36,440 nt of DNA from a virus: IMG/VR virus record IMGVR_UViG_3300021495_000013, positions 1 through 36,440 of that record; one strand, 5' to 3'. Shown here in pieces: positions 1-36,440 of the stretch (within the stretch, counting starts at the first letter, position 1; every line of letters begins with the position of its first letter). The position numbers were made by a program, and so were the translations under genes. Below the pieces are notes generated by a model. It saw nothing but the letters and a program-made list of their open reading frames with translations, did not search any database and was not told where the DNA came from.

Positions 1-45
1 TGATTTCAAAAAAAATATTATAACTGAATAACAAGTGAATAAAAA

Positions 46-516
46 ATGGGTGAATTCAAAGGAAAACAACACAAGCTTACAAAAGAGGAAAAAAGCAAAG
101 GTGGAAAAGCATCTACCATTGCAAAAAAACTTGCTCATAGGAAAAAATGCGATGAAACATGTCCTCTTTTTGATAGATGCCCACTTGCCTCTTTCGGCAT
201 GCGTTATAATACCTGTTATTTGAACAAGGATAATCCTACGCTTCGGAAAAACGTGCTTAAACTGTTAAACGGTGATGAGGAAGATTTTTTTGACATTATG
301 AACAATATCGTCTCTGACATGCTTCGTATAATTATAACAGAGGACGATGGCAATATTAGGACGAAAAAACTTGTTGTTGATGCGTTACGTGATTTTTATA
401 ATATGAAATTTGGGACTAAGTCAAAAATCGAGCATTCTGGTAAGATTGATATAGAATTGTTTAAAAAATATTTACAAACAAATGATAAAAATGAGAAAAA
501 AGAAGAAAAAAAATGA
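46..516 (+). CDS. Terminase small subunit-like protein, Cys-rich N-terminus (variant A)
   Basis: This 156-residue protein lies directly before terL, where the DNA-recognition subunit of the packaging motor is expected. Its N-terminal half has a cysteine cluster (KCDETC, RCPL, then a later NTCY) that could bind a metal. Its last 30 residues (IEHSGKIDIELFKKYL) match the C-terminus of the other small subunit at 34267-34692, although the two N-termini are unrelated. In known TerS proteins the C-terminal tail contacts TerL and the N-terminus binds DNA. The role is inferred from position and the shared tail. The ATG at 46 is preferred, but only a weak AAGTGA precedes it. Upstream context is cut off by the window. 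Confidence 0.6.
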   Translation: MGEFKGKQHKLTKEEKSKGGKASTIAKKLAHRKKCDETCPLFDRCPLASFGMRYNTCYLNKDNPTLRKNVLKLLNGDEEDFFDIMNNIVSDMLRIIITEDDGNIRTKKLVVDALRDFYNMKFGTKSKIEHSGKIDIELFKKYLQTNDKNEKKEEKK

Positions 517-565
517 ATTCTATGAGTTGGATGCTTATAACACAGAATAGAGTTTATATTGATAG

Positions 566-613
566 TTTAACAAATCTGTTAAAACTTTCAAAACAACACA
601 GGAATAGTGTTTT
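566..613 (+). promoter_or_regulatory. Two hairpins between terS and terL, left copy
   Basis: The palindrome TTTAACAAATCTGTTAAA lies at 566-583. A second inverted pair, AAAACAACAC (590-599) and GTGTTTT (607-613), follows. Both recur in the right terminase copy, where the first is a perfect 18-base palindrome. Conservation of these dyads in a non-coding spacer suggests an RNA processing or pause site, or part of the packaging signal. Function is inferred. Confidence 0.45.
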
Positions 614-634
614 GACACATTATCTATTCTATGA

Positions 635-719
635 TTTATGAGAGAAAAACTTAGCAGGCTGAGGCTATTTCCAGACTAAGCTACTGGTCCTTGTTTTACA
701 GTTTATGAGAGAAAAACTT
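635..719 (+). repeat. 18-bp direct repeat flanking a 49-bp insert at the terL start
   Basis: TTTATGAGAGAAAAACTT occurs at 635-652 and again at 702-719. The second copy contains the terL start codon (705). The right terminase locus has the sequence only once and lacks the 49 bases between. The first copy therefore makes a decoy start followed by only 13 codons. The arrangement looks like a target-site-type duplication around an inserted tRNA fragment. Confidence 0.75.
650..690 (-). pseudogene. 5' half of a tRNA-Ser(GCU)-like gene
   Basis: Read on the minus strand from 690, the bases fit a tRNA 5' half: acceptor strand GGACCAG, T8 A9, D-arm GCTT with A14, G15, G18 G19 and closing TAGC, base 26 C, anticodon 5' stem TCAGC, and loop C32 T33 GCT A37 A38. 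The anticodon would be GCU (serine). From position 39 the match stops: the next bases are the flanking direct repeat, not the expected GCTGA, and no T-arm (GGTTCRA) is visible nearby. It is a truncated tRNA copy, broken exactly after the anticodon loop. A split-tRNA half is a less likely alternative. Confidence 0.6.
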
Positions 720-1955
720 CTCATTATCATGGACAACCTCTTCCAGCAGATAAAAGGAAGAGGACTTTATGATTATCAAAAAAGATTGTTTCAAAGCAAC
801 AAAAAGTTCAAAATTGTAAACAAAAGCCGACAGGTTGGAATAAGTTATTCATTGGCATGCTGGGGACTGCTAAACGCTCTATTGCTTGACAAAACAGTGT
901 TGATAGTATCACCAAGTGAAAGGCAATCTAAACATGTTATGGATTATGTAAGAGAGTTTTTGAATTATCTTAAAAATGATTTTGAGATAAGATTTCAGGA
1001 GGAGACCAAGCTCAGTTATATCTTTGAAGGTGGCGGAGCGCTTTACTCGCTTCCGAACAACCCAAATACTGTTCGTGGCTTCAAAGCAGATCTGATTATT
1101 ATTGATGAGTTCGCTCATTTCCTAAACAACACAGACAAGGAGATGATAACAGCTATAACACCATCCATCAGCCGTGGTGGTGAGGTAATATTTGTATCCA
1201 CACCATTTGGCACAAAAAACATGTTCTACGAATACTGGCACAATAAGGATGATTATGAACATTTTACAATCAATTATAAGGATTGCCCAGATTTACAGAT
1301 AAACCCTGATGATTTTGATACTCTCACATTTCAACAGGAATATAATAACCAGTTTCTTGAGGATAGTGATGAGAGCGAGTTTCCATTTGAGCTAATAAGG
1401 CAATGTATAGACCCAGATCTCATATATGAGGATTTGCAAAAAAACAAGATATACTTTGCTGGTGCTGATATTGGACGGACAACAGATTTGACGGCATTGG
1501 TGGTTTTTGAAAAACAACAAGACAAATACATCCTGCGTATGGTTAAAACTATGAAAAACACGCCATATATGGAGCAGGAAAACTATTTCACATACCTGTT
1601 AAAAAATTATACTTTTGAACGTTTTACAATCGATGAAACAGGCATTGGCAATATGCTCGCAGAAAACCTACGACGCAGATTTGGTTTTATACAAACTCTT
1701 ATGTTTGATAATAAAAATAAGCAGGAGATGGTTACAAATCTAAAACTACTCATGCAAAATAACAAAATAGTTTTGCCAAATGATGCCATTGTTATCAACA
1801 GCATCCGCATGATAAAACGAAAATACACATCCACAGGATATTTACGTTTTGAGAGCGATAGAAATGAGGAGCTTGGACATGGCGATGTTTTCTGGGCTAT
1901 AGCACTCGCACTCTATAACGCTGAGCAGGAAAAAGCAGGTTTTTGGATAGGATAA
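705..1955 (+). CDS. terL: Terminase large subunit (copy 1)
   Basis: This is the ATPase and nuclease that drives DNA into the prohead. The 416 residues show a Walker A-like SRQVGIS (about 41-47), Walker B LIIIDE (130-135), coupling motif STPFGT (165-170), and an RNase H-fold nuclease with acidic residues in ADIGRTTD (D255), TIDETG (D310) and GHGD (D394). The length is usual for phage TerL. The start at 705 is supported by the aligned right copy. It lies inside the second unit of an 18-base repeat, so an identical decoy start exists 67 bases upstream. It is about 94% identical to the second TerL at 34916, with most changes in the nuclease half. Confidence 0.97.
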   Translation: MREKLLIIMDNLFQQIKGRGLYDYQKRLFQSNKKFKIVNKSRQVGISYSLACWGLLNALLLDKTVLIVSPSERQSKHVMDYVREFLNYLKNDFEIRFQEETKLSYIFEGGGALYSLPNNPNTVRGFKADLIIIDEFAHFLNNTDKEMITAITPSISRGGEVIFVSTPFGTKNMFYEYWHNKDDYEHFTINYKDCPDLQINPDDFDTLTFQQEYNNQFLEDSDESEFPFELIRQCIDPDLIYEDLQKNKIYFAGADIGRTTDLTALVVFEKQQDKYILRMVKTMKNTPYMEQENYFTYLLKNYTFERFTIDETGIGNMLAENLRRRFGFIQTLMFDNKNKQEMVTNLKLLMQNNKIVLPNDAIVINSIRMIKRKYTSTGYLRFESDRNEELGHGDVFWAIALALYNAEQEKAGFWIG

Positions 1956-1991
1956 AAAAACATGGAGAGGAATAAAATTAAAAATATGAAC

Positions 1992-2092
1992 ATAAACGGC
2001 ATAAACGGTATAAACGATTGTTGGTATATTTAAGTCGAATATAATCTTAAATTTTTTAGCTTAAATAAAGAAAAACCGTTTATATCGTTTAT
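1992..2092 (+). promoter_or_regulatory. ATAAACG iterons and matching inverted arm after terL (left copy)
   Basis: Three ATAAACG units (1992, 2001, 2010) are followed about 60 bases later by the complementary arm CGTTTATATCGTTTAT (2077-2092). ATAAACGGTATAAACG (2001-2016) pairs with it over 16 positions with a single G.U. In the right copy (36203-36304) the unit is TGTAAACG and the far arm has changed to match, while the spacer is nearly unchanged. It may be a long hairpin in the transcript between terL and the head genes, or paired protein-binding sites. Confidence 0.6.
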
Positions 2093-2134
2093 ATGGGTTA
2101 TGAAACTTAAATGTTCAGTTAGGAGGGAAAAAAA

Positions 2135-2353
2135 TTGGGAGATTATACCTACTCGTTGAAACATGGAGCATACATCGTATGGGATGGCGATCTTGCAACA
2201 GCAAGGGAGCTAAAAAACAAGACAGATGAGCCAGTATTGGTCTATGATCCAGATAAGGATCGTTTCTACATCTATAAAATCGAGTATGAGAGCAGACCGT
2301 TGAGGATAAAACATGGAGAATTCGCTAAGGGAAAAACTAAAGATACCTACTGA
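2135..2353 (+). CDS. Small conserved protein between terL and portal
   Basis: This is a 72-residue soluble protein of unknown function. The TTG start is set by a good ribosome site (AGGAGGG, 2121-2127). The sequence alternates short beta-like and charged segments (AYIVWDG, PVLVYDPDKDRFYIYKIEY) and has no cysteine or membrane segment. The same gene begins at the right edge of the window (36346) after the second TerL, so it belongs to the terminase-head operon. A small head or packaging accessory protein is possible, but nothing in the sequence proves it. Confidence 0.75.
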   Translation: MGDYTYSLKHGAYIVWDGDLATARELKNKTDEPVLVYDPDKDRFYIYKIEYESRPLRIKHGEFAKGKTKDTY

Positions 2354-2468
2354 TGTGTATAATATTATCAGGGAGTATAATATCATGTATACTATTTCGA
2401 TAGTGTTTGATGATTATCGTTTCAGATGTAACATTTTAGATTATTTACAGACAAACCTATACAACTAA
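2313..2468 (+). CDS. Small ORF overlapping the preceding gene
   Basis: This possible 51-residue protein (MENSLREKLKIPTDVYNIIR...) is read in a different frame and overlaps the end of the gene at 2135. A GAGGAT site lies six bases before its ATG, which suggests translational coupling. It is rich in Tyr, Ile and Asn, with an amphipathic N-terminal helix (SLREKLKIPTDVYNIIREYN). No family is recognised. It fills most of the space before the portal gene, but it could be a chance frame. Confidence 0.4.
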   Translation: MENSLREKLKIPTDVYNIIREYNIMYTISIVFDDYRFRCNILDYLQTNLYN

Positions 2469-2514
2469 AAAAAATTGTGATAGTGTTATAAAAATATTTT
2501 TTAAGGGGTGGACT

Positions 2515-3870
2515 ATGGGGATATTAGATGTTTTCCGACGCAAAAAAAACCAGAGTAATAATTTGATACAGTTGTATGATATATACAGCCGTGCTCTTAG
2601 TAGCCGTAAGACAAAAACCAGTGTGAAACATTATCGAACCATTTTAACCAACAAGCAGAAAAGAGACATATACCGTATAGAACCAATACTGTTTAAGGGG
2701 ATTAACAAAAAAGCACGAGACCTGTTTAGTGAATGGTTTGACATAGACAGCCCACTGGATGGTGTTGATGTCCCAGAGGAGATAGAGCAAAAAATAAAAC
2801 AATTCAACAGAGAAATCAATCTTAAACAGAAGCTTATGCAGAGCTATGTTCATGCACAAGTATATGGCAATGCCTATCTCGAACTTGTGACAACAGATAA
2901 TGGTGAGGCAAAAGAACCATTAAAAAAGAATGCAGAGCTTGTTGATGTTATAAACATAGACCCAGAGACTATTACAAAAATTGTTGAGAAAAATGGTGAA
3001 CGTTTTTTTATACAAACCATCGGTGGCATAGAACATGCTATACATGAGAGCAGGATAATACATATCAAACCCTATATTTTGGGTGATGATGATTTCGGCC
3101 TTAGCGTTGTAGAGGTTGCATACATCATAGCACAGTCTAAACTTAACACGGATAAGGCAGCTGGTGAGATACCATACCGTTTTAGCCATCCATTTCCAGT
3201 TATAAACATAGACAACGCAGGGCAGAAGGAGATAGATGATGCTGTTAAGGTTTTGCAGAAGATTAATCCTAAGACTGGTTTCGTAGGAAGCGACCGTTAT
3301 CATTTCGACATGCTCAACCCAGATGCGATAGATCTTACACCATTTGCCAACTGGTTCTATATCAATCTTGCAGCAGCGTTGCAGATGCCACTAATGATTT
3401 TGATTGGTGTTCAGAAAGGAGCTGTAACAGGTAGCGAGGTAGATTTGCGGGAGTATTATAATGATATAAAAAGCATACAAGAAACCATTTATACACCCAT
3501 CCTTGACAGAATCTACAGGCAACTGGTTGGCGATGCATGGAAATATGAGATATACTGGCGTCCCATCTATGTAAACCAGAAAGAAGAAAGCGAAATACGA
3601 TTGAACAATATGAAATCTCTCGAAATATTATATCTAAAATGCGGTATAATAGATGATGATGAAGCACGGCAGATAGCAAGAGAATGGAATATACCAATAC
3701 CAGAGGATGTAAAAACCACAGAGCAACCAGAAAATATTGAAGAAAAAAAGATACCAGCGATTAGACAACCAACAGAGCAGGAGTTTCAGATTAGCAAGAT
3801 GATACTTGAACAAGCGCGGCGGGAGCGAGAGCTTGGAAAAAAACTTCTAAATGAAGGGGCAGCCAAATAA
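2515..3870 (+). CDS. Portal protein
   Basis: This is the dodecameric portal through which DNA enters and leaves the head. The 451 residues show the usual pattern: a charged N-terminus (GILDVFRRKK), a mixed alpha/beta core with NAYLELV and INIDPETI segments, PYRFSHPFPVINID, a central helix with ADLREYYNDIKSIQETIYTPIL-like text (seen as TGSEVDLREYYNDIKS), and an acidic, Glu-rich C-terminus. Position between terminase and a MuF-like protein is diagnostic. AAGGGGTGG (2502-2510) precedes the ATG. Assignment to the broad SPP1/HK97 portal group is from pattern, not a search. Confidence 0.9.
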   Translation: MGILDVFRRKKNQSNNLIQLYDIYSRALSSRKTKTSVKHYRTILTNKQKRDIYRIEPILFKGINKKARDLFSEWFDIDSPLDGVDVPEEIEQKIKQFNREINLKQKLMQSYVHAQVYGNAYLELVTTDNGEAKEPLKKNAELVDVINIDPETITKIVEKNGERFFIQTIGGIEHAIHESRIIHIKPYILGDDDFGLSVVEVAYIIAQSKLNTDKAAGEIPYRFSHPFPVINIDNAGQKEIDDAVKVLQKINPKTGFVGSDRYHFDMLNPDAIDLTPFANWFYINLAAALQMPLMILIGVQKGAVTGSEVDLREYYNDIKSIQETIYTPILDRIYRQLVGDAWKYEIYWRPIYVNQKEESEIRLNNMKSLEILYLKCGIIDDDEARQIAREWNIPIPEDVKTTEQPENIEEKKIPAIRQPTEQEFQISKMILEQARRERELGKKLLNEGAAK

Positions 3871-3872
3871 TT

Positions 3873-4616
3873 ATGAAAAAAGAGCCTACAAGGACTAAGC
3901 AGCTACGGGAACAATACCGCAGGCATCTCAACAGTATCATAACACGTTTTTACAAAAATAGTAAAAGAAAAATAATGATCATCATCGAAAACAACACTAT
4001 TAGTTTGTCTAAGACTTTGAAAGATGTTAAAAAAACTATGCTTGCTGTCATGGATGATATAGAAAATGTTATAGATACAGAGATAGCCATTGTTGACAAC
4101 GAGGCACCAGATGTTATAAAAAAAGACATAACACTTGCTTATAAACGCGGGCAGATAAAAGCAGGATATGATCTCGAAAAATATGGTTTTACTATATCCC
4201 CAAGTCTAACCCCGTTGGATTTCGAAGCACTCAACATTCTTGAAAAAAATAATTTCAGTCTTGTGAAAAATGTTAGTCTTGATATGAAAAAGGAGATGCT
4301 AAGGATTGCAAGCGATGGCATACTCAGAGGAGAAAGCATATACAAAATATCAAAGAATATGGATAAAACCCTTGGTCTTGGGCGTAACCGTTGCACAAAA
4401 ATAGCAAGGACAGAAATAATAAGAGCCTATGCCAAGGGTAGTATGAATACTTATCGCAAAGCGGGTATAAAAAAATATCAGTGGATAACAGCATGGGATG
4501 AACGAACCTGTCCGGAATGTGCAGATCTTGATGGCAAGGTTTTCCCAATTGGTGGACATCCAGAGCCCCCAATTCACCCCTGCTGTAGATGCAGTATTGC
4601 ACCCTATGTAGAATAA
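3873..4616 (+). CDS. MuF / SPP1 gp7-like head morphogenesis protein
   Basis: This minor head protein follows the portal by two bases. The first 140 residues are helical and basic. The second half carries the MuF signature: a central RCTKIARTEIIRAYAKGSMNTYRKAG helix region (about 177-202), then a C-terminal zinc-like module with WDERTCPECADLDG, HPEPPIHPCCRCS and APYVE. In related viruses a few copies enter the capsid and may be ejected with DNA. Length (247) is typical. The start lies just past the portal stop, with GAAGGGG upstream. Confidence 0.92.
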   Translation: MKKEPTRTKQLREQYRRHLNSIITRFYKNSKRKIMIIIENNTISLSKTLKDVKKTMLAVMDDIENVIDTEIAIVDNEAPDVIKKDITLAYKRGQIKAGYDLEKYGFTISPSLTPLDFEALNILEKNNFSLVKNVSLDMKKEMLRIASDGILRGESIYKISKNMDKTLGLGRNRCTKIARTEIIRAYAKGSMNTYRKAGIKKYQWITAWDERTCPECADLDGKVFPIGGHPEPPIHPCCRCSIAPYVE

Positions 4617-4636
4617 AAAAAATTGGGTGATGTTTT

Positions 4637-5032
4637 TTGGATGTAAAAATAGATGAGCTACCGAGGCAGATACAGGATATGATAAGGGAGCGTAATCGTA
4701 AGCAGGAACTGGTTGACATGATCACAAATGAGGAGATAAAACCTCTTGAGATAGAACGGTATGTTATCAGTAAGGCTATAGAAAATATAGAACTATGTGA
4801 TAAGGGTGTTATAAAATATATCTACAACGTGGGTGATATTGTAAAAATCCATTTTGACAGCAAAGAAGAGCTACTAAAGCTGCTTCGTGCAAGGCTTGAG
4901 GATCTAAAGAATAAGGTTATACCGTTGAAAAAACAGCGGCAGATACATGTTGATGATATTCGAACACTTGATAACAAGATAAACGCCAAAATTTTGGAAT
5001 GGCAGAAAAAACAACAACGGCGTGAGAGATGA
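4637..5032 (+). CDS. Coiled-coil protein of the head region
   Basis: This 131-residue charged protein uses a TTG start six bases after GGGTGAT (4624-4630). It has two helical stretches (LPRQIQDMIRERNRKQEL and LLKLLRARLEDLKNKVIPLKK) around a short beta section (KYIYNVGDIVKIHF). Heptad-like spacing and many Arg, Lys and Glu residues suggest a coiled coil. The stop overlaps the ATG of the next, tiny basic gene. No family is recognised. A scaffold-like or head accessory role fits the position. Confidence 0.75.
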   Translation: MDVKIDELPRQIQDMIRERNRKQELVDMITNEEIKPLEIERYVISKAIENIELCDKGVIKYIYNVGDIVKIHFDSKEELLKLLRARLEDLKNKVIPLKKQRQIHVDDIRTLDNKINAKILEWQKKQQRRER

Positions 5033-5136
5033 AACGTGGAAGTCGTGCTTGGAAAAAACGTGGTAAGATGCGTTGGAAGCATCGTAAGAAACGTATGCGT
5101 CGTGCAAAGCGTAAAAAAAGATTTCTAAAAAAATAA
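5029..5136 (+). CDS. Tiny Arg/Lys-rich protein
   Basis: This is a 35-residue protein with an ATGA overlap to the gene before it. More than half of its residues are Arg or Lys (MKRGSRAWKKRGKMRWKHRK and so on). There are no acidic residues. It looks protamine-like, fit to bind nucleic acid or the inner capsid surface. The coupled start and its place among head genes argue that it is real. Function is inference. Confidence 0.65.
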   Translation: MKRGSRAWKKRGKMRWKHRKKRMRRAKRKKRFLKK

Positions 5137-5168
5137 TAAAAAAAATTTTTGTTAGGGATAAAAATTTT

Positions 5169-5366
5169 ATGGGCTTGGTTGGCTCTTTTCGTCTTGATAA
5201 AAAAGAGATGATGCGAGACCAGAGAAGACAATATCGCAAGAGGAAGACCAGAGAATACTATGAGGAGCTAAAAAAAACATATCACCTACGTGGTAAACGA
5301 TTTCTATCACCCATTCAGCAAAAAGCAGGCGCACGTTTTGTAGACGGCAACATAAGATGGTTATAA
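5169..5366 (+). CDS. Small basic head-region protein
   Basis: This is a 65-residue protein with a central, very basic helix (MMRDQRRQYRKRKTREYYEELKK split over about residues 14-36), then a short C-terminal segment ending in FVDGNIRWL. The start ATG follows TTAGGGATAAAAATTTT, a modest ribosome site. It is the second of two consecutive basic proteins between MuF and gp10-like genes. No known family is recognised. Binding to packaged DNA or the portal rim is possible. Confidence 0.7.
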   Translation: MGLVGSFRLDKKEMMRDQRRQYRKRKTREYYEELKKTYHLRGKRFLSPIQQKAGARFVDGNIRWL

Positions 5367-5367
5367 T

Positions 5368-5706
5368 ATGTTAAGAGTGACAGCAAAGATAGTAGGAGTT
5401 GACAATGTTAAAAAATCTCTTCAGAACATGATTAGTGATGAGAAGATAGAGAAAATACTTGAATATGGCGCGGCGCTTATAGAGGCTGAGGCAAAACAGC
5501 TATGCCCAGTGGACACAGGGAGACTTCGTGCGAGTATCAACACGATAAAACCAAGAAAACTTACTCGTAGCATAGGCACAAGCGTAGAATATGCACCCTA
5601 TGTGGAGTTTGGAACATACAAGATGCGTGCGCAGCCATATCTCCGCCCAGCACTTGAGCATAATATAAACAAAATAAGGGCTATGCTGGTTAAAACGTTG
5701 AAATAA
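5368..5706 (+). CDS. HK97 gp10-like protein (tail completion / minor structural)
   Basis: The 112 residues match the gp10-like family pattern: N-terminal VTAKIVGVDNVKKSL, central CPVDTGRLRASI, YAPYVEFGTYKM, and C-terminal AQPYLRPALEHN. Family members sit at the head-tail joint or complete the tail. It starts one base after the upstream stop. Its place before the capsid gene, rather than among the connector genes at 9.5-10.5 kb, is unusual. The family call is firm; the exact structural role here is inferred. Confidence 0.9.
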   Translation: MLRVTAKIVGVDNVKKSLQNMISDEKIEKILEYGAALIEAEAKQLCPVDTGRLRASINTIKPRKLTRSIGTSVEYAPYVEFGTYKMRAQPYLRPALEHNINKIRAMLVKTLK

Positions 5707-5710
5707 AATA

Positions 5711-5740
5711 TTTTTTGTTTTCAATAATTAATATAATTGA
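5711..5740 (+). repeat. Dispersed 30-bp repeat, copy 1 (possible promoter/operator)
   Basis: Bases 5711-5740 (a T-run, GTTT, then TCAATAATTAATATAATTGA) recur with one mismatch at 32653-32682, before the structured RNA. The core has inverted ends TCAAT/ATTGA and a TATA-like centre. It sits 18 bases before the start of the next gene. A shared promoter or regulator site is the best guess. Confidence 0.55.
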
Positions 5741-5757
5741 GGAGAGGTAGATTTTTT

Positions 5758-6279
5758 TTGAATATTGATGATGTGCATCCTACAAAGCTTGAGCTGTTGC
5801 GTTTTGCTCTCAAGTTTTACAAAAAAATTAGAGAAGATGTTGTAGAGGATGTAGAGTTCGCAGGGCAGCCTGTGGCGAAGATTTTGCATGATATTTTCAA
5901 ACAGGCTTCTGAGAATATATCTGAGAAACATCAGAGCAATGCGGTATATAAGATAGCAGTGCTTGGACTTTTCACATATCTAAAGGATAGCGCCTATAGG
6001 GACATCGGGGATTGGATACTTAAAAAAATACTTGAAAACAAGGACATATTGTGGGAGTATGTGAAGGATGCACCTGAGCCAGATGAATGGTATGTCAACC
6101 TATGGCACAATAGTAAGGATAAGACCAGAAAATTACGTGAGAAAGGATTTATCGATGAACATGAGCTATCCGATGATGAAATACTTTTTGTAAATGAATT
6201 TCAAGAGGATAAATATAAAGAGTATATGAGAAAAAAGGGAAAAATTGTTATTAACAAAAACAACAAACAAAATCAATAA
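5758..6279 (+). CDS. Conserved head-region protein, unknown function
   Basis: The TTG at 5758 is chosen because GGAGAGGT (5740-5747) sits at good distance. A TTG at 5737 in the same frame lies before that site and is rejected. The product (173 residues) is acidic and helical, with repeated short helices (LLRFALKFYKKIREDVVEDV, IFKQASENISEKH). It has a Trp/Tyr-rich middle (PDEWYVNLWHN) and a charged tail ending KNNKQNQ. No family is recognised. It stands between the gp10-like gene and the protease, so a head role is likely. Confidence 0.75.
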   Translation: MNIDDVHPTKLELLRFALKFYKKIREDVVEDVEFAGQPVAKILHDIFKQASENISEKHQSNAVYKIAVLGLFTYLKDSAYRDIGDWILKKILENKDILWEYVKDAPEPDEWYVNLWHNSKDKTRKLREKGFIDEHELSDDEILFVNEFQEDKYKEYMRKKGKIVINKNNKQNQ

Positions 6280-6303
6280 AAAAAATAGTTGGGGGGTAGT
6301 TAG

Positions 6304-6501
6304 ATGGCGGTAAGTGTGACAACTGCATCTTTTGATAATGATATAATTGTTATAGCTGAGGGAACAGCAAGCGAGGTTTTAAACTATATGACAACAGGAG
6401 CATATCCTATGAAGGGGAGACATGGATGCTTGCTTAGTTTTTCAACAACACATGATGGAACAGCGATGGTTTACTCAGTATTGTATATAAGCTACAGCTA
6501 A
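6304..6501 (+). CDS. Small beta-rich structural protein
   Basis: This 65-residue protein follows a strong GGGGGGTAG ribosome region. It is Ser/Thr/Ala-rich and beta-like (VSVTTASFDNDIIVIAEGTA...HDGTAMVYSVLYISYS), with few charges. Size and style resemble the small protein at 10580, which precedes the tail tube. A head decoration or cement protein is possible because it comes just before the protease and capsid genes. No family was recognised. Confidence 0.7.
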   Translation: MAVSVTTASFDNDIIVIAEGTASEVLNYMTTGAYPMKGRHGCLLSFSTTHDGTAMVYSVLYISYS

Positions 6502-6544
6502 AATTTTTTAAAAAACAACAAAGAGAGGGAGGATGATTTTTAGG

Positions 6545-8104
6545 ATGCCTTTACCAAAACCAGAACATGGTGAGGATAAATCACATTTTATATCACGATG
6601 TATCGAGTTTGTGATGAAAGAAAATCCGGATACACCAGTTGATCAGGCAGCGGCTATGTGCTACACCCAGTGGAGGAATAGAAACAAAACACAGAAGAAA
6701 AACAAGCAAAAAAAGGTTTTGAGAAAGCTAATGGCAAAGCTTGAATTCTATGGTGAGCAAAAAAAAGAATGGGACACATTTTTCGACTACAGTATTAAGA
6801 CAGAGGATGGTTTTCTTCAACTTCCACGTTCAACAGTAATTGTCGGCGATGGAATATATAACGGTGAGTATTTCCCAGCTGAGGAGATAGAAAAAGCATT
6901 CGCATCTATGGATGGACAGCCTTTTAACCTTGACCATAGTGACAAGGTGGAGGATGAAATAGGATACATCCTCGAACCAGTATATAGTCGTGATACTAAG
7001 AAAATGAGTGTCATACCAATATTAAACCTTAACACTGCAAAGGGGAAGGCAGCGCTTTCTTTCATAGAAAACAGACGTAAGGCTGGGAAGACAGCGGAGG
7101 TTAGTGTCGGCGTATGGGTAACTATAAGCAAGGAGAGACTAAATGAGGATGATGAGGAGGAGATACCAGTATGCCGTGACTTGGAGTTTGACCATCTCGC
7201 ACTCGTGACAAGGGGTGCATGTAGCCCTGAGCATGGCGCGGGGATAGGATTATCTGATAATCCTATCATACCATCTAATTTTAATGTTACTTTTGAGGAA
7301 GGAATTAATGCTTTAAGTAAAATAACTAACGAGGAGATTGATATTTCTACTGATACCAATGTGTATAATGGCGATAATTATACAATTTCAACTAATGGTA
7401 CATGGTATGATAATATAAAGAAAAATGATAAGGAAGGTGATATAGTTTTGAAAGAGGAACTTGCTAAATGGGATACCAAATACATTAACGATCTCCCTGA
7501 TGCTGCTTTTGCATACATCGAACCAGGTGGTAAAAAAGACGAAGAAGGCAAAACAGTGCCAAGATCAAAGCGGCATCTTCCACATCACAACATGAACGTC
7601 AAAAAAGGAACAGAGCATGACACCGTTGACATACCACATTTGCGTAATGCACTTGCAAGATTGCCGCAGACGAAGATATCAGAGGCTGCAAAAAAGAAGG
7701 CAAGGGCTCATCTGATACGTCATGCAAAAGCACTCGGAGTTGGAAAATATGATGAGGATGAAAAACCTGATACTATAAAAAAAGAAATGGAGGTAGATGA
7801 AAAAATGGCAGAGGAAGAAGTTGTAGAGGAGACAACTGAGGAGCAACCTCAAGAGGAAGAGCAAACTCAACCTCAAGAGGAAGAAACAAAGGTTGAGGAG
7901 AAAAAAGAAGACGACAACACTATTGAACAACTAAAAAAAGAAATCGAGGAACTGAAAAAACAGCTTGCGGAGAGAAAAAGCCTCAAGAAAACAGAAGAAA
8001 AGGAGGATCTTGAGGATAAAAAAACAATGCTTCGCAAAGCTGGTATAGAATGGCTAAAAAAAGCAGCAAAACAAAACGTTGTTTTAGAATGGAGAGAAAA
8101 CTAA
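6545..8104 (+). CDS. Prohead protease fused to scaffold
   Basis: This 519-residue fusion has several parts. The N-terminus (PLPKPEHGEDKSHFISRC) is a motif often seen ahead of phage proteases. Residues of about 60-240 form the protease: FNLDHS, VGYI-like text, KTAEVSVGVWV and DFDHLALVTRGAC-type residues (FDHLALVTRGACSPEHG) give the His and Ser motifs of the prohead protease fold. A linker and a RHLPHHNMNVK/HLRNALARLPQT domain follow. The end is an acidic, Glu/Gln-rich, coiled-coil scaffold. The ATG at 6545 is preferred to 6533 because GGGAGGATGAT lies at proper distance. It ends 20 bases before the capsid gene. Confidence 0.9.
   Translation: MPLPKPEHGEDKSHFISRCIEFVMKENPDTPVDQAAAMCYTQWRNRNKTQKKNKQKKVLRKLMAKLEFYGEQKKEWDTFFDYSIKTEDGFLQLPRSTVIVGDGIYNGEYFPAEEIEKAFASMDGQPFNLDHSDKVEDEIGYILEPVYSRDTKKMSVIPILNLNTAKGKAALSFIENRRKAGKTAEVSVGVWVTISKERLNEDDEEEIPVCRDLEFDHLALVTRGACSPEHGAGIGLSDNPIIPSNFNVTFEEGINALSKITNEEIDISTDTNVYNGDNYTISTNGTWYDNIKKNDKEGDIVLKEELAKWDTKYINDLPDAAFAYIEPGGKKDEEGKTVPRSKRHLPHHNMNVKKGTEHDTVDIPHLRNALARLPQTKISEAAKKKARAHLIRHAKALGVGKYDEDEKPDTIKKEMEVDEKMAEEEVVEETTEEQPQEEEQTQPQEEETKVEEKKEDDNTIEQLKKEIEELKKQLAERKSLKKTEEKEDLEDKKTMLRKAGIEWLKKAAKQNVVLEWREN
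7805..8104 (+). CDS. Probable nested scaffold protein (internal start)
   Basis: Inside the protease gene, an in-frame ATG at 7805 is preceded by GGAGGT (7789-7794). It would give a 99-residue protein consisting only of the acidic linker (EEEVVEETTEEQPQEEE) and the coiled coil (IEQLKKEIEELKKQLAERK). This matches the known lambda C/Nu3 arrangement, in which scaffold is made from an internal start. A second possible internal start is TTG 7448, after AAGGTGAT. The arrangement is seen in the DNA; its use is inferred. Confidence 0.5.
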   Translation: MAEEEVVEETTEEQPQEEEQTQPQEEETKVEEKKEDDNTIEQLKKEIEELKKQLAERKSLKKTEEKEDLEDKKTMLRKAGIEWLKKAAKQNVVLEWREN

Positions 8105-8124
8105 AAAAGGGTGGTGATAGAAAA

Positions 8125-9048
8125 ATGGAAAGTATAAAAGAATTAACAGCTGGTTCAAATATAGATGCTTGGGATACAAATTATCTTCCGCCTGAGGAAT
8201 GGGCACATGAGATATTCACAGACGCTGAGAAAAATGCTGTCATGTTAAAATATGTAAACAGATATGACAGCCCAAGGAAGATCACAATACCAGTGAGACA
8301 AATCCAGGCATCAGAGTGGACAAGCACTGTTGGTGCAAACGTGTTCACAGCATCAAGTAGTGCTTCTACACAGTATGATGCAACTGGTATAGCACTTGAC
8401 CCAGTGGAATACAGAACATATATGCCAATAGCGAGAAAAAGTATCGAGGAGGCTACATGGAGCGTTGAGGCAGATGTAAGAAAAAGACTGGCACAAAGAG
8501 CAGCTTTGAAATTAGACACTGAGATATGGACATGCCTTGACAGCAACGGCCTATCAAGTGGAAAATATCAGGCTGGTGGAGAAAGCCTTGACAAAACCAA
8601 CACCAGCAACGCGGTAGACTATGGCACAGCATTAACCGTTGAAAACATAGTAGACGCAATCTATAATATTAGAAGCACAGCATACAATGCCCCTGAATAC
8701 ATCCCAGATGTATGTGTAATCACGCCTGGGATGATGAAGGGGTTGATGAAGGAGAGCACGGTTATCAGCGCAGCAGAGTATGGTGGACGTGCACCATTGA
8801 GCAGTGGTGTATTGTCTGAGATGCTTGGACTTGACTTCGTAATAAGTAGCAATGTTCCACAGGATAGCGGCAGCACAGATATTGGTCTTGTATTCGCAAG
8901 CCCTGTCTATTTCGTGGGTAATGTTCCGCATGAGTTCGAAATAGCATCTGAGCTGAGAAGAGAAACCGATGAGGTATGCTTCTTCGTAAAGGTCAAATGC
9001 GCCTTCGCAGTAGGGGACAAAGACGGCGGAGCAGTATTATACACATAA
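8125..9048 (+). CDS. Major capsid protein, HK97 fold
   Basis: The shell protein has 307 residues. The start at 8125 follows GGGTGGTGAT. A longer frame from 8050 overlaps the protease gene and is rejected. Features typical of the HK97 fold are an N-arm (LPPEEWAHEIFTDAEKNA), an E-loop-like section with KITIPVRQIQASEW, a spine helix (VEADVRKRLAQRAALKLD), an A-domain with PDVCVITPGMMKGL, and a C-terminal ALYFVG-like strand seen as FASPVYFVGN, then DEVCFFVKVKCAFAVGDKDGG. A separate scaffold and protease upstream agree. A terminator-like hairpin follows. Confidence 0.93.
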   Translation: MESIKELTAGSNIDAWDTNYLPPEEWAHEIFTDAEKNAVMLKYVNRYDSPRKITIPVRQIQASEWTSTVGANVFTASSSASTQYDATGIALDPVEYRTYMPIARKSIEEATWSVEADVRKRLAQRAALKLDTEIWTCLDSNGLSSGKYQAGGESLDKTNTSNAVDYGTALTVENIVDAIYNIRSTAYNAPEYIPDVCVITPGMMKGLMKESTVISAAEYGGRAPLSSGVLSEMLGLDFVISSNVPQDSGSTDIGLVFASPVYFVGNVPHEFEIASELRRETDEVCFFVKVKCAFAVGDKDGGAVLYT

Positions 9049-9099
9049 AGCTAAAAAATATTTTAAAATATTTTTTTCAAAAATAATATTTCATAACAT

Positions 9100-9127
9100 T
9101 AGGGGGATGATTTTGTTTTATCCCCTA
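9100..9127 (+). terminator. Hairpin after the capsid gene
   Basis: TAGGGGGAT (9100-9108) pairs with ATCCCCTA (9120-9127), with one extra G. T-rich sequence follows (TTATTTCTATTT). It sits 50 bases after the major capsid stop, a place where many tailed viruses attenuate transcription. An AT-only palindrome (AAAATATTTT twice) lies just before it. Confidence 0.55.
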
Positions 9128-9151
9128 TTATTTCTATTTAGGTGATGTTCT

Positions 9152-9370
9152 ATGAGGGTAAAACTACGGGATGGTATAAAACGCTGGCGTTTCAACGACT
9201 GGTCTATCAAACGTGGAGAGATAAAAGAATGCCCCAGAGAGGTTTTTGAGCTATCAAATGGACGTCTTGAAATAGTAAAAACCGGTAAGAAAAAAAAGAT
9301 CAAAAAAACAGATGATGAGGTTGTTGAAAAACCTATAGAGTTGAATGAAGATGAAATACAAGTGCGTTAA
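9152..9370 (+). CDS. Small basic protein after capsid
   Basis: This 72-residue protein starts MRVKLRDGIKRWRFNDWSIK and ends with a Lys-run and acidic tail (KTGKKKKIKK, then ELNEDEIQVR). GGTGATG precedes the ATG. Small proteins here in related genomes are often head-fibre or connector accessories; this one has no clear family. Its last 20 bases overlap the next small ORF. Confidence 0.75.
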   Translation: MRVKLRDGIKRWRFNDWSIKRGEIKECPREVFELSNGRLEIVKTGKKKKIKKTDDEVVEKPIELNEDEIQVR

Positions 9371-9482
9371 ACCATTTGGGGTTTTTAAAAAAAACCAGAT
9401 AATAGACACCAGCAACAATCCAGAATATGAGAAAATTATCATGGAGAATATACAAAATTTCAAGGTTTTGAGGTTGTTATAA
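9351..9482 (+). CDS. Short ORF coupled to the connector gene
   Basis: This 43-residue protein (MKYKCVKPFGVFKKNQIIDT...) overlaps the previous gene by 20 bases and ends one base before the connector start at 9484. The start follows GAATGAAGATG, a weak site, so translational coupling is likely. The KCVKPFGVFKKNQII pattern resembles the short SH3-like strands seen in small phage proteins. It is supported mainly by tight packing on both sides. Confidence 0.6.
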   Translation: MKYKCVKPFGVFKKNQIIDTSNNPEYEKIIMENIQNFKVLRLL

Positions 9483-9483
9483 A

Positions 9484-10104
9484 ATGCTCACAACACCTGG
9501 AAAAATAAGGGATGTGATGGGGCTTCATGATGATGTTGGCATAGATGACAGCCAAATCATTTCATTGATTAAGGTTGCTCAGGAGATCATAAAAAAAGAC
9601 CTGTTTATATATCATTATGATGAGACACCCGGTGACAACCCAGACACAGGCGCTTCTTGGGATGGAAGCAATACAAGGTTTCAGATTGAGTATCCTATCA
9701 TGGATGCAGATTTTGATGGCGATGTTGATGGTGATGATGTAACAGGATATTGGATAAGCAGCAGTTACACACCCAGTAGTTGTAGTATTAGTGTTGTTAA
9801 CTCACGATATGGCCTTGTAGACATATACCAGTCTGATGGTAGCACTCCAATTCCATCTGACGCGGAGGATGTATTCGTAACATATTATTCTATGGATGTT
9901 GTCCCATCTGACCAGCAGCTTGAGGAGCTTTGCACATATCTAACAGCGCATCTGGTAGAGCTTCGTCTTACTGAGCCAAGGCATATTTCTATCGCTGACT
10001 TGGAGAGTAATAAACGGTTTATAGAATTGCGTAGCACACGTTATTATGAGATTTATAAAAACCTTCTAAGCACACTTCGTAAACCACTTATAAGAGGCAC
10101 ATAA
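9484..10104 (+). CDS. Head-tail connector (adaptor) protein
   Basis: The 206 residues begin with an adaptor-like helical part (LTTPGKIRDVMGLHDDVGIDDSQIISLIKVAQEII). This is followed by an inserted beta domain with Asp-rich loops (DADFDGDVDGDD), which could bind calcium. The C-terminal helices (DQQLEELCTYLTAHLVELRL) return to the adaptor pattern. Such proteins attach beneath the portal. The position after the capsid gene is classic. The Asp-rich insert makes it longer than most gp6-like adaptors. The family assignment is from pattern and order. Confidence 0.75.
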   Translation: MLTTPGKIRDVMGLHDDVGIDDSQIISLIKVAQEIIKKDLFIYHYDETPGDNPDTGASWDGSNTRFQIEYPIMDADFDGDVDGDDVTGYWISSSYTPSSCSISVVNSRYGLVDIYQSDGSTPIPSDAEDVFVTYYSMDVVPSDQQLEELCTYLTAHLVELRLTEPRHISIADLESNKRFIELRSTRYYEIYKNLLSTLRKPLIRGT

Positions 10105-10109
10105 AAAAC

Positions 10110-10550
10110 ATGTTTGACCCACGAAATGATATCAAAGGTTTGTTTACAAACAATCGCATATCAGCATCTGACAAGTATGGTAATAATGATTATGTAGAGA
10201 TTGTTATCGGGCATTGGAAAAACCAGTCTGAACGGGAGATAAGATATGCTGGTGTTCTCTTCCTCGAAGACCCTCGTTGTATTCTTGAGGATGCAACCAT
10301 CGGCGGAGACAGGACTGAGTATACACTCATAGTTGACGCTAACCTTTTTATTAGGAAGAAGAAAAATATAAGGGATTATTGGAGTTTTGTTAACTCTGTG
10401 GTGAACACATTTGAAACAACCATACGCACAAACAGGGCAAATCTTAGTAGTTGTGATGATTGTATTGTTACAAATGTTCTTAGTCCGCCATCTGAGAGCG
10501 GATATTTCTACCGCAGAGTTATAGAAATCACTTGTAAAAAAATAAGCTAA
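10110..10550 (+). CDS. Probable neck or tail-terminator protein
   Basis: This 146-residue soluble alpha/beta protein lies between the connector and tail tube genes, where head-closure and tail-terminator proteins are encoded. It has strands (YVEIVIGHW, TEYTLIVDANLFI) and a helix with RDYWSFVNSVVNTFETTI, followed by GYFYRRVIEITC. The overall order resembles tail-terminator proteins, but no sequence motif proves it. No clear ribosome site is seen in the five bases between it and the connector, so it may be coupled. Confidence 0.6.
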   Translation: MFDPRNDIKGLFTNNRISASDKYGNNDYVEIVIGHWKNQSEREIRYAGVLFLEDPRCILEDATIGGDRTEYTLIVDANLFIRKKKNIRDYWSFVNSVVNTFETTIRTNRANLSSCDDCIVTNVLSPPSESGYFYRRVIEITCKKIS

Positions 10551-10579
10551 AAAAAATTTGGAGGAGGTAGGAGAAGAAA

Positions 10580-10789
10580 ATGGTTTTGAAAACATGGAGA
10601 ACAAGAACTATAAAACTAATTGGCGATAAGCCTATTGTATTAGCAAGCGGTGCATTCACAACAGGATCATTGGCAAGTAGTAGCACCTATGATCCAACAT
10701 CTACTACGGATATACACTGCGATGCATATATAGCTATTGATTGCAATGGGACAACCTATTATATACCATTGTATAACAGCACCGCATAA
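10580..10789 (+). CDS. Small beta-rich protein before the tail tube
   Basis: This 69-residue protein has a very strong GGAGGAGGTAGGAG ribosome region. It is Ser/Thr-rich (ASGAFTTGSLASSSTYDPTS) and ends in strands IDCNGTTYYIPLYNSTA. Similar in style to the 65-residue protein at 6304. The high predicted expression and lack of charge suggest a structural component, perhaps a decoration protein of the head or tail. No family was recognised. Confidence 0.75.
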   Translation: MVLKTWRTRTIKLIGDKPIVLASGAFTTGSLASSSTYDPTSTTDIHCDAYIAIDCNGTTYYIPLYNSTA

Positions 10790-10842
10790 AAACAATAAAT
10801 GTTTTATTATAATAATTTTAAAAGAAGGGGGATGATAAAAAT

Positions 10843-11766
10843 ATGGCAATAACAACAGGACATGGAGGAGATCTCGAATATATCGCAGTGGATACAAGCA
10901 GCCCTTATGGGTTGCCAAGCAGTGGCACATTGCAGATACCATCTGATAGCATCATCAGCGTAGAGCTCACTGGTAGCAACGGCGGAGAGATATTGTTTTC
11001 TACAAATGATTATGACGGTATTGACACAGTCACTGGTCTTGAGGAATACACGTTAACCTTTGAATATGTGCTGCAGCGACATGAGGATACAGGATCTGGT
11101 CACACGTTGGCTAATAGTATAGAGTATAACGCTGTGAATAGAAGCAATGGACAACCAGCAAAACTATGCTTTGTATATGAGACAAACGGTGATGCTTTTG
11201 AAATACGTGGGGCGGTATGCAACAGTTTTTCTATATCTGGGCGTGCTGGTGAGAAGATAATCTGCAGAGCGGAATACTATGCCACAGATGTAGTCCCAGC
11301 GGATAGCACAAGTGGTCTTACAAACTATGATAGTTTGACAGCATCAGATACTATTGGCAACACCTATGAGAAATTCACAGGTGTAGCAGTGTCAAGATCA
11401 GGTTCATGGGCTGCTGGTGTAAACAATTTCAGCTTTGAAATAGTAAATAATGCAGAGCGTGTTTATACGGTTGGTAGTGCAACAGCATCGGATATTGTCT
11501 GTGGAAAACAGGAAATCAGAGGCAGCGTTGACATATTGCTTAATGATGGTGGTATGGATGATTGGAATGAGATGGCAGATGCCACTGAGCAGAACATAGT
11601 ATTCGCATCTGGCAACAGCACTGCATCTGGTGATGTGTCTATGAAATGGACGTTTACAAACGCGTTGTATACTAATTTCCCACTTGCTTATAAGGCTGAT
11701 GATGCCTATATCGTGAGCGGTGTTGACTGGATAGCGGAGACGGTTTCACTTGCTGCATATAGCTAA
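10843..11766 (+). CDS. Major tail tube protein
   Basis: The 307-residue product has the features of a siphovirus tube protein: Gly/Ser/Thr-rich, beta-strand dominated, and an N-terminal MAITTGHGGDLEYIAVD. A central YTLTFEYVLQ, then FEIRGAVCNSFSISGRAGEKI, and later SGDVSMKWTFTNALYTNF and DWIAETVSLAAYS follow the two-lobed pattern of tube subunits. AAGGGGGATGAT gives a strong start. It lies before the chaperone and tape-measure genes, as expected. The tail is therefore probably long and non-contractile, since no sheath gene is seen. Confidence 0.88.
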   Translation: MAITTGHGGDLEYIAVDTSSPYGLPSSGTLQIPSDSIISVELTGSNGGEILFSTNDYDGIDTVTGLEEYTLTFEYVLQRHEDTGSGHTLANSIEYNAVNRSNGQPAKLCFVYETNGDAFEIRGAVCNSFSISGRAGEKIICRAEYYATDVVPADSTSGLTNYDSLTASDTIGNTYEKFTGVAVSRSGSWAAGVNNFSFEIVNNAERVYTVGSATASDIVCGKQEIRGSVDILLNDGGMDDWNEMADATEQNIVFASGNSTASGDVSMKWTFTNALYTNFPLAYKADDAYIVSGVDWIAETVSLAAYS

Positions 11767-11826
11767 AACATTTTTTTCTTTTAATTTTTTAAAGAAAAAA
11801 TAATATTATAAGGAGGTAAAGAAAAC

Positions 11827-11997
11827 ATGGCAAAGGTTCTATGGAGAGGAAAGAATAAAAAAGATGGAGAGCTGCAGTTGGAACAGTTTATAAAACCAGC
11901 TGATCCAAATGCAAGGTTGGAGAAAGATAAGGATGGGACATGGATAATAATAGGAAATGCTGTTATGGGTAGCAAGCCAGTTGTTGTGAAAAAATGA
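11827..11997 (+). CDS. Small basic protein after tail tube
   Basis: This 56-residue protein (MAKVLWRGKNKKDGELQLEQ...) starts after AAGGAGGT (11811-11817). It is Lys-rich and ends PVVVKK. Its stop overlaps the next start (ATGA). A hairpin of TTTTTTTCTTT and AAAGAAAAAA lies in the gap before it. No family is recognised, but the strong ribosome site and tight coupling favour a real gene. Confidence 0.7.
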   Translation: MAKVLWRGKNKKDGELQLEQFIKPADPNARLEKDKDGTWIIIGNAVMGSKPVVVKK

Positions 11998-12173
11998 TAA
12001 CAGATGATATAAGTTTAGAACAGCTCATAAGGCTGTTGGAAAAACTCGGAGTTGATGTTGATAACAGTCAAACATTTGGATTGTCTGAGGAGATAATCCT
12101 CGAAGTATATGATAAAAACACTGGAAAACTAAAACAAAGAAAGGTTATAAAAAACAATAGGGAGGTTGGATAA
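11994..12173 (+). CDS. Small coupled tail-region protein
   Basis: This 59-residue protein (MITDDISLEQLIRLLEKLGV...) overlaps the preceding stop by four bases. It has an amphipathic helix (SLEQLIRLLEKLG) and then two strands with IILEVYDKNTGKLKQRKVIK. The sequence GGGAGGTTGGAT at its own end is the ribosome site of the next gene. The function is unknown; adjacency to tail genes suggests an assembly factor. Confidence 0.65.
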   Translation: MITDDISLEQLIRLLEKLGVDVDNSQTFGLSEEIILEVYDKNTGKLKQRKVIKNNREVG

Positions 12174-12178
12174 AAAAT

Positions 12179-12556
12179 ATGATTACGAATGCTGGTATGG
12201 CTGAGGTAGCAGGTCTTATAGGAACTGATACACAGGGTGATGTTACAGCTTTCGATTATATTGCCATTGGAACTGGGACAACAGCGCCCAGTGCCACTCA
12301 GACTGCTCTTGTATCTGAGCAGCAGCGTGCAGCGGCAACGGGGACAAGAGTAACCACATCGGTAACTAATGATACGTTGCAGCTTGTAAAAGATGCCTTC
12401 TCATTTTCTGGTAGCTATGCGATTACTGAGGTTGGCGTGTTCAATTCAAGCAGCGGTGGGACAATGCTAAGCAGGTCTACCTTTAATGCTGTTAATGTTA
12501 CAGCGAATGATACATTGAAGGTTACTGTGAAGATACAGGTGAAACAGGGAACATAA
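12179..12556 (+). CDS. Tail or baseplate beta-protein
   Basis: This 125-residue protein has the pattern MITNAGMAEVAGLIG...FDYIAIGTGTTAPSATQTALVSEQ...YAITEVGVFNSSSGGTMLSRSTF. It matches a widely seen phage tail-fibre-associated domain (IAIGTG-TALxxE and ITEVGVFN motifs). Such domains occur in fibre or collar proteins. It follows AGGGAGGTTGG. A T-rich stretch lies after the stop. The family resemblance is clear by eye; the precise place in the virion is not. Confidence 0.75.
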   Translation: MITNAGMAEVAGLIGTDTQGDVTAFDYIAIGTGTTAPSATQTALVSEQQRAAATGTRVTTSVTNDTLQLVKDAFSFSGSYAITEVGVFNSSSGGTMLSRSTFNAVNVTANDTLKVTVKIQVKQGT

Positions 12557-12611
12557 GTATTTTTTTTATTTTTTTTATACCCAGAAAAAGTTTTTTGGGT
12601 GAAAAAAGACT

Positions 12612-12938
12612 ATGGCGTTTAATAGACAATTGTTTGATAGTATTAATCGTAAGTATAAAAAGGCTCATGATGAGATAACAGACTTGTATTATAACCAGGG
12701 GAAGCTGAGTAAGGAACAGTTTGAGATACTTCATGAGCTTGTATGGCTGCTTCATGAGAAAGAACGTTATGACAATGGTTTCTATGCTGATCATGAGCTA
12801 CCAGATGATGAAATACAAAAACTGATACAAAGCCAGGATTTTAAAGAAAGAATAGATTATCTTAATAAGAGAATACCAGAACTGTTGTTTTTAAAACAAG
12901 AGAAATGTAAAGATTTTAAATATAGTTTTGAAAAATAG
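12612..12938 (+). CDS. Helical protein upstream of the fibre gene
   Basis: This 108-residue charged helical protein (FDSINRKYKKAHDEITDLYY...ILHELVWLLHEKERYDNGF...LPDDEIQKLIQSQDF) has no recognised family. GGGTGAAAAAAG precedes the start. It has no cysteine, signal or membrane span. It is placed just before the giant repeat protein, so it may be a fibre-assembly helper, by analogy with other virus fibre genes. That is inference only. Confidence 0.7.
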   Translation: MAFNRQLFDSINRKYKKAHDEITDLYYNQGKLSKEQFEILHELVWLLHEKERYDNGFYADHELPDDEIQKLIQSQDFKERIDYLNKRIPELLFLKQEKCKDFKYSFEK

Positions 12939-12966
12939 TTTTTTTCTTTTTTTTGGTTGATAATAT

Positions 12967-15900
12967 ATGGCTCAAGGGATAGAACCTGTTACACGGACAG
13001 AAATAACACCATCTACTACATGGTCGTGGGTAGATGTAGATGTAAGTAGTTATGTTGATGCTGGGAATACAGCAGGGGTGATACTTGAAATAGAAAACAC
13101 ATCCGATAGTAGTCAAGGAACAATTGGGGTTAGAAAAAATGGATCAACAGATACATTATGTCATAGAATATGGTATACATCTCACACGTTTATAGCAATT
13201 GGCGTGGATGGAAATGATATTTTCGAAGCATATATATCATCAAGCTCAAATATAAACATATATATCGTTGGATATATACCCAGCGAGGCAGGGAGTTTTC
13301 TAACAAACATTAGCAATGTAACACCAACAACATACAATACATATGTAGATGTAGATATTTCCTCGATAACAGGAACAGACACAGCAAAAATAGTCTTTTT
13401 AATAGTTGATGCAGATATATCTTCTACACCACAATATTTTCATGTTAGAGAAAACGGTTCAACATTAGATATAAAAGGAAATATACGTGCAGATTTATCA
13501 TATTTTGGAGCAATCACATCCGTGGATGCAAATGAAATATTTGAAGCATATGTAGACGAGGCAGGAATAGATATATATGTTACAGGTTGGATAAAAACAG
13601 GATATGCTGAGAGCTGGGCTGATCCAAAAGATTACTCAACAGCGACAACAGGAAGCTATGTGGATACAGATGTTAGCGCTGATGTCCCAAGTGGTAGCAA
13701 TGGTGTCCTTGCATATATGAAAAACGAATATACACAGGCATATGGTATAAGAAAAAATGGGGAAACATATGACAACTATTATGATGCAGCTACTCCAGGA
13801 TATCTTTTTTGTGCAGTAGATGCTAATAGGATACTTGAGCAGAAAATAGAAACAACATTTCTTGATTTATATATATTTGGTTATGTAACAACAGCTGGTG
13901 TTGCATATACACAAAATATTACTGAGATAATAGGCTTGGCTATTTCAAATTTTCTTAATCCACAAATTGTTAGAAAAGAATTTCTCACACTTGATGATTT
14001 TAGATTACTTACAACATCATTATTTAGACAAGAGTTATTAGGATTAATTGATAGTTCAAGTTATACTAAAATAATGCCTCAAGAAATCTCTGAAAACCTT
14101 GCAATCATTGACAGCAAAACCAGGCAGATAAATAAAAACATAACACAGACAATAAACCTCATAGACACATGCAGTAAAACCATATCAAAGACAACCGATG
14201 AGCTAATAGAACTTCTGGATAATGTTTTTAAAACACCAACAATACAAATCAGTGAAAACCTTGCAATCACAGAACAAATAATAAACAAAATATCTATTCT
14301 AAAATCTGAAATAATCAATTTAAAAGACAACTACATAAAAACAACATATAAAACAATAACAGAGCTATTAAACCTTCTTGATAGCATTATAAAAACAACA
14401 TTTATCCTAAAAACAGAGGATATAGGATTAACCGATACAGTCACAGCTCTTAAAAGCATCACACAACCAGAAATACTCAGTTTGCTTGATAAAAAAACAT
14501 TACAACCGATACTGTTAAAAATAGAAAAACTTGGACTATATGATACTATTTTGAAAACAACAGCTTTTGAAAAAACAGACACAATAGGTTTGTCTGATCA
14601 AAAACAGCTTACAATGTCAAAAGAAACACTTGAACAGATAAAAATCCTGGAAAACACCTATAACCAACCAGGGAAGACAATAGAGGAAAAAATAGATATT
14701 ATAACACAAATCATTAGAGATATACTTATAGAACAAGTTGAAAAAATAGAAATTGATGATAATGTTTATAAGACAGTTTCACAAACCCTAACCGAGATAT
14801 TTACTATTGTTGAACAAATCTCTATAACAACAGGACTAACCAAAAGAGAAATACTTGGTATTGTTGATAGTTTGTTGAAAAAACCTGATAAGGTAGATGT
14901 TGAAAAACTTGGGTTGAAAGATACTATTTTTAAAGATGTTGTGAGAATATTCACAGAATTAATAGACCTGGTTGACACGGTTGAAAAGGTTAAACATGCC
15001 ACAAAAATATTCATAGAAACAGTTGGACTTGTTGATAGTTATATCAAACAAAAACAGATAACCAAGATGGAAATACTCAGCATGATTGACAGCATTAGAC
15101 GGGATATAACACTTGACAGATTTGAAATACTTAGCCTGGTTGACAGCAAAGTTTTTGACTATACAAAAACCCTAAATGAAATCCTCAACATTATAGATGG
15201 TGTTGAGACACAGGCGCAGCTGCTTAAAACAGAAAAAATAGAACTAAAAGATTATTACTATAACACACCACAACTTATACGGCTTGAGATAATTGGTATA
15301 ATAGACAGTATTCTTAAAACGATAGATCTTGAAAAAACCGATATACTTGGACTTCTTGATACACAAGAACTAACTCCCATCTTGTTGTTGGAGGAGAAAC
15401 TCATGGTGCTTGAAAACATCTATAATCAGCCTGGGAAAACAGTTGAGGAGAAAATAGCATTCACCACCGAGATTATAAAAAACATTTTTCTGGAAAAATT
15501 TGAAAAAATAGGATTAGAAGAAAACATCTACAAAACATTGTATCAAGTATTATGTGAGACTCTCGCAGTTGTAGAGGTTGTTTCAAAAAAGACAGGACTA
15601 ACCAAGAAAGAAATAATAGGTATTGTTGAAGATGTGTTTAAACAGCTTGGCAAGACAGAGATGGAAAAAATCGGTTTGCTTGATACTGTTATCAAATATG
15701 CTGTATTGTTAAAAACAATTGATGAAACCATTGAGTTAGAAGAAACAGTTAATGTTATAAAATCAATAATGCAGATTGAAAAACTATCACTACTCGAACA
15801 GATTGTTAAAAAAACAAGCCTAACAAAAGAAGAGAAACTTGCACTGATTGATACCATTCATAGAAGAATAAATATTCTCAGGCAGGTTATGCTTGAAACA

Positions 15901-16044
15901 CTAAAAACCACGATGGATATTGAGGTAGAGGATGAGACCGCTATGGTTGAAGAGGAAGACAAGGATATAACCATTGATGAGGAGGATAAAGATTTTGTTA
16001 TAGAGGAGCATGATAAGGATAAAAATGTTGAGGTGCAACCATAA
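12967..16044 (+). CDS. Giant repeat fibre-like protein
   Basis: This is the largest gene in the window (1025 residues). Residues 1-310 hold three tandem beta domains of about 100 residues, each with YVDVDVS, a VRKNGS or IRKNGE turn, and VDANxIFEAYI...IYIxGYI. Residues of about 315-970 are about 25 imperfect repeats with the core K-x-E-x-(L/I)-x-L-x-D-(S/T)-x-x-K. A longer unit of about 110 residues is duplicated (at about 14610-14950 and 15380-15710; both contain YNQPGKT and TGLTK). The C-terminus is strongly acidic. A surface fibre or tail appendage is likely. It starts after GGTTGATAAT. Confidence 0.8.
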   Translation: MAQGIEPVTRTEITPSTTWSWVDVDVSSYVDAGNTAGVILEIENTSDSSQGTIGVRKNGSTDTLCHRIWYTSHTFIAIGVDGNDIFEAYISSSSNINIYIVGYIPSEAGSFLTNISNVTPTTYNTYVDVDISSITGTDTAKIVFLIVDADISSTPQYFHVRENGSTLDIKGNIRADLSYFGAITSVDANEIFEAYVDEAGIDIYVTGWIKTGYAESWADPKDYSTATTGSYVDTDVSADVPSGSNGVLAYMKNEYTQAYGIRKNGETYDNYYDAATPGYLFCAVDANRILEQKIETTFLDLYIFGYVTTAGVAYTQNITEIIGLAISNFLNPQIVRKEFLTLDDFRLLTTSLFRQELLGLIDSSSYTKIMPQEISENLAIIDSKTRQINKNITQTINLIDTCSKTISKTTDELIELLDNVFKTPTIQISENLAITEQIINKISILKSEIINLKDNYIKTTYKTITELLNLLDSIIKTTFILKTEDIGLTDTVTALKSITQPEILSLLDKKTLQPILLKIEKLGLYDTILKTTAFEKTDTIGLSDQKQLTMSKETLEQIKILENTYNQPGKTIEEKIDIITQIIRDILIEQVEKIEIDDNVYKTVSQTLTEIFTIVEQISITTGLTKREILGIVDSLLKKPDKVDVEKLGLKDTIFKDVVRIFTELIDLVDTVEKVKHATKIFIETVGLVDSYIKQKQITKMEILSMIDSIRRDITLDRFEILSLVDSKVFDYTKTLNEILNIIDGVETQAQLLKTEKIELKDYYYNTPQLIRLEIIGIIDSILKTIDLEKTDILGLLDTQELTPILLLEEKLMVLENIYNQPGKTVEEKIAFTTEIIKNIFLEKFEKIGLEENIYKTLYQVLCETLAVVEVVSKKTGLTKKEIIGIVEDVFKQLGKTEMEKIGLLDTVIKYAVLLKTIDETIELEETVNVIKSIMQIEKLSLLEQIVKKTSLTKEEKLALIDTIHRRINILRQVMLETLKTTMDIEVEDETAMVEEEDKDITIDEEDKDFVIEEHDKDKNVEVQP

Positions 16045-16359
16045 ATGGGTATTGTTAGAGTGAAAAGAGACGACTACGGCATAGATCTCACTTATACGGT
16101 TACAGATGATGAGGGAAACGCCCTAAACATTAGCGATGCCAGCAGCGTTATTCTTAAGGTTGGACGTTATGACAAAACCACCACACTTAGTAAAACTATG
16201 AGCTTCGTTAGTGATGGTAGCGATGGACGGGTAAAGGTTAGCTTTGCCTCTGGTGACCTGGATAGCGACGGGTATTATGATGCTGAGATACAAGTGAATT
16301 ACAGCGATGGGCGAAGGACTACTAAAACATTTACTCTCCACGTTTTACCAGATCTCTAA
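16045..16359 (+). CDS. BppU N-terminal-like baseplate domain protein
   Basis: This 104-residue protein starts directly after the fibre gene stop. It is a single Ig-like beta domain: RDDYGIDLTYTVTDDEGNALNISDASSVILKVGR...DGRVKVSFASGDLDSDGYYDAEIQVNYSDGRRTTKTFTLHVLPDL. This is the pattern of the BppU N-terminal domain (D-x-G-x-D-x-x-x-x-V-x-D-x-x-G-x-x-x-D-L, then DGYYDAEI). In lactococcal phages the domain anchors receptor-binding parts to the baseplate. Here it stands alone and may link the fibre to the tail. Confidence 0.75.
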   Translation: MGIVRVKRDDYGIDLTYTVTDDEGNALNISDASSVILKVGRYDKTTTLSKTMSFVSDGSDGRVKVSFASGDLDSDGYYDAEIQVNYSDGRRTTKTFTLHVLPDL

Positions 16360-16418
16360 AAAATTTTATTGTTTTTCTCATATATGATGGATAAAAATTT
16401 TGGGGTGGAGAAAAAAGT

Positions 16419-16760
16419 TTGAAAAAATATAAACTATCCTTTGTAAACAAGGGAAGAGAGTTTGAACTACCAGATATAAGAAAAGTAGGCTTTTACAAAA
16501 AGCTACTTGAGATACAAGCACGGATAGAGACAAAATATAAGGACATGGATAAGGAGAGCAATGTTTATAAAAACCTGGTTGCAACCGAGACAAGTATTGA
16601 AACAGCGTTTTTCGTATTAAACAAAATAGATAACAATGTTACACGTGAAGACATTGAGAATATGACAGATGAGGAGCTCGCTGATTTTATAACAGCGCTC
16701 TATGATCTCGAGGGTTTTGAAAATTTTCGCAAGGCGGAGAAAACCGCCAGTCAGCAGTAG
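16419..16760 (+). CDS. Tail assembly chaperone, short form (gpG-like)
   Basis: This 113-residue protein uses a TTG start after GGGGTGGAG. It is charged and helical (VGFYKKLLEIQARIETKYKD, ENMTDEELADFITALYDLEG), as in the gpG-like chaperones that coat the tape measure. It lies immediately before the tape-measure gene, the fixed place of such chaperones. The gene ends at TAG 16758-16760, but a second frame continues without it to 16984 through a likely -1 frameshift. Confidence 0.78.
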   Translation: MKKYKLSFVNKGREFELPDIRKVGFYKKLLEIQARIETKYKDMDKESNVYKNLVATETSIETAFFVLNKIDNNVTREDIENMTDEELADFITALYDLEGFENFRKAEKTASQQ

Positions 16761-16984
16761 AAAATCTTGAAAAACTAAACAGTCTAAGACGGCAGATTTG
16801 TATACTCTTGCATATCCCGTTGCAATACATTGATGATTGGACGCTTGATGATTTTTATGGAATTATAGGTGAATATGAGGATTTTATTAAAAAAGAGACT
16901 GGGGAGGCATGTATTAGAAAACCCACATCGTTGGAGCTTGAAATCTCGAGAAAACTTGGTAAAAACGTGATAAAAAATGCCTGA
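16419..16984 (+). CDS. Tail assembly chaperone, frameshifted long form (gpGT-like)
   Basis: A -1 slip at AAATTTT (16721-16727) would join the first 103 codons of the short form to 85 codons of the -1 frame. The added part begins SQGGENRQSAVENLEKLNSL and ends KLGKNVIKNA, about 188 residues in total. The -1 frame opens exactly at 16721, just after a TGA at 16718. Its stop overlaps the tape-measure start by eight bases. The second part has no good start of its own. Frameshifted G/GT chaperones are well known in tailed viruses; here the product is inferred from sequence. Confidence 0.7.
16721..16727 (+). promoter_or_regulatory. Candidate -1 ribosomal slippery site
   Basis: In the frame of the short chaperone the bases read A AAT TTT, which fits the X XXY YYZ rule for tandem -1 slippage. 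It is 31 bases before the frame-0 stop, and the -1 frame is open from here to 16984. No other canonical heptamer was seen in the overlap. Confidence 0.6.
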
Positions 16985-19244
16985 TGTAAAAAGAACAGAT
17001 GTGATAATACAAGCACATGACAAAGCCAGTAGTATTCTAAACCATATTGGCAAGAGACTTGGCATTCTCAGCAAAGAAGGACTTGCGATGGGTGTAGCCT
17101 TCGCAGGTGTAAACCTTGCTATTGGCGCTGTCTCACAGGGTTTTGCAAAATTGCAAGAATGGATAGATGGAGGTATAAGGAAATTCCGAGAATTTGATAA
17201 GACAATGTCAGAAGTTGCTACGATGCTCAGCCAGATGGATGAAAGATATCTGCCTGGTATGAGAAAAAGCATTGAGGAGATGAGCATCGTCTTCGGTAAA
17301 TCCGCTGTTGATCTTGGACGTGCAATGTATCAAATACTATCCGCTGGTGTTGAGGCATCTGGCGCTGTTGATGTTCTTCGTGCATCTGCAAAACTGGCGA
17401 CTGCTACGCTCACTGATGTTGAGACAGCTGTTGACGCTGTCACGACAGTGCTTAATGCTTATGGTATGAGTGCGCAGCAGGTTGACTATATCACAAATAT
17501 TATGGCTAAGACTATACAGCTTGGTAAGCTGCGTATGGATGAGCTCGCTGGCTCTCTTGGTTATGTTGTCCCAATCGCCGCCAAGGCTGGTGTTAGCTTC
17601 GAGGAGATCAGCGCTGCTATTGCAACATTGACAAAACAGGGTATAGATGCTCACATGGCATCCAGGGGTCTTAGACAGGTTCTTAATACTCTTATATCGC
17701 CAACTGAGGAAAGCAAAGAAGCGATGGTTAACCTTGGCATCAGTTATGATGATCTAACACTCAGGGCGCTTGGGTTGCAGGGAACTCTTAATCTTATCAA
17801 TGAGGCAACAAGTGGGCAGATTGGTCTTATCAGTCAGCTTATACCAAATGTTCGCGCTCTCACCGCAGCGCTTGGTCTCATGGCTAATCGTGGTGAAATA
17901 CTCAGCAACAGTGTCGAGTATATCAAGAGTGAGTTTGACGCTCTTGATGAGATGTATAATGATGTCAGCAAATCCTCTTATCTTGCGCAGAAGCGTATTG
18001 AGATGCTTCATGATGCAGTTGATAGAGGCATCGGGGAGGCGGTAGAACCAGCGAATAGGGCATGGAATGAGTTCTGGGCAGCATTTAAAATAGGTGTTAC
18101 AAAAGTAGGCTGGCTGAGTATTCTCCCAACTTCATGGCCTGCTGCTATTTTACGAGGATATGAGGAAATTGGAAAAAAATACAAAGAAGCTGAAAAATCT
18201 ACTGAAAAAACACTTGCCACTGAGAAAGTAGAAGCATACTCTGCGGCGTTTGAAAGACTTAACAACTATATCAAAGAACAACTCAGTCTTGTAAAAGAGA
18301 TGCGTCAACGCCAAGAACTGTATCGTGAGGAGCTTGAAAACCTTGCTAAACAACGTGACATACTTGTTCAAACTCATAAATACAAAGAAGCACTATACTA
18401 TATACCACTTGCGCTCAAAGATGCAACATATACCTCCAAGATTTTTGACGAGCAAACCAGGGCGCTTGTAGACAGTATACGATTGCAACGTGAGGAGATA
18501 GAACGCCTTGAACATGTGAACAAGCTTTACAATATGGAGATACAAGCGAATAGCATAGAGTCTATGAGGATACAGCTTGCTGCTATGAGACGACATGGTA
18601 GGATGACACGTGAGGAAAAAAGAAGGCTTGAAGAATTGAGAATGGCTGATCTACAAAAACGTATAGAAATGGCGGAAAACCAGCTAAAGATAGATGAGAT
18701 AAAAAACAAAGGATTATCAGAAGAGGAGAAGAGACTTGAAAAAATCAAATTATACTACAATGAGTATATCAAAAATGTAACTGATGCCTATGGACAGGAG
18801 CTTAATATTTTGAACACTCAGATAAAATACAAGGAGAAGCTTATCGAGGATTATAACAATTATATTGGAAGCTGGGATAAACCCGACAGCATTCTTGGAA
18901 GAGCATACACAGCGTGGAAAACATTTTATGATGAGCTTTCAAAGCTTGATTTAAAATATAAAGTAAAGCTAATAGGAAAAATTCAAACACCGCCTACTAT
19001 ACCTGGTGCGCCAACTCCTACAACTCTTACAACAGGTTCAGATAGGAAAAAAGGAATTGTAGTAAGCACTCTTCCATCCATTATTAGAGGGATAAAAAGA
19101 ACGGTAAATGTAAAAGTTGAACCTATTACTGTCAATGCCAATATTCAAAGCGACACTGATTTGAACAATCTTGGTAGCAAAATAGGGCAGCTTATAGCAA
19201 CTGGTATAATATCTGGTCTTCAAAGCGAACATGAGGTAGGATAA
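16977..19244 (+). CDS. Tail tape measure protein
   Basis: This 755-residue protein sets tail length. Residues of about 80-330 match the TP901-type tape-measure core (MSEVATMLSQMDERYLPGMR, FGKSAVDLGRAMYQILSAGVEASGAVDVL, DELAGSLGYVVPIAAKAGVSFEEISAAIATLTKQGID, SRGLRQVLNTLISPT). An extended coiled coil follows (about 415-610; many LEEL/QLKI heptads), then a small C-terminal domain with VNVKVEPITVNAN. Some hydrophobic segments in the first 60 residues could form the membrane-inserted part. By usual scaling the tail would be about 110 nm long. It overlaps the long chaperone. Confidence 0.93.
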   Translation: MPDVKRTDVIIQAHDKASSILNHIGKRLGILSKEGLAMGVAFAGVNLAIGAVSQGFAKLQEWIDGGIRKFREFDKTMSEVATMLSQMDERYLPGMRKSIEEMSIVFGKSAVDLGRAMYQILSAGVEASGAVDVLRASAKLATATLTDVETAVDAVTTVLNAYGMSAQQVDYITNIMAKTIQLGKLRMDELAGSLGYVVPIAAKAGVSFEEISAAIATLTKQGIDAHMASRGLRQVLNTLISPTEESKEAMVNLGISYDDLTLRALGLQGTLNLINEATSGQIGLISQLIPNVRALTAALGLMANRGEILSNSVEYIKSEFDALDEMYNDVSKSSYLAQKRIEMLHDAVDRGIGEAVEPANRAWNEFWAAFKIGVTKVGWLSILPTSWPAAILRGYEEIGKKYKEAEKSTEKTLATEKVEAYSAAFERLNNYIKEQLSLVKEMRQRQELYREELENLAKQRDILVQTHKYKEALYYIPLALKDATYTSKIFDEQTRALVDSIRLQREEIERLEHVNKLYNMEIQANSIESMRIQLAAMRRHGRMTREEKRRLEELRMADLQKRIEMAENQLKIDEIKNKGLSEEEKRLEKIKLYYNEYIKNVTDAYGQELNILNTQIKYKEKLIEDYNNYIGSWDKPDSILGRAYTAWKTFYDELSKLDLKYKVKLIGKIQTPPTIPGAPTPTTLTTGSDRKKGIVVSTLPSIIRGIKRTVNVKVEPITVNANIQSDTDLNNLGSKIGQLIATGIISGLQSEHEVG

Positions 19245-19249
19245 AAAAC

Positions 19250-19789
19250 ATGATAACAAGACAATATCAAACATATTATGGTATACATCTGGATCATCAT
19301 GAAGAAGTATGGGGTGGCAATACTTATAATAAGATCTTAGTGAAACAATACCTTAATGCTGATATCTCTACAACTGATACAACAGATGCGACAAGTATAA
19401 CCTTCCTGTTGCCGCAGATGTATATGTATAAATATTATCTCGATGGTATGACAGAGGGATGGTTCACGCTCTATAATCAAGATACATCTAACAATGCCAC
19501 TCTTGATAGTTTTACAGTCTCACTTCTTAAAACAGAGGATGTTCCAAACGCAGAAGTTGCACTTGGCAGTAAAACAATGAACCTCAGCTCAAACAATACT
19601 ATATCCAAATCAGGATATTTAAAAGTCCCTATTTTCATATATCTGGATAAACAGGTTGTAGAAGCAGGTAACAAACTTCTTCTCAGACTTGAGATCTCCA
19701 CAACTGGTGGAGATGTTATTTTTTATCATGCAAATGATAGCAGCAATGAGGATGTGAAGATAAAAATACCCTATGCGCCAACAGGATGA
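19250..19789 (+). CDS. Tail-tip beta-sandwich protein
   Basis: This 179-residue protein follows the tape measure by five bases, where distal tail proteins are encoded. It is all beta by eye (ATSITFLLPQMYMYKYYLDG, NKLLLRLEISTTGGDVIFYHA) and shows the shape of a jelly-roll carbohydrate-binding or tail-tip domain, but no family is certain. No signal or membrane segment is seen. A role in tail-tip assembly or surface recognition is inferred from its place. Confidence 0.65.
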   Translation: MITRQYQTYYGIHLDHHEEVWGGNTYNKILVKQYLNADISTTDTTDATSITFLLPQMYMYKYYLDGMTEGWFTLYNQDTSNNATLDSFTVSLLKTEDVPNAEVALGSKTMNLSSNNTISKSGYLKVPIFIYLDKQVVEAGNKLLLRLEISTTGGDVIFYHANDSSNEDVKIKIPYAPTG

Positions 19790-19795
19790 TAAAAC

Positions 19796-21130
19796 ATGAC
19801 ATTTACAATATCGCAGCAGCCAGATAATGCAAATATTTTCCTATACCCAGATGGAGATGATACAGTAGCGTTTAATAGAAACACAGACACTGCTAATTAC
19901 AAATGCGTGGATGACATCTGGCATTCTCCAGATGATGATACAACCTATATATATACAACAACATCAGGTGATGTAATCGACAAATACACTCTCGGAAACT
20001 CCTCTGTAACAACTGGGGATATAAACTATGTTCGAATTATCACCAGGGCAAAAACCGCTGAGGCATCACAAAAAACAACAGAGGAATATAAAATACTTGT
20101 CGATGATGGGACAACAACAGGTTACTCCAGCAATTTCGCACCATTGCCGATGAGCTATATGAAACAATATTATACATGGAGTCAAAAACCATCCGGAGGA
20201 GATTGGACATGGGATGATATCAACAATTTGAAAATAGGTGTGAAATCATATTTAGACCAGTATAACCCCCCTGGTTCACAGGCCACATTTAGACCAAACG
20301 CCGCAGGTGACTTAAGTGATCATACTCCTGTGGGGGATACAGAAAATTATCTATGTGTCGATGAGGAAACAGCAGATGATGATACAACCTATGTAGAACA
20401 TCCAGGAGCTGGAACATATACTGATCTTTATAACATCCCAAATCATACAGCTGATCAATTTGGAACAATAAATAGTGTCACAATCTATGCGAGAATAGCA
20501 CCTCATAGTGTTGACTGGTATGCATGTGTAAAAACACATGGCACAGTATACGAAGGATTTTTAACATATGATGCAGGATCATCATATAAAAATTATTCTT
20601 ATACCTGGAATACAAACCCATATACTGGTTCAAACTGGACATGGGATGAGATAGATAATTTACAAATCGGTGTGAAATCATATTATAATGCTGCGAATGT
20701 TGCAAAATGCACACAGGTCTATGCTGTTGTCACATATGGTGATACAAGACCAAAAGTTTGTGTAACACAAATTTATAGTGTTGTGAATTATATCCCGCCG
20801 CAGAGTAGTGTAACACTCAATGATCCAGAGAATATAGAGATAACACATAGCAGGCGGATAAAACGTTTCCTCTTCGGATCAGGAGACTATGAGGTCAGTG
20901 ATTTTGGAAGATCTGGAAAAACACTTGCCTTGCGAGGAGTAGAGACCACAGATGCAACCTCTAAAATGCAGACTATCAAAACAATGACCCACTACGGGAA
21001 ATATGTAACAATCACAGGATTGCCTGATAGTAATCTCGATGGAGACTATTATATAACAAGTTTCAACTGGGAAAAAAAAGAGGGATACACTGATAGGATA
21101 AACTGGTCGCTCACACTGGAGGAGGCATAA
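19796..21130 (+). CDS. Tail-tip protein with two beta repeats and a distal domain
   Basis: This 444-residue protein has two tandem repeats (about 25-150 and 175-310). Each contains YxCVDD/E, a DDDTTYI/V motif, YVRI or VTIYARI, and GxDWTWDDINNLKIGVKS or SNWTWDEIDNLQIGVKS. The last 110 residues (SVTLNDPENIEITHSRRIKRFLF...) are paralogous to the next gene. The repeats look like lectin-type beta sandwiches. A receptor-binding tip protein is plausible. Its start is six bases past the previous stop with GGATGAT nearby. No enzyme motif was seen. Confidence 0.7.
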   Translation: MTFTISQQPDNANIFLYPDGDDTVAFNRNTDTANYKCVDDIWHSPDDDTTYIYTTTSGDVIDKYTLGNSSVTTGDINYVRIITRAKTAEASQKTTEEYKILVDDGTTTGYSSNFAPLPMSYMKQYYTWSQKPSGGDWTWDDINNLKIGVKSYLDQYNPPGSQATFRPNAAGDLSDHTPVGDTENYLCVDEETADDDTTYVEHPGAGTYTDLYNIPNHTADQFGTINSVTIYARIAPHSVDWYACVKTHGTVYEGFLTYDAGSSYKNYSYTWNTNPYTGSNWTWDEIDNLQIGVKSYYNAANVAKCTQVYAVVTYGDTRPKVCVTQIYSVVNYIPPQSSVTLNDPENIEITHSRRIKRFLFGSGDYEVSDFGRSGKTLALRGVETTDATSKMQTIKTMTHYGKYVTITGLPDSNLDGDYYITSFNWEKKEGYTDRINWSLTLEEA

Positions 21131-21137
21131 AAAAACA

Positions 21138-21503
21138 ATGAGTATAACAATAACAGGAGAAACAGATAATGTAACTCTCAGTGATCCACAGGGTCTTGTA
21201 AAAACAATTGGTAAGAGGATACAAAATTTTATATTCCCTGATGGGACAGATGAACAGGCAGACTATGGAAAAACCAATGATCAGATAACAATAACAGGAA
21301 TAGAAATAGATAACGCTGAAAACAAGATGAACACTCTTGACAATATTATGAACAATGGAGAAACCATACAAGTTACGGGTTTCTCAGACAGTTCTCTTAA
21401 CACATATTATCACATTGTCAGCCTACAATTTAAAAAGGAGAGTGGAGAGATAGAAAGATACTCCTATACTCTCACACTTGAGAAAAAATATGAGGAGGCA
21501 TAA
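21138..21503 (+). CDS. Small distal tail protein, paralog of the preceding C-terminus
   Basis: This 121-residue protein aligns with the last 110 residues of the gene before it: TLSDPQGLVKTIGKRIQNFIFPDGT / TLNDPENIEITHSRRIKRFLFGSGD, then ITGIEIDNAENKMNTLDNIMNNGETIQVTGFSDSSLNTYYHIVSL, and a YSYTLTLE end. Such beta domains are common in distal tail hubs. GGAGGAGGC precedes the ATG. The two probably form adjacent rings or alternative tip parts. Confidence 0.7.
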   Translation: MSITITGETDNVTLSDPQGLVKTIGKRIQNFIFPDGTDEQADYGKTNDQITITGIEIDNAENKMNTLDNIMNNGETIQVTGFSDSSLNTYYHIVSLQFKKESGEIERYSYTLTLEKKYEEA

Positions 21504-21510
21504 CAAGAGG

Positions 21511-21759
21511 GTGAACAATAAGGATAGACAACGACTTGACAGGTTTGAGGAAATCCTCCTACAACATGGGGAAAGACTTGCGAGAATAGAAGAACAAAAC
21601 CGCAACCAATACCATCTGCTCAAAGAGATCAAAGAACAACTATTCGGCAACGGCCAGGAGGGACTGATAAAAACTGTTGCACGTCACAAAGCCTATTTTG
21701 CAATACTCGGCAGTGCAATAGCTGTTCTCGCAAGCATAATAGCCAAATTTCTTTTCTAA
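21511..21759 (+). CDS. XhlA-like coiled coil plus membrane anchor
   Basis: This 82-residue protein has an N-terminal basic coiled coil (DRQRLDRFEEILLQHGERLARIEEQNRNQ) and a C-terminal membrane span (AYFAILGSAIAVLASIIAKFLF). That is the layout of XhlA-type hemolysin/holin partner proteins. The GTG at 21511 is chosen because GGAGG (21494-21498) is well placed; an earlier TTG frame overlaps the tail gene. It is followed by another small membrane protein. Together they may form the lysis cassette; no endolysin is visible next to them. Confidence 0.65.
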   Translation: MNNKDRQRLDRFEEILLQHGERLARIEEQNRNQYHLLKEIKEQLFGNGQEGLIKTVARHKAYFAILGSAIAVLASIIAKFLF

Positions 21760-21793
21760 AAAAATAATAAAAATGGGGAGGTGAAAAACAGTT

Positions 21794-21982
21794 TTGAATA
21801 TTTTTGACTGGCTTCAAGGAAAGAAAACCTATCTTGGCGGCATAGGAGCAATACTCGTAGGACTTGGACAACTACTCTACGATTATCATAATGGCACATT
21901 AAAAGACTATCAACAATATCTCAGTTGGATTATTGCTGGTTGGACGATCATAGGTGGACGTAGCGCATTGAACAAGATTTAG
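21794..21982 (+). CDS. Small holin-like membrane protein
   Basis: This 62-residue protein uses TTG after GGGGAGGTG (21775-21783). It has two short hydrophobic spans (YLGGIGAILVGLGQLLYDY and YLSWIIAGWTIIGGRSAL), separated by a charged turn. The pattern resembles small phage membrane proteins annotated as holins. Its position directly after the XhlA-like protein and at the end of the late operon agrees with a role in release. No direct proof of hole formation can be drawn from sequence. Confidence 0.6.
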   Translation: MNIFDWLQGKKTYLGGIGAILVGLGQLLYDYHNGTLKDYQQYLSWIIAGWTIIGGRSALNKI

Positions 21983-22003
21983 CTGAGAAACGCTAAAATT
22001 ATA

Positions 22004-22135
22004 TTATTTTCTTGAATCAACAATAAATCGAACTGCATCTGAAAAATCTGCTTTAATTCCTTGTCTTCTAAGTTTTTCCTTCGTCTTTTGCAAAATTTCA
22101 TAGGCATTTTCATCAAGACTTATCACCTTACTCAT
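22004..22135 (-). CDS. Small ribbon-helix-helix / antitoxin-like regulator
   Basis: This 43-residue minus-strand protein reads MSKVISLDENAYEILQKTKE... and resembles the short archaeal antitoxin-like group with a ribbon-helix-helix fold (VISLDENAYEIL strand-turn-helix, then DAVRFIVDSRK). A textbook AAGGAGGTTGAT lies before its ATG. No toxin gene is adjacent. It may bind the dyad repeats at 22665-22813 or other operators in this control region, but that link is a guess. It is the first minus-strand gene after the late operon. Confidence 0.65.
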   Translation of the reverse strand: MSKVISLDENAYEILQKTKEKLRRQGIKADFSDAVRFIVDSRK

Positions 22136-22258
22136 ATTTTATCAACCTCCTTATCATGTTTATAAGAAATAAACAACATACACATTGACATATCGAAACA
22201 AATTATAAACAAAACATACGACACATATCATAACCATTCAGTAGACCCAGTAGTTTAC

Positions 22259-22465
22259 TCAATCATCACCTATACACATTGCGCAAACAGGGCAATACCA
22301 TTTGCCGTTTTTTTCTTTCCAACCTCTTGCCCTTGCCCCATCTTCTATGCCAAATCTTTCATCAATTGCTGCTGGTATAAAAATGCAACCACAATTGCAT
22401 TTTATTTGGTATAATGTTTCATCAGCCTTCTTTTTCTCATCATTTTTTCCCATCTTCTCATTCAT
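22259..22465 (-). CDS. Small zinc-ribbon protein
   Basis: This 68-residue protein has CNCGC (KCNCGCIF) and CPVCAMC, giving four or more metal ligands in a ribbon. The ATG at 22465 is preferred to 22480 because a TATA-like AGTATATA box (22484-22491, read on minus) is about 25 bases away, which suits a leaderless mRNA. The GGTGAT at the longer start could instead serve as a ribosome site for 22465. It stands alone, divergent from the non-coding control region. Function is unknown; DNA or protein binding is likely. Confidence 0.7.
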   Translation of the reverse strand: MNEKMGKNDEKKKADETLYQIKCNCGCIFIPAAIDERFGIEDGARARGWKEKNGKWYCPVCAMCIGDD

Positions 22466-22570
22466 TTTCCATATCACCATTATAGTATATACATTAGGGG
22501 GTGTATAAACTTTATGTTTTTTACAAAGTTTTTACATAGAATTTATAATGAAATATCTTTAAATCGTTTT

Positions 22571-22650
22571 GTTTAATATATTAAACCATCGTTTGATAGA
22601 TTTAGACCTTCATATTTTTTTCTGGCAATTCCCGGCATTTTCTGGCAATT
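22571..22650. promoter_or_regulatory. Palindrome and CTGGCAATT repeats in the control region
   Basis: A perfect 16-base palindrome, GTTTAATATATTAAAC (22571-22586), is followed by two copies of TTTCTGGCAATT (22619-22630, 22639-22650). They lie between the minus-strand zinc gene and the dyad repeats. Together with those repeats, they occupy the only long gene-free stretch (about 22490-22930), apart from weak frames. Regulatory or replication sites are likely. Confidence 0.5.
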
Positions 22651-22664
22651 TTCCTAATATGTTT

Positions 22665-22813
22665 TTTTGTCACTGATGTGATAATAATTGTCTTTTTTCT
22701 AAAAATTTTGTCCCTATGGTGATAGTATTTTTTCAAAATTTTGTCATTGTAATGATAATATTTTCTCAAAAATTTGCACCAAAGTTCACAATTTTGTTAA
22801 CTATGGTGTATAT
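22665..22813. repeat. Four dyad repeats (iterons), 22-bp unit
   Basis: Copies start at 22665, 22706, 22739 and 22792, each beginning TTTTGTCA or close and ending GTGATAATA or close. The inner parts are dyads, for example TCAC-TGAT-GTGA in the first and TCATT-GT-AATGA in the third; the fourth is the most diverged. Centre-to-centre spacing is 41, 33 and 53 bases. Such iterated dyads are bound by repressors or replication initiators. No other gene is credible within this stretch. Confidence 0.6.
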
Positions 22814-22934
22814 GATTGAGAAAAATGTATGTAACTATCTACAATGGTATAAAAAGGTTACTTACACATTTTTGAGTAGTTTCAACCATCCCCCTCTTCT
22901 TTTTTTATATGTTTTAAACATTTTTGTTTTTTTA

Positions 22935-23093
22935 ATGGGTTTGAAATATATCTCTCGTCTGGATATTCTCAACTATCTTGAGAGATGCTGCTACAGTATG
23001 CAAAGGGATGAGCTTATAGAGGAGATCAACAAGATTAAAAACTATATTGAGGAAAACAATGTTGTGCAATTGAGAAAACTACTGGGATCATGA
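22935..23093 (+). CDS. Small helical protein after the iterons
   Basis: A longer frame from 22716 would run through the dyad repeats and be unusually hydrophobic and is not accepted. The ATG at 22935 gives 52 residues: MGLKYISRLDILNYLERCCY... then a charged helix (DELIEEINKIKNYIEENN). A TTTATATG box about 27 bases upstream fits a leaderless start. The C-terminal half looks like a coiled coil or dimer helix. It might be a small regulator expressed from the iteron-bearing promoter; this is inference. Confidence 0.5.
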   Translation: MGLKYISRLDILNYLERCCYSMQRDELIEEINKIKNYIEENNVVQLRKLLGS

Positions 23094-23107
23094 TAAAAAA
23101 TATGTTT

Positions 23108-23302
23108 TTATTTTTCTTCCATTTTTCCTCTTACCGTTGTTGCACCACAGATAGGGCATCGTTTCGCTGGTTTCACAATATAATATATAATGTAGACCAG
23201 GCTTAGAATACCAAATGTTAGCAGTCCAAGAAGAAACACTCCCCAGTTGAATTTTTTCTCTGGCTCTACAAGGCGTTTACAATATGGGCAATATTCTCCT
23301 AT
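23108..23302 (-). CDS. Zinc ribbon - membrane span - zinc ribbon protein (AUA start)
   Basis: This 64-residue frame reads IGEYCPYCKRLVEPEKKF..., then a membrane span (GVFLLGLLTFGILSLVYIIYYIV) and CPICG. The two halves of the zinc site (CPYC, CPIC) lie either side of the span. No ATG, GTG or TTG exists upstream before the stop of the previous gene. GGAGGTG sits six bases before an ATA codon, so ATA initiation or an error in the sequence is implied. It is the last gene of a minus-strand operon with a winged-helix regulator. Confidence 0.6.
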   Translation of the reverse strand: MGEYCPYCKRLVEPEKKFNWGVFLLGLLTFGILSLVYIIYYIVKPAKRCPICGATTVRGKMEEK

Positions 23303-23305
23303 CTT

Positions 23306-23632
23306 TTACACCTCCTCTGTTTTTTCTTTTGATTTTTTTCTTTTTTTATAAAACCCATAAACAAACATGATAATACCAGCAACTGCGATAGCATAGCTAA
23401 AAAAGAAAAACAAAGCTATAATATTCAACGTGTTTTCCAGACTAACCATTTTATCACCCATTACATCAAGTTTTTGAAGCGCCTCATAACTACTATAATA
23501 TTTTAGATAACCTAACTCTGTCCTTAGATGTTCAATTTCATTTAAGACATTAAGCGATGCAACATGTGAAGATACAAATATTATTATAGCTACTAATATT
23601 AGGCATATTCCTATCTTTTGATTTTTATTCAT
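23306..23632 (-). CDS. Two-span membrane protein
   Basis: This 108-residue protein has a first span (GICLILVAIIIFVSSHVA), an external or internal loop with a coiled coil (IEHLRTELGYLKYYSSYEAL...), a second span (IIALFFFFSYAIAVAGIIMFVYGF) and a basic tail (KKRKKSKEKTEEV). It overlaps the upstream winged-helix gene by eight bases, so they are co-translated. The arrangement resembles lysogeny or immunity modules in which a regulator is made with a membrane partner. No family is recognised. Confidence 0.75.
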   Translation of the reverse strand: MNKNQKIGICLILVAIIIFVSSHVASLNVLNEIEHLRTELGYLKYYSSYEALQKLDVMGDKMVSLENTLNIIALFFFFSYAIAVAGIIMFVYGFYKKRKKSKEKTEEV

Positions 23633-23918
23633 CTTCTTCTCCTTCTAAAATTTTTTTAATTTCTTTTATATGCTCTGCTATTTCTATTCCCTCTGCTGTG
23701 AGACTTAGAAGTCTTGCATTACTTCCTTTGATTTTTCTTTCTTTAACAATTTTTAATTCTTTTAATGTGTTTATTACACGATCCATTGTTTGATTGTTTA
23801 TTTTCAGATCCATGTAGATTTTTGAAAAAATTGTTTCACCATGTTTTTGCAAATACAAGATTGTTATCAAAATTCGTCTTTGATTATCTAATTTTGAGAT
23901 TTTTTCGCTTATTTTCAT
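23625..23918 (-). CDS. Winged-helix transcription regulator
   Basis: This 97-residue protein fits a MarR/ArsR-like winged helix: RRILITILYLQKHGETIFSKIYMDLKINNQTMDRVINTLKELKIVKERKIKGSNARLLSLTAEGIEIAEHI. The recognition helix is around NNQTMDRVINTLKEL, and the wing is KIKGSNARLLSLT. It heads a three-gene minus-strand operon with two membrane or zinc proteins. The divergent region upstream has paired operators (23990-24071), so autoregulation is likely. A role in maintaining the integrated or carrier state is inferred. Confidence 0.8.
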   Translation of the reverse strand: MKISEKISKLDNQRRILITILYLQKHGETIFSKIYMDLKINNQTMDRVINTLKELKIVKERKIKGSNARLLSLTAEGIEIAEHIKEIKKILEGEEDE

Positions 23919-23989
23919 GTGGTTTCCTAATGTTTTGTATTTATTTAAAAGTATTTAAATGTTTTTAATAAACTTTAAATAATAAACAC

Positions 23990-24071
23990 TTAACATTTAG
24001 TGATAAATAGTAAATTTTAAATACTACTTATTATATATGTTTTAATGTTTAGCATTAAGTGCTAAATAGTA
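23990..24071. promoter_or_regulatory. Paired operators in a divergent promoter
   Basis: A 23-base direct repeat lies at 23990-24012 and 24049-24071, with three mismatches (TTA-x-CATT-x-AGTG-x-TAAATAGTA). The right copy includes a perfect dyad TTAGCA-TTAAG-TGCTAA, and the left has CACTTAACATTTAGTG. Between them is a TATA-like TTATATAT (24031-24038) for the rightward gene at 24084. For the leftward regulator a TTTAAATA box lies near 23950. Repression of both sides by the winged-helix protein is a natural model. Confidence 0.65.
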
Positions 24072-24083
24072 GGTGAGAAAAAA

Positions 24084-24332
24084 ATGGAAAATGATGGGAT
24101 AGAGAAAAAGAAGGCTGGTGAGAGAATAGAAGGTTTGATTTTAAAAGATAATAAATGCGAAGCGTGTAAGAAGGGCAGGTATTTTTTCAGCAGTTATTGT
24201 GGGTGTTATGTCTGTGATAGATGCGGATACCATAGAGGTATATCTCAGTGTTATTGTGGTTGGTCTGAGAATGGGCAGATATGGATTGATGATGTGGAAG
24301 ATGATGTTTTTGTAGTTAACAGAGAGATTTGA
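24084..24332 (+). CDS. Small multi-cysteine zinc protein
   Basis: This 82-residue protein has CEACKKG, CGCYVCDRCGYH and CYCGW, about nine cysteines in 40 residues, probably two metal sites. It ends with an acidic tail. AGGTGAG sits before the ATG, just after the right operator of the divergent promoter. It is the first gene of the rightward early series, so it is likely expressed when the winged-helix regulator lets go. An early transcription factor is possible; no family is certain. Confidence 0.8.
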   Translation: MENDGIEKKKAGERIEGLILKDNKCEACKKGRYFFSSYCGCYVCDRCGYHRGISQCYCGWSENGQIWIDDVEDDVFVVNREI

Positions 24333-24353
24333 TTAAGGGAGGATGATAAAAAT

Positions 24354-24479
24354 ATGAATAGGATAAAAAAAGTTCCAGATGTTGTTTTAAGTATAATAGA
24401 GACAGAAAGAGGGGTTAAAGTAATTTGGCATGATCAAACCATAAATTCGATTTTAAGGAGGATACCAGGAAATGGTTGA
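24354..24479 (+). CDS. Small coupled ORF
   Basis: This 41-residue protein (MNRIKKVPDVVLSIIETERG...) follows AGGGAGGATGAT. It has short strands (VVLSIIETERGVKVIWHDQTI) and a basic end (ILRRIPGNG). Its end overlaps the next start by eight bases, and the ribosome site of that gene (AAGGAGGAT) lies inside it. Strong ribosome site and overlap favour a real gene. Its function is unknown. Confidence 0.65.
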   Translation: MNRIKKVPDVVLSIIETERGVKVIWHDQTINSILRRIPGNG

Positions 24480-24786
24480 TGCAGAGGTTCTCAAACAAAT
24501 AAGGCTGATACAGGAATGCAAAGAACAACTTGACAAAACATTCGGAGAAAACACCTACCCAGTAGAACTAATAACAAGCGTGCACGAATGGGTAAACAAA
24601 TGGCGGATGAGCCAATACATACAAGAAAAAAGACAGCAAAACGGAGAGAGAAAACCAACAGAAAAAATGATCTACACCCTACGAAAACTGCAAGAAGAGG
24701 GAAAACTAAGCAAAAACGTGAACATCGACCAGCTTAGTTTTGACAAAGCCAGAGAATACCTCAACATGCTACTCGGAGGGGAATAA
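24472..24786 (+). CDS. Early helical protein, unknown
   Basis: This 104-residue protein has a C-terminal motif RKPTEKMIYTLRKLQEEGKLSKNVNIDQLSFDKAREYLNMLLGGE. The PT-x-K-x-I-x-x-L-x-K-L pattern is often seen at the end of virus recombination or replication accessory proteins, as a small helical module that binds partners. The N-terminal part (EVLKQIRLIQECKEQLD...) is helical. The gene is T-poor and A/C-rich, unlike those before it. Start follows AAGGAGGATACC. Confidence 0.7.
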   Translation: MVDAEVLKQIRLIQECKEQLDKTFGENTYPVELITSVHEWVNKWRMSQYIQEKRQQNGERKPTEKMIYTLRKLQEEGKLSKNVNIDQLSFDKAREYLNMLLGGE

Positions 24787-24790
24787 AAAT

Positions 24791-24946
24791 ATGGAAACAT
24801 GGCAGAAAACCCTGATAATGCTCAAATCAAATCCAAAAACAAAACAAGAATTGTTTGATTTTATCCTCGACCTCTTTGACAATGAGCTAAGAAACTATTT
24901 CAAGGAGGTTTTAAAGGATGAAAGGGACAACATATTCACAGGATAA
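24791..24946 (+). CDS. Small acidic-helical ORF
   Basis: The ATG at 24791 gives 51 residues (METWQKTLIMLKSNPKTKQE... ending DERDNIFTG). GGAGGGGAAT lies before it. A longer frame from 24740 overlaps the previous gene and is not used. The sequence is helical and acidic, with no motif recognised. Its last bases contain the ribosome site and overlap the start of the next gene, as in the rest of this early group. Confidence 0.6.
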   Translation: METWQKTLIMLKSNPKTKQELFDFILDLFDNELRNYFKEVLKDERDNIFTG

Positions 24947-25214
24947 CTGGGAAACCCTGCAGAAATACCTCGAAAATAACAACATAAAAATGTTCAAAAT
25001 CACAGGGATCTACAAAAAAAGGACAAGATGGGAAAAAGCACAGCATAAAAGCAAACATAGCTGGAAAAGCCTGTTCAAAATCTACGGCATAGTAGATATA
25101 ATGACCAAGGGAGAGCTAATATCAGCGGTAAAACATGGTAAAAAAATAGGATTGCTACAACAAGATGGGCAGATGTGGATATACCAAAACAATGGAGAGG
25201 GATCTTGTGAATAG
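24918..25214 (+). CDS. Early basic protein, unknown
   Basis: This 98-residue protein is rich in Lys and aromatic residues (YLENNNIKMFKITGIYKKRTRWEKAQHK, VKHGKKIGLLQQDGQMWIYQNNGEG). The GGAGG of AAGGAGGTTTTAAAGG is well placed before ATG 24918. It overlaps the preceding gene by 29 bases. A compact alpha/beta, possibly nucleic-acid-binding fold is suggested by the basic stretch. No family was recognised. Like 24472, it is A/C-rich in codon use. Confidence 0.7.
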   Translation: MKGTTYSQDNWETLQKYLENNNIKMFKITGIYKKRTRWEKAQHKSKHSWKSLFKIYGIVDIMTKGELISAVKHGKKIGLLQQDGQMWIYQNNGEGSCE

Positions 25215-25253
25215 AGAACAACACAACAGGCAGATAAGCTATGGAGTGAAAAA

Positions 25254-25574
25254 ATGGTGGCAAAACAGATGGAAAAAACAAAAGGAAACAACAAAATGAA
25301 ACCTGAACCTCTTGATGGTAAAAGGAAAACTATATTTGGTGAGAGAATAAGATTAGGTGTGAATGAAGGAATGATTTTTTTTAATTTTCCTTTTATAGAA
25401 CTTGATTATTTTGAATTTGATGACATTGAATCTGCTGTTATGGGTTTGAAAACTGAGCTTGATACATGGTTTGATGTTAATCAGGATTCATGGGAGTCAG
25501 GCTATGTATATCCTCATTTGAAGAAAAGAGTTTTTGAAATCATTGATAAATGGTTTAAGGATGTGATAGAATGA
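25254..25574 (+). CDS. Acidic early protein, unknown
   Basis: This 106-residue protein can start at ATG 25254 (after GGAGTG) or at ATG 25296, which would overlap the stop of a possible 30-residue GTG frame (25207-25299). From residue 15 on it reads MKPEPLDGKRKTIFGERI, LGVNEGMIFFNFPFIELDYFEFDD, DTWFDVNQDSWESGY. It has many aromatic and acidic residues and could be a small DNA-mimic type protein, but no family is known. Codon use is T-richer than its left neighbours. Confidence 0.7.
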   Translation: MVAKQMEKTKGNNKMKPEPLDGKRKTIFGERIRLGVNEGMIFFNFPFIELDYFEFDDIESAVMGLKTELDTWFDVNQDSWESGYVYPHLKKRVFEIIDKWFKDVIE

Positions 25575-25930
25575 AACTGCAACCTTTGAATTTAGATGAT
25601 TTGAGGGAAAAAATTAGTGACTTAACAATATTGATAGCAACTGCAAGAGAAGAAGGAGATGAAGAAGAACATAAAAAAGTTGTTAATAATATCTTAGAAC
25701 TTTTTAGACAATGTCTTAAATCCGCCTGTGAGTTTTGGTTGAAATATAAGGATAATCCAGTTTTACTCTGTAGAGAAAAACCAGAATATAAAAAAGAATT
25801 TGAACCTTTTGCAACAGCATTCAAATCATCTTCTTTCTCTTCTCAAAAACTAAAATGGATACTTAATAAATACAACGACTGGCTTTTCCATCTTGTTTTT
25901 AAAAGTATTTTGGAGGATGATAAAAAATGA
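25571..25930 (+). CDS. Early helical protein, unknown
   Basis: This 119-residue protein overlaps the preceding stop (ATGA). AAGGATGTGAT is its ribosome site. It is predicted helical (LDDLREKISDLTILIATAREEGDEEEHKKVVNNILELFRQCL) and has a C-terminal WILNKYNDWLFHLVFKSILEDDKK. No metal or enzyme motif is seen. Its own end overlaps the next small ORF. It is probably part of a translationally coupled early operon. Confidence 0.7.
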   Translation: MKLQPLNLDDLREKISDLTILIATAREEGDEEEHKKVVNNILELFRQCLKSACEFWLKYKDNPVLLCREKPEYKKEFEPFATAFKSSSFSSQKLKWILNKYNDWLFHLVFKSILEDDKK

Positions 25931-26103
25931 ATGAAAACAACAACAATAATGATCTTGAGGAAAAACTAAGCAGCATAGAATTAACACGGACAAGCAAAGG
26001 AATAAACATAAAAGTAAAAATCTACCATGAAAACCCAGACACAGCGATGGAAAAAGCAAGAGAAATATTCGACAAACTAAGGAGGATATATGATGAGGAT
26101 TGA
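25927..26103 (+). CDS. Small ORF with a basic strand and helix
   Basis: This 58-residue protein (MNENNNNNDLEEKLSSIELT..., then GINIKVKIYHENPDTAMEKAREIFDKLRRIYDED) resembles the small proteins common in archaeal viruses and plasmids, with a GxNxxVKxY strand and an E-rich helix. It overlaps both neighbours (ATGA at the start, 14 bases at the end). GGAGGATGAT precedes it. Function is unknown. It is A/C-rich. Confidence 0.65.
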   Translation: MNENNNNNDLEEKLSSIELTRTSKGINIKVKIYHENPDTAMEKAREIFDKLRRIYDED

Positions 26104-26449
26104 TGAAAAAATAAGAGAACAATTATTAAAAAACATTGAAGACGAGGAATTATATTATCATAATGTTTTTTGTGATTACAAAGAAGACCTAAAAAATGCT
26201 AAAACAGTAGAAGAAATAATGGAATGCAAACGAATACTACTAATAAGACTAATCAACGGATTACCGCTCAACATTGATAATTGCTATTTTTGCTTATACA
26301 CAGGTTTTTCTTGTGAGAAATGTCAATATGCAAATTATCATAGAATATGTGGAATAAAAGAAAGCGATTATCACAAAATAATGGATTTGGCAGAAAAACT
26401 CACAAATGAGATAGCAACAAGATATTATGGAAATGAAAAATATGATTAA
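26090..26449 (+). CDS. Early protein with a Cys cluster
   Basis: This 119-residue protein has CYFCLYTGFSCEKCQYANYHRIC, giving CxxC, CxxC and a further Cys: a probable metal site. It starts ATG ATG; the second (26093) has better spacing from GGAGG. The N-terminus is helical and acidic. It overlaps the preceding gene by 14 bases. No enzyme motif was recognised. The neighbour pair with the following histone-like protein suggests an early DNA-related role, which is an inference. Confidence 0.7.
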   Translation: MMRIDEKIREQLLKNIEDEELYYHNVFCDYKEDLKNAKTVEEIMECKRILLIRLINGLPLNIDNCYFCLYTGFSCEKCQYANYHRICGIKESDYHKIMDLAEKLTNEIATRYYGNEKYD

Positions 26450-26477
26450 AAAATAAAAAGAAGGGAAGGACAATTAG

Positions 26478-26816
26478 GTGGTGAGGAGAAAAACGATACC
26501 TGAACAAACAATAAAACGAGAGATAAAAAAACACATAAAAAACACACAGATAGACAAAAAAGCACTACATGAGATCAGAATAGAAATAAACAACTATCTA
26601 AAAGACCTATGCCAGCTGATCCTCTTCCATCACAACTGGGAAAACCAACAACGAAGAAAACAAGGACTACCACCAAAAAAACGGATAACAAGGAAAACAA
26701 TAAAAAACATAATATACCAAATAGACAATACAATAGAATACAAACAATATGGGGGTGAAAGCGAAAAAACAAAAAAAACACAACCACAACCGCTTTTTGA
26801 GGTGATGTACCAGTGA
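26478..26816 (+). CDS. Possible histone-fold protein
   Basis: This 112-residue basic protein has an order of helices like an archaeal histone: a first helix (IPEQTIKREIKKHIKN), a long second helix (DKKALHEIRIEINNYLKDLCQLILFHH), and a third (RITRKTIKNIIYQIDN). The last segment resembles the RKTI-xx-xDI end of histones, with an insertion (about 15 residues) before it. GTG start after AGGTGG. The fold is inferred by eye and the match is partial. The gene overlaps the recombinase by four bases, so it could assist recombination or pack DNA. Confidence 0.5.
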   Translation: MVRRKTIPEQTIKREIKKHIKNTQIDKKALHEIRIEINNYLKDLCQLILFHHNWENQQRRKQGLPPKKRITRKTIKNIIYQIDNTIEYKQYGGESEKTKKTQPQPLFEVMYQ

Positions 26817-27925
26817 ACACAATCCTGCAAGAATACAAAAACTATCTCTGCGGGAGATACAGAAAACAAAGAACAATCAAAAACTACTACGAAGAAGCAA
26901 AACAATTCCTAAAACACCTAAACAAAAACCCAAAAAACCTAACAAAACAAGACATAGAACAATACAGGATACACATATACCAAAAATACAGCAGAAACAC
27001 AATAACAATCAAACTATGCTCACTAAACCATTTCCTCGAATACCTTGAAAAACCAGAGCTACGAGTAAAAACACCACCACTCGAAATAACAGAACAACCA
27101 ACACTAACAGAAGAAGAATACAAAAAACTATACGAATGCGCACACATAGACGTTGAAACACTACTAATATTCAAACTACTAAGCCTACTACTACGACCAC
27201 AGGAGATAATAAACCTAAAAATACAAGACAAACAAGATGACATACTACACATAAGAGATGGAAAAACAGGAAGCAGCTACATAATACTCGACCCAGAGAC
27301 ACAAAAAACATGGGACATATACACAAAATATGCACGAGAAAAACCAAAACCACAATACCAGGACTACCTGTTCATAAACACAAGCAACCGATGCAAAGGA
27401 GAAAAATACACCAACCCACAACACATAAGAACAAAAATAAAAGAACTCGGAATACGAGCAGGACTAAACAAAAAAATAACACCCTACATGATAAAAAGAA
27501 CAATGATAACACTAATGATGGATCAATACAGCCAATACTACACAGGAGACCCAAAAATAGTCCAAAGAATGGCGAGACACAAAGACCTAAAAACCACGCT
27601 AAGATATGATCAGAGAACAGACCATGATATTAGAAAATACCTATTTTCAAAATCATACAAAAGCATTTTGTGCAAGAATAATCTCCCGCAAAGTTTAAAT
27701 AATAGAAACATGGGGGAGAAGGAAAGTAATGATAGTTGTGTTTTTTCCTTCTCCATCTCCACCTTTTTTGATGTTGTTTTTGAGACTTCTTTTTTGAGAG
27801 ACGGGTCTACATGCTGGGATGTTTTTTTCTCACCGGCAATTTCTATCCCATCCTCCCCCTCCATGTGTGAATTGTTTGACCCGTCTCTCACTCCCCCGTA
27901 TATTGCTGGTGGTGATATGGTTTGA
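26813..27925 (+). CDS. int: Tyrosine recombinase (integrase) with altered motif and extended C-terminus
   Basis: The 370 residues include an N-terminal SAM-like core-binding domain (about 1-95) and a catalytic domain with R128 (LLRPQE), K151, H256 (ARHKDLK) and nucleophile Y265 (TTLRYDQ). The usual H-x-L-R is replaced by Y-M-I-K (225-228), so the second catalytic Arg is missing. Residues beyond about 282 are unlike the rest (Ser/Pro/aromatic) and cover two large hairpins. The frame may be read-through of a structured site rather than protein. Starts with GTG overlapping the previous stop. It likely integrates or resolves the virus DNA, if still active. Confidence 0.8.
   Translation: MNTILQEYKNYLCGRYRKQRTIKNYYEEAKQFLKHLNKNPKNLTKQDIEQYRIHIYQKYSRNTITIKLCSLNHFLEYLEKPELRVKTPPLEITEQPTLTEEEYKKLYECAHIDVETLLIFKLLSLLLRPQEIINLKIQDKQDDILHIRDGKTGSSYIILDPETQKTWDIYTKYAREKPKPQYQDYLFINTSNRCKGEKYTNPQHIRTKIKELGIRAGLNKKITPYMIKRTMITLMMDQYSQYYTGDPKIVQRMARHKDLKTTLRYDQRTDHDIRKYLFSKSYKSILCKNNLPQSLNNRNMGEKESNDSCVFSFSISTFFDVVFETSFLRDGSTCWDVFFSPAISIPSSPSMCELFDPSLTPPYIAGGDMV
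27715..27754. repeat. 11-bp hairpin within the recombinase tail
   Basis: GGAGAAGGAAA (27715-27725) pairs perfectly with TTTCCTTCTCC (27744-27754), leaving an 18-base loop. A TTTAAATA box lies about 20 bases upstream (27694-27701). It falls in the part of the recombinase frame with non-protein-like composition and precedes a second, longer inverted repeat. Confidence 0.6.
27795..27890. repeat. 13-bp inverted repeat with nested stems at recombinase end
   Basis: TGAGAGACGGGTC (27795-27807) and GACCCGTCTCTCA (27878-27890) are perfect inverted copies. Inside, ACATG/CATGT (809-813, 862-866) and TGGGAT/ATCCCA (815-820, 845-850) form further stems in register. A hairpin or cruciform of about 96 bases results. 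Candidate attachment site, replication origin or RNA structure. Confidence 0.6.
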
Positions 27926-28266
27926 AAAAAGAGGTTGCATTCAAACTTGAAAAAACAGCTTTGGAAATTGCAGATAGATTTAGCCGATGGGATAGAGAAC
28001 ACAATAACAATAAAGAGATTTTCAACGTTGCAGAGATTATACCTCTTAGCGAAAACACAGCAGCGGTGATCCTTGAAAAAAATACTGGTAAAAGAGCAAT
28101 AGCATTCTGCTACTATCTCAATACTATGGGTGGGGTTTGGCGTTATTTTATACCAACAGATAGCCATCTACTTGGGCTTGAACGGTTGAAAAACCTTGTT
28201 TTTGAGATTGAAAAACACAACTACCAGTATAATTTCAAAGACATAGAGTTGGAGGCGAACATTTAA
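27922..28266 (+). CDS. Conserved virus protein, unknown function
   Basis: This 114-residue protein starts at TTG 27922, overlapping the recombinase stop, after GGTGGTGAT. It has VAEIIPLSENTAAVILEKNTGKRAIAFCYYLNTMGGVWRYFIPTDSHLLGLERL, a beta-rich domain with an SEN-x-A pattern, and an acidic C-terminus. The pattern recalls small conserved proteins in archaeal mobile elements, but no function can be named. It is the first gene after the compositional change and is well separated from the next by an AT-rich gap. Confidence 0.7.
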   Translation: MKKEVAFKLEKTALEIADRFSRWDREHNNNKEIFNVAEIIPLSENTAAVILEKNTGKRAIAFCYYLNTMGGVWRYFIPTDSHLLGLERLKNLVFEIEKHNYQYNFKDIELEANI

Positions 28267-28330
28267 TGATAAAAACATTTATAAACAATAAATTAAGAAT
28301 TAATAAAAAAAGATATAGTATAAGGCAGTT

Positions 28331-28353
28331 GTATATATATATTATATATATAC
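28331..28353. promoter_or_regulatory. 23-bp AT palindrome with TATA-like core
   Basis: A perfect AT-only palindrome apart from its outer G and C runs from GTATATAT to ATATATAC around a central T. It lies about 25-45 bases before the 28376 gene. This suits a promoter TATA box and an operator at once. The gap 28267-28375 holds no other feature. Confidence 0.55.
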
Positions 28354-28375
28354 ATTTTGTTTTTGTTGTTGTTTT

Positions 28376-28819
28376 TTGGGGGTGGGATTTATTCATTTAA
28401 CATCAATTAGAATTAGTGATGAAGATTATGATTATATCTTAAAACATGGTCTTAAAATCTCTGAGATTTTTAAAATAGGGCTTGCTCAGATAAAAACTGA
28501 GATGCTTGAGACTGCGTATGATGAGTTGGCGAAATTGCAGAAAAAAGTATATAATTTGCAACAGAAAATATATATTTTGGAACAGGAAAATATATACAAT
28601 CAAGACAAAAATATATACAATTTGGAAATTTTGTTTAAAAACTTTTTGGTTGCTAAACGTTATCAATATTCTGATAATCAAAATCTTACTTGGCTTGAAC
28701 CTCGTATTAGAAAACTGCGTAAAAATGGTATATCTCATAGTAAAGAGCGTATTTTAGAGCTTTGTAAAGATTATTGTAAAAAATTTTTGGATGAAAATGG
28801 TGGTGAGGAAAAAATATGA
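28376..28819 (+). CDS. RHH-zipper transcription regulator
   Basis: The N-terminus (TSIRISDEDYDYILKHGLKISEIFKIGLAQI) matches a ribbon-helix-helix DNA-binding pattern. A run of clear heptads follows (VYNLQQK, IYILEQE, NIYNQDK, NIYNLEI), a leucine/isoleucine zipper built from 21-base DNA repeats. The C-terminal half is helical and basic. The start is uncertain: TTG 28376 fits a leaderless mRNA, while GTG 28382 or a later codon would use GGGGGTG. It likely binds operators as a dimer or larger form, perhaps its own promoter palindrome. Confidence 0.65.
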   Translation: MGVGFIHLTSIRISDEDYDYILKHGLKISEIFKIGLAQIKTEMLETAYDELAKLQKKVYNLQQKIYILEQENIYNQDKNIYNLEILFKNFLVAKRYQYSDNQNLTWLEPRIRKLRKNGISHSKERILELCKDYCKKFLDENGGEEKI

Positions 28820-29082
28820 CTCTTGGTAGTGATAAGGAGTATTGGGATGATGTTACAAAAGCATTGTATAAGGCTGTTCGTGTTTTTTATAGGTCTCTTG
28901 AGGATAGGGGTTGGGATGCTAATATTGCTATAAAAATTGGTTTGTATCAGATTAGCTCTGATTATGAGTGTGTTCTTGAGGAGTTGCATTATTCTAATCT
29001 TGGTATGTATCTCCCAGATTATAATAGGTTGAAACGTTCTGGTGGTGAGGAGAATAATGGTGAATGTGAAATCAAAGGGTAA
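28816..29082 (+). CDS. Small acidic helical protein, unknown
   Basis: This 88-residue protein overlaps the preceding stop (ATGA). GGTGGTGAGG is its ribosome site. Sequence: SDKEYWDDVTKALYKAVRVFYRSLEDRGWDANIAIKIGLYQISSDYECVLEELHYSN, with aromatic and acidic residues. No family was recognised. A partner of the following resolvase is possible because they overlap, but only by position. Confidence 0.65.
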   Translation: MTLGSDKEYWDDVTKALYKAVRVFYRSLEDRGWDANIAIKIGLYQISSDYECVLEELHYSNLGMYLPDYNRLKRSGGEENNGECEIKG

Positions 29083-29452
29083 TCGTTATCAGAAAAAGAT
29101 ACGAGATATTTTGCAACATGAGTATATTGATGAGTATAATCGTAGATGGCCTGAGCAATACTTGTATCTTGTGGAAACCTTTGGCAGGGATACTTTTTAC
29201 AGTCCTGCGGATTTCATTGTCTATCAGCGTTATAAGGGTAATGATTTCCCTATTCTTTTCATAGAATGTAAGCATGTTAAAAAAGCAACTAATGCTATGA
29301 AACGACAATGGTGGGAGCATCTCAATAGGAATAATGGGATAATCATCTATAAGGAGCATGGTAGGAGGGAGGATATGGTTGTTTTTGATGGGTATCTTGG
29401 TGAACGACCACTTCGTGAGTGGATTAAGATAAGTCTTGGAGGGGATGAATAG
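29057..29452 (+). CDS. Hjc-like Holliday junction resolvase / nuclease
   Basis: The start at ATG 29057 is preferred over GTG 29042 because GGTGGTGAGGAG lies before it. The 131 residues show an archaeal resolvase pattern: KSKGNRYQKKIRDILQ at the N-terminus, then PADFIV (D52) and LFIECKHVKK (E70, K72), the PD-(D/E)xK core. It would cut four-way junctions or branched DNA during replication or packaging. It overlaps the upstream gene in another frame. The metallophosphoesterase gene follows after three bases. Confidence 0.8.
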   Translation: MVNVKSKGNRYQKKIRDILQHEYIDEYNRRWPEQYLYLVETFGRDTFYSPADFIVYQRYKGNDFPILFIECKHVKKATNAMKRQWWEHLNRNNGIIIYKEHGRREDMVVFDGYLGERPLREWIKISLGGDE

Positions 29453-29454
29453 AT

Positions 29455-30273
29455 TTGGAGTTTAGAAAAATAGTTATACCATATAGTAGTAAAACCGAGT
29501 GGTTTAACATTATACCAATTGGGGACATACATCTTGGGCATGCTGGTTGTGATATAAAATATCTAAAGGATTTAATCAAATATGTTGAGGATAAGGAGAA
29601 TACTTTTTGGATTGGCATGGGTGATTATTGCGAGTTTATAAATTATAGTGACCCCCGTTTTGATCCAAAAAATGTTCTTTCTAAGTATCTCACAGCTGGT
29701 GATATTGATAAGATGGTTCAGCTACAAATTGATGATCTCGTTGATATGCTTATTCCTATTCGTAATAAATGCATAGGACTATTGAGGGGTAATCATGAGG
29801 AGTCTTTGAGGCGTCATTATCATTATGATGTTTTATATGAGCTTGCTAAGGATCTTGATCTTAGTCGTGATTTGCTTCTTTATGATATTGCTAATGTTCG
29901 TCTTGTTTTTCGTCGTCAAGGGCGGCATACTCGTACTTATGATGTTGTTTGTGCTCATGGTAATGTCGGCGGTAGAACCTATGGTTATAAGGCTAATAGG
30001 ATTAGTCAGCTTAAGCAGTGGTTTATAGCGGATATTTATCTTCTTGCGCATTCTCATATCAAGCTTGCTCAGACTTCTAATCTTATTTATTTTGATTATC
30101 GTGGTAATCAGCGTAAGAAGAAGATTATTGAGGCTTATACTGGTTGTTTTTTGCGTGGTTATGAGAAGAGTAAAACAAGTTATGTTGAGAAGTGGTTGTA
30201 TCCTCCTACTGATATTGGTGTTGTGAAGATTATGCTGCATCCTGAGAGTGGTGATAAGCATGTTAGTCTTTAA
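29455..30273 (+). CDS. Calcineurin-like metallophosphoesterase
   Basis: The 272 residues hold the metal motifs in order: GDIHLGH (23-29), MGDYCEF (GD 56-57), LRGNHEES (GNHE 112-115), CAHGN (H168) and LLAHSHIK (HSH 199-201). The family hydrolyses phosphoesters of nucleotides, RNA, DNA or proteins; the substrate here is unknown. TTG start after GGAGGGG. It follows the resolvase gene directly, so a role in DNA processing is a fair guess. The gene is T/G-rich compared with the recombinase region. Confidence 0.9.
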   Translation: MEFRKIVIPYSSKTEWFNIIPIGDIHLGHAGCDIKYLKDLIKYVEDKENTFWIGMGDYCEFINYSDPRFDPKNVLSKYLTAGDIDKMVQLQIDDLVDMLIPIRNKCIGLLRGNHEESLRRHYHYDVLYELAKDLDLSRDLLLYDIANVRLVFRRQGRHTRTYDVVCAHGNVGGRTYGYKANRISQLKQWFIADIYLLAHSHIKLAQTSNLIYFDYRGNQRKKKIIEAYTGCFLRGYEKSKTSYVEKWLYPPTDIGVVKIMLHPESGDKHVSL

Positions 30274-30297
30274 AAGAAAAAAATTTTGGGTGAAAGA

Positions 30298-30573
30298 ATG
30301 AGTAATAATATTCGTAGATATAGGTCGATTAGAGATGGGTTTGATGATGCAGATGATTTAGAATTGACAGCATTTGTTGGTGGAGAGAAATATGGGCATT
30401 GTATTCAGTTTACCATTGGTGGTAGATATGCTTGTCTTAGTGAGAAGCAATTGTTTGATTTGATAGAGGTTATGGTGAAAAGGTTGGCGTTGAGACCTGG
30501 TTTTTGTGCAACGGATTATTCCGATGAAAAACTTGTTTTTCCAGATGGAACTTTTAAGGAGGGAGATGAATGA
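30298..30573 (+). CDS. Small acidic protein, unknown
   Basis: The ATG 30298 is supported by GGGTGA. The 91-residue product reads SNNIRRYRSIRDGFDDADDLELTAFVGGEKYGHCIQFTIGGRYACLSEKQLFDLIEVMVKRL, with a beta hairpin (GHCIQFTIGGRYACLS) and a helix, resembling small phage proteins of unknown role that often carry a similar strand-helix unit. The gene overlaps the next tiny membrane ORF by four bases. Confidence 0.7.
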   Translation: MSNNIRRYRSIRDGFDDADDLELTAFVGGEKYGHCIQFTIGGRYACLSEKQLFDLIEVMVKRLALRPGFCATDYSDEKLVFPDGTFKEGDE

Positions 30574-30713
30574 TTGTTTTTAAATCTGTTACAATTGGTT
30601 TATTACTATGTATATTGTATAGATTGAAGGGTATAATTCTTGATCCTGTGCAATTAATAATTGGTATACTTATTGTGTGTATAATTGATAAAATGTTAGA
30701 ATCATGGGAGTAA
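30570..30713 (+). CDS. Tiny membrane protein
   Basis: This 47-residue protein starts at ATG in ATGA and follows AAGGAGGGAGATG. It has two hydrophobic stretches (SVTIGLLLCILYRL and VQLIIGILIVCIIDKML). It could be a membrane anchor or small holin-type protein, but its position among early genes does not favour lysis. Confidence 0.6.
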   Translation: MIVFKSVTIGLLLCILYRLKGIILDPVQLIIGILIVCIIDKMLESWE

Positions 30714-30717
30714 AAAT

Positions 30718-31158
30718 ATGAGGGTGTTTAAGTTTAGAGCATGGGATAAATATGATGCAGAAATGATATATGATGTAATAATTGGAAAGGATTTCCTTGC
30801 TACTACTCGGTGTAAGCATGATGTTTACGGGGATATTATTGCAGTTTCACAAAACAATTGGGAGGAAAGATATGAGATTATGCAGTTTACTGGTCTTAGG
30901 GATAAGAATGATAGGGAAATCTATGAGGGAGATATTCTTAAAATTTATAGGGAAGATATTTATGATAATAGTATAGAAATTGAAAAAATTGGAAAGGTTG
31001 TTTTTAGGGACGGTGCTTTCTTTTTAGAACCTGCTTTAGAAGAGGGTTGGTTTTATATTTTATCATCAGAGTTAGAATATTGGGATAATGAGGGATATGA
31101 GTATGAGGTTGTTGGTAATGTTTTTGAAAAACAAGAATTGTTGAAAAAGGGGAGATAG
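30718..31158 (+). CDS. YopX-like protein
   Basis: The 146 residues follow the YopX pattern: N-terminal MRVFKFRAWDKYDAEM, then IMQFTGLRDKNDREIYEGDILKI, a central strand run with VVFRDGAFFLEPALEEGW, and a final EYEVVGNVFEKQELL. YopX-type proteins are frequent in virus early regions, but their activity is unknown. It overlaps no gene, and is four bases after the tiny membrane protein. Confidence 0.85.
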   Translation: MRVFKFRAWDKYDAEMIYDVIIGKDFLATTRCKHDVYGDIIAVSQNNWEERYEIMQFTGLRDKNDREIYEGDILKIYREDIYDNSIEIEKIGKVVFRDGAFFLEPALEEGWFYILSSELEYWDNEGYEYEVVGNVFEKQELLKKGR

Positions 31159-31160
31159 TT

Positions 31161-31430
31161 ATGCCTGTGTTTGTTTTGTCTAAAAACGCTGAGAAAATCA
31201 CACATGAGGTTAGAAAAACAATTACCAGGGAGCTTTTCAAAATAGCGATGCGGAATGGTATTGATACTCGTTTTATAGATGATAGTAAGAATGTTAATGA
31301 TGCTATAGATGCTATCGCTGGTTGTTTTGCTTTTCTTATTGACAATGTGAAAATCAACAAGGGTTTGAAAAAACAATATGAAAATTTTGAAAAAAACAAA
31401 CAATTTTGGGAGGTGATAAAAAAAAGATGA
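31161..31430 (+). CDS. Early helical protein, unknown
   Basis: This 89-residue basic protein (PVFVLSKNAEKITHEVRKTITRELFKIAMRNGIDTRFIDDSKNVNDAIDAIAGCFAFLIDNVKINKG) has several amphipathic helices and one hydrophobic stretch (AIAGCFAFLI). GGGGAGATAG precedes it. Its stop overlaps the next ATG. No family was recognised, and a DNA-binding role cannot be shown. Confidence 0.65.
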   Translation: MPVFVLSKNAEKITHEVRKTITRELFKIAMRNGIDTRFIDDSKNVNDAIDAIAGCFAFLIDNVKINKGLKKQYENFEKNKQFWEVIKKR

Positions 31431-31570
31431 ATATAAACCCTGAGGAGATAAACCAAATACAGCAGGCTTTGAACAGCATTGAAAACTGGACACTTGAGGT
31501 TTTTAACATCTGGGAGAGTGCCAAGGGAGATTTGAAAATAACTATTCGTCTTGGAAGAAAAACAAACTAA
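31427..31570 (+). CDS. Short coupled ORF
   Basis: This 47-residue protein (MNINPEEINQIQQALNSIEN...SAKGDLKITIRLGRKTN) overlaps the previous gene by four bases; GGGAGGTGAT precedes its start. It has an acidic helix and one basic strand. No family was recognised. Its tight coupling suggests expression with the upstream protein. Confidence 0.6.
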   Translation: MNINPEEINQIQQALNSIENWTLEVFNIWESAKGDLKITIRLGRKTN

Positions 31571-31601
31571 AAAAAAATAAGAAGGGGAGGCGGCTGAAAA
31601 A

Positions 31602-31802
31602 ATGGTTAGAAAAAAGAATATTAAAGATATGATAAATTATGCAAGAGTTGAAACAACCATATATTATTACCATCGAGAAATACATTCAATAGAAGACATA
31701 CTTGATATTCTTAGATATTTCATAAAAGATGACGCGGTTATTTCATCTATATCTGTTGATCATGATTGTATAAAGATAGAAGGAATCAAAAAAATAGAAT
31801 AA
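31602..31802 (+). CDS. Small early protein, unknown
   Basis: This 66-residue protein starts after GGGGAGG. It reads MVRKKNIKDMINYARVETTI..., SIEDILDILRYFIKDDAVISSISVDHDCIKIEGIKKIE: an N-terminal basic helix and a strand-turn-strand end. No motif was recognised. It is separated by short gaps on both sides, so it may have its own ribosome loading. Confidence 0.65.
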   Translation: MVRKKNIKDMINYARVETTIYYYHREIHSIEDILDILRYFIKDDAVISSISVDHDCIKIEGIKKIE

Positions 31803-31827
31803 GAAAATTTTTGAGGAGAGATACAAA

Positions 31828-32259
31828 ATGATATTAGATTATGTTTTTGGAATAATGGTATTCATATACACATGGGTGACAGGTTTCCTACTGCATGAGC
31901 TGTGTCATGTTCTTGAGGCGATGCGTCAGGGTGCGAAAAAAGGTTTTATACATGTCAATGGAACCGGTTTTCTCGCCTACTATGATGGCATGATCAAAGA
32001 TAAAATACTTTTCGCATGGGCAGGCGGACTATACAGTGGGATAATACTCTTGATAGTGGGGTTTATAGCATACTACTACAACAATCCTGTGTTTTATATA
32101 CCAATATTAACAGTGGCAGTGGTTAACATTGTATACAGTTTTTATGAGAAAAAGTATCTTTATGTTCTTAGCACAAAAGACTACTACCTATATCATTATC
32201 TCCTATATCTCATAGTGTTGGTTGGCATGTTTATCTTCTGGAGCATAATGTTCTGGTAA
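31828..32259 (+). CDS. Membrane metalloprotease-like protein (M50-like)
   Basis: The 143 residues include HELCH (23-27), an HExxH zinc motif, placed at the edge of a first membrane span (FGIMVFIYTWVTGFLLH). It is followed by GFIHVNGTGFLAYYDGM and at least three more spans (LFAWAGGLYSGIILLIVGFIA, FYIPILTVAVVNIVYSFY, YLLYLIVLVGMFIFWSIMFW). Site-2-type proteases have such a motif in a membrane helix. The usual third ligand (N-x-x-P-x-P-L-D-G) was not seen, so activity is unsure. It might cleave a host or virus membrane protein. Confidence 0.6.
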   Translation: MILDYVFGIMVFIYTWVTGFLLHELCHVLEAMRQGAKKGFIHVNGTGFLAYYDGMIKDKILFAWAGGLYSGIILLIVGFIAYYYNNPVFYIPILTVAVVNIVYSFYEKKYLYVLSTKDYYLYHYLLYLIVLVGMFIFWSIMFW

Positions 32260-32291
32260 AAAAAACAGAGTGGGATGGGGTGCACAGGGTT

Positions 32292-32645
32292 TTGAAAAAA
32301 ACAAGATGCATGTATTGTAAAAAAGAGATAATTAATAAACGTGGACGTCCGCGGAAATATTGCAAGACATGTTACAAGTTTCATAGACGGCAGTATCTTG
32401 CAAGATATAGACTCAGGTATCGGTTGCATAAGCCCAGATCTGCATGGGCGACAAGGGAATATTATCAATTCTATAAATTTTTATTAACACTTCCAATTGA
32501 GGATTTACAAGTGCTATTTTTGAAACGTAAAAAAGAATGTAAATACGCTATGGGTGATGATCTACGAAAACTTAGGACGGAGATGAGTATTATTCGCGAT
32601 GTTGTAGAGCTGCTTAAAATACAACATCAGGATCAAAAAAATTAG
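32292..32645 (+). CDS. Zinc-finger, Arg-rich protein
   Basis: TTG 32292 is preferred to GTG 32280, since GGGATGGGGTG then lies at ribosome-site distance. The 117 residues start KKTRCMYCKKEIINKRGRPRKYCKTCYKFHRRQYLARYRLRYRLHKPR: a CxxC-x-CxxC finger joined to a strongly basic stretch. The C-terminal half is helical and acidic. It may bind DNA or RNA. It is the last gene before the structured RNA and so could interact with it; this is a guess. Confidence 0.65.
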   Translation: MKKTRCMYCKKEIINKRGRPRKYCKTCYKFHRRQYLARYRLRYRLHKPRSAWATREYYQFYKFLLTLPIEDLQVLFLKRKKECKYAMGDDLRKLRTEMSIIRDVVELLKIQHQDQKN

Positions 32646-32652
32646 GGTTGGA

Positions 32653-32682
32653 TTTTTTGTTTTCAATAATTAATATGATTGA
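32653..32682 (+). repeat. Dispersed 30-bp repeat, copy 2
   Basis: This copy matches 5711-5740 except for one base. It contains TCAATAATTAATATGATTGA (32663-32682). Its TATA-like centre is about 25-30 bases before 32701, where the folded RNA begins. It is a plausible promoter for the RNA and the downstream genes. Confidence 0.55.
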
Positions 32683-32700
32683 AAAAATAATGTTAACTTG

Positions 32701-32909
32701 TAGGGTGCGCCGATAGCTATGGGCGGGGGCTTGGCTTTCTCCGAAGCCAGGCAGGTGGGAAAAACATAACTATGCCTATACAGGGGATAAGAGGAATTTC
32801 AGCAAATTATGGTTAAGATGCCTGACAAAAAAATTTTTTTAGTATGATGGCATCCATAGCAATTGTGCAAGAATAACATTTTCTTCTTTTTTCTCTTATC
32901 CCCTGGGGT
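32701..32909 (+). ncRNA. Structured RNA of unknown class (orphan)
   Basis: This 209-base stretch has no credible gene but forms well-matched helices. TATGGGC (32718-32724) pairs with GCCTATA (32774-32780), enclosing hairpin GCTTGGCTT/AAGCCAGGC (32729-32737, 32744-32752). CAGGGGATAAGAG (32781-32793) pairs perfectly with CTCTTATCCCCTG (32893-32905) directly next to the first helix. Within that arm, GATGCC/GGCATC (32817-32822, 32849-32854) and TATG/CATA form an inner stem. The 3' arm can alternatively form CCCC-TG-GGGT, as in a switch. A promoter-like repeat is upstream, and a small zinc gene starts 17 bases after. It could be a leader (riboswitch-like) or a free RNA. Confidence 0.6.
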
Positions 32910-32925
32910 AAAACAGAGGATTGAT

Positions 32926-33030
32926 ATGCACAAGACCTGCCCATGTTGTAAAAGATATGTTCGTGTTACAAAGAAGAGGCATATCTGTAAATGTGGTTAT
33001 GATTTCAAAATCTGTTTTGATGAGCTATGA
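32926..33030 (+). CDS. Tiny zinc ribbon protein
   Basis: This 34-residue protein (MHKTCPCCKRYVRVTKKRHI then CKCGYDFKIC) has a CPCC and CKCG pair that would make one zinc ribbon. CAGAGGATTG precedes the ATG, and its stop overlaps the methyltransferase start (ATGA). Its place right after the structured RNA suggests that its translation could be governed by the RNA. No family was recognised beyond the ribbon. Confidence 0.7.
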   Translation: MHKTCPCCKRYVRVTKKRHICKCGYDFKICFDEL

Positions 33031-34274
33031 AAATTGAAAAGAAGAAAATATCTGAGCTTAAACCTGCACCTTATAATCCCAGAGTTGATATTAAGGAGAA
33101 CAAATACTTTTATGAGAAACTCTATCGTAGTATAAAACAGTTTGGACTCGTTGAGCCAATAGTGTGGAATAAGCGGACTGGTCATGTTGTCGGTGGAAAT
33201 CAGCGGTTGCAAATCCTCAGGGATGAGGGTGTTGAAGAGGTTGATGTTGTAGTTGTTGATCTTCCGCTTGAGGAGGAAAAAGCTCTCAATATTGCATTGA
33301 ATAAGATTGTTGGGGATTGGGATAGGGAGAAACTCGCCAGTGTTCTCAATGAGTTGAATGATATTGATGATTTTCTTATACAGCTCAGTGGTTTTGATGA
33401 AAAAGAACTAAACAGTATCATAGACAGTTATAGAGAAGTTGAGGAGGATGATTTTGACGTAGACGCCGCCTTGGAACATGAACCAAAATACAAAATAAAA
33501 AGAGGAGATGTCTATCAGCTTGGTAATCATAGGCTTATGTGTGGTGATGCAACCAACCCTGATGATGTTAGTAGGTTGATGGATGGAAAAAAAGCAGATA
33601 TGGTATTTACTTCCCCACCCAATAGGGTGGGGAAACAATATGAGTATCAAAAAAGTATAGAAGAAATAAACGAATTTATCAAAAACACATGTATAAATCT
33701 TAAAAACTCAGTTAAGAAAGATTTTTCAAGGATTATCATAAACACATGGACTGGAAACGGCAAACAATATACTGGAAAAGTGGAGACCTTGCTATTAATC
33801 GATAAATGGATTTATTATCTCAAACCAGAATGGTTGATGCGTCATCTAAGATTTTGGATAAAAACAGGAGGATTACCAGCGCCAATACCACCAAAGAATG
33901 ACATGATAGATCAGCATTGTGAGTTTATTGCAACGTTCTATAATATTTATGGAGAACAAAGAGGACAAAACAGAATAAATGAAAAATGGGTGTTACAAGG
34001 TTTTATAGATGATATAAAAGGAGAAGCATCATCTGAGGGGCATTGCGCTGCTTTTCCAGTTGAATTACCCTCTCGTTTCATTAGATTATATAGTTTAGAG
34101 AAAGAAATTATTTTAGATCCCTTTGGCGGCTCAGGCACTACTCTTATCGCCTGTGAACAACTCAACCGAATATGTTACATGATGGAAATCGACCCTGTCT
34201 ATTGTAGTGTGATAATTGAGAGATGGGAGAAACTAACTGGTAAAAAAGCAGAGTATGTTGGTAATTATGGCTAA
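33027..34274 (+). CDS. ParB-domain / DNA methyltransferase fusion
   Basis: The 415 residues have an N-terminal ParB-like domain (LKPAPYNPRVD, then VVGGNQRLQILRDEG at 54-69), a linker, and an amino-methyltransferase with beta-class motif order: motif IV TSPPN (195-199) and, near the C-terminus, motif I DPFGGSGTT (364-372). The aromatic residue of motif IV (SPPY or DPPY) is replaced or deleted, and a perfect 10-bp palindrome lies on this spot. Such fusions commonly precede terminase genes in tailed viruses. The protein may methylate virus DNA against restriction, if active. Confidence 0.88.
   Translation: MKIEKKKISELKPAPYNPRVDIKENKYFYEKLYRSIKQFGLVEPIVWNKRTGHVVGGNQRLQILRDEGVEEVDVVVVDLPLEEEKALNIALNKIVGDWDREKLASVLNELNDIDDFLIQLSGFDEKELNSIIDSYREVEEDDFDVDAALEHEPKYKIKRGDVYQLGNHRLMCGDATNPDDVSRLMDGKKADMVFTSPPNRVGKQYEYQKSIEEINEFIKNTCINLKNSVKKDFSRIIINTWTGNGKQYTGKVETLLLIDKWIYYLKPEWLMRHLRFWIKTGGLPAPIPPKNDMIDQHCEFIATFYNIYGEQRGQNRINEKWVLQGFIDDIKGEASSEGHCAAFPVELPSRFIRLYSLEKEIILDPFGGSGTTLIACEQLNRICYMMEIDPVYCSVIIERWEKLTGKKAEYVGNYG
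33611..33634. repeat. Perfect palindrome in the methyltransferase motif
   Basis: TTCCCCACCC (33611-33620) and GGGTGGGGAA (33625-33634) are perfect complements with loop AATA. The hairpin sits across the codons for the catalytic motif IV (S-P-P-N). No matching hairpin was seen elsewhere. It might be an inserted element or a regulatory RNA hairpin, or an expansion error. Confidence 0.7.
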
Positions 34275-34692
34275 AAGAGGACGTCATTCAAAACTCACAG
34301 ATGAACTACTTACAAAAATATGTAAATATATAGAGGCTGGAAACTATGCAAAAACCGCCTGTTTAGCCTGTGGTATAAGCGAGGTTACATTCTATGATTG
34401 GATTAAAAAAGGAGAACAGGCAATAAATGAAGGAAAAGATAACAAATATACTAAATTTCTTAAGTCAATCAAAGAAGCCCGTGCAAAAGCAGAAATCAGA
34501 AATGTAGCAATTATTAACAAGGCAGCGACAGATAATGCAAAACATGCTGAATGGTGGCTTGAAAGAACAAACCCAGAATATTGGGGTAGAAAGGATGAGT
34601 TTCATCTTGAGCATTCCGGTAAGATTGATATAGAATTGTTTAAAAAATATTTACAGGAGAATAAAAAATATGAGAAACAGAAGGAGAAATAA
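34267..34692 (+). CDS. terS: Terminase small subunit, helix-turn-helix type (variant B)
   Basis: The 141-residue protein has a classic TerS N-terminus: KRGRHSKLTDELLTKICKYIEAGNYAKTACLACGISEVTFYDWIKKGEQ (HTH with the W in YDWIKKG), a middle helix (EARAKAEIRNVAIINKAA), WWLERTNPEYWG, and the tail EHSGKIDIELFKKYL shared with the Cys-rich variant at 46-516. It overlaps the methyltransferase by eight bases; ATG 34267 is chosen over TTG 34255. TerS recognises the packaging site. Confidence 0.88.
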   Translation: MAKRGRHSKLTDELLTKICKYIEAGNYAKTACLACGISEVTFYDWIKKGEQAINEGKDNKYTKFLKSIKEARAKAEIRNVAIINKAATDNAKHAEWWLERTNPEYWGRKDEFHLEHSGKIDIELFKKYLQENKKYEKQKEK

Positions 34693-34789
34693 AAAGTTTT
34701 CAATAACTTCATTATGGGAAAATTTTGAATTTGGTAAAGACCCGCTTCTAAATGAGTGGGAGAGAAAATTAAAAGAATATACTACTTAG
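34670..34789 (+). CDS. Small basic ORF between terS and terL
   Basis: This 39-residue frame (MRNRRRNKKFSITSLWENFE..., ending KLKEYTT) overlaps terS by 23 bases. GGAGAA precedes its ATG. The left locus has only a 19-residue remnant (MRKKKKKNEFYELDAYNTE). It may be a small packaging helper or a chance frame. Confidence 0.4.
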   Translation: MRNRRRNKKFSITSLWENFEFGKDPLLNEWERKLKEYTT

Positions 34790-34843
34790 TCCGTGTATTA
34801 TGAATTGGATGCTTATAACACAGAATAGGGTTTATATTGATAG

Positions 34844-34861
34844 TTTAACAGATCTGTTAAA
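34844..34861 (+). promoter_or_regulatory. Perfect 18-bp palindrome between terS and terL, right copy
   Basis: TTTAACAGATCTGTTAAA is a perfect palindrome, matching the left locus at 566-583 except for one base. A second dyad (AAAACAACAC and GTGTTTT) follows as in the left. It may be a packaging-site component or RNA hairpin. Confidence 0.45.
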
Positions 34862-34915
34862 ACTTTCAAAACAACACAGGAATAGTGTTTTGACACATTC
34901 TCTGTTTTATAGTTT

Positions 34916-36166
34916 ATGAGAGAAAAACTTCTCATTATTATGGATAACCTCTTCCAGCAGATAAAAGGAAGAGGTCTTTATGATTATCAGAAAAGATTGT
35001 TTCAAAGCAACAAAAAGTTCAAAATTGTAAACAAAAGCCGACAGGTAGGAATAAGCTATGCTCTCGCATGCTGGGGATTGTTAAATGCTCTACTTCTTGA
35101 TAAGACAGTATTAATAGTATCCCCATCTGAACGTCAATCCAAGCATGTTATGGACTATGTAAGAGAGTTTTTGAACTATCTTAAAAATGATTTTGAGATA
35201 AGATTCCAGGAGGAGACCAAGCTCAGTTATATCTTCGAAGGCGGCGGTGCACTCTATTCGCTTCCGAACAACCCAAATACTGTTCGTGGTTTCAAAGCAG
35301 ATCTGATTATTATCGATGAGTTCGCTCATTTCCTAAACAACACAGACAAGGAGATGATAACAGCTATAACACCAAGTATTTCTCGTGGCGGTGAGGTAAT
35401 ATTTGTATCCACGCCATTTGGCACAAAAAACATGTTCTACGAATACTGGCATAACAAAAAAGATTACGAGCATTTCACAATCAACTATAAGGATTGCCCA
35501 GATTTACAGATAAACCCAGATGATTTTGATGATCTCACATTTCAACAAGAATATAACAACCAGTTTCTTGAGGATAGCGATGAGAGCGAGTTTCCATTCG
35601 ATTTGATAAGACAATGTATAAACCCAGATCTCATATATGAGGATTTGCAAAAAAATAAGATATACTTTGCTGGTGCTGATATTGGGCGGACAACAGATTT
35701 GACGGCATTGGTGGTTTTTGAAAAACAACAAAATAAATATGTTCTGCGTATGGTTAAAACTATGAAAAACACGCCCTATGTGGAGCAGGAAAAATATTTC
35801 ACATACTTGCTCAGAAATTATACTTTTGAACAGTTTATGATTGATGAGACAGGCATTGGCAACATGCTCGCAGAGAACCTACGACGCAGATTTGGTTTTA
35901 TACAAACCATCACGTTCAACAATGAGAATAAGCAGAAAATGGTTACAAACTTGAAACTGCTCATGCAGAAAAACCGGGTAATGTTGCCGAATGATGCCAT
36001 TGTTATCAACAGCATCCGCATGATAAAACGAAAATATACATCGACAGGATATCTCAAGTTTGAAAGTGATCGTGATAGTGAGCTTGGACATGGCGATGTT
36101 TTCTGGGCGATGGCACTCGCACTATACAACGTTGAGCAGGAAAAAGCAGGTTTTTGGATAGGATAA
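34916..36166 (+). CDS. terL: Terminase large subunit (copy 2)
   Basis: This 416-residue ATPase/nuclease has all the motifs of copy 1, at the same residues. It differs at about 26 positions, for example S49 to A, and clusters such as TLMFDNKNKQEM against TITFNNENKQKM. Only one difference lies in the first 180 residues. Upstream, a single TTTATGAGAGAAAAACTT is found with no tRNA-like insert. The ATG is at 34916. With TerS variant B and the methyltransferase upstream it forms the packaging operon. Confidence 0.97.
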   Translation: MREKLLIIMDNLFQQIKGRGLYDYQKRLFQSNKKFKIVNKSRQVGISYALACWGLLNALLLDKTVLIVSPSERQSKHVMDYVREFLNYLKNDFEIRFQEETKLSYIFEGGGALYSLPNNPNTVRGFKADLIIIDEFAHFLNNTDKEMITAITPSISRGGEVIFVSTPFGTKNMFYEYWHNKKDYEHFTINYKDCPDLQINPDDFDDLTFQQEYNNQFLEDSDESEFPFDLIRQCINPDLIYEDLQKNKIYFAGADIGRTTDLTALVVFEKQQNKYVLRMVKTMKNTPYVEQEKYFTYLLRNYTFEQFMIDETGIGNMLAENLRRRFGFIQTITFNNENKQKMVTNLKLLMQKNRVMLPNDAIVINSIRMIKRKYTSTGYLKFESDRDSELGHGDVFWAMALALYNVEQEKAGFWIG

Positions 36167-36202
36167 AAAAACATGGAGAGGAATAAAATTAAAAATATGA
36201 GT

Positions 36203-36304
36203 GTAAACGGTGTAAACCGTGTAAACGGTTGTTGGTATATTTAAGTCGAATATAATCTTAAATTTTTTAGCTTAAATAAAGAAAAACCGTTTACATCGTT
36301 TACA
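36203..36304 (+). promoter_or_regulatory. TGTAAACG iterons and inverted arm after terL (right copy)
   Basis: TGTAAACCGTGTAAACGG (36211-36228), preceded by one more GTAAACGG unit, faces CCGTTTACATCGTTTACA (36287-36304) across a spacer almost identical to the left copy. The arms differ from those of the left copy (A to G on one side, T to C on the other), so pairing is kept apart from a two-base central mismatch. Confidence 0.6.
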
Positions 36305-36345
36305 GGGGTTACAAAACTTAAATGTTCAGTTAGGAGGGAAAAAAA

Positions 36346-36440
36346 TTGGGAGATTATACCTACTCGTTGAAACATGGAGCATACATCGTATGGGATGGCG
36401 ATCTTGCAACAGCAAGGGAGCTAAAAAACAAGACAGATGA
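36346..36440 (+). CDS. Small conserved protein, partial (window edge)
   Basis: This is the second copy of the gene at 2135. It starts at TTG 36346 after AGGAGGG and reads MGDYTYSLKHGAYIVWDGDL... to the window end. The visible 31 residues are identical to the left copy. It shows that the duplication extends beyond the window. Confidence 0.8.
   Translation, partial: MGDYTYSLKHGAYIVWDGDLATARELKNKTD

Follow-up and report, generated by a model that had tools for sequence, protein, structure and literature searches.

The non-coding gap upstream of the packaging genes of the viral contig analysed here holds a folded structure that is genuine, orphan and moderately significant, in a suggestive place. 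An operon-controlling leader is the most economical reading of this orphan element. Our tentative reading, in which our confidence is somewhat short of even, is that an archaeal tailed virus has here a structured 5′ leader acting in cis on its packaging/late operon. All coordinates refer to the window, which is the whole 36,440 bp viral contig record.

The gap (32646–32925, 280 bp) has a zinc-binding ORF on one side and the packaging series on the other, and no notable ORF runs across its + strand. It lies directly upstream of the packaging operon and on the same strand, which is the position of a leader or attenuator. A search for relatives of the neighbouring ORF 32280–32645 found none. The downstream genes are the following.

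32926–33030, + strand: 34-residue zinc ribbon-like ORF heading the downstream series (CPCC...CKC motif read directly)
33027–34274, + strand: ParB_N + N6_N4 DNA methyltransferase (profile matches)
34255–34692, + strand: terminase small subunit, variant B (phrog_4102, E 3.6e-37)
34916–36166, + strand: terminase large subunit, variant B (profile matches)

The order zinc ribbon–methyltransferase–TerS–TerL, reported in an earlier note on this DNA, was confirmed. A profile search of the 34-residue ORF gave no match, and its zinc-ribbon assignment comes from the sequence only. The elements of the gap itself are listed below.

32652–32682, + strand: 31 bp element preceding the structured region, with a second copy at 5710–5740; candidate promoter or regulator site
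32701–32780, + strand: GC-rich 5′ domain with a hairpin at 32708–32725 and a 10 bp hairpin at 32729–32752 (folding)
32781–32796, + strand: long closing stem, 5′ arm; 16 pairs in total, 13 of them in the perfect run (repeat scan, pair probabilities)
32802–32868, + strand: inner imperfect hairpin, GATGCC/GGCATC, with a central A7T7 (folding)
32879–32897, + strand: U-rich tract TTTTCTTCTTTTTTCTCTT, the longest T-rich pyrimidine tract, putatively terminator-like for an archaeal host
32890–32905, + strand: long closing stem, 3′ arm (repeat scan, pair probabilities)

Folding of the 209 nt span 32701–32909 gave −67.0 kcal/mol (z = −2.79), a value equalled by one of 200 shuffled sequences. The span ranked third of 1450 windows by GC-corrected folding energy, the correction being a regression of folding energy on GC content across the contig. 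The signal is carried by the 131 nt piece 32779–32909 (z = −4.53, none of 200 shuffles as good), which was picked only after the fold had been seen. Of the compact multi-helix structure claimed in the earlier note, this piece stood up and 32701–32780, which folded at shuffle level (z = −0.43), did not. The claimed perfect 13 bp long-range stem is present as an inverted repeat (32781–32793/32893–32905). It lengthens to 16 pairs with one G–U and two A–U pairs. Among perfect repeats whose arms lie within 250 bp of each other, none in the 36 kb is longer, and two others also reach 13 bp. In the 5′ domain, the hairpin at 32729–32752 has pair probabilities of 0.78–1.0. The GC-richest 60-mer of the window falls within 32701–32780 (67% versus 36%), and its GC content was matched in 0.5% of first-order simulated sequences. 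In AT-rich genomes, long gaps with a high GC content are enriched in structured RNAs and have served to locate them (PMC2704228).

An unselected fold arising by chance in an ordinary gap, for example as recombination debris at the terS locus, is improbable in our judgement. About 0.2 perfect 13 bp repeats at such a spacing are expected in a window of this size, as estimated from base composition, and the two further repeats, the lack of conservation of the element in the relatives examined and the recombining terS locus are all in keeping with such an origin. Set against this, none of the 200 shuffles matched the fold of 32779–32909, though the piece was chosen after the fold had been seen, and the fold coincides with the GC peak as well as with the longest + strand T-rich tract.

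The minus strand of the 131 nt palindrome folds nearly as well (z = −4.03), so that the fold alone is no proof of an RNA and a function as DNA is possible. The element might then be a packaging site (pac/cos) or a palindrome bound by a regulator where the packaging/head module begins, a reading that we consider unlikely but deserving of serious weight. Folding on both strands, the A7T7 centre and the palindromic CCCCTGGGG at the edge of the long palindrome would suit such a site, as would the other long imperfect palindromes in gaps (36202–36313, 2001–2092 and 22761–22824). Gaps immediately ahead of terS are also the classical location of cos and pac sites. However, the contig continues through the site, and a DNA element leaves the GC-rich 5′ hairpin and the U-tract unexplained. 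A MITE or other mobile element was rejected: the flanks are TATA and GGGT with no target-site duplication, there is no second copy in the window, and a search of viral contigs with the stem-pair pattern found no related stretch.

The refolding of the 3′ arm into CCCC-TG-GGGT, put forward earlier as a switch, cannot form because its loop would have only 2 nt. The feasible local alternative at the 3′ side, UUAUCC(CCUG)GGGUAA, is energetically weak (−4.3 kcal/mol), and about 18 kcal/mol is lost if the long stem has its 5′ arm unpaired. Riboswitch-like refolding, which needs two exclusive folds of comparable energy, is not supported by these values. Different folds were seen only for co-transcriptional prefixes that still lack the 3′ arm, and any switch at the long stem would need a strong partner.

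The U-rich tract 32879–32897, which exceeds in length every other T-rich pyrimidine tract found by a scan of the + strand, lies within the hairpin and overlaps the start of its 3′ arm. It stands between most of the fold and the first gene and is a candidate terminator only. Archaeal terminators are U-tracts and do not strictly require a hairpin (PMC8716108). Intergenic T7 runs are found on the + strand of the structural module at 9071, 11771, 12560/12569 and 12939/12947, 1–23 nt past stop codons, and the integrase is closest to the archaeal XerA model, yet falls under the curated cut-off of that model. Both features fit archaeal U-tract termination without hairpins. Hairpin-terminator-like matches over the window were at or below chance. 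T7 runs number 20 on the + strand and 63 on the − strand, a skew taken as a further sign of an archaeal host, although the purine bias of the coding strand would also yield it. Judged from these sequence signs, the contig probably belongs to an uncultured tailed virus with an archaeal host. This host assignment is tentative, since alignment of TerL against genome contigs revealed no provirus and the two exonuclease matches in genome contigs are distant and split between Woesearchaeota and Bacillota.

For a leader, the following course can be proposed. With the duplicated 31 bp element upstream, transcription would begin at about 32700, and the transcript would pass the GC-rich hairpin domain and the long hairpin before reaching the U-rich tract at 32879–32897, where the host polymerase would partly terminate in the archaeal manner. 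Once the polymerase is past the tract, the 3′ arm would pair with 32781–32796 and bury the U-tract, and read-through would yield the mRNA for zinc ribbon–methyltransferase–TerS–TerL. How much packaging protein is made would be set by the balance between termination and read-through, which a viral or host factor might adjust. That the element represents a new class of archaeal-virus leader RNA, with a U-tract terminator embedded in a long stem and a viral antiterminator factor, is decidedly doubtful. Positive support for such exciting readings is limited to position and fold. The element, if RNA at all, belongs to a known kind, the structured viral leader.

An independent small RNA of some 195 nt, running from approximately 32700 to the U-tract and acting in trans by base pairing or protein binding, would gain discrete ends from the GC peak and the U-tract and would be located between two same-strand genes. 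However, a transcript with its 3′ end at 32897 shows no unusual stability (z = −0.66), the best stem requires the 3′ arm beyond the tract, and neither an Rfam family nor relatives were found. We regard this small RNA as quite improbable.

For the leader, a promoter would be expected upstream of the fold, where the earlier note had pointed to a promoter-like repeat. The repeat is real: the 31 bp element, about 20 bp upstream of the structured region, is identical to 5710–5740 at 30 of 31 bases, and no such repeat is expected by chance with up to three mismatches. It contains the palindrome TTTTCAAT-N10-ATTGAAAA at 32660–32685. As a promoter it is no more than suggestive, and inspection showed no σ70 promoter in it. 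Matches to σ70-like promoters over the window were at chance level, and no clear TATA box was seen by eye at the right distance. The copy at 5710–5740 precedes the start of a head-module gene, and the element is a poor promoter candidate because this copy abuts a Shine–Dalgarno-like sequence.

The misfit to known RNA classes asserted in the earlier note was upheld. A search of the window with Rfam 15 gave no match above the gathering score and only sub-threshold matches at E values up to 10, and ARAGORN found 0 tRNA/tmRNA genes. A match to a known family, the outcome named beforehand as contrary to a new RNA, was absent, and resemblances to RNase P, SRP RNA and tRNA noticed by eye were dropped for lack of a model match. 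The suggestion of a packaging RNA fared badly. The case for a motor RNA in the style of φ29 pRNA comes down to position, upstream of the packaging genes. Against it, TerS and TerL of an ordinary type are present, Rfam yielded no pRNA match, and the element is missing from the viruses examined that carry the same kind of TerL. Such an RNA is very hard to credit.

TerL relatives at up to 53% (L082 and L083) and 45% (L084 and L085) were found in viral contigs, and the nearest viruses (TerL ∼53%) lack the element. By blastn it was absent from all of 85 related loci and gave short chance matches only against phages and plasmids. A covariance model (R1), made from this one sequence and able to detect only fairly close homologues, found only the element itself and its own reverse palindrome over 96 sources (∼1.0 Mb), nothing over the whole records of the nearest relatives, and one 17-bit chance-level match over 262 genomes from the phylum of the L139 genome. 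Pattern searches of viral contigs with the stem pair GGGGATAAG-N88–118-CTTATCCCC returned four unrelated stretches. The GC-rich hairpin pattern returned nine unrelated stretches, mostly GC-rich, and the junction 18-mer a single match within a long open frame. The non-coding gap before terS in L083 folded at shuffle level (z = +0.30), and the gaps upstream of related methyltransferases held nothing comparable. Among the sequences examined so far, the element appears to be restricted to this virus.

The terL region occurs at both ends of the window (692–2229 and 34903–36440, 90.4% DNA identity); the TerL copies are 94% identical in protein, and the terS genes upstream of them differ. At its first bases the window encodes DFKKNIITE-stop, which resembles the end of the zinc ribbon (32926–33030, GYDFKICFDEL). 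The contig probably makes a single circuit of a permuted genome of about 33 kb and finishes in another population variant of the terS locus, and if so the gap 32646–32925 would precede both terS variants. The two TerS-like proteins (46–516 and 34255–34692) have only their C-terminal 28 residues in common (79%); their N-terminal parts are unrelated, the left one carrying the cysteine cluster CDETCPLFDRC. It looks as if the DNA-binding part of TerS has been swapped while TerL stayed the same. The location of both variants downstream of the gap, if the left end is read correctly, speaks against a DNA packaging site, as these proteins differ outside the 28 shared residues. A 39-codon ORF (34800–34919, other copy approximately 521–640) overlaps the start of terL; its copies show 93.9% DNA identity, above that of terL itself, and the left one has about 60 bp extra that repeat the terL start.

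Other repeats were seen elsewhere in the window. The imperfect long palindromes after terL (2001–2092 and 36202–36313) have GTAAACGG-type repeats and an AT-rich core and look like operator sites. The gap-rich region 22700–22830 has AT-rich long palindromes, which after GC correction rank with the strongest folds of the window. A winged-helix regulator-like protein (23625–23918, − strand) lies beside AT-rich DNA at 23930–24050 that carries AGTGATAAATAGT/AGTGCTAAATAGT repeats and stretches resembling an archaeal TATA box, and the area 23625–24050 is likely to be an early or lysogeny control region. The 1025-residue ORF 12967–16044 has an internal repeat (14647–14942/15409–15704, 67% identical).

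In weighing the leader, we counted in its favour the fold (z = −4.53) with the GC peak in the non-coding gap that immediately precedes the packaging series, the 31 bp element 20 bp upstream, and the longest + strand T-rich tract at the 3′ side. The T7 runs after stop codons and the XerA-like integrase were added to these, together with the published observations on archaeal termination and on GC-rich gaps (PMC8716108; PMC2704228). Counted against it were the folding of both strands, the 5′ domain at shuffle level, the ordinary stability of an RNA ending at 32897 (z = −0.66), the nearest relatives without the element and the poor fit of the 31 bp element to a promoter.

The λ pR′–6S RNA–tR′ late leader and the HK022 put leader RNAs are bacterial systems with σ70 promoters, hairpin terminators and known antitermination. 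The element would resemble them as a short structured leader running from a promoter-like to a terminator-like site at the head of late genes, where read-through would decide late expression; it differs in having no recognised promoter, an archaeal-type U-run inside the stem and no sequence relation. With φ29 pRNA it shares a link by position between a structured RNA and packaging genes, but φ29 uses the gp16 ATPase without a TerS/TerL pair, whereas this virus has TerS/TerL and no Rfam match. GOLLD and ROOL are likewise structured non-coding RNAs, some of them in phages, but are much larger and bacterial (PMC12286853), and the element has no Rfam match to them. Like the pac/cos sites of tailed phages, the element is a palindromic non-coding gap just upstream of terminase genes; unlike them, it has no recognised array of TerS-binding repeats, and its GC-rich hairpin and U-tract are atypical.

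To our knowledge, the timing of packaging genes in archaeal tailed viruses has been little studied. In a broad genome survey of these viruses the word non-coding is absent (PMC8651126). With a pac/cos site, if that is what it is, a new group of viruses would have a defined packaging signal. A real leader, if true, would be a concrete test case for packaging-gene timing in archaeal tailed viruses, and its predicted 3′ ends, confined to one 19 nt tract, would be easy to check in metatranscriptomes.
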